Positions 1-64,000 of a DNA stretch of 64,000 nt are shown here, piece after piece (within the stretch, counting starts at the first letter, position 1; every line of letters starts with the position of its first letter). The DNA is from Anabaena lutea FACHB-196 (GTDB taxonomy: Bacteria; Cyanobacteriota; Cyanobacteriia; Cyanobacteriales; Nostocaceae), in assembly GCF_014698305.1 (NCBI RefSeq), contig NZ_JACJST010000008.1, forward strand, positions 1-64,000. Reading direction: 5' to 3'. A program made the position numbers and the translations under genes. The notes beneath the pieces were generated by a model. That model did not search any database. It was not told where the DNA came from and saw nothing but the letters and a program-made list of their open reading frames with translations.

Positions 1-2
1 TA

Positions 3-80
3 ATGAGACTTAATCCCAATAAGCGTAAGTATTATCAACAAGGTCTAAGAGCTATGAATCTTATACAGTCTGTCTTTTAG
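3..80 (+). CDS. C-terminal end of a truncated ORF (unknown)
   Basis: An open frame enters from the left edge and stops at TAG 78-80, giving 25 residues that include KRKYYQQGLRAMNLIQ. A methionine lies at the very first complete codon, so this could also be a tiny ORF, but it reads more naturally as the tail of a gene starting outside the window. I do not recognise the family. Confidence 0.3.
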   Translation: MRLNPNKRKYYQQGLRAMNLIQSVF

Positions 81-134
81 TTGATCTTGTCCCCCCTTCA
101 GATAAATTTGTCACTGTTAATTATTCATGGGGTA

Positions 135-157
135 GGGGTTTAGCAATGCTAAACCCC
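135..157. repeat. REP-like palindrome, copy 1
   Basis: A perfect 11-bp arm GGGGTTTAGCA is followed one base later by its complement TGCTAAACCCC. The same palindrome recurs at 285, 951 and 25441. Copies 2 and 3 directly flank the transposase gene, which is the arrangement expected for REP elements mobilised by a REP-associated tyrosine transposase. Confidence 0.8.
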
Positions 158-284
158 CACAATATCAGGTGCAACACCAGCCAACATCATGCAATTTCCC
201 TATCCAAAAAAGTCCACAATCAATATCATTCATCAACATCAAAATCATTGCAGATTTGTTACCTGTTAACTATTCGTTGGGTTC

Positions 285-305
285 GGGTTTAGCAATGCTA
301 AACCC
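285..305. repeat. REP-like palindrome, copy 2 (upstream of transposase)
   Basis: Perfect 10-bp inverted repeat GGGTTTAGCA / TGCTAAACCC around one central base, 63 bp upstream of the transposase start. It matches copy 1, including the flanking CCTACA trinucleotides on the right. It probably acts as a left-hand recognition hairpin. Confidence 0.8.
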
Positions 306-368
306 CTACAATATTTACAATTTCGGGTATAATATCGGTAAATATCAAAATAATTCCCCAATATAAAA

Positions 369-935
369 ATGCCCTATAATCCCCAAATCCATCATCGCCG
401 TTCTATCAGATTAAAAAATTACGATTACACCCAAGAAGGTGCATATTTCATCACTATTTGTACCAAAAATAAACAATGTATTTTCGGTGATATCAAACAA
501 GGGGAAATGAAATTTAATTTATTAGGTACAATTGCCCGTGATTATTGGCAAGAAATACCCCAACATTTCCCCCATATCAAATTAGATATATTTGTGATTA
601 TGCCTAATCATATTCATGGCATATTATGGATTGTTGAGAAAATTAAAATTACGAATCAGCAACGAAATTTTGGTGAAATGATTCCTGGTTCAATTCCTTG
701 TGTAATTCGCTCTTATAAAAGTGCCGTTACTAAAAAGATTAATCAAATTTGTCATCAAAAAGGGATTTCTTCCGTATGGCAAATAAACTTTTATGAACAC
801 ATTAATCAGGATGAACAATCTTTAGAATCTATAAGACAATATATTATTAATAATCCTTTAAATTGGGACAATGATCCTGATAATCTGGGTAAAATTTATT
901 ATGATAATACATTGTTATTAGATGTACCTTTTTAG
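369..935 (+). CDS. REP-associated tyrosine transposase (RAYT, IS200/IS605-like Y1 family)
   Basis: This 188-residue protein has the length and signature of RAYT transposases. The N-terminus carries RRSIRLKNYDY followed by GAYFITICT, the HUH-type metal site is MPNHIHGIL (His81 and His83), and the likely catalytic tyrosine is Tyr158 in IRQYIINNP. RAYTs are single-stranded DNA endonucleases that bind hairpins of REP elements. Here matching palindromes sit 63 bp upstream and 16 bp downstream, so the gene and its substrate are together. The ribosome-binding site is weak. The frame is intact, so the protein may be active. There is no second orf (TnpB) and no classical IS ends. Confidence 0.9.
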   Translation: MPYNPQIHHRRSIRLKNYDYTQEGAYFITICTKNKQCIFGDIKQGEMKFNLLGTIARDYWQEIPQHFPHIKLDIFVIMPNHIHGILWIVEKIKITNQQRNFGEMIPGSIPCVIRSYKSAVTKKINQICHQKGISSVWQINFYEHINQDEQSLESIRQYIINNPLNWDNDPDNLGKIYYDNTLLLDVPF

Positions 936-950
936 TGTTGAGATTGGTAA

Positions 951-971
951 GGGTTTAGCATTGCTAAACCC
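951..971. repeat. REP-like palindrome, copy 3 (downstream of transposase)
   Basis: Inverted repeat GGGTTTAGCA / TGCTAAACCC, 16 bp after the transposase stop. It differs from copies 1 and 2 only in the central base (T instead of A), followed by CCTACG. It pairs with copy 2 to bracket the gene. Confidence 0.8.
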
Positions 972-1007
972 CTACGTTTTGCTGACTATCTACTACTCAG
1001 TTAATAA

Positions 1008-1505
1008 TTACCTACCCAAATACCGACTCGCTAACTTAATAGCATCAGCAATATCAACATCACCATCACCGTCAGTATCAAGGAATTTATTCAGCATTGG
1101 ATTTCCGCCAGATTGCAAGAAATTCAAAACTAAAGGCACTAATGTAGGTAATAATTGTTGAATCATTCCCGCATCTAAGCCAGTGCGCTGGGCTGCAACA
1201 TTTGCCACTTGTTGTTGAATGGCTGGAGAAAATAGTGTATCGACGGCTTGGGAATCTGGAGAAGTACCTGCAAATTGATTCACCAAATCTTGTACAGCTT
1301 CTGTTCCCTCTGTAGCTTGCTTCTCTTGCAAAGATGAATGTACCTGTTTACCGACTACGGATAAAACTGATTGAATGGTTGAGGTATCAGCACCAGTGTT
1401 ATTGCTTATCTGTTGAACAGTACTAACAATACTTAGCAGTGAACCTAAACCGCCTTGTTGATTAGAACTACTGACTGCACCGAGAATTTGATCAAAAAGT
1501 CCCAT
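1008..1505 (-). CDS. DUF937-type protein with a C-terminal EF-hand/dockerin-like calcium loop
   Basis: A 165-residue acidic, Gln/Ser-rich protein beginning MGLFDQILGAV, a typical start for DUF937/YidB-like proteins. Residues 110-132 form a hydrophobic helix region (MIQQLLPTLVPLVLNFLQ). Residues 143-154 read DTDGDGDVDIAD, a calcium-binding loop of the EF-hand/dockerin type with Asp at alternating positions. No signal peptide is visible, so it is probably cytoplasmic. Its role is unknown. It stands alone and diverges from the GTPase gene to its right; the promoter region between them is about 150 bp. The DUF937 assignment rests on overall composition and the N-terminus. Confidence 0.7.
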   Translation of the reverse strand: MGLFDQILGAVSSSNQQGGLGSLLSIVSTVQQISNNTGADTSTIQSVLSVVGKQVHSSLQEKQATEGTEAVQDLVNQFAGTSPDSQAVDTLFSPAIQQQVANVAAQRTGLDAGMIQQLLPTLVPLVLNFLQSGGNPMLNKFLDTDGDGDVDIADAIKLASRYLGR

Positions 1506-1661
1506 TCAGTTTTTTCTCCCTTTTTTCTGATTTTAGTAGTTCACCCAGGCAAATTTTCCTCAATCTACCAAATTGGGCTTTTTTATCTTCTGGAGAAAAA
1601 CACTTAACCGATTAAGATCAGAAGCATCTAGCTTCTTAATATCTATTTATCCTTGCTATTC

Positions 1662-3215
1662 ATGCCTCTGTCGCGCATAGTCACACTTATTGCTGGTCTG
1701 ATTATCATTTTGGGGTTAGCCGTGTGGCTGATTGATTCACTGTCACGGCTTTACTGGCAAATATCCTATTCTCCCCTATTAGGTAATCTGCTGCTGTTGC
1801 TGTTGATTCTACTCCTGGGAGGATTGGTTGCTGCTTTTGTCTATTATGTACTGATACTGCAATCTGGTGAGCAAAAATCCCGCTATAACCGCAGACGAGT
1901 TACTCCTGCTCAAATTCCCGCGGCTAAATCAGATGCGGCTTCTACCACTCTCCAAGCAGTACGCCAACAAGTAGCACAAATTCAAGATGAAGTTACCCGC
2001 CAAGCTTTACTAAGTCGCACTAAGGAAATTGAAGCTAATTTAGCCAGGGGAGAAATTCAAGTGGTGGTGTTTGGGACGGGAAGTGCTGGCAAAACTTCCC
2101 TAGTTAATGCGATTATGGGACGGATAGTCGGTCAAGTAGATGCACCAATGGGGACAACCCAAGTCGGGGAAACCTATTGTTTGCGCCTGAAAGGATTAGA
2201 ACGCAAAATTTTAATTACCGATACGCCGGGGATTTTAGAAGCGGGGGTAGCCGGAACAGAACGGGAACAATTAGCTAGGGCGTTGGCGACGGAAGCAGAT
2301 TTGTTGTTATTTGTGGTAGATAATGATTTAAGGCGTTCTGAATATGAGCCGTTAAAGGGTTTGGCGGAAATTGGTAAGCGATCGCTCTTAGTTCTCAACA
2401 AAACTGACTTATATACAGATGACGACAAGGAAACTATCCTCGCTCGATTGCGTCAACGGGTACTAGGATTTATCGCTCCTAATGATGTTGTAGCGATCGC
2501 AGCTAATCCCCAACTCGCAGAATTAGAAACCGGCGAAACCTTCCAACCAGAACCTGATATTATCCCCCTTTTGCGACGCATGGCCTCTGTCCTACGGGCT
2601 GAAGGTGAAGATTTAGTTGCAGATAATATTCTTTTACAATCTCTGCGGTTGGGAGAAGAAGCCCGAAAATTAATTGATTCTCAACGTCGCCGTCAAGCTG
2701 ATAAAATTGTTGAGCGTTTTCAGTGGATTGGCGCTGGTGTGGTATCTGTCACCCCTTTACCAATGGTAGATTTATTAGCTACCGCCGCAGTTAATGCCCA
2801 AATGGTAGTGGAAATTGGCAGAGTCTACGGTTGTGAATTGAACATGGAACGGGGACGAGAATTAGCCCTGTCTTTAGGTAAAACCATTGCAGGTTTAGGA
2901 ATTGTCAAAGGCGCAATAGAATTACTCTCAACTGCACTACAATTTCATGTAGCCACCTTTTTGATTGGTAGAGCTATCCAAGGCGTGACAGCAGCTTATT
3001 TAACGCGTATTGCTGGAAAAAGTTTTATTGAGTATTTTCGCCATGATCAAGACTGGGGTGATGGAGGAATGACAGAAGTAGTACAGCAACAGTTTCAGAT
3101 TAATCGCCGAGACGAGTTTATCAAAGTATTTATCCAAGAAGCGATCGCGAAAGTAGTCAAACCTCTCACAGACAGCTTTGAGGATAAACAAGAAAACGGC
3201 AAAGATTCTCGTTGA
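1662..3215 (+). CDS. Membrane-anchored GTPase with C-terminal DUF697 domain
   Basis: About 517 residues. Two hydrophobic segments near residues 7-25 and 40-67 anchor the N-terminus. A Ras-like G domain follows: G1 GTGSAGKTS (about 138-146), G3 DTPG (187-190) and G4 NKTD (246-249). The C-terminal third (QWIGAGVVSVTPLPMVDLLA onward) matches DUF697, a membrane-associated four-helix domain found in YcjF-like GTPases. The family is linked to envelope or stress processes, but no specific role can be given. I prefer ATG at 1662; a TTG three codons upstream is also in frame. Two HIP1 sites lie in the gene. It is monocistronic; a 577-bp gap separates it from the next kinase. Confidence 0.85.
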   Translation: MPLSRIVTLIAGLIIILGLAVWLIDSLSRLYWQISYSPLLGNLLLLLLILLLGGLVAAFVYYVLILQSGEQKSRYNRRRVTPAQIPAAKSDAASTTLQAVRQQVAQIQDEVTRQALLSRTKEIEANLARGEIQVVVFGTGSAGKTSLVNAIMGRIVGQVDAPMGTTQVGETYCLRLKGLERKILITDTPGILEAGVAGTEREQLARALATEADLLLFVVDNDLRRSEYEPLKGLAEIGKRSLLVLNKTDLYTDDDKETILARLRQRVLGFIAPNDVVAIAANPQLAELETGETFQPEPDIIPLLRRMASVLRAEGEDLVADNILLQSLRLGEEARKLIDSQRRRQADKIVERFQWIGAGVVSVTPLPMVDLLATAAVNAQMVVEIGRVYGCELNMERGRELALSLGKTIAGLGIVKGAIELLSTALQFHVATFLIGRAIQGVTAAYLTRIAGKSFIEYFRHDQDWGDGGMTEVVQQQFQINRRDEFIKVFIQEAIAKVVKPLTDSFEDKQENGKDSR

Positions 3216-3792
3216 ATAGAAGACTTTTTAGTCGCATCCATCAATCGGTTTCGCTTATAGCAGGAGTCAAGAGTCAGGAGACGCTTCGCAGACCTCCGGT
3301 TCAGGAGTAAAACCCTCTTGTAGTGAGAGTTTCATTATCAATTGATGTCCTAACCACCCTGTCCACGGCTATAATTACTTATTCAAAAAACTCGACCCGT
3401 CCCCCCGTTAGCCCTAATAAGTTTTTAACCGAACACAATATTACTCTACCCAACTCCCAAAACTCTATCCTTTTTTGTGTGTATTATCAAATTTAAGGCT
3501 TACAGTATAAACCCTTAAGTAATTAATTTATGTTTTATAAATTGATCAACTTCTAATCTAGTTGATTTTACCCATAGTTAAACGTCTCCCCATTTTGGAG
3601 AGAAGCTGAAAAAGCATGGAATCACTATGCTGATGACTATATCCAGAAGAAGACGGCAGTTGGGAGAAAGAAGTTTCTTGAACGTCTCTTAATTTAAAGA
3701 TACAAATAATTATTTCTCAGTATTCCGGAAAGTACAAGGAAATTCAGAAAAGGTATGTAACAAGAATATAAAAATTTCTCAGTAACAAATAT
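3216..3792. other. 577-bp intergenic region with interspersed repeats
   Basis: No coding frame is convincing. The region holds a degenerate direct-repeat stretch (CAGGAGTCAAGAGTCAGGAG near 3262), an interspersed repeat at 3342-3430 whose two halves recur near 36038 and 34598, and a hairpin ATCAACT/AGTTGAT at 3545-3566 followed by TTTT, which could be a weak terminator. The last about 100 bp must hold the promoter of the kinase gene. Confidence 0.5.
3342..3430. repeat. Interspersed repeat shared with 34598 and 36038
   Basis: The left half begins TTGATGTCCTAACCACC and recurs as TTGATGTCCTAAACGCC at 36038 between minC and minD. The right half, with AAAACTCGACCCGTCC and AGCCCTAATAA, recurs near 34598-34635. 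The two other copies look like separated halves of one unit. Confidence 0.6.
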
Positions 3793-5586
3793 ATGAATCA
3801 GCAAATAATTGGTAAATTACTACAAGGGCGTTACCACATTGTGCAAAGCCTTGGTGCAGGGGTGTTTGGACAAACCTATATCGCTGAAGATGTCCATTAC
3901 CCAGAAAAACCCAAATATGTCGTCAAGCTGCTGAAAGTCAACAGCCATCAATCTACTTCCTATTTTGACTACCTGAGATTACGGTTTCTGACTGAAACAG
4001 AAACTCTCAAGCATTTAGGAGGCCATAACCAAATTCCCCAACTCATCACCTGCTTTGAAGAAAATGAACGATTTTACTTAGTACAAGAATATATTGCTGG
4101 ACAGCCTTTGTCGGTTGAATTACATAGAAATAAACAAATGGAACGTCAGTGGAGTGTTCCTGAAGTTATGGAGTTTCTCGAAGATGCTTTAGGGATTCTC
4201 GCATTTGTTCACTCCCAAGGCTTCATTCACTGTGATATCAAACCAGAAAACTTAATCAGACGTAATTCTGATGGTAAATTAGTGTTAATTGATTTTGGAT
4301 CAATTCAGCCAATTGACTTTAGTATAGATGCTGAATTACCCATTTCCCAGATTCCTGTAACTTCATTAGGTTACATCCCACCAGAGCAATTTCTTGGACA
4401 AACACAACCCAATAGCGATCTTTATGCTTTGGGGATGATTGCTATCCAAGGTTTAACAGGATTAACACCTTTGCAATTAACAATTGATCCTGCTACTAAT
4501 GAAATACCCTGGTGTCTTGATAATCACCCAAGTGATGATTATCTAGCTGTTTTCCTCAGCCAAATGATTCGCTATAATTACCAAGAGCGTTTTCAGTCTG
4601 CAAATGAAGCGCTGTGGGTATTCAAACATATAAAATGGGAAACCCAGCTAGAAGAATTTGTCGCAGCACAGTCTCCAATTTCTGTAGAGACATCTGTAAA
4701 AAATCAAAACAATAAAAACAATAAACAAAGAAAATCTGATCCATTATTAGCAGGAATGCGATTAGGATTAACTATTAATTCTGTAATAGTTGGATTAGGA
4801 GTATATGCTTTAGTTAATAATTCTCTCAGCTACTCAGAAACAGGAACCTTATCTAAAGCAATAGCAGAATATCAAGCCGGAGATTTAGAAAAAGCAATTA
4901 GTTTAGCTAAATCAATTCCTTCCTATAGCAACGTATATCCAGAAGCTCAAGAGACAATTGCAGAATGGCAAAAGCAATGGCACAATGATACAAAAAAGTA
5001 TTTAGTAGCTGAACAGGCTTTAAATGACGGTAAACTGTCACAGGTTATGAATTTTATTCCTCAAATTCCATACACTTCATACTGGCGTACTCAAAGAGAA
5101 AAATTAATTGAGAAAACCCTAACTAACCTGGAAGAAAAAACACACGCCTTATTAAACAAAGCCTACGCTAGTGCCGAAAATAGAGATTTTTCCGCTGCTT
5201 TAGAATACCTGCGTCAAGTTCCTCCAGAAAGTTCTGCTGGTGCTATAGTCCAAAAGAAGTTAGCTGAATACAATCAAAAAAAGCAAATGAGAGCCGGATA
5301 TTTTTTACATACAGCCTATCAAAAAGCTTTAATAAGTGATTTTTCAAGCGCGATAAAATTTCTAGAAAAAATTACTCAAGATACTGATGTTTATCCTCAA
5401 GCTCAAATCAAATTGCAAGAGTATAAAACAAAACTAAAAATTCGGGAGAAAGTTCAAAATACTCTCAGAGTAAAAAAAGTTTTTCCTGTCAATCAATCGA
5501 CTACATTGGGACAGATAGACTCAGATACTAAAACTGCATATTTTTACTCGCCCGATTCTCCGCGAGAAATAAATATTAGCAGTTAG
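3793..5586 (+). CDS. Ser/Thr protein kinase with transmembrane segment and TPR-like C-terminal region
   Basis: 597 residues. The kinase domain spans about 1-280: glycine loop LGAGVFGQ (20-27), VAIK-type lysine in YVVKLL (Lys45), catalytic loop HCDIKPEN (146-153; Cys replaces the usual Arg of HRD), DFG (167-169). A single transmembrane helix lies near 320-343. The C-terminal 250 residues form helical repeats built on phrases such as AIAEYQAGDLEKAI and AALEYLRQVPPES, consistent with irregular TPR-like pairs on the far side of the membrane. The HCD change suggests an RD-independent kinase. The next gene is another kinase with the same architecture, oriented tail-to-tail 42 bp away, so the pair probably arose by duplication. 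Confidence 0.88.
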   Translation: MNQQIIGKLLQGRYHIVQSLGAGVFGQTYIAEDVHYPEKPKYVVKLLKVNSHQSTSYFDYLRLRFLTETETLKHLGGHNQIPQLITCFEENERFYLVQEYIAGQPLSVELHRNKQMERQWSVPEVMEFLEDALGILAFVHSQGFIHCDIKPENLIRRNSDGKLVLIDFGSIQPIDFSIDAELPISQIPVTSLGYIPPEQFLGQTQPNSDLYALGMIAIQGLTGLTPLQLTIDPATNEIPWCLDNHPSDDYLAVFLSQMIRYNYQERFQSANEALWVFKHIKWETQLEEFVAAQSPISVETSVKNQNNKNNKQRKSDPLLAGMRLGLTINSVIVGLGVYALVNNSLSYSETGTLSKAIAEYQAGDLEKAISLAKSIPSYSNVYPEAQETIAEWQKQWHNDTKKYLVAEQALNDGKLSQVMNFIPQIPYTSYWRTQREKLIEKTLTNLEEKTHALLNKAYASAENRDFSAALEYLRQVPPESSAGAIVQKKLAEYNQKKQMRAGYFLHTAYQKALISDFSSAIKFLEKITQDTDVYPQAQIKLQEYKTKLKIREKVQNTLRVKKVFPVNQSTTLGQIDSDTKTAYFYSPDSPREINISS

Positions 5587-5628
5587 ATAACCTGATTGGA
5601 AAAATTAACATCATTTAAGATTATTTTT

Positions 5629-7740
5629 TTAAGAGTTTGAATTAGGCATTCGCAAAATCGGTACAATTATAGAGCGAGATTTTTCAGATGACAATTGAGT
5701 TTGTGCTTGTTTGATAGCATCTATTGCTTGTTGGTAATCAGGTTTGTATTTAATGGCTTGTTCATAAGATGAAATCGCTTCTGGATATTGTCTTAAATTT
5801 AAAAAAGCATTACCTCGGCTATACCAACTTTCGTGATGACTTGGTTGATAGCGAACTGCTTTATTATAGGATTCAATTGCATCTGCGTATCTTTGTAAAT
5901 TATATTGTGAATTACCTAAATTATACCACACTTGATAATTATTTTTCTTTAAATAAATTGCTTTATTATAAGCTTCGATTGCTTCTGCATACCTTTGAGT
6001 TTGATGTAGTGACCAACCAATATTATACCAAGATAGATAGTTGTCAGGATTATATTTAATGACTTGTCGAAAAGAATCAATTGCTTCTGGATATCTTCGC
6101 AAAGTAATTAAAACATTACCTCTAGAAAACCAAGCTTGATAATAATTAGGTTTGTACTGCACCACTTTATCATAAGCCTTAAAAGCATCTTCATAGCGAT
6201 TTAAATTCACCAGGGAATTTCCCCAATTATACAAAGCAGCTTCATAGTCTGGTTTTAATTCCACCGCTTTTGTATATGCTGTAATTGCATCATCATATTG
6301 TTTTAAAGTTTGTAATGCGAAACCTTTCTTATACCAAGTTTCATAATTATCTGGTTGCAATTCAATTGCTTGATCATAAGATTTAATAGCATTATCGTAT
6401 TGTTTTAAATTTCTGAATGCATCACCTTTAGCATTCCACATCTCTGGATAATTATTTTTTATTTTTAACGCTTTATCAAAAGCAGAAATTGCTTCTGAAT
6501 AACGCTGTAAACTTGCCAAAGCAAAACCTCTCCCAGCCCAAGCTTCTAAATAATCAGGCTGAATTTGAATAGCTTTATCATAGGACAATAGTGATTCTTG
6601 ATATTTTTTTAATTCAAATAATGCTTTACCTTTACCATACCAGCCTTGAAAGTAATTGACTTTAATATTAATTGCTTTTTCATAAACTGCAAGTGCATCC
6701 TCATAGCGATGTAACTGCAAAAGTGTATTTCCTTGATTATATAATTCTGTCGCATTCTTAGTATTAATTTTGTTGAAAATAAATATTGATACTGTTCCCC
6801 CCAAACCTAGTAAAAATATGCCTAATATTAATTTGATAAATAAACCTTTTTTAGATTGTTGAGGTTTGAGATTATTAATTGAAGTAGCAGGACTTAAAGC
6901 TATTGTCCCAGATGGAGGTTTAATTAATTCTTGAAGTGCCTGTAATGCCACCGTGGCTGAACCAAAACGTTGACGAAAATCATAACAAACCATTTTGTCT
7001 AAAAAGTCAGCAAATTCTGATGTGACTATGGCATGATTTCGCCAAATAATTTCATTATTTTCGGAATCTTGTTCTATTTGTTCAGGTGATAATCCTGTGA
7101 TTGCTTGAATGGCAATTATTCCTAATGCATAGATATCACTACTTAATTTTGGTGTTCCTTGCGCTTGTTCTCCCGGCATATAACCAGGTGTACCAATAAC
7201 GATGGTAGATTTAGTTTTACCTGTGGGAGCAATTATTTGGGTTGTGATTTCTTTAACTGCACCAAAATCAATTAAAATTAATTTGCTATCTTGATCACGT
7301 CTGAGAATATTACGCGGGTTAACATCACGGTGAATTACTTTTTGTTGATGTACAAAGTCTAAAACTTCTAAAATCTCTTGTAACAACAAAACTACTTGAT
7401 CTTGACTGAGGATTTTTCCAGGTGGTAACTCTTGACCTAGATCATGACCGATAATGAATTCCTGCACAAGATAGAATTCGGCATTTTCCTCAAAGTAGGC
7501 TAAAAGTTGGGGAATACAATCATGAGTTCCTAACTTGTATAAAACCTGTGCTTCTGTATCAAATAGCCGCCTAGCTATTTCCAAAGTGGCTGCATTAGTT
7601 GACTGAGGCTTGAGTTTCTTGACAACGCACTGGGGTGAGCCAGGTAAATGAGTATCATAAGCTACGTAAGTTTCACCAAATCCCCCTCCTCCCAGGTGGC
7701 TGATAATCTGGTATCTTCCAACAAGTGTGTTTCCTAGCAT
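5629..7740 (-). CDS. Ser/Thr protein kinase with ten TPR repeats
   Basis: 703 residues. The N-terminal kinase domain has glycine loop LGGGGFGE (16-23), lysine in CVVKKL (41 or 42), catalytic loop HRDVNPRN (137-144) and DFG (158-160). The lysine of the usual HRDxKPxN is asparagine here (position 141), which may lower activity. A transmembrane helix covers about 300-323. Residues 330-675 are ten consecutive 34-residue TPR units ending in the classic W-x-x-x-G ... A-x-x-x-Y-x-x-A-I pattern. Such proteins bind partners through the TPR face. The start ATG is at 7738-7740. Its 3' end faces the other kinase gene. Confidence 0.9.
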   Translation of the reverse strand: MLGNTLVGRYQIISHLGGGGFGETYVAYDTHLPGSPQCVVKKLKPQSTNAATLEIARRLFDTEAQVLYKLGTHDCIPQLLAYFEENAEFYLVQEFIIGHDLGQELPPGKILSQDQVVLLLQEILEVLDFVHQQKVIHRDVNPRNILRRDQDSKLILIDFGAVKEITTQIIAPTGKTKSTIVIGTPGYMPGEQAQGTPKLSSDIYALGIIAIQAITGLSPEQIEQDSENNEIIWRNHAIVTSEFADFLDKMVCYDFRQRFGSATVALQALQELIKPPSGTIALSPATSINNLKPQQSKKGLFIKLILGIFLLGLGGTVSIFIFNKINTKNATELYNQGNTLLQLHRYEDALAVYEKAINIKVNYFQGWYGKGKALFELKKYQESLLSYDKAIQIQPDYLEAWAGRGFALASLQRYSEAISAFDKALKIKNNYPEMWNAKGDAFRNLKQYDNAIKSYDQAIELQPDNYETWYKKGFALQTLKQYDDAITAYTKAVELKPDYEAALYNWGNSLVNLNRYEDAFKAYDKVVQYKPNYYQAWFSRGNVLITLRRYPEAIDSFRQVIKYNPDNYLSWYNIGWSLHQTQRYAEAIEAYNKAIYLKKNNYQVWYNLGNSQYNLQRYADAIESYNKAVRYQPSHHESWYSRGNAFLNLRQYPEAISSYEQAIKYKPDYQQAIDAIKQAQTQLSSEKSRSIIVPILRMPNSNS

Positions 7741-7851
7741 CTCGGTTGCTGAGTTGAGTGCAATATTACCTGATTACATCTTGCCACAGGGGACTGGGGA
7801 GATGAGGACGCGGGGAGAAGAGGACACGGGGAAAATTAAGAATTCCCTGTT

Positions 7852-7991
7852 TACGAATTACCAATTACGAATTACGCATTACCAATTACCAATTACCAAT
7901 TACCAATTACCAATTACCAATTACCAATTACCAATTACGAATTACGAATTACGAATTACCAATTACCAATTACCAATTACCAATTACCAAT
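7852..7991. repeat. Heptamer short tandem repeat (STRR) array, about 20 units
   Basis: 140 bp made of the 7-bp unit AATTACC with variant AATTACG, giving about 20 contiguous copies. The related heptamer arrays at 47975-48113 and 37301-37332 show that these repeats are spread through this genome. STRRs of this kind are known from Nostoc/Anabaena. The array ends three bases before the ATG of the rhomboid-like gene. Confidence 0.95.
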
Positions 7992-7994
7992 TAT

Positions 7995-8702
7995 ATGATT
8001 CCTATTAGTGATAACATTCAGAGTTGGAAAAAGCCAATTATTACTTATTGGTTGATTGGGATTAATCTTGGTATATTTTGTTGGGAACTTAAATTAGATG
8101 CAAGTAATCAATTAAGTTCTTTTGTGAATAGTTGGGGGATAATTCCAGAGCAAACTAATGCGGCGATAACAAATGCCATTTTTTATAATTCAGCAGCTTG
8201 GATAGTTGTATTTTGGCGGTTAATTTCTCTACCTCTAGCGCTATTTTTGCATAGCAGTTTTAGTCAAATACTCGGCAATCTAATTTTTTTATGGGTGTTT
8301 GGTAAGACTATAGAAAGGGTTTTAGGACAACAAAGATATTTATTGATTTACTTAGTTGCTGGTATTTTTACTGGAATAGTGCAAATTTTCATGGAACCAA
8401 AGCTAAGTGTAGCAGTGATTGGAGCTAATGGAGCGATTGCATCTATTTTAGGAGCTTATATCATGAAGTTTCCTCAAGCTAAAATATATTCGATATTGCC
8501 TTTAATTATTGTATTCGTCCCAGTGGAAATACCAGCTTTTTTATATTTATTTTGGTGGTTTGTTCAGCAGCTATTTTATGGAATTGGCAGTTTAAATATT
8601 TCTGGTGGTGTAGCTAATCTTGGTTATTGGGGACAATTTGCAGGATTAGTTACAGGTGCGGCTTTTATGCGAATGGTGCAACGACGTTACAATAATTCGT
8701 AA
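7995..8702 (+). CDS. Rhomboid-like membrane protein, apparently without protease residues
   Basis: 235 residues with about six hydrophobic segments. The rhomboid scaffold is clear: an L1-like LHSSFSQILGN (His86, Asn95) before FLWVFGKTIE, then RYLLIYLVAG, then GANGAIASILGAY (143-155) where rhomboids have GxSG, then a last helix with YWGQFAG where the catalytic His is expected. The nucleophile Ser is therefore Asn145 and the His is Tyr211, so peptide hydrolysis is not expected; it resembles inactive rhomboids (pseudoproteases). The ATG follows the heptamer array directly, with no ribosome-binding site visible between them. A downstream start is unlikely because residues 11-30 form the first helix. 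Confidence 0.8.
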   Translation: MIPISDNIQSWKKPIITYWLIGINLGIFCWELKLDASNQLSSFVNSWGIIPEQTNAAITNAIFYNSAAWIVVFWRLISLPLALFLHSSFSQILGNLIFLWVFGKTIERVLGQQRYLLIYLVAGIFTGIVQIFMEPKLSVAVIGANGAIASILGAYIMKFPQAKIYSILPLIIVFVPVEIPAFLYLFWWFVQQLFYGIGSLNISGGVANLGYWGQFAGLVTGAAFMRMVQRRYNNS

Positions 8703-8748
8703 TTAAGTTTTATGTTATAACGAAGTTTAGATAGTTTCAGCTTCTCAT

Positions 8749-9939
8749 TCATCCGGCATTTATAGAATGCTGTATATTGTATATTTCTTCTAACTTAGCA
8801 GTATTTAATTTTAAGTTGAATTTTTGTTCTACACAAGAACGCCCAGCTATTGCTAAACTATCCCGCAATTGTTGATTCTCAAGCAAGGTTAAGATGGATT
8901 TTGCTATAGTTTCCCAGTCTCTTTCTTGGGTTAATAAACCTGTTTGTTCATGAATTATCGCTTCAGGAATACCCGCATGAATAGAACTTACTACAGGTAA
9001 TCCCATAGCCATCGCTTCTAGGATAACTATCGGGAGTCCTTCTGATTCTCCTTGAAGGGTTGTGATACTGGGCGCACATAGCAAAAGCGATCGCGTCATC
9101 CATTCTTTCACAATTTCAGGAGGTTGTACTCCTAGAAAACGGTAGCGATTGAGTGAATTTGCAGCTATACTTTCTAAAGTAGAACGCAAGGGTCCATCTC
9201 CAATCATAACTAATTCCACATTAGGCATTATTTTCTGGACTTGAGCCATTGCACGAATTAAGTATTCACATCCTTTCTTTTCAACGAAGCGTCCGACAAA
9301 TAATACTACAGGTTCGCGTTGAATCTTAGGAACAGAAGTAAATTTATCTATATCTATACCAATGTAATGAACTTTGATTTTTTCTGGGGGACATCCTTTT
9401 TCAATTAGTTTCGAGCGAATAAATTCAGAAACAGCAATAAAACAATCAGCTTCTTGAAAGAGGCGATTGCGTTTTCTAACATACAGTTCTCGAAAAAATT
9501 GTCCGCGTCTTTTTAAATAATCTAAACTATAATCATACCAAGTTTTTCTTTGAGTTAAATCAATATCTGCTGTTGCATAATAACCATGAAAGGTAACAAT
9601 TAAAGGTATGTTTAATTTTTTGGCTAAGGGTAGGGCTAAAACACCATCTAAACCAAAGTGAGCATGAATTAAAATGGGGGATAAGGCTTGGAGGTGTTTT
9701 ATCCAATTAGGATGACAGAATTCAGCTAATTTATAGGCAGTTTTCCAAAGTTCAGAAGGGGAAACTAGCTCTCCCAAAATAATAGTTTTGTTTGGTGAAA
9801 TCATGGATTTAGCACTAGACAATCGGGTATTGCCAACGTAAAATCCAGTATGAGATGAAAAGTTCTCAACTTGAGCCGGAATAAAAGTTTCTGAATAAGG
9901 GATTAATTGATCACGGTAGATGATTACTGTTGGTTTCAT
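8749..9939 (-). CDS. GT4-family glycosyltransferase (group 1)
   Basis: 396 residues with the GT-B fold. The N-terminal half has HAHFGLDG and LIVTFHGYY motifs. The C-terminal half has VLFVGRFVEKKG (nucleotide-sugar domain) and the E-x7-E signature in ESEGLPIVILEAMAMG. It should transfer a sugar from an activated donor at the cytoplasmic face. It is the last gene of a seven-gene minus-strand cluster and is separated from the aldo/keto reductase gene by only 27 bp. The exact donor and product cannot be read. The cluster context points to extracellular polysaccharide. Confidence 0.9.
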   Translation of the reverse strand: MKPTVIIYRDQLIPYSETFIPAQVENFSSHTGFYVGNTRLSSAKSMISPNKTIILGELVSPSELWKTAYKLAEFCHPNWIKHLQALSPILIHAHFGLDGVLALPLAKKLNIPLIVTFHGYYATADIDLTQRKTWYDYSLDYLKRRGQFFRELYVRKRNRLFQEADCFIAVSEFIRSKLIEKGCPPEKIKVHYIGIDIDKFTSVPKIQREPVVLFVGRFVEKKGCEYLIRAMAQVQKIMPNVELVMIGDGPLRSTLESIAANSLNRYRFLGVQPPEIVKEWMTRSLLLCAPSITTLQGESEGLPIVILEAMAMGLPVVSSIHAGIPEAIIHEQTGLLTQERDWETIAKSILTLLENQQLRDSLAIAGRSCVEQKFNLKLNTAKLEEIYNIQHSINAG

Positions 9940-9966
9940 TATTTATTTTATCACAAAAGAACGATA

Positions 9967-11022
9967 TTAGACTTTTTCATGTCCTGTAAAATTATCCACA
10001 TCGGCAAATAATTCTTTCAGCTTCAACAAATCTTTATCAGATAATGGAGGCTGCAATAAAGAAGTTACATTAGCAGCAAGATGCTCGATATTTCCCGTAC
10101 CAAATAACACTACATCAACTCCCAGTTGATGGCGACAAAAGCGATAAGCTGCATCTGTAATGTTCTTCGCTCCACCTTCATCAAACAAAAAATCTAGTGG
10201 TTTCTCTACGTTTAAAGGTTCAAGTTCAGCATATCCCATTTGCTGCAATTTTATTATTGCTTTTTTCAGATTTGTCGCACTACTTAATGCTCGTCTAACA
10301 GCAAACATTGAAAGCACACCAATATTTTTAGTAGTAGCTTGGGGAAGAACTAACTTTTGTGCAGATTGATTAAGGATATTAAACCCTATCATAATGGTAT
10401 CCCAACAATCATCCTCAACAGCACGTTGTAGCATTTGATGACTTGGCTCTTTTACGAATGCTTCTGTGATGCCGATAAACCGTATTTTACCTGCATCTCG
10501 CATCTTAAATAAAACTGGAACAAGTTCTGTTAAAACGTAATCATATTGATTTATTGTTACACCGTGAAAATTATAGATATCTACATGGTCAGTTTGTAAT
10601 TTTCGGAGGCTTTTTTCAACTTCTTTGACTAATTCCTTGCCAGTAATTAAGCGGTCTTGATTAAGCACTTTTTTCTTAGTAGATAAGACTACATCTTCAC
10701 GCTTAATCTCCTTAATTGCTTTGCCAATAATTTGTTCAGTATTATAATCTTCAGCAGTATCAAATAAATTAATACCAAAGTCAAGTGCTGTACGGATAAG
10801 ATATGCAGATTCTGCTTGACTTTTGCCTGTACTTTGACCGATTTTGCTATATCCACCACCACCTAAACCCATCACACTTACTCTGAGTCCAGTACGACCC
10901 AAGGTTACATATTCCATATTTGTCTGATTGATCTGAGTAATTAACTCATAGCTTCGTTTTGGTGGTTGTTTACCTAAATCACGGATTGATTTTAGGAAAC
11001 TTTTAATAGACTTTTTAATCAT
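9967..11022 (-). CDS. Aldo/keto reductase
   Basis: 351 residues. The catalytic tetrad is visible: Asp and Tyr in FDTAEDYN, Lys in VVLSTKKK and His in IYNFHGV. The frame opens with about 35 non-conserved residues before MEYVTLGRTGLRVSVMGLG, so translation may really start at that later Met (about 37 codons in, near 10914). AKRs reduce sugar aldehydes and ketones with NADPH. In this cluster it might act on a nucleotide-sugar or secondary-metabolite intermediate. A 235-bp gap separates it from the kelch gene. Confidence 0.9.
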   Translation of the reverse strand: MIKKSIKSFLKSIRDLGKQPPKRSYELITQINQTNMEYVTLGRTGLRVSVMGLGGGGYSKIGQSTGKSQAESAYLIRTALDFGINLFDTAEDYNTEQIIGKAIKEIKREDVVLSTKKKVLNQDRLITGKELVKEVEKSLRKLQTDHVDIYNFHGVTINQYDYVLTELVPVLFKMRDAGKIRFIGITEAFVKEPSHQMLQRAVEDDCWDTIMIGFNILNQSAQKLVLPQATTKNIGVLSMFAVRRALSSATNLKKAIIKLQQMGYAELEPLNVEKPLDFLFDEGGAKNITDAAYRFCRHQLGVDVVLFGTGNIEHLAANVTSLLQPPLSDKDLLKLKELFADVDNFTGHEKV

Positions 11023-11257
11023 AAGTAAATAGATTTGTAGTTATTAAAAAAGTAAGAATTCAGGAGTCAGGAGTCAGAATGCTTATGAAATGAAGAATAG
11101 ATAGAAGTGAGATTTTATCAAAATCATCAAAGTTGACTAAAAAAGCCTTTATTCTCATGACTTGGAGTATTCTCTATCCTGAATACTTACATAAAAAACA
11201 ATTTTACAGATTTCACATTTACTAAAAACTAAATAGTGCTAGGTTATATCTTTTTGA

Positions 11258-12349
11258 TTATTTACTTCTGTTCTTCACAATATCTATCAAACTTTGATTA
11301 AGCAAAGTCCTACATTGCATATTATTATGTCTATTTCTACCACCTCCAGTAACAACTAACCATTTACTAATCACATTAGCCATACAAGCATAGAGATTAG
11401 TTGGTAAGGATGCTATTTCAGTCCAGGTATCTAGTTTGATGTCATAAAGAGTAATTTTGGGAATCAAATCTGTATAATACTTAGAACCTTTAATTGAATC
11501 CTTCAGTACCAGAAAAATTTGTAGGGGAAAATCATCAATTAGTTTGTCATTTTCATAGGCAAATATATCTGTTAGCTTTTCACTCAATAAGTGGGGATTT
11601 TGATTGTTACGCCCACCTATAATAACGATGTAATTATCTACAACAAAAGTTGATGGCTCAAAATGAGACCTGGGTTCGGGTAAACTAGCTAACTCTAACC
11701 AAGTATCTTTTTCCCAATCATAAACATGAACTGAATTAACATCAACTGGATTAGTATCATGGCGATGTTGACCGCCAATAGCATATATTTTTTCACCAAT
11801 AGTAGCACTAGAAACATGACCTCGCGGATTTGGCAAAGGTGCTTTTTCTATCCACTCTGTTCCCCCATCCAGTGAGAGCGACCAATGTTCTCCACAAGTA
11901 GTGTCTCGATCCGCTGCAAATCCGCCAAAATAATGAAGTTTATTATGAATAATCTGAAGACCACCACCTGCACGAGGTTGAGGTAGTGGGATACCTTCTG
12001 TCCAAGAATTAGCGATCGCATCATATTGCCAGACCGCATCTGTTGTGGGTCCAGGATGATTACCCACAAATCCACCAGCAAACCACGCCCGCGACTCATC
12101 AAGAACTGCATTGATATGAGTAATAGGAGTAGGCATTTCACCTAATTTAGTCCATTGGTTGGCTTCGAGATTATAGACAAATACATCTTTGGTCGCTTGC
12201 CACCTAAATGTAAAGCCGCCAAAAATATAGAGTTGGTTGTTAATGACTGCTGTAGCACTTTCTAAGAGTGGAGTGGGAAGTGGAGCAACAGTTTTCCATA
12301 ATTTGTGAGGTAGTGTCCAATTTTCTAATGTTTGTGTGATTGATGCCAT
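11258..12349 (-). CDS. Kelch-repeat protein
   Basis: 363 residues with about six kelch motifs: the pattern YIFGG, FAGGF, HYFGG, AIGGQ, IIGGR, VTGGG with the paired glycine and downstream W residues (for example NQWTKLGEMPTPITH and DTWLELASLPEPRSHF). They probably form a six-bladed beta-propeller. There is no signal peptide or catalytic tyrosine-cysteine pair that would mark galactose oxidase, so it is more likely a binding or scaffold protein or a lyase-like enzyme. It lies inside the glycosyltransferase cluster, with 58 bp to the next upstream gene. Confidence 0.85.
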   Translation of the reverse strand: MASITQTLENWTLPHKLWKTVAPLPTPLLESATAVINNQLYIFGGFTFRWQATKDVFVYNLEANQWTKLGEMPTPITHINAVLDESRAWFAGGFVGNHPGPTTDAVWQYDAIANSWTEGIPLPQPRAGGGLQIIHNKLHYFGGFAADRDTTCGEHWSLSLDGGTEWIEKAPLPNPRGHVSSATIGEKIYAIGGQHRHDTNPVDVNSVHVYDWEKDTWLELASLPEPRSHFEPSTFVVDNYIVIIGGRNNQNPHLLSEKLTDIFAYENDKLIDDFPLQIFLVLKDSIKGSKYYTDLIPKITLYDIKLDTWTEIASLPTNLYACMANVISKWLVVTGGGRNRHNNMQCRTLLNQSLIDIVKNRSK

Positions 12350-12407
12350 AATTAATTGTTCAAAGTAATATTTTTGATAACCTGAAAAATTAATTGTTTT
12401 TACTTCA

Positions 12408-12929
12408 CTAACCTACAGTTTCAGTAGAGGATGATCCAACTTTGATTTTCTCTGCATATTCTAACATTTTCTCCCTGGCTTTTTCCGTAGCTATTTTTAA
12501 TCGAGTCTGGTCAATTTTCAACAACTGAATTTGGCGATCAGGATGACGTTGTAACCAATAATAGAGATTTTTTTCTAGTTCAAAAATTGCCCGTTCAATT
12601 TGCTCTTCAACTGTTGTTTCTGGTAAAAATAAACGCTCCTTACATTTTGGTTGACATTCTATAAGTTGAATATGACAATGCCCTTGTCCATTAATATAGG
12701 TATCAAATCTGAGAATCTCATAGCCAAAAGCATGAAATATTAGTGACGGACCTTCTGCTACATTAAGAACTTTCCAATATACCTCTAGACCAACATTATC
12801 ACCAATTTCAAAATCTACAACATCCTTTCTAATTTTGTCTTTTTTTGATTTATATAGATGTTGTTTTTTAAGACTGCGGGCATACATATAGGAAAAAACA
12901 GAAGTTGCTAAATCACGAATAAAAGACAT
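12408..12929 (-). CDS. Uncharacterised 173-residue protein in the polysaccharide cluster
   Basis: I do not recognise the family. The sequence starts MSFIRDLATSVFSYMYARS, has many Lys/Glu residues in the C-terminal third that should form a long helix (about 120-165, starting near ETTVEEQIERAIF), and a central beta-rich region around EVYWKVLNVAEGPS. There is no membrane segment. It sits 17 bp downstream of the Fe(II) oxygenase gene in the same orientation, so it is probably co-transcribed with it. Confidence 0.65.
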   Translation of the reverse strand: MSFIRDLATSVFSYMYARSLKKQHLYKSKKDKIRKDVVDFEIGDNVGLEVYWKVLNVAEGPSLIFHAFGYEILRFDTYINGQGHCHIQLIECQPKCKERLFLPETTVEEQIERAIFELEKNLYYWLQRHPDRQIQLLKIDQTRLKIATEKAREKMLEYAEKIKVGSSSTETVG

Positions 12930-12946
12930 ATTTAGTCTCCTTTTAA

Positions 12947-13912
12947 TTAATAAAGGTATGAATATTTAGGAATCAACTTGACTATAGTGGGAAGAGAATC
13001 TTGCCAATAAACGCAAGCTTGTTTTTCTGGAGGAAGTTTTGCAGCGATAAGAGATAATTCTTCTCTGGATAAAAGATTTCTACCAGCCCGAAAAGGTTGA
13101 TGGGGGCGACGACTTAAATAGCCAAAAGTAACTGCATGGCGAGAATATTTTGTGGGAGGTTTCCCACGATGATAAGAATGAGCAGTATCTACAATAATTA
13201 CAGTTCCAGCTTTCCCTGTGTAAGTTGTTAACCAATCTTGTTGATGATTAGGTATTAGTTCTTCTATTTCTTGATGGTGGAAAAATTTGTATTTATCTTT
13301 GACTTTTTTCAATAGTAATGAACTAATTTCAGGGCGCATATACTGAAAAGGTCCGCCATCATCATCTACATCATTAAAGTAAATAATTATTTTTATAACT
13401 TTCCTGTCTTCATTGTCTATGTGCCAACGTCTAGTTGCCGTTTCTTTGCCATTATTAAGACTTAAATGTGCCATGAAGGTATCATAAGCAATGGGAGCGC
13501 CGATGTAATTAGAGACAATACTGATTAATCTATCTTCAAGTCCCCAAGTAAATATTTCTGGATATTTTAGGATCTGTTCTAAATTAGACTCAATGGCAAA
13601 TTTACTGCTTTTTTTCTCAGAAAGTTTAGTAATTTCTGTCATTAACCTATTTACAGATTCAATAAATTCATTTGTGCCTGGTATTTCCAGAGATTCTAAG
13701 GTGGTTATATAGATGCCTTGCTGTTTCAAAGTTTCAATAATTATTGCATCATTGGTAGTAACTAATGGTAGCTGGTTATGAAAATTTTCTATATATTTTT
13801 TGTATTTAGGATAGAAAAATTTGGACTCTAGATAACTGTTATTAACTAGAGATTGGGCTAGATTTGGAAGACTATTTCTTAAAAATTTCCGAATTGAATT
13901 TTTGTTAATCAT
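12947..13912 (-). CDS. Fe(II)/2-oxoglutarate-dependent oxygenase (PhyH-like)
   Basis: 321 residues. The metal-binding facial triad appears as H-x-D in RRWHIDNEDR, and a distal His in VDTAHSYHRGKPP with an Arg (SRHAVTFGY) for 2-oxoglutarate. The neighbouring DDDGGPFQYM is typical of phytanoyl-CoA-dioxygenase-like enzymes. It should hydroxylate a small-molecule or sugar substrate. A start at ATG 13912 is preferred; upstream is a 28-bp gap to the glycosyltransferase gene. An oxygenase in a polysaccharide cluster is unusual and may mean that the cluster makes a modified product. Confidence 0.8.
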   Translation of the reverse strand: MINKNSIRKFLRNSLPNLAQSLVNNSYLESKFFYPKYKKYIENFHNQLPLVTTNDAIIIETLKQQGIYITTLESLEIPGTNEFIESVNRLMTEITKLSEKKSSKFAIESNLEQILKYPEIFTWGLEDRLISIVSNYIGAPIAYDTFMAHLSLNNGKETATRRWHIDNEDRKVIKIIIYFNDVDDDGGPFQYMRPEISSLLLKKVKDKYKFFHHQEIEELIPNHQQDWLTTYTGKAGTVIIVDTAHSYHRGKPPTKYSRHAVTFGYLSRRPHQPFRAGRNLLSREELSLIAAKLPPEKQACVYWQDSLPTIVKLIPKYSYLY

Positions 13913-13940
13913 GGTTTTTTTAATAACTAAATGCTTTAAG

Positions 13941-14894
13941 TTATGTTTTGCTTAATGTAGCATTTGAAATTTTTCTTGCCTGAATTTTAGTATAAGTAAA
14001 AATTACTTTGAACATCAAATTGAGGCGGTAAATTAATTGCGGATGATATTGCAGATATTCTTGATATTCAGGAATCTGAAGAGCTTCATTTAAACTGGTG
14101 TAATTAATAAGTTGAGCCAAGGAATTAGCCAAAAGCTTATCTGTAAAATTTTGAATTTCTGGAAATCTATTTCTGAGATAGTATGCAACTTTAATATATA
14201 ATTTCGATCTCTCAACCCCAATATTTTTCTTAAATGCATAAAGATTATTCCCATGACTGCGATGAACAGCAAGTTTTTCTGGGGCAAGTATGCCCGGAGA
14301 TAGATGAATTGCAGCTAACCTTAAAAAGGCATCGCTAGAAATCACAAATTGATCTGGCATTGGTAATATTTGCTTAATATTATCGCGTTTAAAGCATAAA
14401 CCTGTGGTTGCCGGAAACCAATAATTTAGCAATTTTCCCTTCAATATATCTTCTCGTAGGTCAACATATTCAAAGTTTTTAATACAACGGTTTTCAGATA
14501 TTTTTAAAGGAAAACCTTTGATATCTACTTCTGCTAAATCATGAAAAATCCAACCTGCATTGGGGTATTGATGAAATAGCTCAACGATTTGACTGATCTT
14601 TTTTACTAAGTAATAATCATCAGCATCAAGAAAGCAAATTATTTGTCCCTTACTAGCTTGAAATCCTGCATTAAAGGCTGAGGCTTGTCCCCCATTTTCC
14701 TTGAAAACAGGGATGATTTTTCCTTCATAGCTACAAATAACTTCTTGTGATTCGTCTGTCGATCCATCATCAACAACTATAATTTCAGTATTAGGGTAAG
14801 TTTGAGCTAAGACACTTTCTATTGCTTCTGGTAGAAAGTTCCCGTAATTATAATTATTAATAATAATACTAACTAAGGTCTCTTCTAATTTCAT
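13941..14894 (-). CDS. GT2-family glycosyltransferase
   Basis: 317 residues with a GT-A fold. It has N-terminal VSIIINNYNYGNFLPEAIES, the divalent-metal motif in ICFLDADDYYL and a central VVDDGSTDES that binds the nucleotide. The C-terminal 100 residues are Leu/Ile-rich but not a clear membrane helix set. It is separated by 9 bp from the HpsE-like gene upstream, so the two are almost certainly in one transcript. Confidence 0.9.
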   Translation of the reverse strand: MKLEETLVSIIINNYNYGNFLPEAIESVLAQTYPNTEIIVVDDGSTDESQEVICSYEGKIIPVFKENGGQASAFNAGFQASKGQIICFLDADDYYLVKKISQIVELFHQYPNAGWIFHDLAEVDIKGFPLKISENRCIKNFEYVDLREDILKGKLLNYWFPATTGLCFKRDNIKQILPMPDQFVISSDAFLRLAAIHLSPGILAPEKLAVHRSHGNNLYAFKKNIGVERSKLYIKVAYYLRNRFPEIQNFTDKLLANSLAQLINYTSLNEALQIPEYQEYLQYHPQLIYRLNLMFKVIFTYTKIQARKISNATLSKT

Positions 14895-14903
14895 AATTAT
14901 GAT

Positions 14904-15935
14904 TTATGGTTTGTTATCAAAGCATTTTTTCACGATCCAATTTTTCCAAAAATAAAAAGGACTCAATAAACTATATAATAAAAGTTCTCTTTCTCCAGCA
15001 GCCACTACATCTGTCGCAATTACGTTATGATACTTAGACCAGTGTAATATAAGCTTATGAAAATCATTGACAATATAAACTGGAATCATGAATTGTCTTT
15101 GCCAAGGTTCGTGTTTCAATATCCGAGTCCAATAACGACTCAATCCCACTCCACGAAAAAATTTGAGTACATAGTCTCGTTCAAAACGAGTTTTTGGTAT
15201 CCGATGGTAAATCTCCATTGCGGGATTGTACCAAATTTCCCAACCTGCTTTTTTAATATACGATAATGCTTCTATATCTTCTCCTTTGGCTGCCAGAGAA
15301 TCTCCAATAGGACCCTGCAACTGTAGGCATTCTGGAACATTTTTATCCCAAGCTGATTTGCGAATTACTAAGCCAGCACCTGGAGGAAATAATCCCAAAC
15401 GATTAGATAAACCATGATTAAAGCAAATCTGTTTCTCTCGCTCTATGATTGGTAAAAAACCAGCTATCCGTTCAAAATTTTCAGGAGGTTGAACTTCAAA
15501 ATCTCCATGAATCTGACTTCCATAAGCACCAGCTTGAGGGTTTGCTTGACCAAAAGTATAGGCTGAAGCTACCCAATCCGGTGCGGGGATATTGTCATCA
15601 TCCAAAAAGCCAACTAGAGGAGATTTAGCCTCTTGCATAGCTCTAATTCGAGCAAAGGATGCGCCTTGTCTCGATTCAAAGTAATAGTTAATAGAACAAT
15701 TCTCTATCCAGTTTGACTGGTACTCCTGAATAATCTTAGCTGTGTTATCAGTACTATTATTGTCAACTATAACAATTTCCCAGACAATATTTTCTGGGTT
15801 GATCTGCGATCGCAATTGCTCCAATAAATCAGGTAAGCATTTTTCCCCATTGTATGTGCGAATAGCGACAGTGAAGTCAATTAATTGATTTGGCTGCTGT
15901 AGGTGTACTTCTATTTCTTTGAATTTGCTCGTCAT
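14904..15935 (-). CDS. hpsE: GT2-family glycosyltransferase resembling HpsE (hormogonium polysaccharide)
   Basis: About 343 residues. N-terminal DFTVAIRTYNGEKCLPDLL, nucleotide-binding IVDNNSTDNTAKI, metal motif GFLDDDNIPAPDW, then acceptor motifs including GEDIEALSYIKK. The combination and the C-terminal region (FERDYVLKFFRGVGLSRYW) resemble the HpsE glycosyltransferases of the hormogonium polysaccharide pathway in Nostoc; I am moderately sure of the symbol. I use ATG at 15935; a TTG five codons upstream is in frame. It is the first gene of the seven-gene cluster, with 467 bp of upstream region for a promoter. Confidence 0.7.
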   Translation of the reverse strand: MTSKFKEIEVHLQQPNQLIDFTVAIRTYNGEKCLPDLLEQLRSQINPENIVWEIVIVDNNSTDNTAKIIQEYQSNWIENCSINYYFESRQGASFARIRAMQEAKSPLVGFLDDDNIPAPDWVASAYTFGQANPQAGAYGSQIHGDFEVQPPENFERIAGFLPIIEREKQICFNHGLSNRLGLFPPGAGLVIRKSAWDKNVPECLQLQGPIGDSLAAKGEDIEALSYIKKAGWEIWYNPAMEIYHRIPKTRFERDYVLKFFRGVGLSRYWTRILKHEPWQRQFMIPVYIVNDFHKLILHWSKYHNVIATDVVAAGERELLLYSLLSPFYFWKNWIVKKCFDNKP

Positions 15936-16079
15936 TATTGATACAGGCAATTTTATGTAACGGAACTCAAACAGGTTTGAAAAATAAATAAGCGTTTAAC
16001 CATTGCCGAGTTAGGAAAACGCACAAAATGCCTAAGCACAGGGATTTTATGGCGATATTTCAACAGGTGGACTGGCGAA

Positions 16080-16100
16080 GGTATACTGAGAAAGTATACC
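16080..16100. repeat. Perfect 8-bp stem hairpin
   Basis: GGTATACT, a 5-base loop and AGTATACC. It lies about 150 bp upstream of the hpsE-like gene start, so it could be a promoter-proximal operator or an mRNA hairpin. Confidence 0.5.
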
Positions 16101-16347
16101 AAAATTCTGAAATATTATTTGTTGGGCAAGGTAATTATTATTAACATAATATTCATCAGTACATCGTCAGTAATCCTATGAATTGGAGGTGTTACTGAAA
16201 CCAAGTAAGTATGAATTTAGATGTAGAGCCGAGAATCCCTACCCAGGTCACGTCTCTACAAGGGTTAAAACATCATCGAAAATCATTTTCATACCTCAAA
16301 TCAGTGCGATCGCTAGTGTAGATGTCTGTTAATTAGCAGTTCATTCC

Positions 16348-16371
16348 AAAAAAAACCTCCCAGATGGGAGG
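16348..16371 (-). terminator. Rho-independent terminator of the 1015-residue membrane-protein gene
   Basis: On the minus strand, CCTCCC, loop ATCT, GGGAGG is followed by eight T residues. It lies 31 bp after the stop codon of the gene ending at 16402. Confidence 0.85.
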
Positions 16372-16401
16372 TGAAAAATATAGCGGAGATAATTTATAAA
16401 C

Positions 16402-19400
16402 CTAGACAAGCACTACAGCGATCGCACCTCCTAAAGCCGCAGCAATACCGGAAACAACTGCCGTTGTAAACAACCACCAAGCAGCATTAGCCGCAGCTTT
16501 GCGCGTTTCCTCGGCTTGGCGCTGTGCTTGGTGTTTCACCTGTTCTAGGCGATGTTGAGCTTCGTGCTGTAGGCGTTCGGCTCGTTGTAATACATTATTC
16601 CGGGCGCGTTCAATTTGGTCAACAATGCGGTTGGCATCTTCTGCTGAGATATCCTCACGAGAACTCAAAACAGCTACCAAGGTATCCCGGTTAAAAGATG
16701 AAAGGCGATCGCGTAAGGCATCAAATCCAGCTTGGGGATCATCAAACAATTGGCGGATATCATGGGTAATGCCATCATAATTAAGTTCCGGGCGATCTAG
16801 AGCATTGAGATAATTACGAACACGGGCAAAAACGCCCTCAATCACATCTTGAATCCGCCGTTGGATTCCCCGTACCTGTTCCACAAATTGGTCACGCACA
16901 AGGACAATATTATCGGCAATCCGGGCTGCATCTTCATCAGTTATGTCTTCCCGAATTTTCAACAAAGCAATAATGGTTTCCCTATCGAAATGCGCCAAGC
17001 GATCGCTCAAACTTTCCATTCCCACTCGTGGATCATGCAACAATAATTGCAAATCCCGCTTGATGCCTTCTGGGTTCAATTCTTCCTTACCAGTCAGCCG
17101 TAAATACTCTTGCAGGTAAGCTTGGAAATTTTGCATTCTTTGCTGTGTGCGGGTTGCAAGGCGACGTGGCGCACGGACAATGTTCCGAATTGATGTCTGC
17201 ACACCATCAATAATTTGATTAACTTGTTCCTCACTCAAATCTTGACGTTGACTGAGCAACTTGACCAAAGTATCTCTGTCAATATGTGATAAGCGACGAC
17301 GAATTGCCACAGCACCCTGTTGCGGATTTTCAAACAATCTCGTCAAATCCCGCTGAATTCCTTCAGGATTCAATTCCTCCTTACCAGTCTTTCGCAGGTA
17401 ATCTGCAATCGTAGTAGTAACAGAGTCATATTGTTCCTTGGCTTTGTCTGCAACCAGTTGCGGTGTATGGCGGATGCTATGCCATGATTCCTCAACCGCA
17501 TCAATAATGTGATTAACTTGTTCTTCAGACAAATCTTGGCGTTGACTCAATAACTGCACCAAAGTATCTCGGTCAAACCGAGACAAACGCCAGCGAATGG
17601 CGGCCAGTCCAGCTTGGGGGTCTTCTAAAAGTCTTTTTAAGTCAGCCCGGATAGCATCAGGATTTAATTGTTCCTTGCCTGTATTACGCAGATATGACTC
17701 GACATTTAGCCAAAGGGTTTCCGCTTGATGTTGTGCCTGTTGAGCCAGTCCTAAAGATTCTATCAAAACGCGATCGCGCTGCATTTCCAATTCATCCAAA
17801 ATCGGATCTAATTCCCGTTCTTGAATATCATTGCGTGCTAAGAGAATTTCCCCCATTTGTTCCCGTTCAACTTGTGCCAATCGTCGGGATAGAGTTTCAT
17901 GATCTGCTTCTGAATCTGCCAAAAGCGGTTTGAAATCTCGCTCAATTCCTTCTGGTGTCAAATTTGCTTTCGGAGTCACCAACAGATAACTTTCAACTCG
18001 TCGTTGCAAATCTTGAACAATTTCTCTTTCTTCCTGGGCTGTTACTGTTACTAGCACATTATCCCGCACAGCTACCAATTGATCTGCAATGTGGCTAATT
18101 TGAGTTTGCGTCAACAGTCCCCGCTGTTGGAGAATATTTACAAAATCCTGGCGAGATATTTTCTCTAACTCCCTGCGGATTGTCCCAGGATCAGCAGCAG
18201 GATCATAAATCACATCCCGAAATTCTTGAGCAATTCTTTCCTGACTTAATTGCCAAGCATAGGTGTTACCCAAGTAGTTTTCAATATCGGCACGAATTGG
18301 GCTGTAAGGTTGTTCTGTAACTTGTTGTATGACTTTTTGTCGAGCAGTACCAAAAGTACGCAAAATTTTCTCCACATCCAAATCTGATAAATCTGCCCGA
18401 CCCAACACCACACCAGTCAGGGCTGAAAGTGTTTGTTGAATAAAACCAGGTTTTTCTTCTACCTCTTTGGTAGCGTGGGTTTCCGCAATTAGCTGCTCAA
18501 GTTTAGCATTGAGTTCATCTGTTTTAGTTTGTCCTGGGGGAAGTGATTTCAGATAATCCACCAACTCACCCACCCGGTCTGTGCTTGGTACTTGCTGACT
18601 CACCACCTGTTGCCAAATTTTGTATAAAGCATCAGCAATGCGGTTAACTTCTCGTTTAGATAAATCAGTACGACTGCTGATTAAATCGATAAACTGCTGA
18701 CGGTCAATGTTGCGGAGGTCAGGACTGTTAGCGATCGCTTTAAATTGTGGTTCATTGAGTAACCTTTCAAATTCACCCCGAATCTTAGAGATATCTATCT
18801 CTGGGGGACGTAGCTTTTCTATGTAATCTTCTATATTCTCACGAATACTTGCTGGAGCGATGGCACTGCCAAATTCTCGCCTTACAGCCGACGCAGCCGC
18901 TTCAGCCGTTGCTACCACTTGCTGATTCACAGCTTTAGCACCGAGTGCAGCCGTAGCTGTTCCCATAATTGCCTGAAAACCAGAAGTGGCTGTATTGACC
19001 ACTGAACCAATTAAGGAACCTACAGTAGTAGTACTCACCCAAACCAATAATAAAAAGTATGCCCCCCAAATAACCAATCCTAAAATTGCTCCTAAACTGG
19101 GATCTAAAATCAATAGACTCAATTTCACAGCCAAGAAACAAGCGATTAATAAGGCTAGTGTAACTGTGACTAATGTCCAAATCCCTAAGCCAGTACCAAT
19201 TTTGCGAATCGTGCCGCCGAAACTTTCAACTTCTTCTGACTCTGATGAATGCCCCAAGTATGAAATACCAGCAGCAACTGAGAGATTTGTGAACACTAAT
19301 TGGAACGCAAAGGCGAGAATCACACCAGAAATTAAAGCCACAAAAAAGCGGGGACCGGAAGTGAGTACCGATGCCTGTGCTGGCGTGACGTTGGCGGGGT

Positions 19401-19449
19401 TTACAGGTATTTGTGCCATCCACCATAAATGTTTGTACAGTTCCAGCAT
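16402..19449 (-). CDS. Large membrane protein with seven helical repeats
   Basis: 1015 residues. The N-terminus has four hydrophobic segments (about 34-60, 88-110, 114-160) and the C-terminus ends in one more (WWLFTTAVVSGIAAALGGA). Between them are seven related repeats of about 80-95 residues built as YLR.TGKEELNPEGIQRDL, LSRFDRDTL, LLSQRQDLSEEQVN and IID. The central repeats 4-6 are nearly identical; the outer ones diverge. Each repeat looks like two or three helices. I do not recognise the family or function; the layout suggests a long helical stalk between membrane anchors. Start ATG 19449 has AGGAAA upstream. A terminator follows the gene. Confidence 0.75.
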   Translation of the reverse strand: MLELYKHLWWMAQIPVNPANVTPAQASVLTSGPRFFVALISGVILAFAFQLVFTNLSVAAGISYLGHSSESEEVESFGGTIRKIGTGLGIWTLVTVTLALLIACFLAVKLSLLILDPSLGAILGLVIWGAYFLLLVWVSTTTVGSLIGSVVNTATSGFQAIMGTATAALGAKAVNQQVVATAEAAASAVRREFGSAIAPASIRENIEDYIEKLRPPEIDISKIRGEFERLLNEPQFKAIANSPDLRNIDRQQFIDLISSRTDLSKREVNRIADALYKIWQQVVSQQVPSTDRVGELVDYLKSLPPGQTKTDELNAKLEQLIAETHATKEVEEKPGFIQQTLSALTGVVLGRADLSDLDVEKILRTFGTARQKVIQQVTEQPYSPIRADIENYLGNTYAWQLSQERIAQEFRDVIYDPAADPGTIRRELEKISRQDFVNILQQRGLLTQTQISHIADQLVAVRDNVLVTVTAQEEREIVQDLQRRVESYLLVTPKANLTPEGIERDFKPLLADSEADHETLSRRLAQVEREQMGEILLARNDIQERELDPILDELEMQRDRVLIESLGLAQQAQHQAETLWLNVESYLRNTGKEQLNPDAIRADLKRLLEDPQAGLAAIRWRLSRFDRDTLVQLLSQRQDLSEEQVNHIIDAVEESWHSIRHTPQLVADKAKEQYDSVTTTIADYLRKTGKEELNPEGIQRDLTRLFENPQQGAVAIRRRLSHIDRDTLVKLLSQRQDLSEEQVNQIIDGVQTSIRNIVRAPRRLATRTQQRMQNFQAYLQEYLRLTGKEELNPEGIKRDLQLLLHDPRVGMESLSDRLAHFDRETIIALLKIREDITDEDAARIADNIVLVRDQFVEQVRGIQRRIQDVIEGVFARVRNYLNALDRPELNYDGITHDIRQLFDDPQAGFDALRDRLSSFNRDTLVAVLSSREDISAEDANRIVDQIERARNNVLQRAERLQHEAQHRLEQVKHQAQRQAEETRKAAANAAWWLFTTAVVSGIAAALGGAIAVVLV

Positions 19450-19974
19450 GATTTGTATTTCCTGCCTCTAATTAAATTTGAGAAATTTGATTGAGAAATT
19501 TGAGAAATTAAAGATTTCGTTAGTATTTGTGGCAATATCCAACTCCTCTAGCTTTCAGAATCCAGGAATATAGTCGATCCCCACATCCATCTAAGGTGGG
19601 AAAATATTATCTAACGTTAGACAGAAATTGCCGATTTTAGACTAGTTTAGACTGTTAATTTGTGTTAAAATTATCTCTTTTTTTAATATAAGTTTTACTA
19701 TTTATTTAGTTATATATTTTGAGTCTTTGCTGAACATAAATCATAACTTAATTAGCTGAATTTACACTTATTTATAATTACTGGCTATGTCAACCTCTCA
19801 GGGTGGATTTGTCTGCGCCAATAGTTTTTTATTATCTTCCACAAGTAGTGCCTCTAGTTTGTACCTCTAGGCATAAATAAATTTTGTGTACTAACGTTAC
19901 CTTGAAGTTAAGCATTAAATTGTTTAGGACAAAAAAGTCAAGACCTCAAACTAGCTTAATTTTGGAGGTAAAAA
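19450..19974. other. 525-bp divergent intergenic region
   Basis: It separates the minus-strand repeat protein from the plus-strand Hli gene, so it carries both promoters. I see a 10-bp palindrome CTAACGTTAG at 19611-19620 and a related CTAACGTTAC near 19891, plus a small repeat of GAAATTTGAGAAATT near 19475-19510. No ORF is credible. Confidence 0.5.
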
Positions 19975-20178
19975 ATGGAAACTCGCTCATCTACTGATAT
20001 ATCAGCAGTTGCTAAAGCCTATAATGGCGTAGATCGTAACGCCTTTATCTTCGGCTGGAATCCCCAAGCCGAATTATGGAATGGACGCTTGGCAATGATT
20101 GGATTTATTGCCTATCTAATGTGGGATTTATTCGGCTACAGTGTTCTCCGTGACGTGCTGCACATGATCAGATACTAA
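19975..20178 (+). CDS. High-light-inducible protein (Hlip/SCP family)
   Basis: 67 residues with one transmembrane helix. The chlorophyll-binding signature is visible as FGWNPQAELWNGRLAMIGFI, with Glu and Asn/Arg in ELWNGR as expected for the one-helix CAB-like fold. Such proteins bind chlorophyll and zeaxanthin near photosystem II assembly intermediates and dissipate excess excitation in the thylakoid. A strong ribosome-binding site GGAGG lies 8 bases before the ATG. It is monocistronic. The usual trigger is high light or nutrient stress. Confidence 0.93.
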   Translation: METRSSTDISAVAKAYNGVDRNAFIFGWNPQAELWNGRLAMIGFIAYLMWDLFGYSVLRDVLHMIRY

Positions 20179-20444
20179 GCCAATTTACCTTGGGCTGGTA
20201 ATGGGTAATTGATAATTGGTTAAATTCCTCTTTAAACCCCGTTGTGTACCTGCCACCTTTTCCTTAACTATAGGGATAATATTTGATTTGGAAATATACG
20301 TAGGGTGGGCATTGCCCACTCTACAAAACTTAAAATTTTCAACTACTGGGTATTTTCAAAAATCAAATATAACTTCCATAATTTTTTAAAAATCTCTTTT
20401 CCTGTTCTTGATAGCCAATGGGGATTTTTGATAATTTGCACAAC

Positions 20445-21782
20445 TCAAAGTAAAAAACGCACCAATACGTAAAAAGCAGAAGTCACAAGTTGAAGCAACA
20501 TTACAGGAATACCGTAATGTAAAAAAGTCTTAAACGAAATCCTTCTTCCATGCTGTTCAGCAATCCCCGCAGCGACAATATTAGAAGAAGCACCGACGAG
20601 AGTGCCATTACCTCCCAATGTTGCACCAAACATCATGGCGTAAAACAATGGTAAAACTTCTGGGGGAAACTGTCCTTGATAGTCTGAGGCTAAAACTTCT
20701 GCTGGTGCTAATCCCACATTGACGATATATTGTTTCAGCAAGGGAACCATGGCCACAACTAAAGGAATATTAGGAATAACGCTAGATAATATCCCCACTA
20801 AAAATAACAATACTAGGGAACCTAGGAGAATATTTTTCCCCAAAATCGTTCCTAAAATACCTGATAAACTTTGAATCACACCTGTTTTATCCAGTCCCCC
20901 AATTAGCACAAAAATGCTCATAAAAAATATTAATGTACTCCAATCTACATCTTTTAAGATGTTGTTGACAGTATCAATGCGGCTGTGATGAGATAATAAT
21001 AAAGCTAAAGCAGCCCCTAACAAAGCCACCGCAGCAGGTGAAATAGGTATCGGTAAGGATTCACCAATTACAAAAAATAGCAATACAAAACCTACAATTA
21101 CTCCACCCACCATTAAAACTCGTGGATGATTGATTTGTGGATGTGGTAATTCTGCTAAATCATCTAGTCTTGTATTCCAAATTTTTCTAAATAAAAATGG
21201 TAGTGTAACAATCACAGAAACAACAGCAAGTACACCTCCTAAACTCAAATTCCATAAATAATCTATAAAGCTAATATTTACAGCATCACCAACTATAAAA
21301 GTGGCAGGATCTCCAACTAAGGTTAACAACCCAGCACTATTAGCAACAAACACCATCAAAATTAATAAAGGCACAAAATTAACTCCTATTTCTTGTGCCA
21401 TGGGTGGAATTAAAGGTGCTAATAACATTACGGTAGTCGCATTGGGTAAAACTGCACAAATTGGTGTTACTAATGCCACTATACCTAATAGTAATTTTTT
21501 GCCACTACCTTGAGCGAGAATGACTATTTGTGTAGCTATATAACTGAAAATATTAGTCGGTTCAAATGCTCTTACTAAGACCATTACACCAAAAAATAAA
21601 CCCAATGTTCCATGACTTTTGCTAATGTAACCAACAGCTTCCGGCAAAGTCATGATATTAGCAAAAACTAGCAACAATGCTCCCAATAAAGCCGCAATTG
21701 TGAGATGTACCCATTCCGTCATGATTAAAAAAATAACGGAAATAAATATGATTATGCTCAGGATAGCTTGCCAATTTTCCAC
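20445..21782 (-). CDS. Ion-transporter-superfamily permease (ArsB/NhaD/SLC13-like)
   Basis: 445 residues, almost entirely hydrophobic, with about 11-12 transmembrane segments. Two repeated half-motifs of the IT superfamily are visible: PNATTVMLLAPLIPPMA and, in the C-terminal half, IPNIPLVVAMVPLL, plus NGTLVGASSNIV. This family includes Na+/H+ antiporters, arsenite exporters and anion symporters; the sequence alone does not select one. The universal-stress-protein gene lies 115 bp upstream on the same strand, but a terminator-like hairpin lies between, so it may be transcribed separately. Confidence 0.8.
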   Translation of the reverse strand: MENWQAILSIIIFISVIFLIMTEWVHLTIAALLGALLLVFANIMTLPEAVGYISKSHGTLGLFFGVMVLVRAFEPTNIFSYIATQIVILAQGSGKKLLLGIVALVTPICAVLPNATTVMLLAPLIPPMAQEIGVNFVPLLILMVFVANSAGLLTLVGDPATFIVGDAVNISFIDYLWNLSLGGVLAVVSVIVTLPFLFRKIWNTRLDDLAELPHPQINHPRVLMVGGVIVGFVLLFFVIGESLPIPISPAAVALLGAALALLLSHHSRIDTVNNILKDVDWSTLIFFMSIFVLIGGLDKTGVIQSLSGILGTILGKNILLGSLVLLFLVGILSSVIPNIPLVVAMVPLLKQYIVNVGLAPAEVLASDYQGQFPPEVLPLFYAMMFGATLGGNGTLVGASSNIVAAGIAEQHGRRISFKTFLHYGIPVMLLQLVTSAFYVLVRFLL

Positions 21783-21820
21783 ACTCTAAACCTCGAAATA
21801 TTACTGTTTGCATAGTAGCG

Positions 21821-21850
21821 AAAAAGCCACCTAAAGTATAGGTGACTTTT
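21821..21850 (-). terminator. Terminator-like hairpin after the stress-protein gene
   Basis: Minus strand reads AAAAGTCACCT, loop, AGGTGGCTTTTT. The 11-bp stem has one mismatch and is followed by a T run. It lies 47 bp downstream of the USP stop and upstream of the transporter gene. Confidence 0.7.
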
Positions 21851-21896
21851 CCATAATTTTAATTTAATTTCCCATCACTGTAATTGATAACAGCAA

Positions 21897-22556
21897 TTAT
21901 TCATCAATACAACTGGGAATACCCAAGACAGCGCAGGGAAAATTAGTGCCTAGCGTCTTAATCATCGGATGATTGATGGATTTACACCCTAAAAACAGAA
22001 TATCAGCGGCTTCTGATTCCACAAATTTTTTAAGTTCTGCACCAATACTGCCAAACCGCAGATGTGATTTAAATGATCCCTGCCATTCTTCAGCTAGAGT
22101 TTTTGCTTGCGAGAGAATTTTGTCGGCTTCTTGCAAAAAAGTTCGGGATTCTTTTTGTAGCTGTGGTAAACTTGCTGTTATTTTTGGTTGCGTCAATACC
22201 AACGTAACTGATTTTGATATATCGCTCACAGGACATTCTAATTGAGGCTGATTGTGAGCAACTTTGAAAATATCAAAATACTGATTTTTCAAGTTTTCTT
22301 CTAATACATACACAGCGTGAACTGTAACTTGAATGTTAGTAGCTAAACTCGTTTGGTGGGCAATCCAACAGGCAATATCTAGGGCTGTGTGACTCTGAGG
22401 GGAAGCATCATAGCCAACAATTAAATTAATGGAGTTGGCGACTTGATATTGTTGAGAAACGAGGTGTTCAGCTTCTGGTAACAATACCATTTGTTCAATT
22501 AGATCATCACGACCTATAGCACTTTGTAAACGTGCTAACATTGGCTTAATTTTCAC
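21897..22556 (-). CDS. Universal stress protein (UspA family)
   Basis: About 219 residues. The UspA fold is seen in LIVGYDASPQSHTALDIACWIA (beta1-alpha1) and the C-terminal ADILFLGCKS near residues 180-195 of the protein. The typical ATP-binding G-2x-G-9x-G(S/T) is not complete, so ATP binding is uncertain. I prefer the GTG start at 22556 because GGAGAG lies about 12 bases upstream and the protein then begins VKIKPMLARLQSAIG; a longer in-frame start at 22610 exists. It is preceded by a ydaO-type riboswitch. Confidence 0.85.
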   Translation of the reverse strand: MKIKPMLARLQSAIGRDDLIEQMVLLPEAEHLVSQQYQVANSINLIVGYDASPQSHTALDIACWIAHQTSLATNIQVTVHAVYVLEENLKNQYFDIFKVAHNQPQLECPVSDISKSVTLVLTQPKITASLPQLQKESRTFLQEADKILSQAKTLAEEWQGSFKSHLRFGSIGAELKKFVESEAADILFLGCKSINHPMIKTLGTNFPCAVLGIPSCIDE

Positions 22557-22664
22557 AGTTTTAACTTCTCTCCCATGAAACGAGTGACGAATGAGAAGCA
22601 GGGATGCCAATTTAGGATTTAGGATTTAGGATTGAACCAAAATCATCAATCTAAAATTGATTTA

Positions 22665-22712
22665 GGAAACCCCAATCATAACTGCTACTACAGCCAAGGT
22701 TTTGGGGGTTCC
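22665..22712 (-). promoter_or_regulatory. Expression-platform hairpin after riboswitch 1
   Basis: Arms GGAACCCCCAA and TTGGGGTTTCC (one mismatch) follow the aptamer directly on the minus strand and share its last bases. It lacks a T run, so it might act on translation or as an anti-terminator rather than as a simple terminator. Confidence 0.5.
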
Positions 22713-22836
22713 TTCCATTGCCGACGGAGTTAGCTGACGGGCTAAGACTGGAAGGTGTCTCTCATAAGATTAGCCCCAATTTTTGGTTCCTCCGTTTCAA
22801 ATCCAGCTTTCATGAATTTGAATTAGGCTACCCGCT
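22711..22836 (-). promoter_or_regulatory. ydaO/yuaA-type (c-di-AMP) riboswitch upstream of the stress-protein gene
   Basis: Read on the minus strand, the conserved segments come in order: CGGAGGAACCAA, then GGGGCTAATCTT, then a GAGAGACACC arm, and finally CCCGTCAGCTAACTCCGTC and GGC. These match the conserved blocks of the ydaO class. That class senses cyclic di-AMP and usually turns genes off when the ligand is high. The aptamer ends about 155 bases before the USP start. A second, longer copy occurs at 26521. Confidence 0.88.
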
Positions 22837-22856
22837 AAAAACATAATAATACTATT

Positions 22857-23693
22857 TTATTCTTCTGAAGTAAAGTGGTGATCTAGAAAATTTAGAGCGT
22901 GGTTGCGGAGTTCAAAATATTCTTTAGAATTTCGGATCACACTGCGATCGCGTGGACGCTGAAACGGAACTTTGAGAATTTCCCCAATATTAGCGCATGG
23001 GCCATTGGTCATTAATACAATTCGATCAGACATATAAATTGCTTCGTCTACATCATGAGTAATCATCATTACGGCTTGACGATGATTTTCCCAGATATCT
23101 AATACCTGACGCTGCAATTTACCACGAGTTAAAGCATCTAGTGCGCCAAAAGGTTCATCCATTAATAACATTTTCGGACGAATTGCCAAAGCTCTAGCAA
23201 TACCTACTCTTTGTTTCATACCTCCAGAAATTTCATCAGGATATTTATCGGCTGCTGATGTTAAGTTTACCATTGCCAAGTGTTCATTGACAATGCTAAT
23301 TCTTTCGGCACGATTAGCATTTTTTAGCACTTCATCAACAGCTAAACGGATATTTTCGCGTACCGTTAACCAAGGTAAGAGCGAGTAATTTTGAAATACC
23401 ATCATCCTATCTGCACCTGGCTTGCGGATTTCTTTGCCATCTAAACGTACTGAGCCAGATGTGGCTTTTTGAAATCCACCAATAATTTTCAGTAATGTTG
23501 ATTTACCACAACCTGAATGACCAATTACAGAAATATACTCATCTTCACCAATCGTAAGATTAACGCCATCTAAGACAACAGCATCTCCTTTGTCTGGTGT
23601 TGGATAAGACTTGACCAAATTTTCAATTTCCAGAAATCCATGCTGGGGCTTAACTTCTTGATAAGACTCGTTTGAGAAGGAGGTATATTGCAT
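22857..23693 (-). CDS. ABC transporter ATP-binding protein (NrtD/CmpD/SsuB-like)
   Basis: About 278 residues starting MQYTSFSNES; the frame opens 26 codons earlier without conserved sequence, and AGGAA lies before the Met at 23693. Walker A GHSGCGKST, Q-loop in MVFQNYSLLPW, signature EISGGMKQRVGIARAL, Walker B LLMDEPFGALD and the H-loop MITHDVDEAI are all present. The subgroup energises nitrate, bicarbonate, taurine or sulfonate importers. It is the third gene of the operon permease-binding protein-ATPase. Confidence 0.92.
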   Translation of the reverse strand: MQYTSFSNESYQEVKPQHGFLEIENLVKSYPTPDKGDAVVLDGVNLTIGEDEYISVIGHSGCGKSTLLKIIGGFQKATSGSVRLDGKEIRKPGADRMMVFQNYSLLPWLTVRENIRLAVDEVLKNANRAERISIVNEHLAMVNLTSAADKYPDEISGGMKQRVGIARALAIRPKMLLMDEPFGALDALTRGKLQRQVLDIWENHRQAVMMITHDVDEAIYMSDRIVLMTNGPCANIGEILKVPFQRPRDRSVIRNSKEYFELRNHALNFLDHHFTSEE

Positions 23694-23760
23694 GATTAAA
23701 TATTCCTGAATTAGTGAAATTTTGAACCCAAAAATTAAGACATGAACAAATGAGTTATTT

Positions 23761-23867
23761 CTCGTTCCCATACTCTGTATGGGAATGAATTCTAGAAGGC
23801 TCTGCCTTTAATGAATGTAGAGGCAGAGCCTCTGTGATAGCATTCCCAGTCTCTGACTGGGAACGAG
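23761..23867. repeat. Interspersed nested palindrome inside the ABC operon
   Basis: The outer arms CTCGTTCCCA and TGGGAACGAG are reverse complements. Inside lie TACTCTGTATGGGAATG with its own symmetry and AAGGCTCTGCCT/AGGCAGAGCCT. A half copy lies at 34484-34534. It fills the gap between the binding-protein and ATPase genes and may form a stable mRNA hairpin. Confidence 0.85.
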
Positions 23868-23883
23868 ATAATATACACCTACT

Positions 23884-25386
23884 TTAGGACATAAAAAAGC
23901 GATTGGGAGCGTTAGCCCTGATGGCAAAACTATTTAGATAACCAACAGGATCACTAGGGTCAAAGCCTTTTTTATCTATGAATGCTTCGGGCGATTCAAC
24001 CTTATAATCATCCTTGGGGCATTGAATTCCCATTTCCGCAGCTATATCCCGATATAAATCTGTTCGCCACCCTCTTTCGGCTATTTGATTGGCATTTTTG
24101 GGAATTTCTTTGATTTGTCCCCAACGAGCGGCTTGAGTCATAAACCAAATACTTCGAGAACGCCATAAAAATGTGGAATGTTCTCCTGTTTCTTGGGGAA
24201 TATTTTCAGGAATATCGTAGAAAATTGTGGTATCAGCAGCTGTAATAGTGCGGTCTTTACTATCAAAGCCACCATAATTGTAATTACCAATAATTCCTGG
24301 AGAAGTCAATTTAGTTATGGGCGCATTTTGCTGTTTTGGTTTTGCGCCAGTAAAGGATTTTTCTGTCATTAATTGTGCTACTTCTTGCCGATTTTCAGGT
24401 TTACTGCAATACTGACAGGCTTCAATCATTGCTTTTACCAAAGAACGATAGGTTTTGGGATAATTATTGATGAAAGATTCCATTACTCCTAGCAATCTGT
24501 CTGGGTGTCCTTGCCAAACTTCTTTACCTTGAGCGAATGTAAAACCGATGCCTTCGTTACCTTGAATTGCTCTGGTGTTCCAAGGTTCGGCTACCATGTA
24601 AGCTTGCATTGCGCCAATTCTCATGTTTGTCACCATTTGCGGTGGGGAAACGATGATGACCCGAAATTCCTTGAAGGGGTCTACACCAGCAGCCGCAGAT
24701 ATATAGCGGACAAAGTATTCATAAATAGCAGAACTCAAAACTACCGCCCAAATTTTCTTTTCTGGGGGTTGTTGGTTAAAAAATCCCCGGAAGTCTCTTC
24801 CAAAGGCTTCTAAAGCACCATCACCATATTTTTGTTGATATTCATACCAAGGACGTATGCCAAAGTCCCACATTTCTTTGTTCATGGTCATGGCGTTACC
24901 ATGACGGTGTATGGTCATGGCTGCACATAGGGGGGCATGACGCGCACCTTCTGCGCCAATTCTGGCATTGGTGACAGCACCGGATACGACGGGTGCAGCA
25001 TCGAGACGACCAAAAATTAAACCGTCGCGGGAGTTTCCCCAACTAGCTTCGCGGTTGAGTTTGACATTTAAGCCGTATTTGCGGAAGAATCCTTTTTTCC
25101 ATGCGATCGCAAATGGCGCACAATCATTAACAGGAACATAACCAACAGTAATATCGGGTTTTTCTAAATCTTCGGGTCTAACTAAAGGTTCCACAGCTAA
25201 AGCAGCTTCCGTCAGTCCTTTAACAGACTTATCTCCAGATATCCCACATGATGACAACGCTAAACCCGCAGTCGTTGCACCTATTCCCTTAATAAAATCT
25301 CTACGAGTCCAATTATTTTCACTCATAATCGTATCCAATTTTGGATTATGTAAGATTTGCTGAGTCCGCTTTACAGCAGTTTTCAT
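23884..25386 (-). CDS. ABC transporter substrate-binding protein (NrtA/CmpA family, Tat-type lipoprotein)
   Basis: About 500 residues. A twin-arginine motif TRRDFIKGIG lies at about 28-37, followed by a hydrophobic stretch and a lipobox ending ALSSCG, so it is probably exported folded and then lipid-anchored. The long NrtA/CmpA-type binding fold follows (ITVGYVPVNDCAPFAIA, HGNAMTMNKEMW, FRVIIVSPPQMV). The typical ligands are nitrate or bicarbonate; the actual ligand is not readable. An internal start at Met21 (25326) would also retain the signal. The gene lies between the permease and ATPase genes, 183 bp and 112 bp away; both gaps contain palindromes. Confidence 0.88.
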   Translation of the reverse strand: MKTAVKRTQQILHNPKLDTIMSENNWTRRDFIKGIGATTAGLALSSCGISGDKSVKGLTEAALAVEPLVRPEDLEKPDITVGYVPVNDCAPFAIAWKKGFFRKYGLNVKLNREASWGNSRDGLIFGRLDAAPVVSGAVTNARIGAEGARHAPLCAAMTIHRHGNAMTMNKEMWDFGIRPWYEYQQKYGDGALEAFGRDFRGFFNQQPPEKKIWAVVLSSAIYEYFVRYISAAAGVDPFKEFRVIIVSPPQMVTNMRIGAMQAYMVAEPWNTRAIQGNEGIGFTFAQGKEVWQGHPDRLLGVMESFINNYPKTYRSLVKAMIEACQYCSKPENRQEVAQLMTEKSFTGAKPKQQNAPITKLTSPGIIGNYNYGGFDSKDRTITAADTTIFYDIPENIPQETGEHSTFLWRSRSIWFMTQAARWGQIKEIPKNANQIAERGWRTDLYRDIAAEMGIQCPKDDYKVESPEAFIDKKGFDPSDPVGYLNSFAIRANAPNRFFMS

Positions 25387-25440
25387 CTATATTGGAGACT
25401 TTCGATTAAAAAAATGTCCCAATTTGTAGTGTGAATGTAG

Positions 25441-25461
25441 GGGTTTAGCACTGCTAAACCC
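25441..25461. repeat. REP-like palindrome, copy 4
   Basis: GGGTTTAGCA / TGCTAAACCC around a central C, between the permease and binding-protein genes. It matches the three copies near the transposase at 369-935, about 24 kb away, and shows that the element is dispersed. Confidence 0.75.
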
Positions 25462-25569
25462 TTACTCATACTTTCTTAGACCACACTCTTCATTTCTCTG
25501 GAACGACTCTGCACCTCTGCGTGAAAAAATGTGATTTATTTACCTAAAAATCACTTTCAATAAATTGTT

Positions 25570-26421
25570 TTACTTCACACTTCCCGGACGGTGAGTAACT
25601 AACTCTTGAAGTTTACCCACACCATAATCTAGAACTAAGCCAGTTAAGCCAATTACAAACACAGCCAGAAATACAGAACTAAGATTTAAACGGCTCCATT
25701 CATCCCAAACAAAAAAGCCGATACCCACACCACCTGTCAACATTTCTACGGCAACAATTACCAGCCAAGCAATTCCTAAACTAATTCGCAAACCTGTAAA
25801 AATATAGGGCAAACTGGCAGGCCAAATAATTTTGATAATCTGTCGCCACCGAGGCATTTCCAACACCTGTGCTACATCTAAATAATCTTTAGAAACGCTA
25901 GAAACTCCCAAGGCTGTATTAATAATAGTTGGCCACAGGGAGGTAATGAAAATGACAAAAATAGCTGAAGGATCTGCCAAATTGAATATGGCTAAAGAGA
26001 TAGGCAACCAAGCGAGGGGTGAGACGGGTTTAAATATCTGAATAATAGGATTAAAAGCCAGCATTGCCGGTCTAGACGTCCCAATCAAAAACCCCAAGGG
26101 AATAGCGACTAATGCACCTAACCCAAAACCTAATAATACCCTGCGTAAACTGGCTAATAATAACCACCCAATTCCTAAGTTACCAGGACCTCTTTCATAG
26201 AATGGATTTAAGATGTAGTCCAAATTTGCAATTAAAGCTTCTGTTGGTGTAGGCATCAATTCACGATTAGCAAGTGCTACTACCCACCACAACAAAATTA
26301 TTCCCACAAAACCTACAACAGGCAATAAGAACTCATCCCGAAAAATAACAGGTTTTGCTTTTTTCCAAGCAAGTCTTCCAGCAACGGCAATCGTTGCAGC
26401 TAAATTCAGTTGCAAAATCAT
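25570..26421 (-). CDS. ABC transporter permease (NrtB/CmpB/SsuC-like)
   Basis: 283 residues with about six transmembrane helices and the permease loop EAA-type motif near ITSLWPTIINTALGVSSVSKDYLDVAQVL. The start ATG has GAGG 8 bases upstream. It is the first gene of the three-gene importer and lies directly after a second ydaO-type riboswitch. The family transports nitrate, bicarbonate, sulfonates or related anions. Confidence 0.9.
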   Translation of the reverse strand: MILQLNLAATIAVAGRLAWKKAKPVIFRDEFLLPVVGFVGIILLWWVVALANRELMPTPTEALIANLDYILNPFYERGPGNLGIGWLLLASLRRVLLGFGLGALVAIPLGFLIGTSRPAMLAFNPIIQIFKPVSPLAWLPISLAIFNLADPSAIFVIFITSLWPTIINTALGVSSVSKDYLDVAQVLEMPRWRQIIKIIWPASLPYIFTGLRISLGIAWLVIVAVEMLTGGVGIGFFVWDEWSRLNLSSVFLAVFVIGLTGLVLDYGVGKLQELVTHRPGSVK

Positions 26422-26520
26422 ATCGTAACCTCAACAGAGTTCAGCACGCATACACTGAAACTGAGCAGTACCAGCCTTGGACACTGATGAGATCAAAACA
26501 TTATCAAAATGCTGTCTCTT

Positions 26521-26730
26521 CAGTCTCCTCTCAATGCCTACGAAGTTAGCTGACGGGCTAGGGCTGAGAGATGCCCCTCTTTCAGAAGTGATGAGTTTTG
26601 AGTTCTGAATTCAATATTGACTAAATTCTCTACTTTTGACTCTTAACTAGTCACTTTCTAAGAGATACGCCCCACAATTTGGTTCCTCCGCTCCAGCCTT
26701 AGGTTAAGTACTGGATTAGGCTGACTTACT
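26521..26730 (-). promoter_or_regulatory. ydaO/yuaA-type (c-di-AMP) riboswitch upstream of the ABC transporter operon
   Basis: Minus-strand conserved blocks in order: GCGGAGGAACCAA, GGGGCGTATCTCT, a variable loop of about 80 bases, GGGGCATCTCTCAGCCC and AGCCCGTCAGCTAACTTCG with TAGGC. The 3' block is nearly the same as in riboswitch 1 at 22711. The extended variable loop accounts for the greater length (210 bases). It starts 100 bp upstream of the permease ATG. Confidence 0.88.
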
Positions 26731-27005
26731 CTAAAATATATACTAACAGCGACACAATAACATTAATATACAGTAAAAGCATCTGTGTTGATGATTAATA
26801 TTATTAATTTAACTACTTAATTTTCCTAAGTGTCCTAGTTTTTCAGTAATAATTCCTATCTATAGAATTATTTTGTGAGTGAATCTCTACCTATAGGCAT
26901 ACCAGGGTTAGCGCATCTCATATCATGTCCGGTTGTTCGCGCAGCTTGGCGGTAGCCATAATCCGACTATAAGGGAACACCAAAAAATAAATTACCCAAA
27001 AATCG

Positions 27006-27039
27006 TAGGGTGGGTTAGGACGGTAGTCCGTAACCTACC
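27006..27039. repeat. Palindromic interspersed repeat
   Basis: GGTTAGGAC / GTCCGTAACC around GGTA, flanked by CGTAGGGTGG. A shorter relative CGTAGGGTGGGCATTGCCCA occurs near 20299. Such elements are common in Nostoc-type genomes. Confidence 0.6.
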
Positions 27040-27058
27040 ATAAAAGTAGGGGATTTTT

Positions 27059-28339
27059 CTATTTGGAAGTCCCTAAATCCTCATGTAATACCCCCAACTT
27101 CCTAATCTCCGGCCAAATCAACGCCGTAGCAACCACCACCAAAATCGTCCCAATACCCCCACTAACCACAGAGAAAACAGGCCCAAATAAAGCCGCAACT
27201 GCACCAGACTCAAAACCCCCTAACTCATTCGATGCACTAATAAACACACTGTTAATAGCCGCAACTCGACCCCGTAAATGGTCAGGAGTGCGAATTTGCA
27301 CCAAGGTATGACGAATCACCACGCTAATGCTATCTAACGCCCCACTTAATGCCAACATCAACAGCGACAACCACACCCAACGAGACAGACCAAAAATAAT
27401 TGTCACAATCCCAAACCCGACAACCGACCAAAGTAATGCTGGCCCGGCTTTACGGATAGGTGGTAGATATACTAATAATGCTGCCATAATCAACGCACCT
27501 ATGGATGGGGCTGCTTGTAAATAACCCAATTCCACAGGACCGACTCGCAAGATATCTTTAGCAAATACGGGTAATAATGCCACTGCACCACCCAGCAAAA
27601 CAGCAAATAAATCTAGGGTAATGGCTGCGAGAATTAGTTGATTATTCCAAACAAACTCAGCACCAGCAGCTAGAGATTTCAGGGATATTGGTTCTTTAGC
27701 AAAGTTGGTTTTTTGGGGTTTAATTGTGGCTGTAAGGAAAAAACATGATAGTGCTGCTAAGGCTGCTAATATATATACTGCCGTCGCGCTCTTAAAAATA
27801 GCAATGCTAAATCCTCCCAACGCTGGCCCAATTACCGAAGCTAATTGAAAGCTACTACTATTCCAAGTCGCTGCATTAGTAAAAGCACTCATCGGTATCA
27901 ACTGCCACATCAGCGCATCACCAGCAGGTTTGAGAAATGCCCTAGCTACACCTGTTAATAATAAGCAGCCATAAACTAAAAAGACTGCACCTTTGTTAAA
28001 TGAAATAACAGCCAAAGCTATTGAGCAAAAAGTTAGCAGTAGTATTGAAAATAAAGTAATCTTTTTCCGATCATTTTTATCGGCAATATGTCCCGTAATC
28101 AAAGTCAGCGCAATCATCGGTACAACTTGCGCCAACCCTATCAAACCCAACACCATCGCTGAATTTGTCCGCTCATATAGCTCCCAGCCCAGCGCCACGG
28201 TCTGCATTTGTCCCCCTGTGAAGAGGAGTACGCGCCCAATGCTAAATAGCCGATAATCTCGAAATTTCATGGCTGCAAAAGGATCGTGTTGTGCAGCCTT
28301 GGTGTTATGGTCAGTTGGTTTCTGTTTGCTCGAAGACAT
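27059..28339 (-). CDS. MFS transporter (EntS/MFS_3-like exporter)
   Basis: 426 residues with about 12 transmembrane helices. A conserved loop motif between TM2 and TM3 reads GHIADKNDRKK, typical of proton-driven exporters. The family includes siderophore and drug exporters. The start overlaps the MarR gene end by 29 bp (28311-28339), which indicates translational coupling within one operon with the ABC-2 genes. Confidence 0.9.
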   Translation of the reverse strand: MSSSKQKPTDHNTKAAQHDPFAAMKFRDYRLFSIGRVLLFTGGQMQTVALGWELYERTNSAMVLGLIGLAQVVPMIALTLITGHIADKNDRKKITLFSILLLTFCSIALAVISFNKGAVFLVYGCLLLTGVARAFLKPAGDALMWQLIPMSAFTNAATWNSSSFQLASVIGPALGGFSIAIFKSATAVYILAALAALSCFFLTATIKPQKTNFAKEPISLKSLAAGAEFVWNNQLILAAITLDLFAVLLGGAVALLPVFAKDILRVGPVELGYLQAAPSIGALIMAALLVYLPPIRKAGPALLWSVVGFGIVTIIFGLSRWVWLSLLMLALSGALDSISVVIRHTLVQIRTPDHLRGRVAAINSVFISASNELGGFESGAVAALFGPVFSVVSGGIGTILVVVATALIWPEIRKLGVLHEDLGTSK

Positions 28340-28763
28340 TTTTTAGTAGAGTCAAGCCGGATTCAATATGTGATACTTGCTCTGGTGTCAAACCCTGTAG
28401 AATCTCCGCAATTTCCCCGCGAGTTTTTTCCTGGGATTGCTCTAAAAGCAGTTTTCCCTCTCTCGTCAAATTCAGGACTACTCGTCGTCGTTCTTGAGGA
28501 TTATCTGTCCGTTGCACCAGATTACGTTGGACTAATTTTTCTATAGTTGTTGATGCTGTGGCACAGGTGACTCCTAAATGATCTGCTACCTCAGATAAGG
28601 AAGCACCGGGATTGCGATTCAGAAAAGCAAGCGATCGCAATTGTGGTATGGATAAAGAGTCAGAACTGTGCGATCGCATTTCGGCTCGGATAAACCGCAT
28701 CAATAAGGGGACTGTTTCCATCACCCTAGCGGCACATTTTTCAGAGGGTTTATCCAAACTCAT
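28311..28763 (-). CDS. MarR-family transcriptional regulator
   Basis: 150 residues with a winged helix: recognition helix around LGVTCATASTTIEKLVQRNLV and wing RTDNPQERRRVVLN. I use ATG at 28763 because GGAG lies 10 bases upstream; the frame opens 17 codons earlier inside the upstream permease gene. MarR repressors typically sense phenolic or drug-like ligands and control neighbouring efflux genes. Here it sits between the ABC-2 permease and the MFS exporter. Confidence 0.88.
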   Translation of the reverse strand: MSLDKPSEKCAARVMETVPLLMRFIRAEMRSHSSDSLSIPQLRSLAFLNRNPGASLSEVADHLGVTCATASTTIEKLVQRNLVQRTDNPQERRRVVLNLTREGKLLLEQSQEKTRGEIAEILQGLTPEQVSHIESGLTLLKNVFEQTETN

Positions 28764-28782
28764 AAGACTGTTTTCTCCTACA

Positions 28783-29637
28783 TTACATCGCCACCCGTGG
28801 ATAAAGTCGTCCACAGATGTAAGTCAAACCTATTAATGTTAGCAAGAGAATTGTACAGTCTAAACCGAACCCATAAATACTGGAGCCATTGGCCAGCATC
28901 GCACCCCGTAAAGCATCAACTTCATAGGTTAAAGGATTTATACTCGAAAGAATCTGTAACCAACCCGGCATCAACGAGATCGGATAAATCGCATTACTGG
29001 CAAAAAACAACGGCATTGTAATCAATTGTCCAATTCCTGTAAACCTTTCTCGCGATTTCACCAAACAGCCAATGATGAGTGAAAAAGTACAAAAACAACC
29101 TGCTCCCAAAAACACAATTAGCACAACTTGCAAAAAAGCCAAGGGATTGAGATTGAGTTTTACACCCAACAACAAAGCCAACAGATAAATCAATACCACT
29201 TGGGAAAAGCAACGAATCCCCGCAGCAAAGGCTTTACCCATGACAATCGCTGCACGGGGTATGGGTGCAACTAAGAATTTCTGCACAATCCCTAAATCAC
29301 GTTCCCAAATTAAGGTCATCCCCCCGCTAAAAATGGCGACAAACAGCGCACTTTGAGCGAGGATACCAGGAGTCATGAAATCTAAGTAAGGTAAATTACC
29401 TGTAGGAATAGCACGAGTCCGAGTAAAAACTTGCCCAAATATCAGCAGCCATAAAGCTGGTTGTACTGCCCTAATCACTAAATCACTAGGATCATGGCGC
29501 AGTTTTCTTACTTCTAATTCAGTAATTACCAGGGTTTTGGTAAATAGTTCTTTAATGCCAAAAAAAATCCCCTTTGGACGCTGATATTTAGTTTCAACCC
29601 AACCGTTGAGTGGTACGTCTAGTTCTGGCTGTTTCAC
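28783..29637 (-). CDS. ABC-2 type transporter permease (DrrB-like)
   Basis: 284 residues with about six transmembrane helices and the ABC-2 loop GGMTLIWERDLGIVQKFLVAP (only the start of the characteristic motif shown here by position, residues 104-124). The 3' end lies 19 bp before the MarR start. The 5' end overlaps the ATPase gene by about 44 bp. The pair should export a hydrophobic compound. Confidence 0.9.
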   Translation of the reverse strand: MKQPELDVPLNGWVETKYQRPKGIFFGIKELFTKTLVITELEVRKLRHDPSDLVIRAVQPALWLLIFGQVFTRTRAIPTGNLPYLDFMTPGILAQSALFVAIFSGGMTLIWERDLGIVQKFLVAPIPRAAIVMGKAFAAGIRCFSQVVLIYLLALLLGVKLNLNPLAFLQVVLIVFLGAGCFCTFSLIIGCLVKSRERFTGIGQLITMPLFFASNAIYPISLMPGWLQILSSINPLTYEVDALRGAMLANGSSIYGFGLDCTILLLTLIGLTYICGRLYPRVAM

Positions 29638-30448
29638 GATAACTCACTCCTGATACTAATTGATTTCCTGCGTAATGGATGAAGACATCATCTAAGGTTG
29701 CGTCTGGTTTGGCGATCGCTGCTTTTAAGTCTGCGGGTGAACCGGTGATAATTTCTTTACCCTGGTTCATAATCACGACTCGGTTACAGAGAGTATTTGC
29801 TTCTTCTAAAAAGTGAGTAGTTAAAAAGATGGTTGTACCAAAATTAACCCGCAGTTCTTCCATCAGCTGCCATACTTGCGATCGCGCGACTGGATCTAAT
29901 CCCACTGTTGGCTCATCTAGAAATAAAATTTGCGGTTGATGTAGAATAGCTTGGGCAATTTCCAATTTCCGAATCATCCCCCCAGAGTAAGTACCAACTA
30001 AGCGATGTGCTGCATCCTCCAAACCCATGAATTCCAGCACTTCCGCAATTTGCTGTTTTCTCCGTCGAGAGGGAATATCATACAATTTAGAGAATATTAA
30101 AAGATTTTCATAACCTGTCAAACTCCCATCTGCTGATAAAGCTTGGGGTACATAACCTATTACCCTTCTGACTGATTCCGGTTGACGAGTCACATCATAA
30201 CCAGCTAAATATGCTTTCCCGCTACTGACTGGTAGCAAGGTAGTTAACATCTTAATTACTGTACTTTTACCAGCACCATTGGGGCCTAGTAAACCAAAAA
30301 CTTCTCCCGCTGTTACGGAGATATTCAAAGCATCAACGGCTGTAGATTTTTCAAAGCGGCGCGTCAGTTCCAAGGTTTGTAATATTACTGACTTGGGAAC
30401 TTGTGCAGGTATTTCCGCAGATTCTATTCTTCCCGTAAGTTTTGTCAC
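29594..30448 (-). CDS. ABC transporter ATP-binding protein (DrrA-like)
   Basis: 284 residues. Walker A GPNGAGKST, signature YSGGMIRKLEIAQ, Walker B ILFLDEPTVGLD and H-loop TTHFLEEAN are visible. The C-terminal extension after 240 is typical of DrrA-type ATPases for drug or lipid exporters. It is the first gene of the four-gene efflux operon; the region upstream (30449-30519) should hold the promoter and possibly a MarR operator. Confidence 0.92.
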   Translation of the reverse strand: MTKLTGRIESAEIPAQVPKSVILQTLELTRRFEKSTAVDALNISVTAGEVFGLLGPNGAGKSTVIKMLTTLLPVSSGKAYLAGYDVTRQPESVRRVIGYVPQALSADGSLTGYENLLIFSKLYDIPSRRRKQQIAEVLEFMGLEDAAHRLVGTYSGGMIRKLEIAQAILHQPQILFLDEPTVGLDPVARSQVWQLMEELRVNFGTTIFLTTHFLEEANTLCNRVVIMNQGKEIITGSPADLKAAIAKPDATLDDVFIHYAGNQLVSGVSYRETARTRRTTQRLG

Positions 30449-30519
30449 GAGTAGGATTTACTTCCTTTTTCAAATATTTAGTTTATCTAAATATTAGTTT
30501 GACATATTTCTTGTAAAAG

Positions 30520-30600
30520 TCAAGACCAAGGATTAATAATGACAACCCCAGTCCCAGCAAAATCATTTTCGTTACGAGTAACAAATAGATCATGGGGTGA
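30520..30600 (-). pseudogene. C-terminal remnant of a PIN-domain toxin (VapC-like)
   Basis: On the minus strand the frame reads FVTRNENDFAGTGVVIINPW and stops at 30520-30522. The phrase TRNxxDFxGTGVxxINPW is the conserved end of many VapC-type PIN toxins. Only about 26 codons remain; the active-site Asp residues of the N-terminal half are gone. It follows the antitoxin-like ORF at 30590. Confidence 0.75.
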
Positions 30601-30832
30601 AGGTATCGCGGGGTAGACTGCGATGCCTTCGGCGAGCGAAGCTATCGCGGTTCAAGTCGAGTTCTTCAGCGACTTCAGCTAGGGGGGATTGACGGAAAAA
30701 TTCTGAGATTTTAGTAGGTTGTTCTGAGTTGGTATTACCTGTAGTTAGGCTTTGGGCAAGGAGTTGAATAATATATAGTTTATCGTTATGCGAAAGCTGA
30801 AGCAGTTGTTGTTCGAGTTCTGGAATAACCAT
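30590..30832 (-). CDS. Antitoxin-like ORF with a palindromic repeat in its 3' end
   Basis: 80 residues. The first 58 (up to VAEELDLNRD) look like a small antitoxin with Leu-rich helices. The tail after Asp58 is read through an interspersed palindrome at 30620-30648, so the C-terminus is probably altered. The neighbouring toxin is reduced to its last 26 codons, so the pair is not functional. A fuller antitoxin ending cannot be reconstructed from this window. Confidence 0.55.
   Translation of the reverse strand: MVIPELEQQLLQLSHNDKLYIIQLLAQSLTTGNTNSEQPTKISEFFRQSPLAEVAEELDLNRDSFARRRHRSLPRDTFTP
30620..30648. repeat. Imperfect palindrome inserted in the antitoxin-like ORF
   Basis: Arms GCGATGCCTTCG and CGAAGCTATCGC differ at two positions. 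The GCGAAGCTATCGC family of small palindromes is common in this kind of genome. Its presence inside a coding sequence suggests insertion. Confidence 0.65.
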
Positions 30833-30980
30833 AATGGGGTTTGAATGAAGGATAATTTTATTGTACTTTCAGCGTCTATTCGTTTAAATCTGGAGTTTAG
30901 ACTAAAGCAGAGCGATAGCGTATAGTTTAAGTACAAATATCTATAAATTAGTTAGTTGAAAAACAAGGAAGGTTATTAAT

Positions 30981-31775
30981 TTGACTGAAAGCAATAAATA
31001 CGGACTTACAAGAGACATACCAGAAGATGTGAAGAGAAAAGTGAGACAGAGATGTGGATTTGGTTGTGTAATATGTGGTAATGCTATAGTTCAATATGAA
31101 CATTTTAACCCTCCTTTTGCACAAGCAGAAAAACACGACCCAGATGGTATTACCTTACTTTGTGGAGGTTGTCACAATGAAGTTACAACAGGATTTGGAT
31201 CTAAATTTCTGGTTAGTGAGAATTCAAATAATCCATTTTGTTTAAGAAGAGGTTACACTGCTCATAGATTGAAAATGGAGAATGATTATCCAGTGGTTGT
31301 GGTAGGGACAACAAGATGGGAAAACACCATAACTATATTTGAAGTGTTTGGAGAACCTATACTCCAAATTGAACCACCGGAAAAAGCTAATACTCCTTAC
31401 TTGATAACAGGTGTATTCTGTGACGAGGAAGGTAATGAACTTTTTCGCATTGTTAGGAATGAGTGGATTGGTTCAACGAGTAACTGGGACATAACATTTT
31501 CTGGAGGTAAAGTTACTATAAGAAGAAAATTGCGTGACATAGCACTTCAACTTCAATACAAACCGCCCAGTGAAATAATTATTACTAAAATCAATATGTA
31601 CTATAAAGGAGCTAGAATCTTTGGAGATCAAAATGGATTTAGGGCAACTGCTCCAGATAAATCTACTATTTCAATTGGTAGTTCAAATTTTAAAGGATTT
31701 TCATGCCGTACAGCATTTTCAATTGATTATTCAAGTGTCATAGTAGGTTATATGTGTGAGTATACTGGCTTTTGA
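30981..31775 (+). CDS. HNH-motif protein with unknown C-terminal region
   Basis: 264 residues. An HNH-type zinc site: Cys pair CVIC (about 28-31), His in YEHFNPPF, and a second pair LCGGCHNEV with the final His and Asn. The C-terminal 170 residues are beta-rich with no known domain that I can name. HNH proteins without a nearby methyltransferase are often orphan endonucleases or defence nucleases. TTG at 30981 is the likely start, with GGAAGG upstream. Confidence 0.75.
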   Translation: MTESNKYGLTRDIPEDVKRKVRQRCGFGCVICGNAIVQYEHFNPPFAQAEKHDPDGITLLCGGCHNEVTTGFGSKFLVSENSNNPFCLRRGYTAHRLKMENDYPVVVVGTTRWENTITIFEVFGEPILQIEPPEKANTPYLITGVFCDEEGNELFRIVRNEWIGSTSNWDITFSGGKVTIRRKLRDIALQLQYKPPSEIIITKINMYYKGARIFGDQNGFRATAPDKSTISIGSSNFKGFSCRTAFSIDYSSVIVGYMCEYTGF

Positions 31776-31849
31776 GTCAGGAGTTCTCTTTAGTTCCAAA
31801 AGTTTCCTGATGAAATAAGAAGCCTAAAACAATACCTTCATCAATATCT

Positions 31850-31918
31850 GCTTTAACCAAGCTTCCTGTTCAGAAGATAAAGCAGGTTTTAGAATTTGTG
31901 CATAATCAATTGCTAAAT
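31850..31918 (-). pseudogene. DUF4058 C-terminal remnant
   Basis: Minus strand reads AIDYAQILKPALSSEQEAW, nearly the same as the C-terminus of the DUF4058 gene at 33040-33804. Only about 22 codons remain. Confidence 0.8.
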
Positions 31919-31973
31919 GCTATATAATAGAAGTCTAAATTATTTCCCAGATTTTACTCAAAATTAAAATTTA

Positions 31974-32882
31974 ATGACTAGGTTCATACATGATAAATTC
32001 GCCAAAGACTATCTAGAAGAATTATTAAAAGATTACGGAGAAGTCAAAGCATCAGAAAAAGTCTCAGGAGAAATTAAAGAAATAGATGTTTTATTCACAC
32101 CTGCTAAACAACAAACTTCTAAATTACAAATACTGGGGTTACTAGGAAGACTTGCCGAAAATCCGGCAATAATAGAACCATACCGCAATCCAGCTTCTAC
32201 CGATGAAATCTGCGACTGTATTCTCAAGTTATTAGAAGTTAAGGCTTTATTGCGACGAGAAGCTAAAGCCAATAAAATCAAACTTCAGGAGTCAGAAATT
32301 CCTAAATTGTGGATTTTGACCCCCACTATATCTGAAACTCGTTTATCTAGCTTTAGAACTATCCAAAAACAAGATTGGTTATCGGGAGTATATTTTTTAG
32401 CAGATGCCTTGCGGACAGCAATTGTGGCAATACACCAACTACCACAAACACCGGAGACTTTATGGTTGAGGCTTTTGGGTAGGGGAAGCGTACAATCACA
32501 AGCAATTATCGAGTTGCAAGCGTTACCATTAGATCACCCTTACCAAAAAGCCACCCTGGAATTAGTTTACAACTTGCGCGAAAATTTGAGAGTAAATCAA
32601 GAACTAGAAACAGATGATAGGGAGTTGATTATGCGACTAGAACCACTTTATCAAAGAGATAGAGAACAAGCTAAAGAAGAAGGAAGACAGGAAGGAAAAC
32701 AAGAAGGGGAAAAAGACTTAATACTGCGTCTACTACATCGCCGGATTGGTGAAATTGATGCGTTATTAATCGAGCGAATTACAGGATTATCTATTGAAAA
32801 GTTAGAAAACTTAGGAGAGGCGTTATTAGACTTTTCTAGTGTTGCTGATTTAGAAGCTTGGTTAACCCAACACTTAATCTAA
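31974..32882 (+). CDS. DUF4351-containing protein (Rpn/PD-(D/E)XK-nuclease-like)
   Basis: 302 residues. The N-terminal region (SGEIKEIDVLF, residues about 29-39) fits the nuclease-like core of Rpn/Upd families. It has a Glu/Lys-rich linker (about 226-250: REQAKEEGRQEGKQEGEK) and the C-terminal DUF4351 motif LLHRRIGEID...LEAWLTQHLI. Proteins of this type are abundant in cyanobacteria and often lie near mobile elements. The function is unproven. Confidence 0.85.
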   Translation: MTRFIHDKFAKDYLEELLKDYGEVKASEKVSGEIKEIDVLFTPAKQQTSKLQILGLLGRLAENPAIIEPYRNPASTDEICDCILKLLEVKALLRREAKANKIKLQESEIPKLWILTPTISETRLSSFRTIQKQDWLSGVYFLADALRTAIVAIHQLPQTPETLWLRLLGRGSVQSQAIIELQALPLDHPYQKATLELVYNLRENLRVNQELETDDRELIMRLEPLYQRDREQAKEEGRQEGKQEGEKDLILRLLHRRIGEIDALLIERITGLSIEKLENLGEALLDFSSVADLEAWLTQHLI

Positions 32883-32890
32883 TTCATTAA

Positions 32891-33016
32891 ATCTATCAAT
32901 ATCCATCGTCAGGAACTTTGGTCATTTTACCAGCTGCTGTACGTCGAGTATTGGTAGAAAATGGATTAATCCATACCAACTCTTTCGACAGTTTTTTAGG
33001 AAAGGTTGCAAGCTAA
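32891..33016 (+). pseudogene. Truncated copy of the HicA-like gene at 34108
   Basis: DNA matches 34199-34359 closely (TTTGGTCATTTTACCAGC, GGTAGAAAATGG, CTTTCGACAGTTTTTTAGG), but the first half of the gene and an internal block of about 38 bp, between CCAGC and TGTACG, are missing. Confidence 0.85.
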
Positions 33017-33039
33017 AATCTTATCTATAATTACACTGC

Positions 33040-33804
33040 CTAAATATTATCCAAAATCTCTCTTACCCAAGCTTCCTGTTCAGAAGATAAAGCAGGTTTT
33101 AAAACTTGTGAATAATCAATTGCTAAATCAAATCTAGCTCGTTCATAGATTTCATTCAATAGCTTCTGTAAATCAATCACAGGTTCATTTTCTCCTAACC
33201 GCAAAGGAACAGGAAAAACAGGAATAGGATCTTGTAAATCAAAACTGTAAAGATCTGCATCTGGACGCTGATGACTGCGGCTAACTAAAATGTGATAATC
33301 GCTTTTAGTTGCTCCTAGAATTGGGAAAGATTCACCTAATCTCAATAGGTCAATTTCCACTAAATTAGTAGCAGATGCTAAAATTTTTTGTCGCTTGTTT
33401 TCGTAAACTGTTCTACCTTCCTTAGACCGTTTATTTTTGGGAGAAAGTATTTCAATTACAGTCACTACTTCCCGGCTTTGTGTTGCTTTCACTTCCAAAA
33501 ATCGCTCAATTACCTCTTCATACATGGGAACTTTAACCTTACTAGGTTCAGCCAGTTTTGTAGTAGTTAAAGTTGTCCCAGTTTCTGCATTATTATTTCT
33601 TTTGGCAACGGCTACATCTGCAATTCCCACAAGGCAAATATCATCCACACTTGTGTAAACTCTCTCTTCAATAGAAACCCTGTATTTAGGGGCAATTTGA
33701 GGAGTTAAATCATCAGCTATGGCTACAATTAAACGATTATGTACTTGATGCCACAATTCAGGTTGTTCTAAATACGTATTCATACCAGGAAACGGATTTT
33801 GCAT
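33040..33804 (-). CDS. DUF4058 family protein
   Basis: About 254 residues starting MQNPFPGMNTYLEQPELW, the characteristic DUF4058 beginning. Conserved stretches include EVKATQSREVVTVIEILSP with the catalytic-looking Glu/Lys set of a restriction-like fold, and DLLRLGESFP. This family is a frequent, uncharacterised cyanobacterial paralogue group. The Met at 33804 is preferred over a start five codons upstream. Downstream lies the truncated HicA-like copy. Confidence 0.88.
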   Translation of the reverse strand: MQNPFPGMNTYLEQPELWHQVHNRLIVAIADDLTPQIAPKYRVSIEERVYTSVDDICLVGIADVAVAKRNNNAETGTTLTTTKLAEPSKVKVPMYEEVIERFLEVKATQSREVVTVIEILSPKNKRSKEGRTVYENKRQKILASATNLVEIDLLRLGESFPILGATKSDYHILVSRSHQRPDADLYSFDLQDPIPVFPVPLRLGENEPVIDLQKLLNEIYERARFDLAIDYSQVLKPALSSEQEAWVREILDNI

Positions 33805-33849
33805 TTGCACTGTCTCCAAGTTATCTCTATCTCCTTTTCTATAATTATT

Positions 33850-33963
33850 TTATCTCATTTGTAACACTGCTAGATGACAATCATTCAGCAATACATTCAA
33901 TTCTTCTGCAACTTGAAAAGGATTTTTACTTAACATTACAGCTTCATAAGGATTTCTCCCAGT
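33850..33963 (-). pseudogene. C-terminal gene remnant upstream of the DUF4058 gene
   Basis: An open frame of 37 codons ends at TAA 33850-33852 and reads TGRNPYEAVMLSKNPFQ followed by VAEELNVLLND. It has no start and runs directly into another remnant in the opposite orientation. The family is not recognised. Confidence 0.45.
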
Positions 33964-33968
33964 TCTCA

Positions 33969-34115
33969 GGTTTTGATCTATCCAAAGTTGGTGAAAGTGT
34001 TACCGTTCACTTGCCTAAAGCGAATATACTAGATCAAGAAGCAATCAAAAATTTCGCTGAATACCAGAATGATATTCTAAACCAGTTAAAGGAACTGATT
34101 CGACATCATGGTTAG
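33969..34115 (+). pseudogene. C-terminal remnant of the partner gene of the HicA-like gene
   Basis: 48 codons: GFDLSKVGESVTVHLPKANI and AEYQNDILNQLKELI, stopping at TAG 34113-34115. It overlaps the next gene start by 8 bp, the usual arrangement of a toxin-antitoxin pair. Its N-terminus is missing, so the partner is probably inactive. Confidence 0.6.
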
Positions 34116-34359
34116 AGATATTCAGTTTACTGATCTAGAACAGTTGCTTTTCAAGATAGGTTTTACTAAAGTACCAACAACAGGTTCTCAACAAATCTAT
34201 CAATATCCAATGTCAGGAACTTTGGTCATTTTACCAGCTTACGAACAACAGGCGTATGTTCAACCTGTGCATTTGGTAGCTGTACGTCGAATATTGGTAG
34301 AAAATGGGTTAATCAATTCCAATTCTTTCGACAGTTTTTTAGGAAAGGTTGCAAGCTAA
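34108..34359 (+). CDS. HicA-like small protein
   Basis: 83 residues. FTDLEQLLFKIGFTKV, then a GSxQ motif, YQYPMSGTLVILP, and a C-terminal VRRILVENGL resemble the HicA/YcfA dsRNA-binding-like fold, although the catalytic His of HicA (GSHH) is replaced (GSQQ). The ATG overlaps the upstream remnant. A truncated second copy is at 32891. Confidence 0.6.
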   Translation: MVRDIQFTDLEQLLFKIGFTKVPTTGSQQIYQYPMSGTLVILPAYEQQAYVQPVHLVAVRRILVENGLINSNSFDSFLGKVAS

Positions 34360-34382
34360 AGTATCACCTATAATTACACTGT

Positions 34383-34480
34383 CTAAATGTTATCTACAAT
34401 CTCCCTCACCCAACTTTCCTGTTCATGGAAACTTTAACTTTACTAGGTTCAGCGAGTTTTGTAGTATTTAAATCTGCTGT
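34383..34480 (-). pseudogene. DUF4058 remnant with internal deletion
   Basis: Minus strand contains TTKLAEPSKVKV directly joined, with a frame change, to EQESWVREIVDNI and a stop. In the intact gene these segments are more than 100 codons apart, so about 0.4 kb is deleted. This is the partner of the intact HicA-like copy at 34108. Confidence 0.85.
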
Positions 34481-34483
34481 CAT

Positions 34484-34534
34484 GGAAGGCAGAGCCTTCT
34501 AGAATTCATTCCCATACAGAGTATGGGAACGAGA
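34484..34534. repeat. Half copy of the nested palindrome at 23761
   Basis: Contains AAGGCAGAGCCTTCTAGAA and ATTCCCATACAGAGTATGGG, then AACGAGA; the reverse complement matches the left half of the 23761-23867 element. Confidence 0.75.
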
Positions 34535-34597
34535 AATGAACGAGAAAAGACTATTTTGAACACTAACCTACTTATCGAGTCCGGCTAATTACTGTTG

Positions 34598-34640
34598 AAA
34601 AACTCGACCTGTCTCCGCTTCAGCCCTAATAATAAGTATT
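34598..34640. repeat. Right half of the interspersed repeat seen at 3342
   Basis: AAAAACTCGACCTGTCTCC followed by AGCCCTAATAATAAG matches the second half of the repeat at 3342-3430. Confidence 0.55.
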
Positions 34641-34773
34641 TAATAGGACATCATATAAGAGGGAATTTAATTTTTTAACTAGTTCAGTGGGTTTAAGTCC
34701 CCCGGTTCTAACTGCCTTTTATCCCCACCCTGTAAAGGGATGGGGTATTACGGCAATCTTGATAAAACTACTA

Positions 34774-35064
34774 TTATGTATCGCTACTTTCTGTATCCGT
34801 GCTTTCTTTGACTCGACGGATAGGTAAATTAGCAATCAAAGCGGTTGTGCGTTGGTTGCTTTCTAAGGAAAATTCCAAACCGTCTGTCTCAATTTCTACA
34901 TAGCGACAGACTATGGCCAATATTTCTTGGCGCATTTTCTCCAAGGTTTGGGGATCTAAATCAGCGCGGTCGTGGGCGATAACTAATTGCAGACGGCGTT
35001 TAACTTGAGTGCGACTAGTGTCAGGTGTGCGAACAAACAGTTTTTCTAAAAGTTCAAGAATCAT
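34774..35064 (-). CDS. minE: Cell division topological specificity factor MinE
   Basis: About 96 residues starting [20 protein letters not shown], with the MinE core [15 protein letters not shown] and [18 protein letters not shown]. MinE stimulates MinD ATPase and drives its release so that FtsZ assembly is confined to midcell. The frame opens 18 codons earlier, overlapping minD, but the conserved protein starts at 35064, which leaves 35 bp between the genes. The C-terminal tail [14 protein letters not shown] is slightly extended. Confidence 0.93.
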
Positions 35065-35099
35065 TGCGGCTTGGTTTAAGGCGGAGACTGGAAAATGAG

Positions 35100-35906
35100 T
35101 TAAACAATCTTTGTCCACAACAATTTCCGCAAGCGGGAAAATATGTTGTCGTTGGAGGAGTCAAGCTCAAGAAATTCAACAGTTTCCCCTTCTAATCTAC
35201 GAGCAATGTTCTCAAAAGCTACGGCAGCGACAGAGGGAGTTTCTGATAATACTAAGGGTTCGCCACGGTTGGTAGAAACAATAACACGCTCATCGTCAGG
35301 GATCACCCCGATTAAGGGAATGGCGAGAAGTTCCTGAACATCTTGCACAGACATCATATCATTTGCCCGTACCATTGCAGGTCGGATGCGGTTGATTATT
35401 AAATGAATCTTTTTCACTCCTTGTGCTTCTAATAACCCTACTACCCTGTCAGCGTCCCGAACGGCGGAAATTTCTGGAGTGGTGACAATCAAAGCTTCTT
35501 TAGCTGGTGCGATCGCATTTTTAAACCCCATTTCAATGCCGGCAGGGCTGTCGATAACTACATACTGGTATTTTTGGGACAGGGCATTTACCAGCAGTTT
35601 CATCTGTTCAGGAGTGACTGAATCTTTGGTACGATTTTGGGCAGCTGGTAAAAGTACAAGATTGGGTTGGCGCTTATCTTTAACCAAAGCTTGTTCTAGA
35701 CGACACTCTCTGGCTAGTACTTCTACAGCTGTATAAACGATCCGGTTTTCTAGTCCTAGCAGCAAATCTAAATTTCTCAGACCAAAATCCGCATCAACCA
35801 GGGCAACTTGACGACCTATTTTGGCTAAAGCCATACCCAGATTGGCGGAAACTGTGGTTTTACCCACTCCTCCTTTACCGGAGGTAATTACAATAATGCG
35901 AGTCAT
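35100..35906 (-). CDS. minD: Septum site-determining protein MinD
   Basis: 268 residues. Deviant Walker [10 protein letters not shown] (10-18), [15 protein letters not shown] and switch region [10 protein letters not shown] are all canonical. The C-terminal amphipathic helix ([12 protein letters not shown]) anchors the ATP-bound dimer in the membrane. The genes are ordered minC-minD-minE on the minus strand; a 316-bp gap with repeats separates minD from minC. Confidence 0.96.
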
Positions 35907-36222
35907 AATAACAAGGGAACGATTAGGCTTTGTGGAAATAAGTAGGTGAGCGTAAAAGCGTAAATATTTATAGCAGGTGACAGGAAGTGACAGGTGACAG
36001 TGCTAGAAGCCTTTTATTGTCTAAGTTTTAGCATTGGTTGATGTCCTAAACGCCTTGTCCGTTGCTATATTTTTAGGAGCAGGTTAAAGACAAGGAGGAG
36101 AAGGCAAGAGGTAAAAAGGTTTTATACCAGTAAATATTTCGTTGCATAGTGATTTTTATTTTTGCTGTTCTAATGAGAAAAAAGGCAGGAAGAAAAGATC
36201 TTCATCCGTAAATATTGAGGAA
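35907..36222. other. 316-bp gap between minC and minD
   Basis: Contains short repeats (CAGGTGACAGGAAGTGACAGG near 35974) and TTGATGTCCTAAACGCC at 36038, the left half of the repeat at 3342. No ORF is credible; the longest frame is only 62 codons and overlaps the end of minC. Confidence 0.4.
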
Positions 36223-37284
36223 CTATTGATTAATCTTACTGAACTGACTGCGAGAAAAATCAATGGCTTTAGCAATGCGAATTCCTTCGGGTGCAATATA
36301 TGCCACTTCTGGGAAAAACTGTGTGAGTGATTTTTCAGGCGCTCTAGCTAAAGCATCGGCGATTCGCAATTGGGTTGGTTCCATTTGTAAAGCCATAATT
36401 AGACTCTCACGATTTCCCAGCGCACCAGCATGAGCAATTCCCCGTAGACGACCCCAAACTAGAATATCTCCATCGGCGACGACGATACCACCAGGATTGA
36501 TATCTCCGAAAATAATTACCGTGCCGGGATGACGGATTTCTCCACCAGATCGTACAGTCATTTCTAGATAAAGAGCATCTGCTAGAGGTGTGGGAGTAGT
36601 TTGGAGATCAGAACTCAGGGATGGTTGAAGCTGAATTTGTTCTACAGAATAACCTAATGTACAAGCTGCGATCGCTGTTTGCCTCCGACTAGTCGCCACT
36701 GATTTTAGCTGAAGTTGGACTTCTGTTAACGTTTCGGCTAGTTCTTGCAGTTGTCTACTATCTAATAAACGGTCTTTTGCTACTAGATGCACTGGCGTAT
36801 TCACTATCCGCAATCGCTCCCCAGCATTTAGCCGCTGCTTCATTTGTTGCCACATTTGCGACCAACTGAGTTCCGAAGCAGGTACTTGAGATTCAGTTGG
36901 CAAAATTAATAACAGTCTTCCTTCCTCAGTTTTTAACTGGACTTGGATAGAATTATTGGCATTCTGTTCTGGTAATGCTAACTCAATACTGTTCAAATCC
37001 GTAAAGACAGAATCAGATTCTACATTTGGTTGAACAGTATTAGATTCTACATCAACAGACGGAGAATTAGTTTGTAAATGGAGGAGAACCGAATTTAGCT
37101 CTTTATTGGGGATAATAGAATTATCTGCATCAGCAACAGTATTCTCTGCCTCTATCTCGGCAGTTTTAGCAATATTTACCTCTACATCAGCTTGTTTAGA
37201 GATAGATTCTGCATCAGGAAGTGGAGAATTTGACTCCGTTGTCAATTCCAAATTTTTTGGGAAATTAGTAGAATCAGAATTCAT
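36223..37284 (-). CDS. minC: Septum site-determining protein MinC
   Basis: About 353 residues. The N-terminal 130 residues are a low-complexity acidic region (many Asp/Glu/Asn). The C-terminal beta-helix domain is clear: HPGTVIIFGDINPGGIVVADGDI, GRLRGIAHAGALGN, and LQMEPTQLRIA. MinC inhibits FtsZ polymerisation and is recruited by MinD. The start Met at 37284 is chosen because the 24 upstream codons are translations of the heptamer array at 37301. Confidence 0.92.
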   Translation of the reverse strand: MNSDSTNFPKNLELTTESNSPLPDAESISKQADVEVNIAKTAEIEAENTVADADNSIIPNKELNSVLLHLQTNSPSVDVESNTVQPNVESDSVFTDLNSIELALPEQNANNSIQVQLKTEEGRLLLILPTESQVPASELSWSQMWQQMKQRLNAGERLRIVNTPVHLVAKDRLLDSRQLQELAETLTEVQLQLKSVATSRRQTAIAACTLGYSVEQIQLQPSLSSDLQTTPTPLADALYLEMTVRSGGEIRHPGTVIIFGDINPGGIVVADGDILVWGRLRGIAHAGALGNRESLIMALQMEPTQLRIADALARAPEKSLTQFFPEVAYIAPEGIRIAKAIDFSRSQFSKINQ

Positions 37285-37300
37285 TGGTGATTGGGTACTC

Positions 37301-37332
37301 GATTTTGGATTTTGGATTTTGGATTTTGGATT
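37301..37332. repeat. TTTTGGA heptamer array upstream of minC
   Basis: About 4.5 copies of the 7-bp unit GATTTTG/TTTTGGA. The minus-strand minC frame reads through it. Confidence 0.85.
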
Positions 37333-37405
37333 GTATTTAATTAACTCCCATCTCAACTCTAAAATCTATTTCCGCGTCAGAGCATCTCTCCACCTTCCCA
37401 TCTTC

Positions 37406-38740
37406 CTAATTACCCATTTTTTTTGCAGTCAGTCTTTGATAACTTGTAGCCAAAGCATCAGCATTACCGACATTACCGGGAAATAACACTACTGGCAAGT
37501 TAGGAAACTGGGGATGATCAGATGGTGTGATTACCATTGAACAACCGGCTAAAATTTGACCAAGTAACCGGGCTGAAGTTAAAGCCAGTCCTGTACTCAA
37601 AACATCGTTAGAAGTAATACCACCTTTACTGATTAAAAATCCGATATCAGCTGGTAAACCTTTCACAATATCCATGAGTAAAGCCGAAACTGTAGCCCCA
37701 AAATCTAACCTGGTTTTGACATCTTTAAAAGACAATTCCTGACGGCTAGTGTAAACTACTGGTGTTTTACCAGCTTTATGTACCGCTTGAACATTTTCGA
37801 GAATCTCGGTTAGCAGTTTAGCAGATTCGTTGACTCCATCATCAAGTAACCTTCCTACATTCACTTCTATTCCGACTGTCCCCTCTACCTGTAACAGCGA
37901 TTCTAACTGTTGAGTCGTCTTTTTGACATGAGAACCCACAATCACTGCACCGGGTTTGCCACCACGCACGTATTCTGCCATATTTTCGGCGGCGATAGGT
38001 TGGGGGGGTAAGGCAGCCAAAGCTGTTAAAATGCTGGCAGCAGAACGGAATAAAAAGCGTTTTCCTTGACTTGCGGCTGTTAAGACATCGACAGCAAAGT
38101 TGTTGAGATCTGCTTGATTTTCTCCGTCTACTACACCACACTGATTATCATGCAGTTGTAGCAAGCGTTCTAAACTACCTGCACGGATATCTGCAAGTAA
38201 AAATCTAGTGACAGTATCTTCTTTGATGCGTCCTTTGGTTTTTTCTTCTACGTACTTGGGAAGATAGCTGTAATTGTAACTAAATACGGAATCACGAGCA
38301 AATTCGGTTTCATGTACGGGAGTGGGAATACCATCAATAATTAGATAATGAATGCTGTCGCGGGTAATTCTTCCTCCCTCGAAAAATGCAGGTACGAGAA
38401 AATGAGCATCAAAGGAACCGAGTTCTTCAGCTATGACATCGGTTTCTATGGGATAATGTCCGCGCAAGGTAGAGTCAGAACGACTAACTACGAGAAAATC
38501 GTCAATTTTTTCTGCTGCTAATGCGAGTTTGAGATTTTGACAAACTGCTCTGGTTACGGCTGCGGCTGACTCTGGGGTTAGCGATCGCGTATTGGTTAAA
38601 ATAAAGAAAATCGGTGAATCATCTTTTAAGCCCAAACGTAAGGTTTCCACATCCCACCGCATCAGCAATAAGCAACTGTGAACGGTTTGTGAACCGGTGG
38701 GATCATCATCAAGGACAATTATTTTGGGTTTGTTATTCAT
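37406..38740 (-). CDS. Four-carbon acid sugar kinase-like protein (DUF1537 family)
   Basis: About 444 residues. N-terminal IIVLDDDPTGSQTVHS is the DUF1537/OtnK signature, followed by SRSDSTLRGHYPIETD (substrate loop). The C-terminal half has FLISKGGITSNDVLS and VVLFPGNVGNADALA, the ATP-binding part. The family phosphorylates four-carbon acid sugars such as threonate or erythronate; no partner isomerase/aldolase genes lie nearby. The Met at 38740 is preferred to one nine codons upstream. It lies 122 bp upstream of minC. Confidence 0.85.
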   Translation of the reverse strand: MNNKPKIIVLDDDPTGSQTVHSCLLLMRWDVETLRLGLKDDSPIFFILTNTRSLTPESAAAVTRAVCQNLKLALAAEKIDDFLVVSRSDSTLRGHYPIETDVIAEELGSFDAHFLVPAFFEGGRITRDSIHYLIIDGIPTPVHETEFARDSVFSYNYSYLPKYVEEKTKGRIKEDTVTRFLLADIRAGSLERLLQLHDNQCGVVDGENQADLNNFAVDVLTAASQGKRFLFRSAASILTALAALPPQPIAAENMAEYVRGGKPGAVIVGSHVKKTTQQLESLLQVEGTVGIEVNVGRLLDDGVNESAKLLTEILENVQAVHKAGKTPVVYTSRQELSFKDVKTRLDFGATVSALLMDIVKGLPADIGFLISKGGITSNDVLSTGLALTSARLLGQILAGCSMVITPSDHPQFPNLPVVLFPGNVGNADALATSYQRLTAKKMGN

Positions 38741-38777
38741 AAATATGTCAATGGTGGAAAATATCAAAAATATTCAC

Positions 38778-38983
38778 TAACTTGTAAAGTTTGCAGATTC
38801 GACTAAATTATTTACTACTAAATCTTGGTTATTAGCAAACAGCTTTTTATTATCGCGCAAAATCTGTTCACTTTTTAAAGCGTGAAGCAAATCTTCTTTA
38901 ATTACTGGCAGTGGGGATATTACTTTTCCGGTGTCGCTAATGTTACTTTGGCACTTGTCAGAGGTAGCGAGAGTTAAGTAAGT
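38778..38983 (-). pseudogene. Possible coding remnant after the DUF29 gene
   Basis: In frame after the DUF29 stop, without a start codon, 68 codons read VISPLPVIKEDLLHALKSE then LRDNKKLFANNQDLVVNNLV to a stop. It may be the tail of a lost gene. The evidence is only its open length and amino-acid-like composition. Confidence 0.25.
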
Positions 38984-38986
38984 ATT

Positions 38987-39481
38987 TTATTCGGGTTTAT
39001 TGTGATGATTATAGTTATATTCGGGAAACCAGTTTTCATCTAAGACTTGTTCTAAAGAACCAATGGGTATAAGAGGAAATATGTCAATGGCAAGTTGAGA
39101 ACGATCTGATGCTTCTAATCTAGCATCTTGATAACATTCATCAAATATTTCTAAAATGTAAGGTTTTAAACTAGGACTATCTTTAAGTTCATCTTTTATC
39201 TGTGTACGAAATGTTCTAATTTCCCCTTTCCAATGTCCTTGATTACGTTCTCTTTCACTATCCCAATATTTGAGTTTTAGTAGATGGACAAGAAGCTTAA
39301 TTAGTAAACTTTTAATTGCTCGCTTCTGACTTCTACCCATAGTTTCTAATTCTTCTAACAAATTCTCTAAATCAACCGAGGAAAATTGTCCTGTGCGAAG
39401 TTGGTTGATGGTTGTTCTCAGCCACAGGTAATAGTCTTGATCGTATAGGGTTTGAGTTGTTGGTTGTGTTGATATAACCAT
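38987..39481 (-). CDS. DUF29 family protein
   Basis: 164 residues. TLYDQDYYLWLRTTINQLR, ENLLEELETMGRSQKRAI and SPSLKPYILEIFDECYQDAR are the typical DUF29 blocks. The function is unknown; the family is abundant in cyanobacteria. A paralogue (41925-42380) lies on the far side of the methyltransferase-AlkB operon. Confidence 0.85.
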   Translation of the reverse strand: MVISTQPTTQTLYDQDYYLWLRTTINQLRTGQFSSVDLENLLEELETMGRSQKRAIKSLLIKLLVHLLKLKYWDSERERNQGHWKGEIRTFRTQIKDELKDSPSLKPYILEIFDECYQDARLEASDRSQLAIDIFPLIPIGSLEQVLDENWFPEYNYNHHNKPE

Positions 39482-39600
39482 ATACTGGCGAGGATTTTGC
39501 TATTTCTTTTATTTTAGCTTAATTTAGTATAAATATACTTACTTCGTAACAGGTATAAAAAGCTAAATTTATACCAAAAACACAGGTTGATGAAATCAGC

Positions 39601-39650
39601 CTATATGTCAAATCTACTGACAAAAATCACGATAAATCCTCTATATGTCA
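39601..39650. repeat. Direct repeat CTATATGTCA upstream of the operon promoter
   Basis: The 10-mer occurs at 39601-39610 and 39641-39650, 40 bp apart (about four helical turns), the second copy touching the -35 box. It could be a paired operator. Confidence 0.55.
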
Positions 39651-39680
39651 TTGACAATTCTCAGCACGTAAAAGTATAAT
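39651..39680 (+). promoter_or_regulatory. Consensus sigma-70-type promoter of the methyltransferase-AlkB operon
   Basis: TTGACA at 39651-39656 and TATAAT at 39675-39680, 18 bp apart; both hexamers are perfect. Downstream lies a 6-bp inverted repeat TTTACT/AGTAAA at 39688-39703, at the expected transcription start, another candidate operator. Confidence 0.75.
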
Positions 39681-39738
39681 AAGTTCGTTTACTTATCAGT
39701 AAATAAGGTAAGACATAGTCAGTGGTGTGAGAAATGAT

Positions 39739-40719
39739 ATGATAATACCCATAAATAATAATGGTAAAGTAATTTATCAGCAATCAGATGAACTTATAAC
39801 TTTTTTTAAGGAAGCAGTTCAAAAACCATTCAACGATCATCCAAGAACAGAACAATGGGAGAGATTAGTTATAGAGCCTTACAGAAGTAAGAACTTTGTT
39901 GAAATCAAAGCTATCGTAGGTGAAGGACAACAAAACGGAAAAAATTATGTTCTTTCAGGTCAAGCTAACTTTGACCAACCTTATAAGGGATTAACACAAG
40001 ACGAAAGAGTCCTAGTCTATTGTTATAATAATATGAAGCAGCACACCGTAAGTCAATTATATATTTTCGAGAAGCATTCAGAAGTTTTTGAACCATACTT
40101 CTTTGAATCAAATAAGCAAGTTTTATTTCTGGACTTCGGCTGTGGACCTCTTACTTCTGGAATATCAGTAGCAAGATACTTTTCAGAACATTCACAAGGA
40201 AGGAATCAAAAGCTAAAATTCCGGTATATAGGCATAGATAAGGCTGAATCTATGCTCCGAAAAGCTAAGGAGTTTAGTCAGTTTCCTAAACTTTTTCATG
40301 AGGAAAGTAAATTTTGGTTTTTTCAGCCTAATTCGGTATCAAGTTCCTTTGCAGAAAGACCTTCTTCTTACATAACAAACTTTGCTGATGACACTTCATT
40401 AGTTGTTTTAAATTTTTCCTACTTCTTTGCTAGTCCTTCCCTAGATACAACATTTATTACGCAATTAGTTGAATTTTTGAAAGAATCAGTTTTTACAAAA
40501 TTCCTGTCTAGTGATATCTGCCTCATTTTTCAAAATCCTCAACATTCAGGCTTAAATACTAATTGGCATGAGTTTTGTCAACAAGTCACTCAGTTTAAAA
40601 GTATTACAAATGGACCAATTGAAACTAATTTTTACTACCATGACATTTTGAGTGGGGTTCAAAATCGGGAAACAAAGCTTTACTATGACATTCGATTTTT
40701 AGATATGGGAGAAAACTAA
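39739..40719 (+). CDS. SAM-dependent methyltransferase-like protein
   Basis: About 326 residues. A class I Rossmann fold is visible: motif I LFLDFGCGPLTSG (about 132-144), post-I RYIGIDKAESMLRKA, and a hydrophobic strand LVVLNFSYFF at the motif IV position. It has a 120-residue N-terminal extension without a domain that I can name. There is no DPPY/NPPF, so it is not an adenine-DNA methyltransferase of the common type. The ATG at 39739 is preferred to the GTG four codons upstream. Stop and next start overlap (TAATG), so it is co-translated with AlkB. Confidence 0.75.
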   Translation: MIIPINNNGKVIYQQSDELITFFKEAVQKPFNDHPRTEQWERLVIEPYRSKNFVEIKAIVGEGQQNGKNYVLSGQANFDQPYKGLTQDERVLVYCYNNMKQHTVSQLYIFEKHSEVFEPYFFESNKQVLFLDFGCGPLTSGISVARYFSEHSQGRNQKLKFRYIGIDKAESMLRKAKEFSQFPKLFHEESKFWFFQPNSVSSSFAERPSSYITNFADDTSLVVLNFSYFFASPSLDTTFITQLVEFLKESVFTKFLSSDICLIFQNPQHSGLNTNWHEFCQQVTQFKSITNGPIETNFYYHDILSGVQNRETKLYYDIRFLDMGEN

Positions 40720-41399
40720 TGCGCCAAATCAAGAATAAGTTAACTATTGGTAATCAGTTAAGTCTTTTTGAAGATATTCCACTTTTTCAAGAGGATAAAG
40801 ACAAGCACAGTGAAAGTCGTCTAGAAACAGTAACTTATGAGCAAATTAGCGACTTAATTTATGTTCGTAATTTCATCAGTAGTGATGAACATGATTTTTT
40901 AGTGGAGAAGATTGACAGTCAGATGTGGCTTACAGATTTGCAAAGAAGAGTACAGCATTATGGCTATAAGTATGATTATAAGAAGCATAATATTGATAAG
41001 TCATTTTACATTGCACCTCTTCCTGACTGGGCATTAACCTTAGCAAAAAGGCTACATAAAGTCTTTAGCCCAACAGTACCAGATCAAGTAATTGTAAATG
41101 ACTACCAACCGGGACAAGGTATTTCTAGTCACACAGATTGCGTATCTTGTTTTACAGATGTCATTATATCTTTAAGCCTTTGTTCATCATGTGTAATGGA
41201 TTTTAGTCATAACCAGACAGGAATGAAAACTTCGCTATTACTTGATCCAAAAAGTTTAATTGTCCTTCAAAATGAAGCTAGATATAACTGGTCACATGGA
41301 ATAGCCAAAAGAAAAAGTGATTCTTTTGAAGGGAAAATAATTAAACGTTCTCGACGTATTTCTCTTACATTTAGAACTGTCATGTTCTCTGATAAATAG
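40719..41399 (+). CDS. AlkB-type Fe(II)/2-oxoglutarate dioxygenase, ALKBH8-like
   Basis: 226 residues. The facial triad is HxD in SSHTDCVSCF and a distal His in YNWSHGIAKR; 2-oxoglutarate-binding Arg residues are in RRISLTFR. The stretches QHYGYKYDYKKHNIDKSF, VNDYQPGQGIS, IISLSLCSSCVMDF and LLLDPKSLIVLQNEARYNW closely resemble the ALKBH8 tRNA-wobble hydroxylase rather than the DNA-repair AlkB. It is encoded with one-base overlap after the methyltransferase. A tRNA or RNA target is likely. Confidence 0.85.
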   Translation: MRQIKNKLTIGNQLSLFEDIPLFQEDKDKHSESRLETVTYEQISDLIYVRNFISSDEHDFLVEKIDSQMWLTDLQRRVQHYGYKYDYKKHNIDKSFYIAPLPDWALTLAKRLHKVFSPTVPDQVIVNDYQPGQGISSHTDCVSCFTDVIISLSLCSSCVMDFSHNQTGMKTSLLLDPKSLIVLQNEARYNWSHGIAKRKSDSFEGKIIKRSRRISLTFRTVMFSDK

Positions 41400-41434
41400 A
41401 GTATATGTAAAATCAGCGAAAACGTATCTAAATA

Positions 41435-41533
41435 TTATGGATAAGATGTATTTTCCCTCTTAAAGTCCCCCAAAGCAGCAACAATAGCAATTAAAGGAGA
41501 AGTATTAATAACAATTTCCCTTGTGTTAGGCAT
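41435..41533 (-). pseudogene. N-terminal remnant of a DUF3368 PIN-like toxin
   Basis: Starts ATG at 41533, overlapping the antitoxin stop by 8 bp, and reads VINTSPLIAIVAALGD, the conserved DUF3368 beginning. A stop comes after 32 codons, so the rest of the toxin is lost. Confidence 0.8.
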
Positions 41534-41780
41534 TTTCTATATCAGATAATAATTCCTCTGCACTTAAATCAATTAATGGCACTCCATAATCATTTAATTT
41601 GAGGATAAAAGTTACTCTCTCTACTCCCACTAATGCCGCAGCCATACCAGAAGAAAGACGTTTCATTTCATATAGTTTAACTGCCATTGCCCATTTTGCT
41701 TCTTGTTCAAACTGTTCTCTAGTTTTACCAACAGCATCAGGTAAAGTTTCAGGGTAGTTAATTTTGAGTTGCAAAGACAT
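41526..41780 (-). CDS. UPF0175 family antitoxin
   Basis: 84 residues with LPDAVGKTREQFEQEAKWAMAV and LYEMKRLSSGMAAALVGVER, typical of UPF0175, usually the antitoxin of a DUF3368 toxin. The partner toxin is truncated to 32 codons, so the antitoxin is now probably an orphan. Confidence 0.85.
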   Translation of the reverse strand: MSLQLKINYPETLPDAVGKTREQFEQEAKWAMAVKLYEMKRLSSGMAAALVGVERVTFILKLNDYGVPLIDLSAEELLSDIENA

Positions 41781-41924
41781 AATTTATAAGACAGCTACAT
41801 GATTAATTATACAGTATATAGCTTGTGAGTCTAGATTACCTATGCAATTATGGCTTATCCTAATCTTTATTTTCCAATTTATGATAAAATATTAATTAAC
41901 CCTTATTCTAAAGATGAGGTATTG

Positions 41925-42380
41925 ATGAAAAATACATTAACCAGCTTATCATCTTCTCTCTACAACCAAGACTTTCATCTTTGGGTAGAGTCAACGATTG
42001 AAATATTACAACAAAAAAGATTTGCAGAATTAGATATAGAAAATCTAATTTCTGAAATAGAAAGTATGGGAAATAATGATAAAAAATCAATTAAAAGTAA
42101 CTTGAGAATTTTGTTGATGCACCTTTTGAAATGGCAATATCAACCAGAAAAACGGACAAATAGCTGGCGTACAACCATTAAAGAACATCGTAACCGTTTA
42201 GAAGATGATTTTGCAGCTAGTCCGAGTTTAAAGAATTATTTTTTAGAAGTGTTTAATGAATGTTATCAAAAAGCCAGAGATTTAGCAGCATCAGAAACAG
42301 GTTTATCTATCTCTGTTTTTCCACTAGAATGTCCTTTTGATACTAATTTAGTTCTCAAGTCTGATTTTTTTCCAGAATAA
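41925..42380 (+). CDS. DUF29 family protein (second copy)
   Basis: 151 residues from ATG 41925, chosen because GAGGT lies 8 bases upstream; the open frame extends 25 codons further left. SLYNQDFHLWVESTIEIL, ENLISEIESMG and SPSLKNYFLEVFNECYQK match the DUF29 protein at 38987. The two proteins flank the methyltransferase-AlkB operon and the broken toxin-antitoxin pair. Confidence 0.85.
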   Translation: MKNTLTSLSSSLYNQDFHLWVESTIEILQQKRFAELDIENLISEIESMGNNDKKSIKSNLRILLMHLLKWQYQPEKRTNSWRTTIKEHRNRLEDDFAASPSLKNYFLEVFNECYQKARDLAASETGLSISVFPLECPFDTNLVLKSDFFPE

Positions 42381-42420
42381 TTTTAAAAGCCAGATACATA
42401 ATTAATTGTACAGTATTTAT

Positions 42421-42530
42421 CGGGCGCTGGTGTAGTTTGTAGAAGAGATAGCGCAATCGCTGTTTCTTGGATGCCCGTACCCCTACGGGGAAGCAAGCTA
42501 CGCGTAGCGTCTCCTCAAGGAGAAGGGCTT
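42421..42530. repeat. Cluster of small palindromic repeats
   Basis: Holds CCCGTACCCCTACGGGG, the perfect palindrome GCTACGCGTAGC (42497-42508) and TCTCCTCAAGGAGA (42510-42523). These are typical dispersed cyanobacterial palindromes between genes. Confidence 0.75.
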
Positions 42531-42637
42531 TTGTCAGTTGGCTTATCCTAGAAAAGAGGACAACAATAAATTATGTCTTAGTTTTTTGTCCAGAAGTTCG
42601 TGAAGAATTTCATAAGATTATTTAAGCATAACTGTCT

Positions 42638-43486
42638 TTAATTGGGAATGATTTTTTGTAATTTCTTACTTACCTCCACATCAGTTTCCAAAAATTCATT
42701 AGCTTGAAGAATTTCATACAGATTTACATTTTCTTCTAACAAACAAGCATGACCGCTATCAGGTAATAATACTGTCTTAGTATTAGGTAAAATATCATCT
42801 AATCGTTCTACCTCACTGACAGAAGGTAAAAGACGATCGCTTCCCCCTGCAATTAATAACACTTGTTGCGTTAGCTGTTGCAATTTTTCCTGATCAACAT
42901 TAAACTCTCGCAATAACCATAACCGCCAGTTAATGGTTTCTGGTGGGACTGAACGCATAGCTTTTAGCAGTTCATGGCGATCGCTACTAGACATCCGTGG
43001 TAAAGATGCCAAAAACGGTAACAGTCCTAATGCACCAACATCATAAAACCATGATGGCACTAAGTCAGTTAATTGAGATAATGAGTTCAGCCAAGGACGT
43101 AGTTTGAAAGCTGAAGCGGGATTAATTAAAATAATGCGTTTAAATAACTGTGGTGATCGGGTTGCTACTTTCATCGCCAAACAACCCCCAAATGACTCAC
43201 CACACAGGTAAACTGGTCGGTGGCAGCTTTTTTCTAATTCTGAGTGAATTAAGTCTAAAACGTTGTTTGTTAGCACATCCCAGGTAGTGAGGTCTTTCCT
43301 GGGGATCGCCAAGCATCGAACATCGAAGCCAAGTTCTAATCCAGCCGTTTGCGATCGCAACAATTGACCAGTTCCATCCATCCCTGGTAAATAAACAAAC
43401 AGCGGATACTCTAGTTGTACTCGTTTCGGTGTCAGAAAACAAGGTTTAAGTTCAACGTGTGCCATTTTACAAATGTGTGTCTTCAT
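42638..43486 (-). CDS. Alpha/beta hydrolase
   Basis: About 282 residues. Oxyanion region LPGMDGTG, nucleophile GESFGG (Ser), acid region GGSDRLLPS (Asp) and His in LPDSGHACLLEE complete the catalytic triad. The overall pattern resembles the hydrolase part of plant phytyl-ester synthase/esterases, so a lipid or phytol ester is a possible substrate. The Met at 43486 has AAGG upstream; a longer frame starts at 43576. Confidence 0.85.
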   Translation of the reverse strand: MKTHICKMAHVELKPCFLTPKRVQLEYPLFVYLPGMDGTGQLLRSQTAGLELGFDVRCLAIPRKDLTTWDVLTNNVLDLIHSELEKSCHRPVYLCGESFGGCLAMKVATRSPQLFKRIILINPASAFKLRPWLNSLSQLTDLVPSWFYDVGALGLLPFLASLPRMSSSDRHELLKAMRSVPPETINWRLWLLREFNVDQEKLQQLTQQVLLIAGGSDRLLPSVSEVERLDDILPNTKTVLLPDSGHACLLEENVNLYEILQANEFLETDVEVSKKLQKIIPN

Positions 43487-43576
43487 TATATTAACCTTGT
43501 TTAACTTTACCGTTTCATTCACGCTGATGGGGAGATCGGCGGACAAGAGATGCGGGAATGCGGAGAAAATTACCAA

Positions 43577-44240
43577 TTACCAATCATTAATCATCAACCT
43601 TTCCAGACAAAAATTAGTCAACTCTGAAATCTTGATTACAGAATTGAGTGCAGATTCTAAGATTATATATAAATATATGAAAGCACTAAAATTACCCTTC
43701 ACACTTTCATTCAAGGTTGGTAATTGATGATTGAAAATAAATATTTAGAAAAACTATTCTCTGTTTCCTTGCGAATAAAAAAATTGGTGCAGCTGGCAAA
43801 CTTCGGCATTTTTCTGTGATTTCGGAGAAGATAAATAAATCCTGAGATTATCCAGAATATTTTTTCTCAAAAAATCGCAGTTAATCTTGATGTGATTTTT
43901 ACATTTCTTTACTCTATTTTAGAGCATCTTCATAGAATGTCTAAATTACAGATTCAACTATATTTTCTGAATTGGGGTTAGTGTTTCGTCTATCAATACC
44001 ATTCCATTTTAAGAATCAGTGCCATAAACTGCTGACACCATGATCTTTAGCAACTATTATCCCTAATGGGACGATAAATTAGCTGGATTTCTAGATATTA
44101 GATAACAATTCTTGAGTTGAGGAACTTTGCTAATATTAAATGGTAGTTTGAAAAAATGAGTAGCCATGTTATATAATTACGTGGTTTTACCGCATTAACG
44201 AAGAGAGAAAACGGTTTAATAATTTGTTTTTTAATTTTGC
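43577..44240. other. 664-bp intergenic region upstream of metG
   Basis: It has no credible gene. I see a short AATTACC heptamer stretch (43570-43584), the divergent hydrolase promoter region, and a long AT-rich leader before metG. No T-box or other RNA element was recognised. Confidence 0.5.
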
Positions 44241-45842
44241 ATGAATCTAGTGAATAAAACAGAAAAGACATTTGCACTGACGACACCTCTATACTATGTA
44301 AACGATGTTCCTCATATTGGCAGTGCTTACACAACAATGGCTGCGGATGTAGTGGCACGGTTTCAGCGCTTATTGGGACATCGAGTACTGCTAATTACGG
44401 GTACAGATGAACATGGACAAAAAATTCAGCGGTCAGCAGCTAGTTCTGGAAAAGCACCACAAGAATTTTGTGATGAAATAGTACCCAGTTTCCTGAACTT
44501 GTGGCAGGTTCTCAATATCCAATATGATCGCTTTAGTCGCACCACCGCTGCTAACCATCACGCAATTGTCAAAGAATTCTTCCAAAGAGTTTGGGAAAAT
44601 GGCGATATTTACCAAGGACAACAAAAAGGTTGGTACTGCGTATCCTGTGAAGAATTTAAAGAAGAACGGGAACTGCTCGAAGATAAACGCTGCCCCATAC
44701 ATACTACCAAGGAAGTAGAGTGGCGAGACGAGCAGAACTACTTCTTTAGACTATCCAAATATCAAACCCAATTGGAGGAATTCTATCAGTCTAGACCAAA
44801 TTTTATTCAACCTGCAAGTCGGCGGAATGAAGTCCTCAACTTTGTGAATCAAGGTTTACAAGACTTTTCGATTTCGCGGGTAAATCTCGATTGGGGTTTT
44901 CCAGTACCTGTAGATTCTAAACATACCCTTTATGTTTGGTTTGATGCGCTGTTAGGTTATGTCACAGCATTGTTAGAACCTGATGCAGAACCGACTTTAG
45001 CCAATGCCTTAGAAAAATGGTGGCCAATTAATCTGCACCTCATTGGTAAAGATATATTGCGTTTCCATGCAGTTTACTGGCCAGCAATGCTGATATCAGC
45101 AGGTTTACCCTTACCAGAGCGAGTTTTTGGCCATGGATTTTTGACTAAAGATGGTCAAAAAATGGGGAAAACCCTAGGTAATACCCTAGATCCTGTAGCG
45201 TTAGTTCAACGTTATGGTAGCGACGCAGTTCGTTATTACTTCCTTAAGGAAATCGAATTTGGCAAGGATGGCGATTTTAATGAAGTTAGATTCATTAATG
45301 TTCTGAATGCAGATTTGGCAAATGATCTAGGTAATTTGTTAAATCGCACCTTAAACATGGTGAAGAAATACTGCGCTGGTAAAGTGCCGTCAATTGCTCA
45401 GTCAGCTATCCCGGCTGAAAATTCTTTAAAAGCAATTGGCTTAAGTCTAGGAGAGAAGGTGAAACAAGCCTACGAAACACTAGCTTTCAATGAAGCCTGC
45501 CATGCTGTTCTGTCGCTGGTACAAGCCAGCAATAAGTTTATTGATGATCAAGCTCCTTGGACATTATATAAACAGGGAAAGCAGGAAGAAGTTGAAGCAG
45601 TGCTGTACACGGTTCTTGAATCAGTGAGACTAGCAGCTTATCTCCTCTCCCCGATTATTCCCAATATCAGCAGTGATATTTATCAGCAACTCGGCTGGGG
45701 AATAAACTTTAACGATCAAACAGAAAGTTTAATTATTGCGCCTTTTACTACCCATGCAACATGGGGCGTATTATCCGATCAACAACAGTTGGGTACACCT
45801 CAACCAGTTTTCAAGCGGATAGAAGCTTTAAAAAATGATTAG
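44241..45842 (+). CDS. metG: Methionyl-tRNA synthetase
   Basis: 533 residues. HIGH-type motif HIGSAY in the N-terminus, a zinc knuckle with CVSC and CPIH, the KMSKS loop as KMGKTLGN and the anticodon-binding region (VNLDWGFPVP, then helical C-terminus). It charges tRNA-Met in the cytoplasm. The protein lacks the C-terminal tRNA-binding EMAP-like domain found in longer MetRS. A hairpin (CGGGGCT/AGCCCCG) lies 36 bp after the stop. Confidence 0.96.
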   Translation: MNLVNKTEKTFALTTPLYYVNDVPHIGSAYTTMAADVVARFQRLLGHRVLLITGTDEHGQKIQRSAASSGKAPQEFCDEIVPSFLNLWQVLNIQYDRFSRTTAANHHAIVKEFFQRVWENGDIYQGQQKGWYCVSCEEFKEERELLEDKRCPIHTTKEVEWRDEQNYFFRLSKYQTQLEEFYQSRPNFIQPASRRNEVLNFVNQGLQDFSISRVNLDWGFPVPVDSKHTLYVWFDALLGYVTALLEPDAEPTLANALEKWWPINLHLIGKDILRFHAVYWPAMLISAGLPLPERVFGHGFLTKDGQKMGKTLGNTLDPVALVQRYGSDAVRYYFLKEIEFGKDGDFNEVRFINVLNADLANDLGNLLNRTLNMVKKYCAGKVPSIAQSAIPAENSLKAIGLSLGEKVKQAYETLAFNEACHAVLSLVQASNKFIDDQAPWTLYKQGKQEEVEAVLYTVLESVRLAAYLLSPIIPNISSDIYQQLGWGINFNDQTESLIIAPFTTHATWGVLSDQQQLGTPQPVFKRIEALKND

Positions 45843-45877
45843 TACTTTCCATTTTTGATTTACGCAAAAAATTTGAT

Positions 45878-45900
45878 CGGGGCTTAATTAATCAGCCCCG
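45878..45900 (+). terminator. Hairpin after metG, possible terminator
   Basis: Perfect 7-bp stem CGGGGCT/AGCCCCG with a 9-base loop. There is no clear T run on the plus strand, so the terminator assignment is uncertain. Confidence 0.45.
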
Positions 45901-45980
45901 GAAAATTATCATAAGCCACTCTAACAAGTATGTAAAAGTTAGCGATTTCTATCAAAAATAACAAGGATAAAAACTGAGGT

Positions 45981-46619
45981 ATGAGAACAATGTTGAATAA
46001 TTTGGAAAACGACTCAATATTTACGCCAGAGCAGGTTTTAGAAAATCGCGGTCGTGTGGCTATATTTATTGATGGCTCCAATCTATTTTATGCGGCGCTG
46101 CAACTAGGAATCGAAATTGATTACACGAAGTTGCTGTGCCGTTTAACTGGGGGATCAAGGCTGTTGCGTGCTTTCTTTTATACGGGAGTAGACCGAACCA
46201 ATGAGAAACAGCAGGGATTTTTGCTGTGGATGCGTCGCAACGGCTATCGAGTCATTGCTAAAGATTTGGTACAGCTGCCAGATGGCTCAAAAAAAGCTAA
46301 CTTAGATGTAGAAATAGCTGTGGATATGATGGCGCTGGTCGATTCCTATGATACCGCAGTTTTAGTGAGCGGTGACGGCGATTTGGCTTACGCGGTAAAT
46401 TCCGTCAGTTATCGTGGTGTGCGGGTTGAGGTGGTGAGTTTGCGATCGATGACTAGTGATAGTTTAATTAATGTGAGCGATCGCTATATCGATTTAGAAG
46501 CCATCAAAGAAGATATTCAAAAAACACCCCGTCAAAGCTATCCATATCGACCTTTAGCTGGGATGGGTTTTTTGGATGACCATCGAGATAGTGAAGGACA
46601 TTTAGAAATTCCAGAATAA
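45981..46619 (+). CDS. NYN-domain protein (LabA-like)
   Basis: 212 residues. NYN/PIN-like nuclease motifs: RVAIFIDGSNLFYA, DVEIAVDMM and VSGDGDLAYAV. LabA of Synechococcus belongs to this group and affects circadian output; the name is given only as a family label. The stop overlaps the next gene (TAATG), so the two are translationally coupled. Confidence 0.88.
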   Translation: MRTMLNNLENDSIFTPEQVLENRGRVAIFIDGSNLFYAALQLGIEIDYTKLLCRLTGGSRLLRAFFYTGVDRTNEKQQGFLLWMRRNGYRVIAKDLVQLPDGSKKANLDVEIAVDMMALVDSYDTAVLVSGDGDLAYAVNSVSYRGVRVEVVSLRSMTSDSLINVSDRYIDLEAIKEDIQKTPRQSYPYRPLAGMGFLDDHRDSEGHLEIPE

Positions 46620-47962
46620 TGCAATATCAAGAAGGCAGGAAGAATGAGGGAGAAAATTCTACAAAAAGCAGGGAACCAGAGAGCATTGAGCAAGGGGACA
46701 ATAAATATGGAGATTTTAACTCCGGCTCATCTTTCTCTTTTTCACCCTTGCTTCTTTGTTCAAAACTTCTGAGGAGAAGTAAAACCAACTCCTCCTGCTT
46801 CCATTTATGGAATAATTTACAATGGCCAGTCAATTGGTATTACTTACCTTTAACTTTATTTTTGGTCATTGGATTATTTTCTTGTAGTAATCAATCATCT
46901 ACTAAATCAAATAATGATGATTCATATCCACAAAAAGTAGATAGTAAATTGACTTTTTTTGGTGTTGCTTTAGAACAATTTGATGAAGTTGGCAGACCAA
47001 TTTGGAAAGTCAGAGCTAAACAAGCAAAATATACCAAAGAAAAGGAAATAGGTGAAGCCGAAAATCCTGATGGTGAACTATACCAAGATGGCAAAGTAGT
47101 TTATAAAATTAAAGCTGATAAAGCCGACATCCAGCAAGATGGCAAACAACTGTTGCTCAAAGGGAAGATTATCGCTACAGATCCTCAGAATGGCATTGTT
47201 TTGCAGGGAAATGAATTAGAATGGCGACCAAAAGAAGATTTATTAATTGTTCGCAATCAGCTAAATGGTACTCATAAACAGTTGAAAGCTGTAGCACAGG
47301 AAGCAAGAGTTAAAACCCGTGAACAGCGTGTAGAATTCTCCGGGAAAGTGGTAGCAAATTCTACTGAACCACAATTGCAAATGCGAACTGAGCATTTAGT
47401 TTGGCAAATCAAAGCCGAAAAATTAATTAGCGATCGCACAATCGAAATTGACCGTTACAAAAATAATCAAATTACTGACCGTGGTAAGGGAAATGCCGCA
47501 GAAGTTAACTTAAAAACTAAAATTGCTACTATTCAACCAAAAGCCCAGATACAATTACTAGATCCACCGATGCAAATAACTAGTAACTCTATCACCTGGA
47601 ATATAACTCAAGAAATGGTCACTACAAATTCACCCTTGCGCGTTTTTCACCAAGCTGAAAATGTGACAGTGACCGGTAATCAAGGGAAAATGAATATCCC
47701 ACAAAAAATAATTAATTTAATCGGCAATGTCAATGCAGTGGGACAACGTCAGCAATCTTTAAAATCAAATATACTCACTTGGGATGTAGACAAAAAACTT
47801 CTAGAAGCCCAGGGAAATGTCGTTTACCGCCAAGTTGAGCCAAAATTAACTTTCACAGGTGAAACAGCCGTCGGCAACCTGCAAACAGAAAATATCACCG
47901 TTAACGGTGGTACTTCTAAAGAGAGAGTGCTAACGGAGATCATTCCCCAGGATGGAGGTTAG
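46619..47962 (+). CDS. lptC: LPS export periplasmic protein LptC
   Basis: 447 residues. A hydrophobic signal/anchor LPLTLFLVIGLF ends in a lipobox-like SCSNQ at about 80-98, followed by repeated OstA/LptC beta strands (for example FSGKVVANSTEP, GNVVYRQVEPKL). LptC forms part of the periplasmic bridge that moves lipopolysaccharide to the outer membrane. The N-terminal extension of about 80 residues is unusually long and Ser/Arg-rich, so an internal start (TTG) is possible. It overlaps the NYN gene. Confidence 0.8.
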   Translation: MQYQEGRKNEGENSTKSREPESIEQGDNKYGDFNSGSSFSFSPLLLCSKLLRRSKTNSSCFHLWNNLQWPVNWYYLPLTLFLVIGLFSCSNQSSTKSNNDDSYPQKVDSKLTFFGVALEQFDEVGRPIWKVRAKQAKYTKEKEIGEAENPDGELYQDGKVVYKIKADKADIQQDGKQLLLKGKIIATDPQNGIVLQGNELEWRPKEDLLIVRNQLNGTHKQLKAVAQEARVKTREQRVEFSGKVVANSTEPQLQMRTEHLVWQIKAEKLISDRTIEIDRYKNNQITDRGKGNAAEVNLKTKIATIQPKAQIQLLDPPMQITSNSITWNITQEMVTTNSPLRVFHQAENVTVTGNQGKMNIPQKIINLIGNVNAVGQRQQSLKSNILTWDVDKKLLEAQGNVVYRQVEPKLTFTGETAVGNLQTENITVNGGTSKERVLTEIIPQDGG

Positions 47963-47974
47963 GAAGGGACACGG

Positions 47975-48113
47975 GGATGGGGTGATGGGGAGATGGGGAG
48001 ATGGGGAGATGGGGAGACGCGGAGACGGGGAGACGCGGGGACGTGAGGAAAATTAAGAATTACCTGTCACCTGTCACCTGTCACCTGTTCCCTGTTCCCT
48101 GTTCCCTGTTCCC
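47975..48113. repeat. G-rich tandem repeats followed by heptamer array
   Basis: 47975-48045 repeats GGGGAGA(C/T)G units. 48063-48113 repeats CACCTGT then TTCCCTG. Both are 7-9-bp STRR-type arrays. Confidence 0.85.
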
Positions 48114-48116
48114 TAT

Positions 48117-49442
48117 TTACGAACTTTTCAACAAGATTTCATTTCGGCTCCCTGCACCTAATTGTGGTAAAGAATTCTTAGGAGAGTGGGGAGCAAGGGC
48201 ATGAGGTATGCCGGCAGATACTTGCAATTGTTTGACGAGGTGTTGCAAAAGTTTATCCTGTTCAGCACGGAAACCCGATACATTACCACCACGATTGATG
48301 ATCGCAAACCAGACTAAACCGCGATCGCGTGTGGGTACAACTCCGGCTAAAGCACTCACATCATTAAGAGTGCCAGTTTTCATTACAGTCGCAATTGGTA
48401 GGTGTCTAGCGTGCAGTGTCCCCCGATCATCAAAGCCAGACATAGGGAATAAGTCACCCAGAGTTAACTGATGGGCTGATGCTTCTCTTTGCAGCGCCAT
48501 TAGCATAGCACAAGCTGCTCTAGGGGAAATACGATTTTCGCGTCCTAGTCCAGAACCATTAATTAACTGAATTTCCGACTGTGGTACTTGAGCAAGATTA
48601 GCGGCCGTGGCTTTAACTACAGTTGCTCCCCCCACTGTATCCGCTAACATTTCTGCAATATCGTTATTACTGTAAACATTCATCTCCTTAATCAGTTGCT
48701 TTAAGGGTAAAGAGCGATGACGTACCAGTAAGGTTTGTTGGGGTTTGGGCTGTGCTTCTACTTTAACAGTACCAGCAATAACAACTTGGGGCTTGGGTGT
48801 TCCCTTAGGCATGATTGAGTATTGGTAAACCACAGAACGATTCCAAGTCTTGTGATTCAGGGCTTGCTTGAGCAATTGACCGGCCAACAGGGGCTGACGT
48901 TGAAAATTCATGGCAAAATTGCCAATAATTACCAAATTTCCCTTTACTTGCTTAATGCCGATTTTGTTGAGAGTATTACCAAGAGCGATCGCTTCTTCTC
49001 CCACAAACATCGGATCATTACCACCTGTAATCACCAAATCACCCTGTACTACGCCATTGACTACGGGGCCTGTTGCACTGATCAAAGTATCAAATTGATG
49101 GTCTGGACCCCAAGTTTTAAAAGTGGCTAATGAAGTTGCAATCTTAGTTAAAGATGCAGCTGGTAAAGGTATAGTCCCTTGGTGATTAGCCATCAGCATA
49201 GGACCTGACTGCAACCAAATACCCTGATGTGGCATCAGATTCTGGGCTACCAACTTCGAGGTAATCAACTCCTTGAGATATTGCTGCACTGTCATAGCAC
49301 CTGCTGGATTAGGATCAGGAGCAATAACAAAGCCAGGGCTACTTTGCCAAGCCAATGCATCTAAAGCATCTAAAGGCTTAATCTTCACTCCAGCCATGTC
49401 TAGCCAAAGCGAAACCAAACCTGAACCTAATAATTCCAGCAT
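48117..49442 (-). CDS. dacB: D-alanyl-D-alanine carboxypeptidase/endopeptidase (S13, DacB family)
   Basis: 441 residues. The SxxK motif is SLTK at 97-100, SxN is SNN at 258-260 and KTG is 355-357, all in the order of S13 peptidases. It trims peptidoglycan stem peptides in the periplasm. The N-terminal signal appears short and atypical (MLELLGSGLVSLWLDMAG), so export is not proven by the sequence. Confidence 0.9.
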   Translation of the reverse strand: MLELLGSGLVSLWLDMAGVKIKPLDALDALAWQSSPGFVIAPDPNPAGAMTVQQYLKELITSKLVAQNLMPHQGIWLQSGPMLMANHQGTIPLPAASLTKIATSLATFKTWGPDHQFDTLISATGPVVNGVVQGDLVITGGNDPMFVGEEAIALGNTLNKIGIKQVKGNLVIIGNFAMNFQRQPLLAGQLLKQALNHKTWNRSVVYQYSIMPKGTPKPQVVIAGTVKVEAQPKPQQTLLVRHRSLPLKQLIKEMNVYSNNDIAEMLADTVGGATVVKATAANLAQVPQSEIQLINGSGLGRENRISPRAACAMLMALQREASAHQLTLGDLFPMSGFDDRGTLHARHLPIATVMKTGTLNDVSALAGVVPTRDRGLVWFAIINRGGNVSGFRAEQDKLLQHLVKQLQVSAGIPHALAPHSPKNSLPQLGAGSRNEILLKSS

Positions 49443-49759
49443 ATTTAATTCCTCTATCTTGTTTCAAATTTTTATATTGTTTACTTTGCTGGGCTATCAC
49501 GCCTTTGAATTGGAGTTTTTTGCACTGGGAATGCTTTTCAAGTAGAAAAGTAGTCAATAATGGACAGCTTAATATACAAGCTGTATTTATGCTAATCAGC
49601 AATAAATAAAGCTTATGCTACGCCGTCTTTTAGAATCCAAAATCTAAAAATCTAAACTCCAAAATCCTATCAACATACTAGTCATAGTTTTCACCAAACG
49701 TATTTGCTTACCCTCTTTACCCTACTTAACTTCAGCCAGTTTTTTTAATCGAGTAGAGC
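49443..49759. other. 317-bp intergenic region
   Basis: AT-rich with short CCAAAATCTAAAAATCTAAA-type repeats around 49638-49670. No ORF is credible. Confidence 0.4.
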
Positions 49760-50830
49760 TTACTTCCTTTCTGGGTGTGCTGCTTCCTCTTCCGAAGGAG
49801 TACCCATTTGATTAATGGCTGCAATCATCTGATACAAACGCCCTAAGTCTCGCTGATTGAAGTATAAAATTAGGCGAGGTAATTCAGATGTTTCATCTTG
49901 TCCTTCTTGAGGTAATGTCTGACTTTTTGCGATTTTGCCCTTAACAAGAATGTCCTTAAAGTCAGTATTTAGTCGTTCTACGTCAGCATCTGATAAATCT
50001 TGTCTCAGACGGATGACTAACTGATCACCTACATAGCGACTAGAGTGATAAACCTGGTAAAACTGGGTAATTGCATTACAAGCAACTTCCAGATTATCTG
50101 TGATGGTGTATAAACTAGGATCATCCGGACTAACAAGCCCTGTTTTTACCAATTGCTCATCAACATATTTACTCCACGAGCGCCAGTAATCACCACCAGG
50201 GGTATCTATTAAAACCAAAGGAACTGGACCAAATTTTCCTGTTTGGCTTAATGTCATACATTCAAAAGCTTCATCTTGAGTGCCAAACCCACCGGGAAAT
50301 AAAGCCACAGCGTCACTTTCTTTGAGCAGAAATAGCTTGCGAGTAAAGAAATATTTGAAGTGAATCAGTTTCGGATCACCTTCAATAAAAGGGTTGGCCT
50401 GTTGTTCAAAAGGTAACTGAATATTTAAGCCAAAAGAATTTTCTCGCCCAGCACCTTCTTGCCCCGCCTGCATGATACCACCACCACCACCTGTCATGAC
50501 CATAAATCCCAATTGAGAAACAGCGCGAGCAAACTGAAGTGCTATCTGGTATTCAGGGGTTTCTGGTGCTAAACGGGCAGAACCAAAAATAGTGATTTTG
50601 CGAACATGACGGTAGCCATAAAAAAGCTGAAAACCGCCTTCCATGTCTGCTAAAGCGGCGGATAATATCTTCCAGTCAAGACGCTCAATTTCACTATCAG
50701 CTAGACGAATTATGGTGGCAAGTGCCTGTTGGATAAATTGCCGATGTTTTAAGGTCGGTAAACGATCTATCAATTCAGCCATATCGGCTTGGAGAGACTC
50801 TAAGTAGTCAAACGACGCAGATGAGGTCAT
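49760..50830 (-). CDS. LOG family protein (Rossmann-fold, TIGR00730-type)
   Basis: 356 residues. TIFGSARL, GGGGGIMQAGQEGA and the signature PGGFGTQDEAFE mark the LOG/lysine-decarboxylase-like fold. Many members cleave cytokinin nucleotides, but bacterial ones also act as nucleotide phosphohydrolases. The N- and C-terminal extensions beyond the core are long. The C-terminus ends EEAAHPERK. Confidence 0.9.
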   Translation of the reverse strand: MTSSASFDYLESLQADMAELIDRLPTLKHRQFIQQALATIIRLADSEIERLDWKILSAALADMEGGFQLFYGYRHVRKITIFGSARLAPETPEYQIALQFARAVSQLGFMVMTGGGGGIMQAGQEGAGRENSFGLNIQLPFEQQANPFIEGDPKLIHFKYFFTRKLFLLKESDAVALFPGGFGTQDEAFECMTLSQTGKFGPVPLVLIDTPGGDYWRSWSKYVDEQLVKTGLVSPDDPSLYTITDNLEVACNAITQFYQVYHSSRYVGDQLVIRLRQDLSDADVERLNTDFKDILVKGKIAKSQTLPQEGQDETSELPRLILYFNQRDLGRLYQMIAAINQMGTPSEEEAAHPERK

Positions 50831-51613
50831 GAGAATAGCCGTAATGATGGCATTATATTTTATCTAAATTTTGTGCCTAATTTGTCAGAAAAATACTAAA
50901 ACTCCCGTGAGATTAAATTTTGAATTTTCAAATTGTTATGATGATACAAAATAATCAGTAGTTGTGCAAAATAAATTCTCTACTTGGGATAGGGAACAGG
51001 AAAATCTTAGTTGGGATAAAATAAGGGGATTTTATTTTGAGTAAATATTTTTTAATTCCAAAACTTTAAATGATTGGCATCAAGAAATTTGAGATTAATG
51101 AGGGTTTGCTGATAGCGTAGCTTGGCGTAAGCCATAAAAGTCTTTTCGTTAGGGTCAGGAGTCAAAATTCAGAATTAGAAGCATTAAGAATAATTCAAGG
51201 AAAGGAAAGTGATTGGTTTTTGATGGGTTTAATGTCTATTTTTTGCACCTGACAAAGCCGTTTATTCCCCTCAATTCCTTGATTTATATACGTTTTATGG
51301 TTATATGCCTAACCACACGATCCGCGAACAGGGACCCCTAATTACGAATTACGTTGGCGTAGCCTGCTGTAAGCATTATTACGAATTATTTAAGTTTGAT
51401 TTTTGAATTATCCCCACATTACCAAATTGCCAGAAATTAATCCTAGTATCCCAATAAAGTATGGATGTATCTCGTTAAAGAGACACATCCCTCTTATTTG
51501 AAAATAAAGTTGTCCAGAGACACGAATTTTGCGCCTCTAAAACTAGCTGATAAATATTCACCTAACACTAGATCAAATGGACAACTCAATAGCATTTTGT
51601 AAACGATTGAGGT
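50831..51613. other. 783-bp intergenic region, no gene
   Basis: It contains an interspersed repeat (GATAGCGTAGCTTGGCGTAA near 51113 with a relative near 51354) and a hairpin GGATGTATCTC/GAGACACATCC at 51463-51490 with one mismatch. I see no coding frame. Confidence 0.5.
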
Positions 51614-51937
51614 TCAAAGATACTTCTCTAAAGTAGTAGCTAATGTAGTTTTCGGCACAGCACCGACAACCATATCTACTTTTTGTCCATCTTTAAAAAT
51701 CATTAATGTGGGAATGCTGCGGATACCATATTTACCGGCAACTTGAGGATTCTCATCAGTATTGACTTTTACTACCTTGAGTTGACCTTCATACTGCGAT
51801 GCTATTTCATCGACAACAGGAGCTACCATCCGGCAGGGGCCACACCAGGGAGCCCAAAAGTCAACTAAAACAGGTACATCGCTATTAATTACTTCTTGAT
51901 CAAAACTGGAGTCTGTGACTTGTGTAGCTGCTGACAT
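51614..51937 (-). CDS. trxA: Thioredoxin
   Basis: 107 residues. Active site WCGPC (Cys32 and Cys35) and the cis-Pro context [10 protein letters not shown] are canonical. It is the general disulfide reductant (fed by ferredoxin- or NADPH-dependent reductases) in the cytoplasm. It lies downstream of the small RNA Yfr1 and the guaB3 gene on the same strand. Confidence 0.97.
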
Positions 51938-52061
51938 GCCTAAAAACCTTTGCCTATTGTATTTGATGAGTTTCGTGAAAATTCTACCATAGCAAAAACG
52001 GATGCTCGAAAGCTAAGAATGTACATTTGCAAAGAAGCTATAAAATTTATGCATGATCATA

Positions 52062-52130
52062 AGGAACCGCCCGAACAGTAGTCCGGGCGGAGTGTGGTGT
52101 GAGGAGTGAACGGAAACATGCGTCTCCGCT
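52062..52130 (-). ncRNA. yfr1: Yfr1 small regulatory RNA
   Basis: Minus strand: a 5' hairpin (CGGAGA/TTTCCG), then the unpaired core ACTCCTCACACC, then a 3' hairpin CCGCCCG/CGGGCGG. The order hairpin, ACUCCUCACAC, terminator hairpin is the Yfr1 signature, and Yfr1 is known to lie between guaB and trxA in cyanobacteria, exactly as here. It acts as an antisense sRNA on outer-membrane porin-type mRNAs. The 3' end is followed by TTCCTT. Confidence 0.92.
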
Positions 52131-52287
52131 ATTTCTATTGTAGGCGACATATAGGATTTTTCCAGTGATTGTTGAGGGCGCTGGAAAAATTTTTTGGTGG
52201 CAGGTGACAGAGGGCAGGGGGCAGTAGGTAATTATTTCTCCGCGTCACCGCGTCTCCCCATCTCCGCGTCCCCGTTCCCCAGTAGCT

Positions 52288-53451
52288 TTACTTACCCATG
52301 CCTAATTGTTGGGCTTTTTGATAGACTTTGCCTTCGGTTAACAGTGAAGGAGCAATCACAACTTCAACTTGCTGCATTTCTTTAATATTTTTGGCTCCTA
52401 ATGTACCCATGCTAGTTTTTAAGGCTCCGACTAGATTATGAGTCCCATCATCTAGTCCAGCAGGACCCGTGAGTATTTGCTCTAGAGTACCGGTAGTACC
52501 CACACGAATACGAGTACCACGAGGCAGAACTGGGCTTGGAGTGGCCATGCCCCAATGATAACCCCTTCCTGGGGCTTCAGCGGCTCTAGCAAAGGGAGAA
52601 CCAATCATGACACCATCAGCACCGCAGGCGATACACTTACAAATGTCTCCGCCTGTAATTAAACCACCATCAGCAATTACAGGGATATATTTACCAGTTT
52701 CCCGATAATAATCATCTCGGGCTGCGGCACAATCTGCGATCGCTGTTGCTTGTGGTACACCCACGCCCAATACCCCACGAGATGTACAAGCAGCACCAGG
52801 TCCAATTCCCACCAATACTGCCGCTGCACCGGCTTTCATCAAATCCAATGTGACTTCATAGGTTACACAATTGCCCAGCGCCACAGGAATGGGCATAGAA
52901 CGGCAAAATTCAGCTAAATCAAGGGGAATGATCGACTCTGGGGACAAGTGGGCTGTAGAAACTACCGTAGCTTGGATAAAAAATAAATCCGCCCCAGCTT
53001 TGGCGACTACTTCACCAAATTTACTAGCACCGGCTGGAGTAGCACTCACTGCCGCAATACCGCCTTGTTGTTTAATTTCCTGAATACGTTTTTCAATTAA
53101 TTCCGGCTTTATTGGTTCGGCATAGAGTTCTTGCATTAGGGCCACAAATTCTTCTTTACCGACGGAGGCAATCCGATCTAAAATCGGTTCGGGGTCGGCA
53201 TAGCGAGTTTGGATACCCTCTAAATTAATCACGCCTAAAGCGCCTAACTGGGACAAACGGACAGCCATATTGACATCGACAACACCATCCATTGCACTGG
53301 CAATAATGGGGATTTCTCGTTCAATATTGCCAATAGTCCACTTAGTATCTGCCAAACTCGGATCGAGTGTTCTGTTACCGGGGACTAGAGCAATTTCATC
53401 AATTCCATAAGCTCTACGAGCTATTTTTCCCCGCCCAAGTTGAATTTCCAC
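52288..53451 (-). CDS. GuaB3-type IMP dehydrogenase family protein
   Basis: 387 residues. TIM barrel with [16 protein letters not shown], the catalytic Cys in [15 protein letters not shown], and the flap [14 protein letters not shown]. It lacks the CBS pair of classical GuaB and has the shorter GuaB3 form found in cyanobacteria and actinobacteria. It lies upstream of yfr1 and trxA. Confidence 0.93.
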
Positions 53452-53577
53452 GCTTTCACTTTTCTCAAATCTGTTTAAGCTAGGGTATCAAATTGTGGGG
53501 ATATTGGCAGGGATTTTTTCTAGGAGATAGGGTATGGGGGACTGGAAATTGGTTTTTCCTGAATTCCGAATCCCCAT

Positions 53578-54147
53578 TTATCTTCTATTTTTAGCTTGAT
53601 CTGCGCCTGTATAGCCAGTCGCTACCCACAGAATAGCTCTAGCTCCATCACGGATCGATTTTTCAATGGGTTCTGGCGATTTTTGTGAAGGAACTGACAC
53701 GGCTTGAAAATAAATACCCCGACTACCTAAAATAATTTCACCGATAACACAAGCACGACGCATATGAAAGTCGGAAGTAATTAAATAAACTCTTTTAATG
53801 CCGCGAGATTTCAAATCATCTACCAAGGTAGTAAAATTAGTAACTGTATCTACGGCTTCATAGTCCAAGTGCAAACGCCGGGGATCAACTCCTGCTTTGG
53901 TAAACACTTGTTTAGTATATGTAGGTGGACTACCTCCAGTAATCCATATCGGTATATTGGGATGCTTACGCGCAAAATCTGCTGTAAATTTTTCCCTTTC
54001 TAAACTTCTCGTGGAACCACCTAAAACTAACATTGCTTGCGGTTGTACAAATTGGTTTTGTACTTCTTTGTATCCCCACCACAGTAAGAATGGTAGAATA
54101 AAAGACATAAGTCGCAAAGATTTACCTGTAAACAGTAGCTTATTCAA
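53578..54147 (-). CDS. YdcF/SanA/ElyC-family (DUF218) membrane protein
   Basis: 189 residues. One N-terminal hydrophobic segment (LMSFILPFLLWWGYK) precedes the DUF218 core: MLVLGGSTRSLERE, PIWITGGSPPTY and VYLITSDFHMRRA. The family is tied to envelope maintenance. The start ATG 54147 is uncertain because no clear ribosome-binding site is visible. Confidence 0.88.
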   Translation of the reverse strand: MNKLLFTGKSLRLMSFILPFLLWWGYKEVQNQFVQPQAMLVLGGSTRSLEREKFTADFARKHPNIPIWITGGSPPTYTKQVFTKAGVDPRRLHLDYEAVDTVTNFTTLVDDLKSRGIKRVYLITSDFHMRRACVIGEIILGSRGIYFQAVSVPSQKSPEPIEKSIRDGARAILWVATGYTGADQAKNRR

Positions 54148-54646
54148 GGCTCTATAAAGTAAGTCTGTGAAGACCAGGATTTTCTCTAAAAATTATAAAG
54201 TTATGCAGAGTAGGAAGTTTAAGCAAATTATACCCAAATTAAGATTTGGCAAATTTTTATGTGGATATGTATTGAACTACACCATAAATATAGTAATGCT
54301 ATCTTTGATGAATTATACTAACCCATATTTGAAAATATATCATAGGGGTGGAAACCCATTTCTTGATTGAATTTTTTTAGATCATGAAAATAAACAGGAT
54401 CTATTTTGGAAACTAATTAATATATTCATTTCACCTTCATGCACTGATGTGAATTGTTACTGAGAAGGTTGTTAAAATTTTAGCCCTCTAATAAATGAAA
54501 TGTTCATTCACTATAAATTTTATCCGGAAAAATTGTGGTGAATCATCAAATTTTCCCTCTCCAAGACGAATTCAGAGAGGTTTTTGATCACAAAACTGCA
54601 CTCGATGCTGCTAAAACTAAAAACATCTGAGCTTGCAGTAAAAATA
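54148..54646. other. 499-bp intergenic region
   Basis: No ORF longer than 67 codons is present and none is credible. The region is AT-rich and lies between the YdcF gene and the tRNA gene. Confidence 0.5.
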
Positions 54647-54720
54647 CGGGACTGGTGCGACTTGAACGCACGACCTGACGCTTAGGAGGCGTCCGCTCTA
54701 TCCAACTGAGCTACAACCCC
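54647..54720 (-). tRNA. tRNA-Arg (anticodon CCU)
   Basis: 74 nt fold as a cloverleaf: acceptor GGGGTTG paired with CAGTCCC (two G-U pairs) plus discriminator G, D arm AGCTCAGTTGGATAGAGC, anticodon stem GACGC/GCGTC around loop CTCCTAA (anticodon CCT), and T arm GTGCGTTCAAGTCGCAC. CCA is not encoded. Confidence 0.95.
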
Positions 54721-54753
54721 AACTATGAAGCATTTACAATTATAGCAGTAGTT

Positions 54754-56255
<1,502 letters not shown>

Positions 56256-56834
56256 ATGAAAGAGCGGGTAAAAATTTTACGGAATGTGGAGAATAAATAT
56301 GTTGAAGCAACTATTTTACCTATCACTCCGAGGCATATTGAAGAAATAGAATTAATTTGGAAACCCCAACTTAAACATAATAATTGCTGGGATCAAAATT
56401 TAGACTTCAGAACCTATTTTCAAAAAGGAGAATCAGATACAAAATTCTATGTTTTGGAATGTAATTGCATGACTCAGGGTGTAATTTGCTTAACTTCTAA
56501 TTACTTATCAATGTTAGAACCAAGTAAAAATTTGCTTTACTTAAATTTATTAAATGTCGCTCCTTGGAACCGTTTAGAGATCCAAGATCCACCAGATTTT
56601 AAAGGAGTAGGAACAACTTTGACAACATTTGCAGTTATACATAGTATCAATTTTGGATTTCAAGGGAGAATAGGTTTACATTCTGTAGAAAAAGCAGAAA
56701 AATTTTATGAGAAAATGCATTTCGTTAATTTAGGGCATGATATCAGCTACCAGAATTTAAAATATTTAGAATTGCCTAAAGACGATGCGGAATTAGTAGT
56801 TCTAAATTATTTATTGCTCTGCAATTTAAATTAG
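56256..56834 (+). CDS. GNAT-like N-acetyltransferase
   Basis: 192 residues. LNLLNVAPWNR (beta4), FKGVGTTLTTFAVIHS (motif A, acetyl-CoA pyrophosphate loop) and AEKFYEKMHFVNLG (motif B) fit a GNAT fold. The substrate is unknown. ATG 56256 with GGAACT upstream. There is no operon partner. Confidence 0.65.
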   Translation: MKERVKILRNVENKYVEATILPITPRHIEEIELIWKPQLKHNNCWDQNLDFRTYFQKGESDTKFYVLECNCMTQGVICLTSNYLSMLEPSKNLLYLNLLNVAPWNRLEIQDPPDFKGVGTTLTTFAVIHSINFGFQGRIGLHSVEKAEKFYEKMHFVNLGHDISYQNLKYLELPKDDAELVVLNYLLLCNLN

Positions 56835-56849
56835 TAGCATTCATTATAT

Positions 56850-56943
56850 TAGGACTTACGCAAAACAGAACCAAAGTAGTGGTAATTCATGAATTACCGC
56901 TACACAGGAATAAGGTTTTCAGTCACATCTTGCGTAAGTCCTA
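56850..56943. mobile_element. MITE-like element with 14-bp terminal inverted repeats
   Basis: 94 bp bounded by perfect TAGGACTTACGCAA and TTGCGTAAGTCCTA. It has no coding capacity. An internal perfect palindrome GGTAATTCATGAATTACC lies at 56881-56898. A parent transposase is not in this window. Confidence 0.85.
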
Positions 56944-57130
56944 TAGCAATCCTATTGGAGTTGTGAATCCCTTATGGGAGACGGAGGCAAAGACAAAAGA
57001 GATAAAAAGTGAAAAAAACATTAAGAAATATTTCAGGAATTATTGCAATACTTTAATGAAGTTCAACTTTAGTAAATATACGGCACAGATGAAAAAACTC
57101 ATGCTAGATTAAGAGCAAGGTACGAAAAAG

Positions 57131-57290
57131 TTAAAAGTCAAACAAAAACTTTCGAGTTAGAGCCTGTACCTCCTGCTCTAATGCCTTCGCAATAACTGTT
57201 AGGTTGTGGCTTCCTGTACAATATGTTTTCGCCTTGATTTCATCGAGTTGTGATTGGAGGTGTTTGAACTCATAGCCAGAAATGCCTGCC
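57131..57290 (-). pseudogene. Possible C-terminal gene remnant
   Basis: A 51-codon frame without a start reads FKHLQSQLDEIKAKTYCTG and VIAKALEQEVQALTRKF, then stops at 57131-57133. It looks like a helical protein tail; the upstream frame is closed by TAG. Confidence 0.3.
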
Positions 57291-57557
57291 TAGTTAGAAT
57301 GAAGGATACACAATCCTGAGTAGTTGATTGCGAATCAGGTTCACCTTAGTTGATGTAGTTAATTCGGGTTATCCCATTTTATTAAATTCTTGCTTGATGA
57401 TGAAGCCGCTGTAAGTTGCTGATGTAGATCGGTCGCAACTTCAGCGGTTTCTGTTGTAATAAGTCCTTGTTGAGTGGGACTAAATTCCTAATAATAGCTG
57501 TAATTAAATATGATGTTTGTTCTCATATATTTTGATATAACTCAATAATCCTAGATG

Positions 57558-58388
57558 TTATTCACTTTGTAAGGTAATTATAGTCACTTCTGGTGGACAA
57601 AATAATCTTCCGGGGAAATAAGTTCCTAAACCACGATTAACATATAGCTGATTTTTGCCTATTTGATGTAAGCCTTGTGACCATTCCCAATGGTGGAGAA
57701 TAGAGTAATTTTTTCGCAAAAATGACACTTTACGCCGGATTTTGATAGGTATTTTTCGCAGGATTTTTTTGTAAAAATACACTGCTGGGCCTAGACCGGG
57801 AATCACGATTTGTCCACCGTGAGTATGACCAGATAATTGCAAATCTACGCGCCATTTTTGCAATGTTTCTGCTGTATCTGGGTTGTGGGATAGAACTATA
57901 CGCGGTGTAGTAGGGTCTAGCTGATTCATGACTAGTGTAGGATTGAATTCCTGTGAGTAACGGTCTGCTAGTCCTATTAGTGGTAATTCTTTTCCTAATG
58001 GATAAGCGATTTCGTTCCAGAGGACATGAATACCAATTTTTGTCAGTGCTTTTGTAACTTCAGATTTTGAATTGACATAACATATATCATGGTTCCCCAA
58101 TACAGCATAGACACCACAACGACTTTCCAGATGTTTGAGGTTTTTTGCTAGTTGCTGAATAGGTTCTGGTGTTGTAGTGATGTAGTCACCAGTTAAGAGA
58201 ACTAAATCTGGTTGTTCTTGGTTGCTGAGTGCGATCGCTCTTTCTAGCATTTTATCTGATAATCGCACACCATCGTAATGAAAATCTGACATCTGCACCA
58301 GTTTTATACCTTGTAATGATGCAGGTAATCCCGCAATCTTAACCGTTAATTTCTCAGTACTCAACGGTCCAGATAATAACCTGTGCAT
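57558..58388 (-). CDS. Metallophosphoesterase (YaeI-like)
   Basis: 276 residues. The calcineurin-like motifs appear in order: MSDFHYDG, LTGDYI, GNHD and SGHTHGGQ, giving two metal sites. Relatives hydrolyse lipid-linked or nucleotide phosphoesters. No signal peptide is evident. A separate 210-bp gap lies between it and the FAD gene. Confidence 0.9.
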   Translation of the reverse strand: MHRLLSGPLSTEKLTVKIAGLPASLQGIKLVQMSDFHYDGVRLSDKMLERAIALSNQEQPDLVLLTGDYITTTPEPIQQLAKNLKHLESRCGVYAVLGNHDICYVNSKSEVTKALTKIGIHVLWNEIAYPLGKELPLIGLADRYSQEFNPTLVMNQLDPTTPRIVLSHNPDTAETLQKWRVDLQLSGHTHGGQIVIPGLGPAVYFYKKILRKIPIKIRRKVSFLRKNYSILHHWEWSQGLHQIGKNQLYVNRGLGTYFPGRLFCPPEVTIITLQSE

Positions 58389-58597
58389 AAGGCGGTTAAT
58401 AATTTTTAATAGTAGGGCTTATAGTCTAGCGAAAATTAATTGATTAGTTTGTATCTATGGAGTAACTTTTTGGAAATTTCATGAAAGTTGGATACCTTAG
58501 CGTGTTTATACTTGTTTGATTTAAAGGTTATTCAAATTTTAGCAATACAATCGAGGGCGGGGAAACCCCGCCCCTACTGAAAAATTCCCAAAAAAAA

Positions 58598-60016
58598 TTA
58601 TTCCACAACCGCAGGTAGAGATGTTGCTAAACTTTCTCCATTAGTCAAATTTTCTCCTTGACCTTGAGAAGTGAAAATTTGTTTCAAAACCTGCATCAAG
58701 ATGCGGGGATGGAAAAATGCCCTGGGTTGCTTTTGCATATGCATTACTTCTAAAAATAATTGATGAACTTCCGGACTTTGGCTTTGCAGCATCAATACTT
58801 GTTCTAAATACTTCTGCATCAGTTTGTTGATTAAACTGGTTTGTCCTCCCTCTGTGGTAGACCAACGGAAATCCTCACCCGTAGCTATCATCCAAGGTAC
58901 GCTAATGACCTTGTTGAGTTGCTTTTGAAATCTTCGGGATAGACCAATTAAATTACCTTGTTGACTTAAACATTCATCCAGAGTCATAGCACCTAAAGCA
59001 GCGGTAGTCATACCTTGACCGTAAACGGGATTGAAGCTACAGACAGCATCACCCACTACTAGGAAATTTTCTGGAAATCGAGACAGTTTTTCATAATGAT
59101 GCAGACAGTTTTCTGTGCGTTTATAGGCATAAATTGGTGACAGGGGTTGGATTTTTTTGATAGTTTCGTAGATAATAGGCGATCGCAAACTACGAGCAAA
59201 TTCTAAAAAACCTGCCTCATCCGTAGGTGGATAATCCCGACCAACACCAACTAATGTGATAATCCAGCGATTACCTTCGACTTGATAAATCACGCCCCCA
59301 CGAGTACCAGGTGCTTGTGTTGTTATATACACAGCGTTCCAATCTTTTTGCAAATCAGCCGGAATCTCATACCAGCGACTAGCGTAACCTAAAAAAGAAT
59401 TGACAACTGTTTCCTGGGGTGGTTCATAGCCCATTGCTTGTAACCAATGAGGTGTGCGTGAATTTCGTCCAGTTGCATCCACCACTACATCAGCAAATAT
59501 CTCTACTTCCGGTTCGTTAGCAGTGCGTATCCGCACACCCGTCACACTGACTTGATTGGTAAGTAAGCCCGTTACTTGTGTTGCTGACCTCCACTCCACA
59601 CGCTCATTTGCAGTCAAACGTTTGCGGATAGTCCACTCCAGCAAATTTCGGCTACAGGTGCGGGTAATTAGTTGAGAATCAAAGCGGGGAACCCAACCGC
59701 GAATACTCAACCAAAGACAATCTGCTGTCCAATTGATAACCGATGCGTCTGAATCTGCTAATTCAGTGACGATACCAGGAAACAAATATTCTAGAATTTG
59801 CTGACCCCGCATCAGTAACGCATGAGCATGAAAGGATTGGGGTACACCAGGGCGTTGTTCTGTTTGTTCAGCTGCTTCTTTAAGCAAATCCCGTTCTACA
59901 ATGATTACACGGTCAAAATGCTTCGTCAGTACCTGAGCCGTCAGCATTCCCGCAATACTTCCTCCCATGACAACTGCGGTTTTTTCTGTAGCTATGCAAC
60001 TATTGGCGGAACCCAT
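58598..60016 (-). CDS. FAD-dependent monooxygenase/oxidoreductase
   Basis: About 472 residues. Rossmann GxGxxG-like VVMGGSIAGMLTAQVL, DG-like FVVVDATGRNSR and a FAD motif VVGDAVCSFNPVYGQGM are typical of PHBH-type monooxygenases and halogenase-like enzymes. No Trp-rich halogenase motif (WxWxIP) is evident, so a hydroxylase or reductase is more likely. The ATG at 60016 is preferred to GTG 60028. Confidence 0.88.
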   Translation of the reverse strand: MGSANSCIATEKTAVVMGGSIAGMLTAQVLTKHFDRVIIVERDLLKEAAEQTEQRPGVPQSFHAHALLMRGQQILEYLFPGIVTELADSDASVINWTADCLWLSIRGWVPRFDSQLITRTCSRNLLEWTIRKRLTANERVEWRSATQVTGLLTNQVSVTGVRIRTANEPEVEIFADVVVDATGRNSRTPHWLQAMGYEPPQETVVNSFLGYASRWYEIPADLQKDWNAVYITTQAPGTRGGVIYQVEGNRWIITLVGVGRDYPPTDEAGFLEFARSLRSPIIYETIKKIQPLSPIYAYKRTENCLHHYEKLSRFPENFLVVGDAVCSFNPVYGQGMTTAALGAMTLDECLSQQGNLIGLSRRFQKQLNKVISVPWMIATGEDFRWSTTEGGQTSLINKLMQKYLEQVLMLQSQSPEVHQLFLEVMHMQKQPRAFFHPRILMQVLKQIFTSQGQGENLTNGESLATSLPAVVE

Positions 60017-60104
60017 ATTGTAATTCACCTTTTTGGATACAAGTTTTACACAATTGCTTTGTTAATATGACCACAACGATAATAGCACTTTAACTTTTCT
60101 CTCT

Positions 60105-62267
60105 TTACCAAAGTAAAATCTGTTGTCTCAGTTCCTCCATATCTAAATAATCATTCACAAAAGCTTTCCTTAAAAGTTCATCGGGAATAAATTTATCATA
60201 CTTTTGTAATTCTGGTGCTTCTGCATGACTAACTAAATGTTCTGCTGTAATTCTTTGCTCACATAAAGAATAAATTTCTGGATAAACAGATGAGAATTTA
60301 TTTTTCCCTAATTTTAAAGTCAAATAATAAGGATTTATCCCACCAATACTGATAATTTCTAAAGATTCTCGACAAAAGGAGTTAAGCAATCTTTCTAACG
60401 TGCGATAAGCCACAGTACCCATCCAAGGAAAGATGCAGCATTTATTTTTTTCTAAAAGCAGAATATTTTGTTGATCTAATCCAGCCTTTCGCGTTAGTTG
60501 ACGAATTTCCTGTAAACGTAATTTAGCATTTTTTTGTAAATAGCTATATTCTGTATTTTCTAATAAAACCTGCCGCATACGTTGCAAAATTCGGGTATGA
60601 ATAGTACCACTACCACCACGCCAATAAATAGTAGCTTTACCCTCAGCTTGTTTAACGAAAATAGCCTTTTTTTGGAAGTCAACTTCTATAACTTCCCAAC
60701 TTCTTCCAGCTAAAGCAAATTGATTACCAACAGGAGGTGGTGTGACAATACTACCAATTTCCGTTGCTCCTTGTTTAACGACATATTCTTGACTATCAGC
60801 AAAGACAGCATAAAACTGAAATTTGTTGACTATTTTTTCTCCTAATAAACCGATAATTAATTTACCTTGTTCAGTTTTTTGAATGTGATTAATATCAATT
60901 AAATACTGTAGTAATAATTTATAATCAGTTTGAGAGATATTAATAAATGGTAGTAAGCTAAAAATTTGTTTAGCTAAAGCAGCGGGTGAAAGCTCCCCAG
61001 TTGCTGCTAAAATACTCAGGGTTTGATGATAAAGTAAACTTAAAGGATATTTAATCGGTTTGATTGGTTCTAGCCAACGTTCTTCTAAATAAAGTTGAAT
61101 AATAGCGATACACTGCAAAAGTTGCCAAGGAATTTGTTCAGGTAAAGAAGCCTCTGATAATGGTTGTTCTTCTGCACAAACAAAACGCATATCCGCCGAT
61201 TCACCTCTTCTGCCACTGCGTCCCAATCTTTGTAGAAAACTGGCAACAGATAAAGGTGATTCTAATTGTATGACTCGTTCTAATTCACCAATATCTATAC
61301 CTAATTCTAAGGTTAATGTGGCAGCAGTGACAGCAGGGTGATTTGGTTCACGCATGGCATTTTCCGCAGCTTGTCGTAAACTGGCGGAAATGCTACCATG
61401 ATGTACATGATATATGTCTGGAAATCCTTCTTTTTGAGCTATTTGGCGTAGAGAAGCAATAATAGATTCTGTTTGAGTACGGTTGTTAGCAAATATTAGA
61501 CATTTACGAGATTTAGTGGCATTAAAAATATATTGCTCGTATGCTGAATTTTCCGCTTCTTTTTCAACATAGAAATGTTCTATAGCTAATTTTATTTGGC
61601 GTTTACCAGCTTCAATCTTGGGAGTAATGACTGGCTTATCTGTTCCCGAAGCTAACCATTTTTCAGCCATTGAGTAATCACCAAGAGTTGCTGATAAACC
61701 AATGCGGCGTGGTTGTATTTGCGTGATTTTTGCTAAACGCTGCAATTGACAAATAATTTGATCACCACGTTCTGAACCCATAAAAGCGTGAATTTCATCA
61801 ATGATGATAAAACGCAAATCAGCGAAAAGTCGAAATAATTCATTATTTTTGTTAATCAATAAACTTTCTAGAGATTCTGGTGTAATTTGCAGAATTCCTT
61901 GGGGATTTTTTAAAAGTTTGTTTTTGCGACTTTGAGATACATCACCATGCCAAGAACATACTGATATATCTGCAGCTTTTAATAAGTCATTAAGGCGTTC
62001 AAATTGGTCATTTATTAAAGCTTTGATAGGACTAATATACAATGCACCTATTGTAGCAGTTGGTTGTTCGTGTAATAAAGTTAAAATTGGTAAAAATGCG
62101 GCTTCTGTTTTTCCCGCAGCGGTAGCCGCAGCAACTAGTAAATGAGCATCGGTTTCAAAGATCACCTCACAAGCAGCAATTTGCACTGGTCGTAATTCTG
62201 TCCAATTGTGAAGATAAATATATTCTTGAATGAAAGGTGCAAGTCTAGAAAAAGTGCTGTTACTCAT
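60105..62267 (-). CDS. DEAD/DEAH-box helicase (Lhr/BrxHI-like)
   Basis: About 720 residues. Walker A AATAAGKTEAA, motif II IIIDEIHAF, motif III SATLGD and motif VI LGRSGRRG form two RecA lobes; a 250-residue C-terminal region (winged helix-like and beta-rich) follows as in Lhr-type helicases and BREX BrxHI. The Met at 62267 is preferred to one 15 codons upstream. Divergent from the kinase gene; the ATPase-like gene lies 1.5 kb further right on the same strand. Confidence 0.88.
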   Translation of the reverse strand: MSNSTFSRLAPFIQEYIYLHNWTELRPVQIAACEVIFETDAHLLVAAATAAGKTEAAFLPILTLLHEQPTATIGALYISPIKALINDQFERLNDLLKAADISVCSWHGDVSQSRKNKLLKNPQGILQITPESLESLLINKNNELFRLFADLRFIIIDEIHAFMGSERGDQIICQLQRLAKITQIQPRRIGLSATLGDYSMAEKWLASGTDKPVITPKIEAGKRQIKLAIEHFYVEKEAENSAYEQYIFNATKSRKCLIFANNRTQTESIIASLRQIAQKEGFPDIYHVHHGSISASLRQAAENAMREPNHPAVTAATLTLELGIDIGELERVIQLESPLSVASFLQRLGRSGRRGESADMRFVCAEEQPLSEASLPEQIPWQLLQCIAIIQLYLEERWLEPIKPIKYPLSLLYHQTLSILAATGELSPAALAKQIFSLLPFINISQTDYKLLLQYLIDINHIQKTEQGKLIIGLLGEKIVNKFQFYAVFADSQEYVVKQGATEIGSIVTPPPVGNQFALAGRSWEVIEVDFQKKAIFVKQAEGKATIYWRGGSGTIHTRILQRMRQVLLENTEYSYLQKNAKLRLQEIRQLTRKAGLDQQNILLLEKNKCCIFPWMGTVAYRTLERLLNSFCRESLEIISIGGINPYYLTLKLGKNKFSSVYPEIYSLCEQRITAEHLVSHAEAPELQKYDKFIPDELLRKAFVNDYLDMEELRQQILLW

Positions 62268-62408
62268 ATTAATTTGGGATTTCAGATGTAATAATAATTT
62301 CAGAAATAACACTGACTCTGATGCTAGTTGGCAGTTTAAGTAAGCTTACAGTAATCTAGTAACAAGGAGTAAACTTCTAAAAATAAAAAAGTTCTAAAAA
62401 ACTGCCAA

Positions 62409-63800
62409 ATGACAAATCAAGATTTAGGTGATTTTGCCAAAGAGACGCTCTGCGAACGCTACGAAGTACAGCAGCAACTGGGCAAAAAAGCAGGACGGAA
62501 GACGCTGTTGACTCGTGATTTGCAAACCCAGGAACTAGTAGTAGTGAAACTACTTTCGTTTAATGATGAATTTCAATGGCACGACTTGAAGCTGTTTGAA
62601 CGTGAAGCCGAAACTCTGAAAACTATCTCCCACCCAGCAATTCCCCGTTACCTAGACTACTTTGAGTTAGATAACCCTGACTACAAAGGTTTTGCGCTCG
62701 TACAAAGTTATATTCCCGCTGAATCTTTAGAAACACAACTGAAAGCAGGACGTAGTTTTAGTGAGGAAGAAGTTAAACAATTAGCGACAGCAATACTAGA
62801 AATTCTTAAATATTTACACGGTCGTCAACCACCTGTAATTCACCGCGATATCAAGCCTAGTAATATACTGTTGACAAATCGCTCTGGTAATAGCGTTGGA
62901 GAGGTTTATTTAGTAGATTTTGGCTCAGTGCAAACTATTGCTAGAACAAACAGCACGATGACTGTTGTTGGTAGCTATGGGTATATGCCCCCTGAACAAT
63001 TTAATGGTAAAGCTACTCCTGCTTCTGATCTTTATGGTTTGGGTGCAACTTTAATTTATTTAGTAACAGGTGAACATCCAGCAGATTTACCACAACAAGA
63101 TTTAGTTATTAAATTTGAAGCAGCAGCTAATATTAGTCCGGGTTTTAGCAGTTGGTTGCGGAAGATGACACAACCTATTTTGAGTAAAAGATTGGCTTCT
63201 GCTGAACAGGCTTTACAAGCTTTAGCACTACCTAAAAATAAAACTCAAACTCCAGTCAAGATATCTAATTCAGTTTTAGGAAAACCATTTGGGAGTAAAG
63301 TGAGTTTGTATAAAAATGCTGATTTTATAGAAATTATCATCCCTCCAGTGGGTGGATTTTCCAAAATAGTGATGATGTTTTCTTGGTATTGTAAGGTAGT
63401 TTTACCGCTTTCATTTTTAATGTTGTTGCCGATGTTTAGAATCATTTCACCTCTGCTGATTCCAGTTAGTTTGTTAATATTATTTCTTGTCATTTGTATG
63501 TGCTTTTTTGGCAATAAAACCCTGCATATCAATAGGACACACATTTCTTCATATTATGAATTGTTTGGTATTGAGCGACATCATCCACTTCCTAGTCTGA
63601 AAAAATATATTGTTCGCTTAGAGATAACTCATACTTACTACAACAATAAACCTCAAGCTTGTTTAATTATCTGGTCAGGAATGCAAAAGTATAAAATTCA
63701 TACTGGTGAAAATAATACTTTTGCTATCAGTACTCTAGAACTTGATTGGTTAGCTGAAGAAATTAGCAATTGGCTAAAATTACCAATTACTAGAAGTTAA
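62409..63800 (+). CDS. Ser/Thr protein kinase with degenerate P-loop and C-terminal membrane region
   Basis: 463 residues. The kinase domain has a degenerate glycine loop (GKKAGRKTLLTRD), lysine in VVVKLL, catalytic HRDIKPSN and VDFGSVQ. After about 300 come two hydrophobic segments (VVLPLSFLMLLPMF and PVSLLILFLVICMCFF) and a C-terminal beta domain with NWLKLPI. It lies between the helicase and the partial ATPase, in the opposite orientation. Confidence 0.88.
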   Translation: MTNQDLGDFAKETLCERYEVQQQLGKKAGRKTLLTRDLQTQELVVVKLLSFNDEFQWHDLKLFEREAETLKTISHPAIPRYLDYFELDNPDYKGFALVQSYIPAESLETQLKAGRSFSEEEVKQLATAILEILKYLHGRQPPVIHRDIKPSNILLTNRSGNSVGEVYLVDFGSVQTIARTNSTMTVVGSYGYMPPEQFNGKATPASDLYGLGATLIYLVTGEHPADLPQQDLVIKFEAAANISPGFSSWLRKMTQPILSKRLASAEQALQALALPKNKTQTPVKISNSVLGKPFGSKVSLYKNADFIEIIIPPVGGFSKIVMMFSWYCKVVLPLSFLMLLPMFRIISPLLIPVSLLILFLVICMCFFGNKTLHINRTHISSYYELFGIERHHPLPSLKKYIVRLEITHTYYNNKPQACLIIWSGMQKYKIHTGENNTFAISTLELDWLAEEISNWLKLPITRS

Positions 63801-63814
63801 GAGAAAGTCCTTAA

Positions 63815-64000
63815 TCACAAACTAAATTCAGCTGCATCTCCATCTGTATTTTCACTATTACCTACAGTAGTAGGCTTAAAATTAGAACCATGAATCAATT
63901 CACTAAAGTTAATTTCTTGATTTTGATGGAGAAGATGTAAGACACTAATAAAATCGCGAATAATTTCTCCTGGTGTTAGTAAAGCTTCTGCACCTAAACG
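63815..64000 (-). CDS. C-terminal end of an ATPase-like protein (DUF2791/BrxD-like), cut by the window edge
   Basis: 61 codons before the stop at 63815-63817 read LTPGEIIRDFISVLHLLHQN and ELIHGSNFKPTT, closely resembling the C-terminus of DUF2791-type BREX ATP-binding proteins (BrxD). The first 5' part is outside the window, so the identification rests on this tail. Together with the Lhr/BrxHI-like helicase it suggests a two-gene or larger module. Confidence 0.55.
   Translation of the reverse strand, partial: RLGAEALLTPGEIIRDFISVLHLLHQNQEINFSELIHGSNFKPTTVGNSENTDGDAAEFSL

Follow-up and report, generated by a model that had tools for sequence, protein, structure and literature searches.

A c-di-AMP riboswitch aptamer upstream of a putative small-anion ABC importer operon in Anabaena lutea and other cyanobacteria

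What does an aptamer of the c-di-AMP (ydaO/yuaA) class control when it precedes ABC importer genes resembling those for nitrate and bicarbonate? A locus of the filamentous cyanobacterium Anabaena lutea FACHB-196 raises this question, and we analyzed it within a 64,000-nucleotide stretch of contig NZ_JACJST010000008.1 (hereafter the window). A reading of the sequence alone had described a 210-base aptamer with an extra 80-base loop upstream of genes for a permease, a binding protein, and an ATPase. When the window was scanned, the Rfam model RF00379 (curated cut-off, 38 bits) matched positions 26520-26732 over model positions 1-134 (70.0 bits, E 3.3e-14). Aptamer 1 is 213 nt long and 77 nt of it, all within one peripheral hairpin, are absent from the model, in agreement with that description; the gene order behind it, all on the minus strand, was confirmed by the RF00379 and profile matches (Table 1). 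Aptamer 2 lies 3,680 bases away, within the 4 kb given earlier, and these were the only two RF00379 aptamers found in the whole 6.06-Mb genome, which has one diadenylate cyclase gene.

Table 1 Features of the aptamer and importer locus in the window.
Feature	Positions	Strand	Basis or remark
c-di-AMP (ydaO/yuaA) riboswitch aptamer 1, 213 nt	26520..26732	-	RF00379, 70.0 bits
Elongated peripheral hairpin of aptamer 1 ("extra 80-base loop")	26577..26665	-	ends by eye
Pseudoknot strand 1, UCUCUCAG, in hairpin loop	26564..26571	-	complements 3' tail
Pseudoknot strand 2, UUGAGAGG, in 3' tail	26527..26534	-	complements loop strand
Helix A 5' strand, GGAGACUGA	26520..26528	-	pairs with 26479-26487
Helix A 3' strand, UCAGUGUCC	26479..26487	-	pairs with 26520-26528
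Helix B 3' strand, GGUACUG (weakly supported)	26466..26472	-	92.9% of cells paired, 28 genomes
Shine-Dalgarno-like GAGG, 7 nt before ATG	26429..26432	-	read in sequence
ABC importer permease	25570..26421	-	TIGR01183 ntrB, PF00528
Binding protein, 500 aa as called	23884..25386	-	PF13379 NMT1_2, TIGR01409
ABC importer ATPase, 304 aa as called	22857..23771	-	TIGR01184 ntrCD
c-di-AMP riboswitch aptamer 2	22704..22839	-	RF00379, 59.4 bits; CCUUCC/GGAAGG pseudoknot
Universal-stress-protein-domain (USP) gene behind aptamer 2	21897..22610	-	PF00582
CitMHS/ArsB-superfamily transporter (CIT)	20445..21782	-	PF03600, PF02040

A long-range pseudoknot between a hairpin loop and the 3' tail defines the c-di-AMP riboswitch class. 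Aptamer 1 has this pseudoknot in addition to the whole-model match above the cut-off. Its letters vary between aptamers while complementarity is preserved (e.g., other letters in survey genomes G247 and G135), and loop and tail pair in the pseudoknot register in 103 of the 112 aptamers surveyed. In nine, including the importer aptamers of G195, G099, G014, G185, and G233, loop and tail had their best ungapped complement outside that register. The elongated hairpin forms a single imperfect palindrome, with a folding energy of -21 kcal/mol for a 97-nt segment. No second copy was found in the genome, where the next best match was 23 nt (E 0.036), and we found no evidence for a function of its own. 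The same stem varies in length among above-cut-off aptamers.

The 112 RF00379 aptamers came from 75 of the 292 cyanobacterial genomes searched, and 43 genomes had an ortholog of the binding protein. An aptamer was located directly upstream of the importer operon on the same contig in 38 of these 43, one of which, G233, has an aptamer scoring 29.5 bits, below the cut-off. In the other five, two operons were split, with the permease at the end of another contig, one was cut by the contig start, and two, belonging to the same family (genus g5), keep a remnant after losing most of the aptamer. Such losses, together with the 77 nt inserted in aptamer 1, might suggest that the aptamer in the leader has decayed and lost its response. 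This is most improbable, since aptamer 1 scores 70 bits over all 134 model positions with core segments and pseudoknot intact, and the insertion extends a peripheral stem that is variable among above-cut-off aptamers. The presence of two aptamers in 6.06 Mb and the pairing in 38 of 43 ortholog genomes indicate that the association of aptamer and importer is not due to chance.

Within 1.3 kb behind the 112 aptamers, the first gene resembling one of the window was the importer permease in 41 cases, the USP gene in 34, CIT in 27, and an ATPase fragment in 1, with none in 9. Among the 75 genomes bearing aptamers, 41 have one of the importer class; one of these, G278, has a broken importer. The order importer, aptamer, USP gene was found in 11 other genomes, including G278 with its broken importer genes, which supports the earlier proposal that the two aptamers form one locus. 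In the best 80 of 245 confirmed named relatives, the core aptamer motif was present upstream in 79 and a second motif downstream in 64. No such aptamer was found for seven paralogs (31-43% identity) within the stretches examined.

Between aptamer 1 and the start codon, two mutually exclusive helices can be drawn. The 5' strand of helix A shares two G with pseudoknot strand 2. Helix A and its inner stem make 14 pairs, and across 28 genomes 96.1% of the cells are paired; changes on both sides had occurred in 16 cells, and none of 500 shuffles was as high. Positions 26480-26486, inside the 3' strand of helix A, also supply the 5' strand of helix B, its competitor. Covariation in helix B was weak (2 pairs had both partners changed, a level reached by 17 of 500 shuffles), and its first pair is absent from 9 of 28 rows. 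When helix B was slid by +3 columns, the covariation score was equal (0.164 vs 0.163), but only 54.6% of cells were paired. As parts of a predicted expression platform, helix A is well supported and helix B weakly supported. A GAGG-like motif occurs in most aligned leaders, although the rows had been selected by such a motif. At least five T in eight bases within 20 nt past helix B were observed in 22 of the 28 leaders and not in the window's own. A terminator scan gave 4 sites compared with 3.6 in shuffles, none of them in the aptamer 1 leader; therefore, this leader may be controlled at translation.

In the mechanism that we propose, the pseudoknot of the c-di-AMP-bound aptamer would sequester the two G at the base of helix A, the segment CAGUGUC would become free for helix B, and expression would fall. 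Most tested members of the class are OFF switches. We infer the same direction here by analogy with the kdp riboswitch of Bacillus thuringiensis, reported to be an OFF switch (PMC6488665).

The permease and ATPase pass the curated nitrate-importer models TIGR01183 (229.3 bits; cut-off, 209.05) and TIGR01184 (365.7 bits; cut-off, 291.8), respectively. PF00005 was the sole Pfam match of the ATPase at E 0.001, and the NrtC/CmpC regulatory extension is absent. Its translation probably begins downstream of the called start; orthologs are mostly 273-288 aa as called. The binding protein matched PF13379 with 215.5 bits (cut-off, 24.7), and of three NCBIfam matches at E 0.001, only the TAT signal TIGR01409 exceeded its cut-off. 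From the twin-arginine signal and a lipobox-like Cys at residue 47, the true start of this protein, judged by eye, is probably near residue 21.

The sequence-only reading called the importer NrtA/CmpA-like, which is valid for the superfamily and not for identity with NrtA or CmpA. The genome has separate NrtA and CmpA, each beside an ATPase with a fused regulatory domain (NrtC-like and CmpC-like, respectively), Arg occupies the position of NrtA K269, and the 38 riboswitch-linked binding proteins grouped in a single clade (100/100) that excluded the 30 NrtA/CmpA rows. The clade and the separate genes argue against the binding protein being either of the two. In the midpoint-rooted tree, the clade was closer to the NrtC/CmpC regulatory domains than to NrtA or CmpA, and the nearest solved sequences were the regulatory domains of CmpC (225 bits) and NrtC (214.5 bits), compared with 160 bits for NrtA and 151 bits for CmpA (2i48).

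W116, N164, Y222, E267, and R297 of the pocket are identical in all 38 orthologs. R297 corresponds to NrtA K269 and is still basic; elsewhere in the genome this position is Lys in NrtA and both regulatory domains and Glu in CmpA. The acidic residue of CmpA at this position takes part in calcium binding. The position of NrtA H196 is Tyr in 38/38 orthologs, so the pocket differs from that of NrtA, and that of Q155 is Asn, as in CmpA. In NrtA, K269 and H196 are reported to balance the charge of nitrate, and CmpA to balance bicarbonate with calcium, which it needs (PMC8786288). The cargo is most likely a small monovalent anion, and we would place nitrate or nitrite first among the candidates, with chloride or some other small anion after them.

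If the operon encoded a CmpABCD-like importer of bicarbonate, c-di-AMP would be coupled to carbon uptake. This reading agrees with the common superfamily (151 bits to 2i48), the Asn shared with CmpA, and the reported tie of c-di-AMP to carbon control via SbtB (PMC13249358). However, the Arg found in 38/38 orthologs in place of the CmpA acid argues against the calcium-assisted binding described for CmpA (PMC8786288) and makes bicarbonate a less likely cargo. Because a separate CmpA is encoded beside the CmpC-like gene and the binding protein falls outside the NrtA/CmpA clade, we consider bicarbonate import very unlikely.

A second nitrate/nitrite transporter, by which c-di-AMP would tie nitrogen uptake to the osmotic or day/night state, is a real possibility to which we give somewhat less than even weight. 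The permease and ATPase score above the cut-offs for ntrB and ntrCD, the Trp is in common, as is a basic residue matching NrtA K269, and the CmpC domain, which with that of NrtC is nearest among solved sequences, is reported to sense nitrate (PMC13249358). This reading is weakened by the separate NrtA beside the NrtC-like gene, the invariant Tyr for H196, and the recurrent neighbors, which are the USP gene and the CitMHS transporter. Also, the remaining ORFs located 3.2-7 kb past importer-class aptamers include just two families that are present in at least four genomes, and both are restricted to G103, G127, G149, G153, G155, and G245.

The wider NrtA/CmpA superfamily has diverse cargoes, and a pocket only superficially like that of NrtA might accept an organic osmolyte, a sulfonate, or guanidinium or another cation. 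Annotation has been misleading before: guanidine riboswitch-class genes are reported to have been annotated as nitrate/sulfate/bicarbonate transporters (PMC7266159), presumably including the ABC transporter by which Synechocystis is reported to import guanidine under a guanidine riboswitch (PMC12186494). Cyanobacterial c-di-AMP riboswitch targets have also been described as osmoprotectant transport and synthesis (PMC5986932 and PMC4284465, citing Nelson 2013). We regard a cargo other than an inorganic anion as rather unlikely, since the basic residue 297 and W116 are common with nitrate-type proteins and invariant among the orthologs.

The USP gene (36.3 bits; cut-off, 24) has a doubtful TTG start as called. 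CIT (PF03600, 211.4 bits; PF02040, 63.3 bits) is a probable ion transporter, perhaps an exporter of anions. Importer and CIT share one gene run behind a single aptamer in G091, as do importer and USP gene in G099 and G203, and in G039 and G008 the USP gene is found after the importer ATPase. We take Synechocystis slr0753 to be a member of the CitMHS/ArsB superfamily. This gene, labelled "probable transport protein" (PMC5386190), is reported as a putative chloride efflux transporter controlled by a c-di-AMP riboswitch (PMC10117731); CIT, a putative counterpart, is likewise located behind a c-di-AMP aptamer. The recurring CitMHS partner and the reported control of slr0753 link the locus to ion homeostasis. 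Of the ion or carbon link suggested earlier, the ion part is supported, and the carbon part is less likely, given Arg in place of the CmpA acid.

Collectively, the leader probably contains a c-di-AMP riboswitch that controls a small-anion ABC importer of its own subfamily within the NrtA/CmpA superfamily. The importer would bring in a small monovalent anion and, together with aptamer 2 before the USP gene and the probable anion exporter, would couple the movement of anions to c-di-AMP, in addition to the known links of this messenger with potassium. More tentatively, the cyanobacterial c-di-AMP riboswitch regulon might be centered on anion balance rather than potassium, comprising an unnamed ABC importer whose cargo is a small inorganic anion (possibly chloride or nitrate serving as counter-ion), an anion exporter, and a USP-domain partner. 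If so, c-di-AMP would govern the entry and exit of anions in the way it governs potassium in Firmicutes. Were chloride the cargo, an ABC importer of this ion would be, as far as we know, without precedent. Reported ties of c-di-AMP in cyanobacteria include night survival, potassium transport, glycogen, SbtB carbon control, and salt/osmotic stress, and the one riboswitch target named in the available text of these papers is slr0753 (PMC5897029, PMC5986932, PMC10117731, PMC13249358). The conserved pairing of aptamer and importer is a testable handle on what c-di-AMP regulates, and the cargo of the binding protein would tell which solute the regulon concerns. It also warns against annotating the aptamer-linked operon as nitrate or bicarbonate transport.

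Compared with the RF00379 riboswitches of B. thuringiensis kdpFABC and Synechocystis slr0753, the present RNA is alike in its full aptamer, pseudoknot, and location within a transporter operon's 5' leader, whereas the target here is a binding-protein-dependent importer rather than a transporter for potassium or osmolytes. Relative to the model, one hairpin is ca. 77 nt longer, and a terminator was not found in the aptamer 1 leader. NrtABCD is similar in its ntrB/ntrCD-passing permease and ATPase, twin-arginine NMT1_2 protein, and basic K269 position. In contrast, the order here is permease, binding protein, ATPase, the one ATPase is without a regulatory domain, and the binding protein belongs to another clade with Tyr for H196 and Asn for Q155. 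CmpABCD (BCT1) is of the same superfamily and has the same Asn, but differs in the acid replaced here by Arg, its CmpC-type regulatory domain, and its clade. The C-terminal regulatory domains of NrtC and CmpC, nearest to the binding protein in bit score, are cytoplasmic and fused to the ATPase, whereas the binding protein is predicted to be exported and has its own gene. In the guanidine-I system of Synechocystis, a riboswitch also precedes an ABC importer; that RNA belongs to a different aptamer family and senses the cargo itself, whereas the RNA described here would sense a second messenger.

The analysis of the window identified two c-di-AMP (ydaO/yuaA, RF00379) aptamers, and no third was found in the whole genome (6.06 Mb, 62 contigs), which has one diadenylate cyclase gene. 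Aptamer 1 leads into the permease, binding-protein, and ATPase genes of an ABC importer, and aptamer 2 into a universal-stress-protein-domain gene (USP) and a CitMHS/ArsB-superfamily transporter gene (CIT). The observation in the sequence-only reading that a c-di-AMP aptamer precedes the importer genes was thus borne out by Rfam. The window sequence is cyanobacterial, and among the best 80 of 245 confirmed relatives, the closest named ones of the binding protein were from Anabaena catenula FACHB-362 (96%) and Trichormus sp. NMC-1 (95%). The window also holds the small RNA Yfr1, a chlorophyll-binding-like protein, which we take to be probably of the high-light-inducible kind, and a 1015-aa protein with relatives 3′ of the USP/CIT region in several Nostocaceae. 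The sole Pfam match of the latter was PF00216 (30.8 bits vs. 22.4), with no individual stretch passing alone.

Features of the window and the evidence for them
Feature	Position	Strand	Evidence
c-di-AMP aptamer 1	26520-26732	(-)	Rfam 70.0 bits, cut-off 38
Permease	25570-26421	(-)	
Binding protein	23884-25386	(-)	
ATPase	22857-23771	(-)	
c-di-AMP aptamer 2	22704-22839	(-)	Rfam 59.4 bits, cut-off 38
USP	21897-22610	(-)	
CIT	20445-21782	(-)	
Chlorophyll-binding-like protein, 67 aa	19975-20178	(+)	PF00504 24.9 bits, cut-off 22.3
1015-aa protein	16402-19449	(-)	Repeated motifs and membrane segments (by eye)
Yfr1 cyanobacterial small RNA	52065-52129	(-)	61.8 bits

Binding-protein orthologs (at least 63% identity; next match 43%) were present in 43 of the 292 cyanobacterial genomes, and in 38 of these 43 an aptamer stood directly 5′ of the importer operon on the same contig. 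The 38 include G233, whose aptamer fell under the cut-off, and G014, whose ATPase gene is broken into two ORFs. As for the other ortholog genomes, the locus of G039 and G008 is divided between two contig ends, one with the aptamer and permease and the other with the binding protein, the contig starts inside the aptamer in G070 (model positions 86–134, 35.9 bits against a cut-off of 38), and only an apparent 5′ aptamer remnant is left in G064 and G048. No c-di-AMP aptamer was found near seven paralogs (31–43% identity) in the stretches fetched. A motif search, not Rfam, of the best 80 of 245 confirmed named relatives, which are close relatives and hence not independent, found the core aptamer motif on the upstream side in 79, and 64 had a second motif on the downstream side. 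Judged from these sequence comparisons, the importer is a conserved predicted target of c-di-AMP riboswitches.

The order importer–aptamer–USP occurred in 12 genomes, including that of the window and G278 (importer genes broken). The importer was paired with CIT in G091 and with USP in G099 and G203, and also in G039 and G008. When ORFs 3.2–7 kb behind importer-class aptamers were clustered for recurrent neighbours hinting at the cargo, just two further families were seen in at least four genomes, both within one closely related genome set.

A complete absence of the riboswitch from G064 and G048 was rejected; the start of the upstream DNA resembles the 5′ end of an aptamer, with divergence beyond it (by eye). 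Rfam gave no match at the G064 remnant even at E 5, and none at G048 at the gathering threshold. In these regions (L184 of G064, upstream of 1865, and L185 of G048), the operon is retained with its aptamer reduced to the apparent 5′ end, and the two genomes would represent a natural loss of the riboswitch, comparable with relatives. Broken importers were also seen: in L058 of G129, the first aptamer is followed immediately by a binding-protein fragment (by eye) and then by a USP gene, and in L099 of G278, the aptamer is retained and the permease, binding protein, and ATPase are each incomplete. In G070, a stretch resembling a partial degraded aptamer (by eye) lies between the cut aptamer and the permease (L187:1-590); Rfam did not report it at E 5, and it is perhaps an old tandem aptamer.

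Across the 292 genomes, drawn across the phylum, 75 had at least one aptamer above the cut-off, a count from which some aptamers were perhaps lost by the stricter filters used for searches over more than 40 genomes. In total, 112 aptamers were listed (110 of them, in 98 regions, outside the window genome), including two under the cut-off in G129 (29.9 bits) and G233 (29.5 bits). All were sorted by the first same-strand gene within 1.3 kb having at least 35% identity to a window protein. This gene was the importer permease for 41 aptamers, USP for 34, CIT for 27, and an ATPase fragment for one, while nine had none; the sorting allows intervening ORFs, and in ten cases the distance from the aptamer to the gene start exceeded 400 nt. 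Two of these nine precede a P-type cation ATPase (Pfam) and then a CIT-like gene, with a 201-aa ORF placed before the ATPase in G105, and two precede a Na/H exchanger with a USP domain (L056 and L059; G255 and G066), followed by CIT in one case. The other five stand before a glycosyltransferase, an alpha/beta hydrolase, a DUF937-like protein (just below the cut-off), a Pfam-less protein, and no clear same-strand gene. By this sorting, then, ion-transport or stress genes follow most of the 112 aptamers. USP may be a partner of transporters, being fused to the Na/H exchanger in L056 and L059 and encoded separately elsewhere. The glycosyltransferase lies behind the aptamer of L054 (G191); we guess that this enzyme may be of the sucrose type, a role that would agree with osmolyte synthesis.

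The hairpin loop and 3′ tail of aptamer 1 can pair as UCUCUCAG/UUGAGAGG, and those of aptamer 2 as CCUUCC/GGAAGG. Other genomes have different letters and retain the complementarity, the best ungapped loop/tail match being out of the pseudoknot register in 9 of 112 rows. Two competing helices between aptamer 1 and the importer start codon, helix A and helix B, were counted in 28 of the 41 importer leaders, selected by script for a Shine-Dalgarno-like motif plus start. Helix A was 96.1% paired with 16 cells altered on both sides, a value reached by 0 of 500 shuffles, and helix B was 92.9% paired with two pairs altered on both sides (reached by 17 of 500); the 28 rows are related sequences, and these shuffle counts are not probabilities. 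Slid versions of helix A were at most 47% paired, and the covariation score of helix B was equalled by one slid version. The 5′ strand of helix B is common to helix A, making the two mutually exclusive, and two G at the start of helix A are also part of the pseudoknot. This arrangement resembles that of a switch, and by analogy with the kdp riboswitch of Bacillus thuringiensis, reported to be an OFF switch (PMC6488665), it would act in the OFF direction. A T-rich stretch follows helix B in 22 of the 28 leaders and is absent from the window's own. In 22400–27000, terminator-like sites numbered 4 vs. 3.6 in shuffles, with none in the leader, and promoter-like sites 13 vs. 11.6. The leader data are compatible with control at transcription and at translation alike.

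The "extra 80-base loop" of the sequence-only reading corresponds to an extra 77 nt that lengthen one peripheral stem of aptamer 1 into an imperfect palindrome. Importer-class aptamers were 128–251 nt long, a range due largely to this stem (by eye). A repeat element in the window genome was considered and rejected: the 83-base loop stretch had no second copy at E 1, the search returning only pieces of 17–30 nt (next best 23 nt, E 0.036), and the palindromic repeat of G278 had no match there at E 0.001. The elongated hairpin of importer aptamers in genus g7 (L099:9062-9138 (-), G278) is part of a dispersed palindromic repeat. A 131-base query holding the hairpin gave 86 matches in G278, itself included, and a 77-base query gave 98 in G068, 54 in G125, and 53 in G167, both strands being counted so that a single palindrome can score twice. 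Copies lie inside the importer aptamers of G068 and G167 themselves. The second aptamer of G278 is 192 nt long vs. 115–136 nt in the other three g7 genomes and seems to hold a similar palindrome (by eye). Apparently, a repeat either inserted into a riboswitch stem or arose from one, and the aptamer match survived.

That the importer is the genome's nitrate or bicarbonate importer was rejected, since NrtA (contig 28; 575.6 bits to 2g29 vs. 416.3 to 2i48) and CmpA (contig 9; 592.8 bits to 2i48 vs. 450.3 to 2g29) are both encoded elsewhere, each with an ATPase–regulatory-domain fusion ca. 3 kb away (the fusions being named NrtC and CmpC from their positions). The 38 riboswitch-linked binding proteins formed a single clade (100/100) in a tree of 81 rows, adjoined by seven paralogs and, beyond these, six regulatory domains. 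The 30 NrtA/CmpA rows were placed separately; the tree is midpoint-rooted, long branches meet in it (program warning), and one NrtA/CmpA row (821-aa frame) was grouped by hand. The pocket residues W116, N164, Y222, E267, and R297 (own numbering) were invariant in all 38 orthologs. By solved-chain numbering, R297 maps to K269 and Y222 to H196 of NrtA, whose ligand residues presumably include W102 and Q155, and CmpA has an acid at the R297/K269 position. A structure model of the binding protein (alignment of 32 close sequences; mean pLDDT 39.2, pTM 0.36) was too poor and was discarded. K269 and H196 are described as two basic residues balancing the charge of nitrate, and bicarbonate in CmpA as balanced by calcium (PMC8786288). 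Because R297 stands at the place of K269, where CmpA has an acid, a small monovalent anion is favoured as the putative cargo and bicarbonate disfavoured. Thus, of the NrtA/CmpA-like importer under c-di-AMP control proposed from the sequence, the aptamer and the superfamily stood, but the cargo was too specific, given the separately encoded NrtA and CmpA, the separate clade, and R297.

Cyanobacteria are reported to have verified c-di-AMP riboswitches, the Synechocystis one regulating slr0753, a putative chloride efflux transporter (PMC10117731). A photosystem II strain that requires chloride yielded the suppressor mutants on which the chloride role of slr0753 rests (PMC9896922), and slr0753 is listed among candidate chloride exporters (PMC8670252). 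ydaO-yuaA riboswitches are reported to regulate a wide variety of transporters (PMC3766115); in the parts of the open-licence literature consulted, we found no paper naming a nitrate-type ABC importer under such a riboswitch, and the tables of Nelson 2013 may list such genes. A cargo of chloride or another counter-ion, if established, would make the importer more significant. That annotation can mislead is illustrated by the guanidine importer of Synechocystis (PMC7266159, PMC12186494). The regulatory domain of CmpC, reported to sense nitrate (PMC13249358), is a nearer relative of the binding protein.
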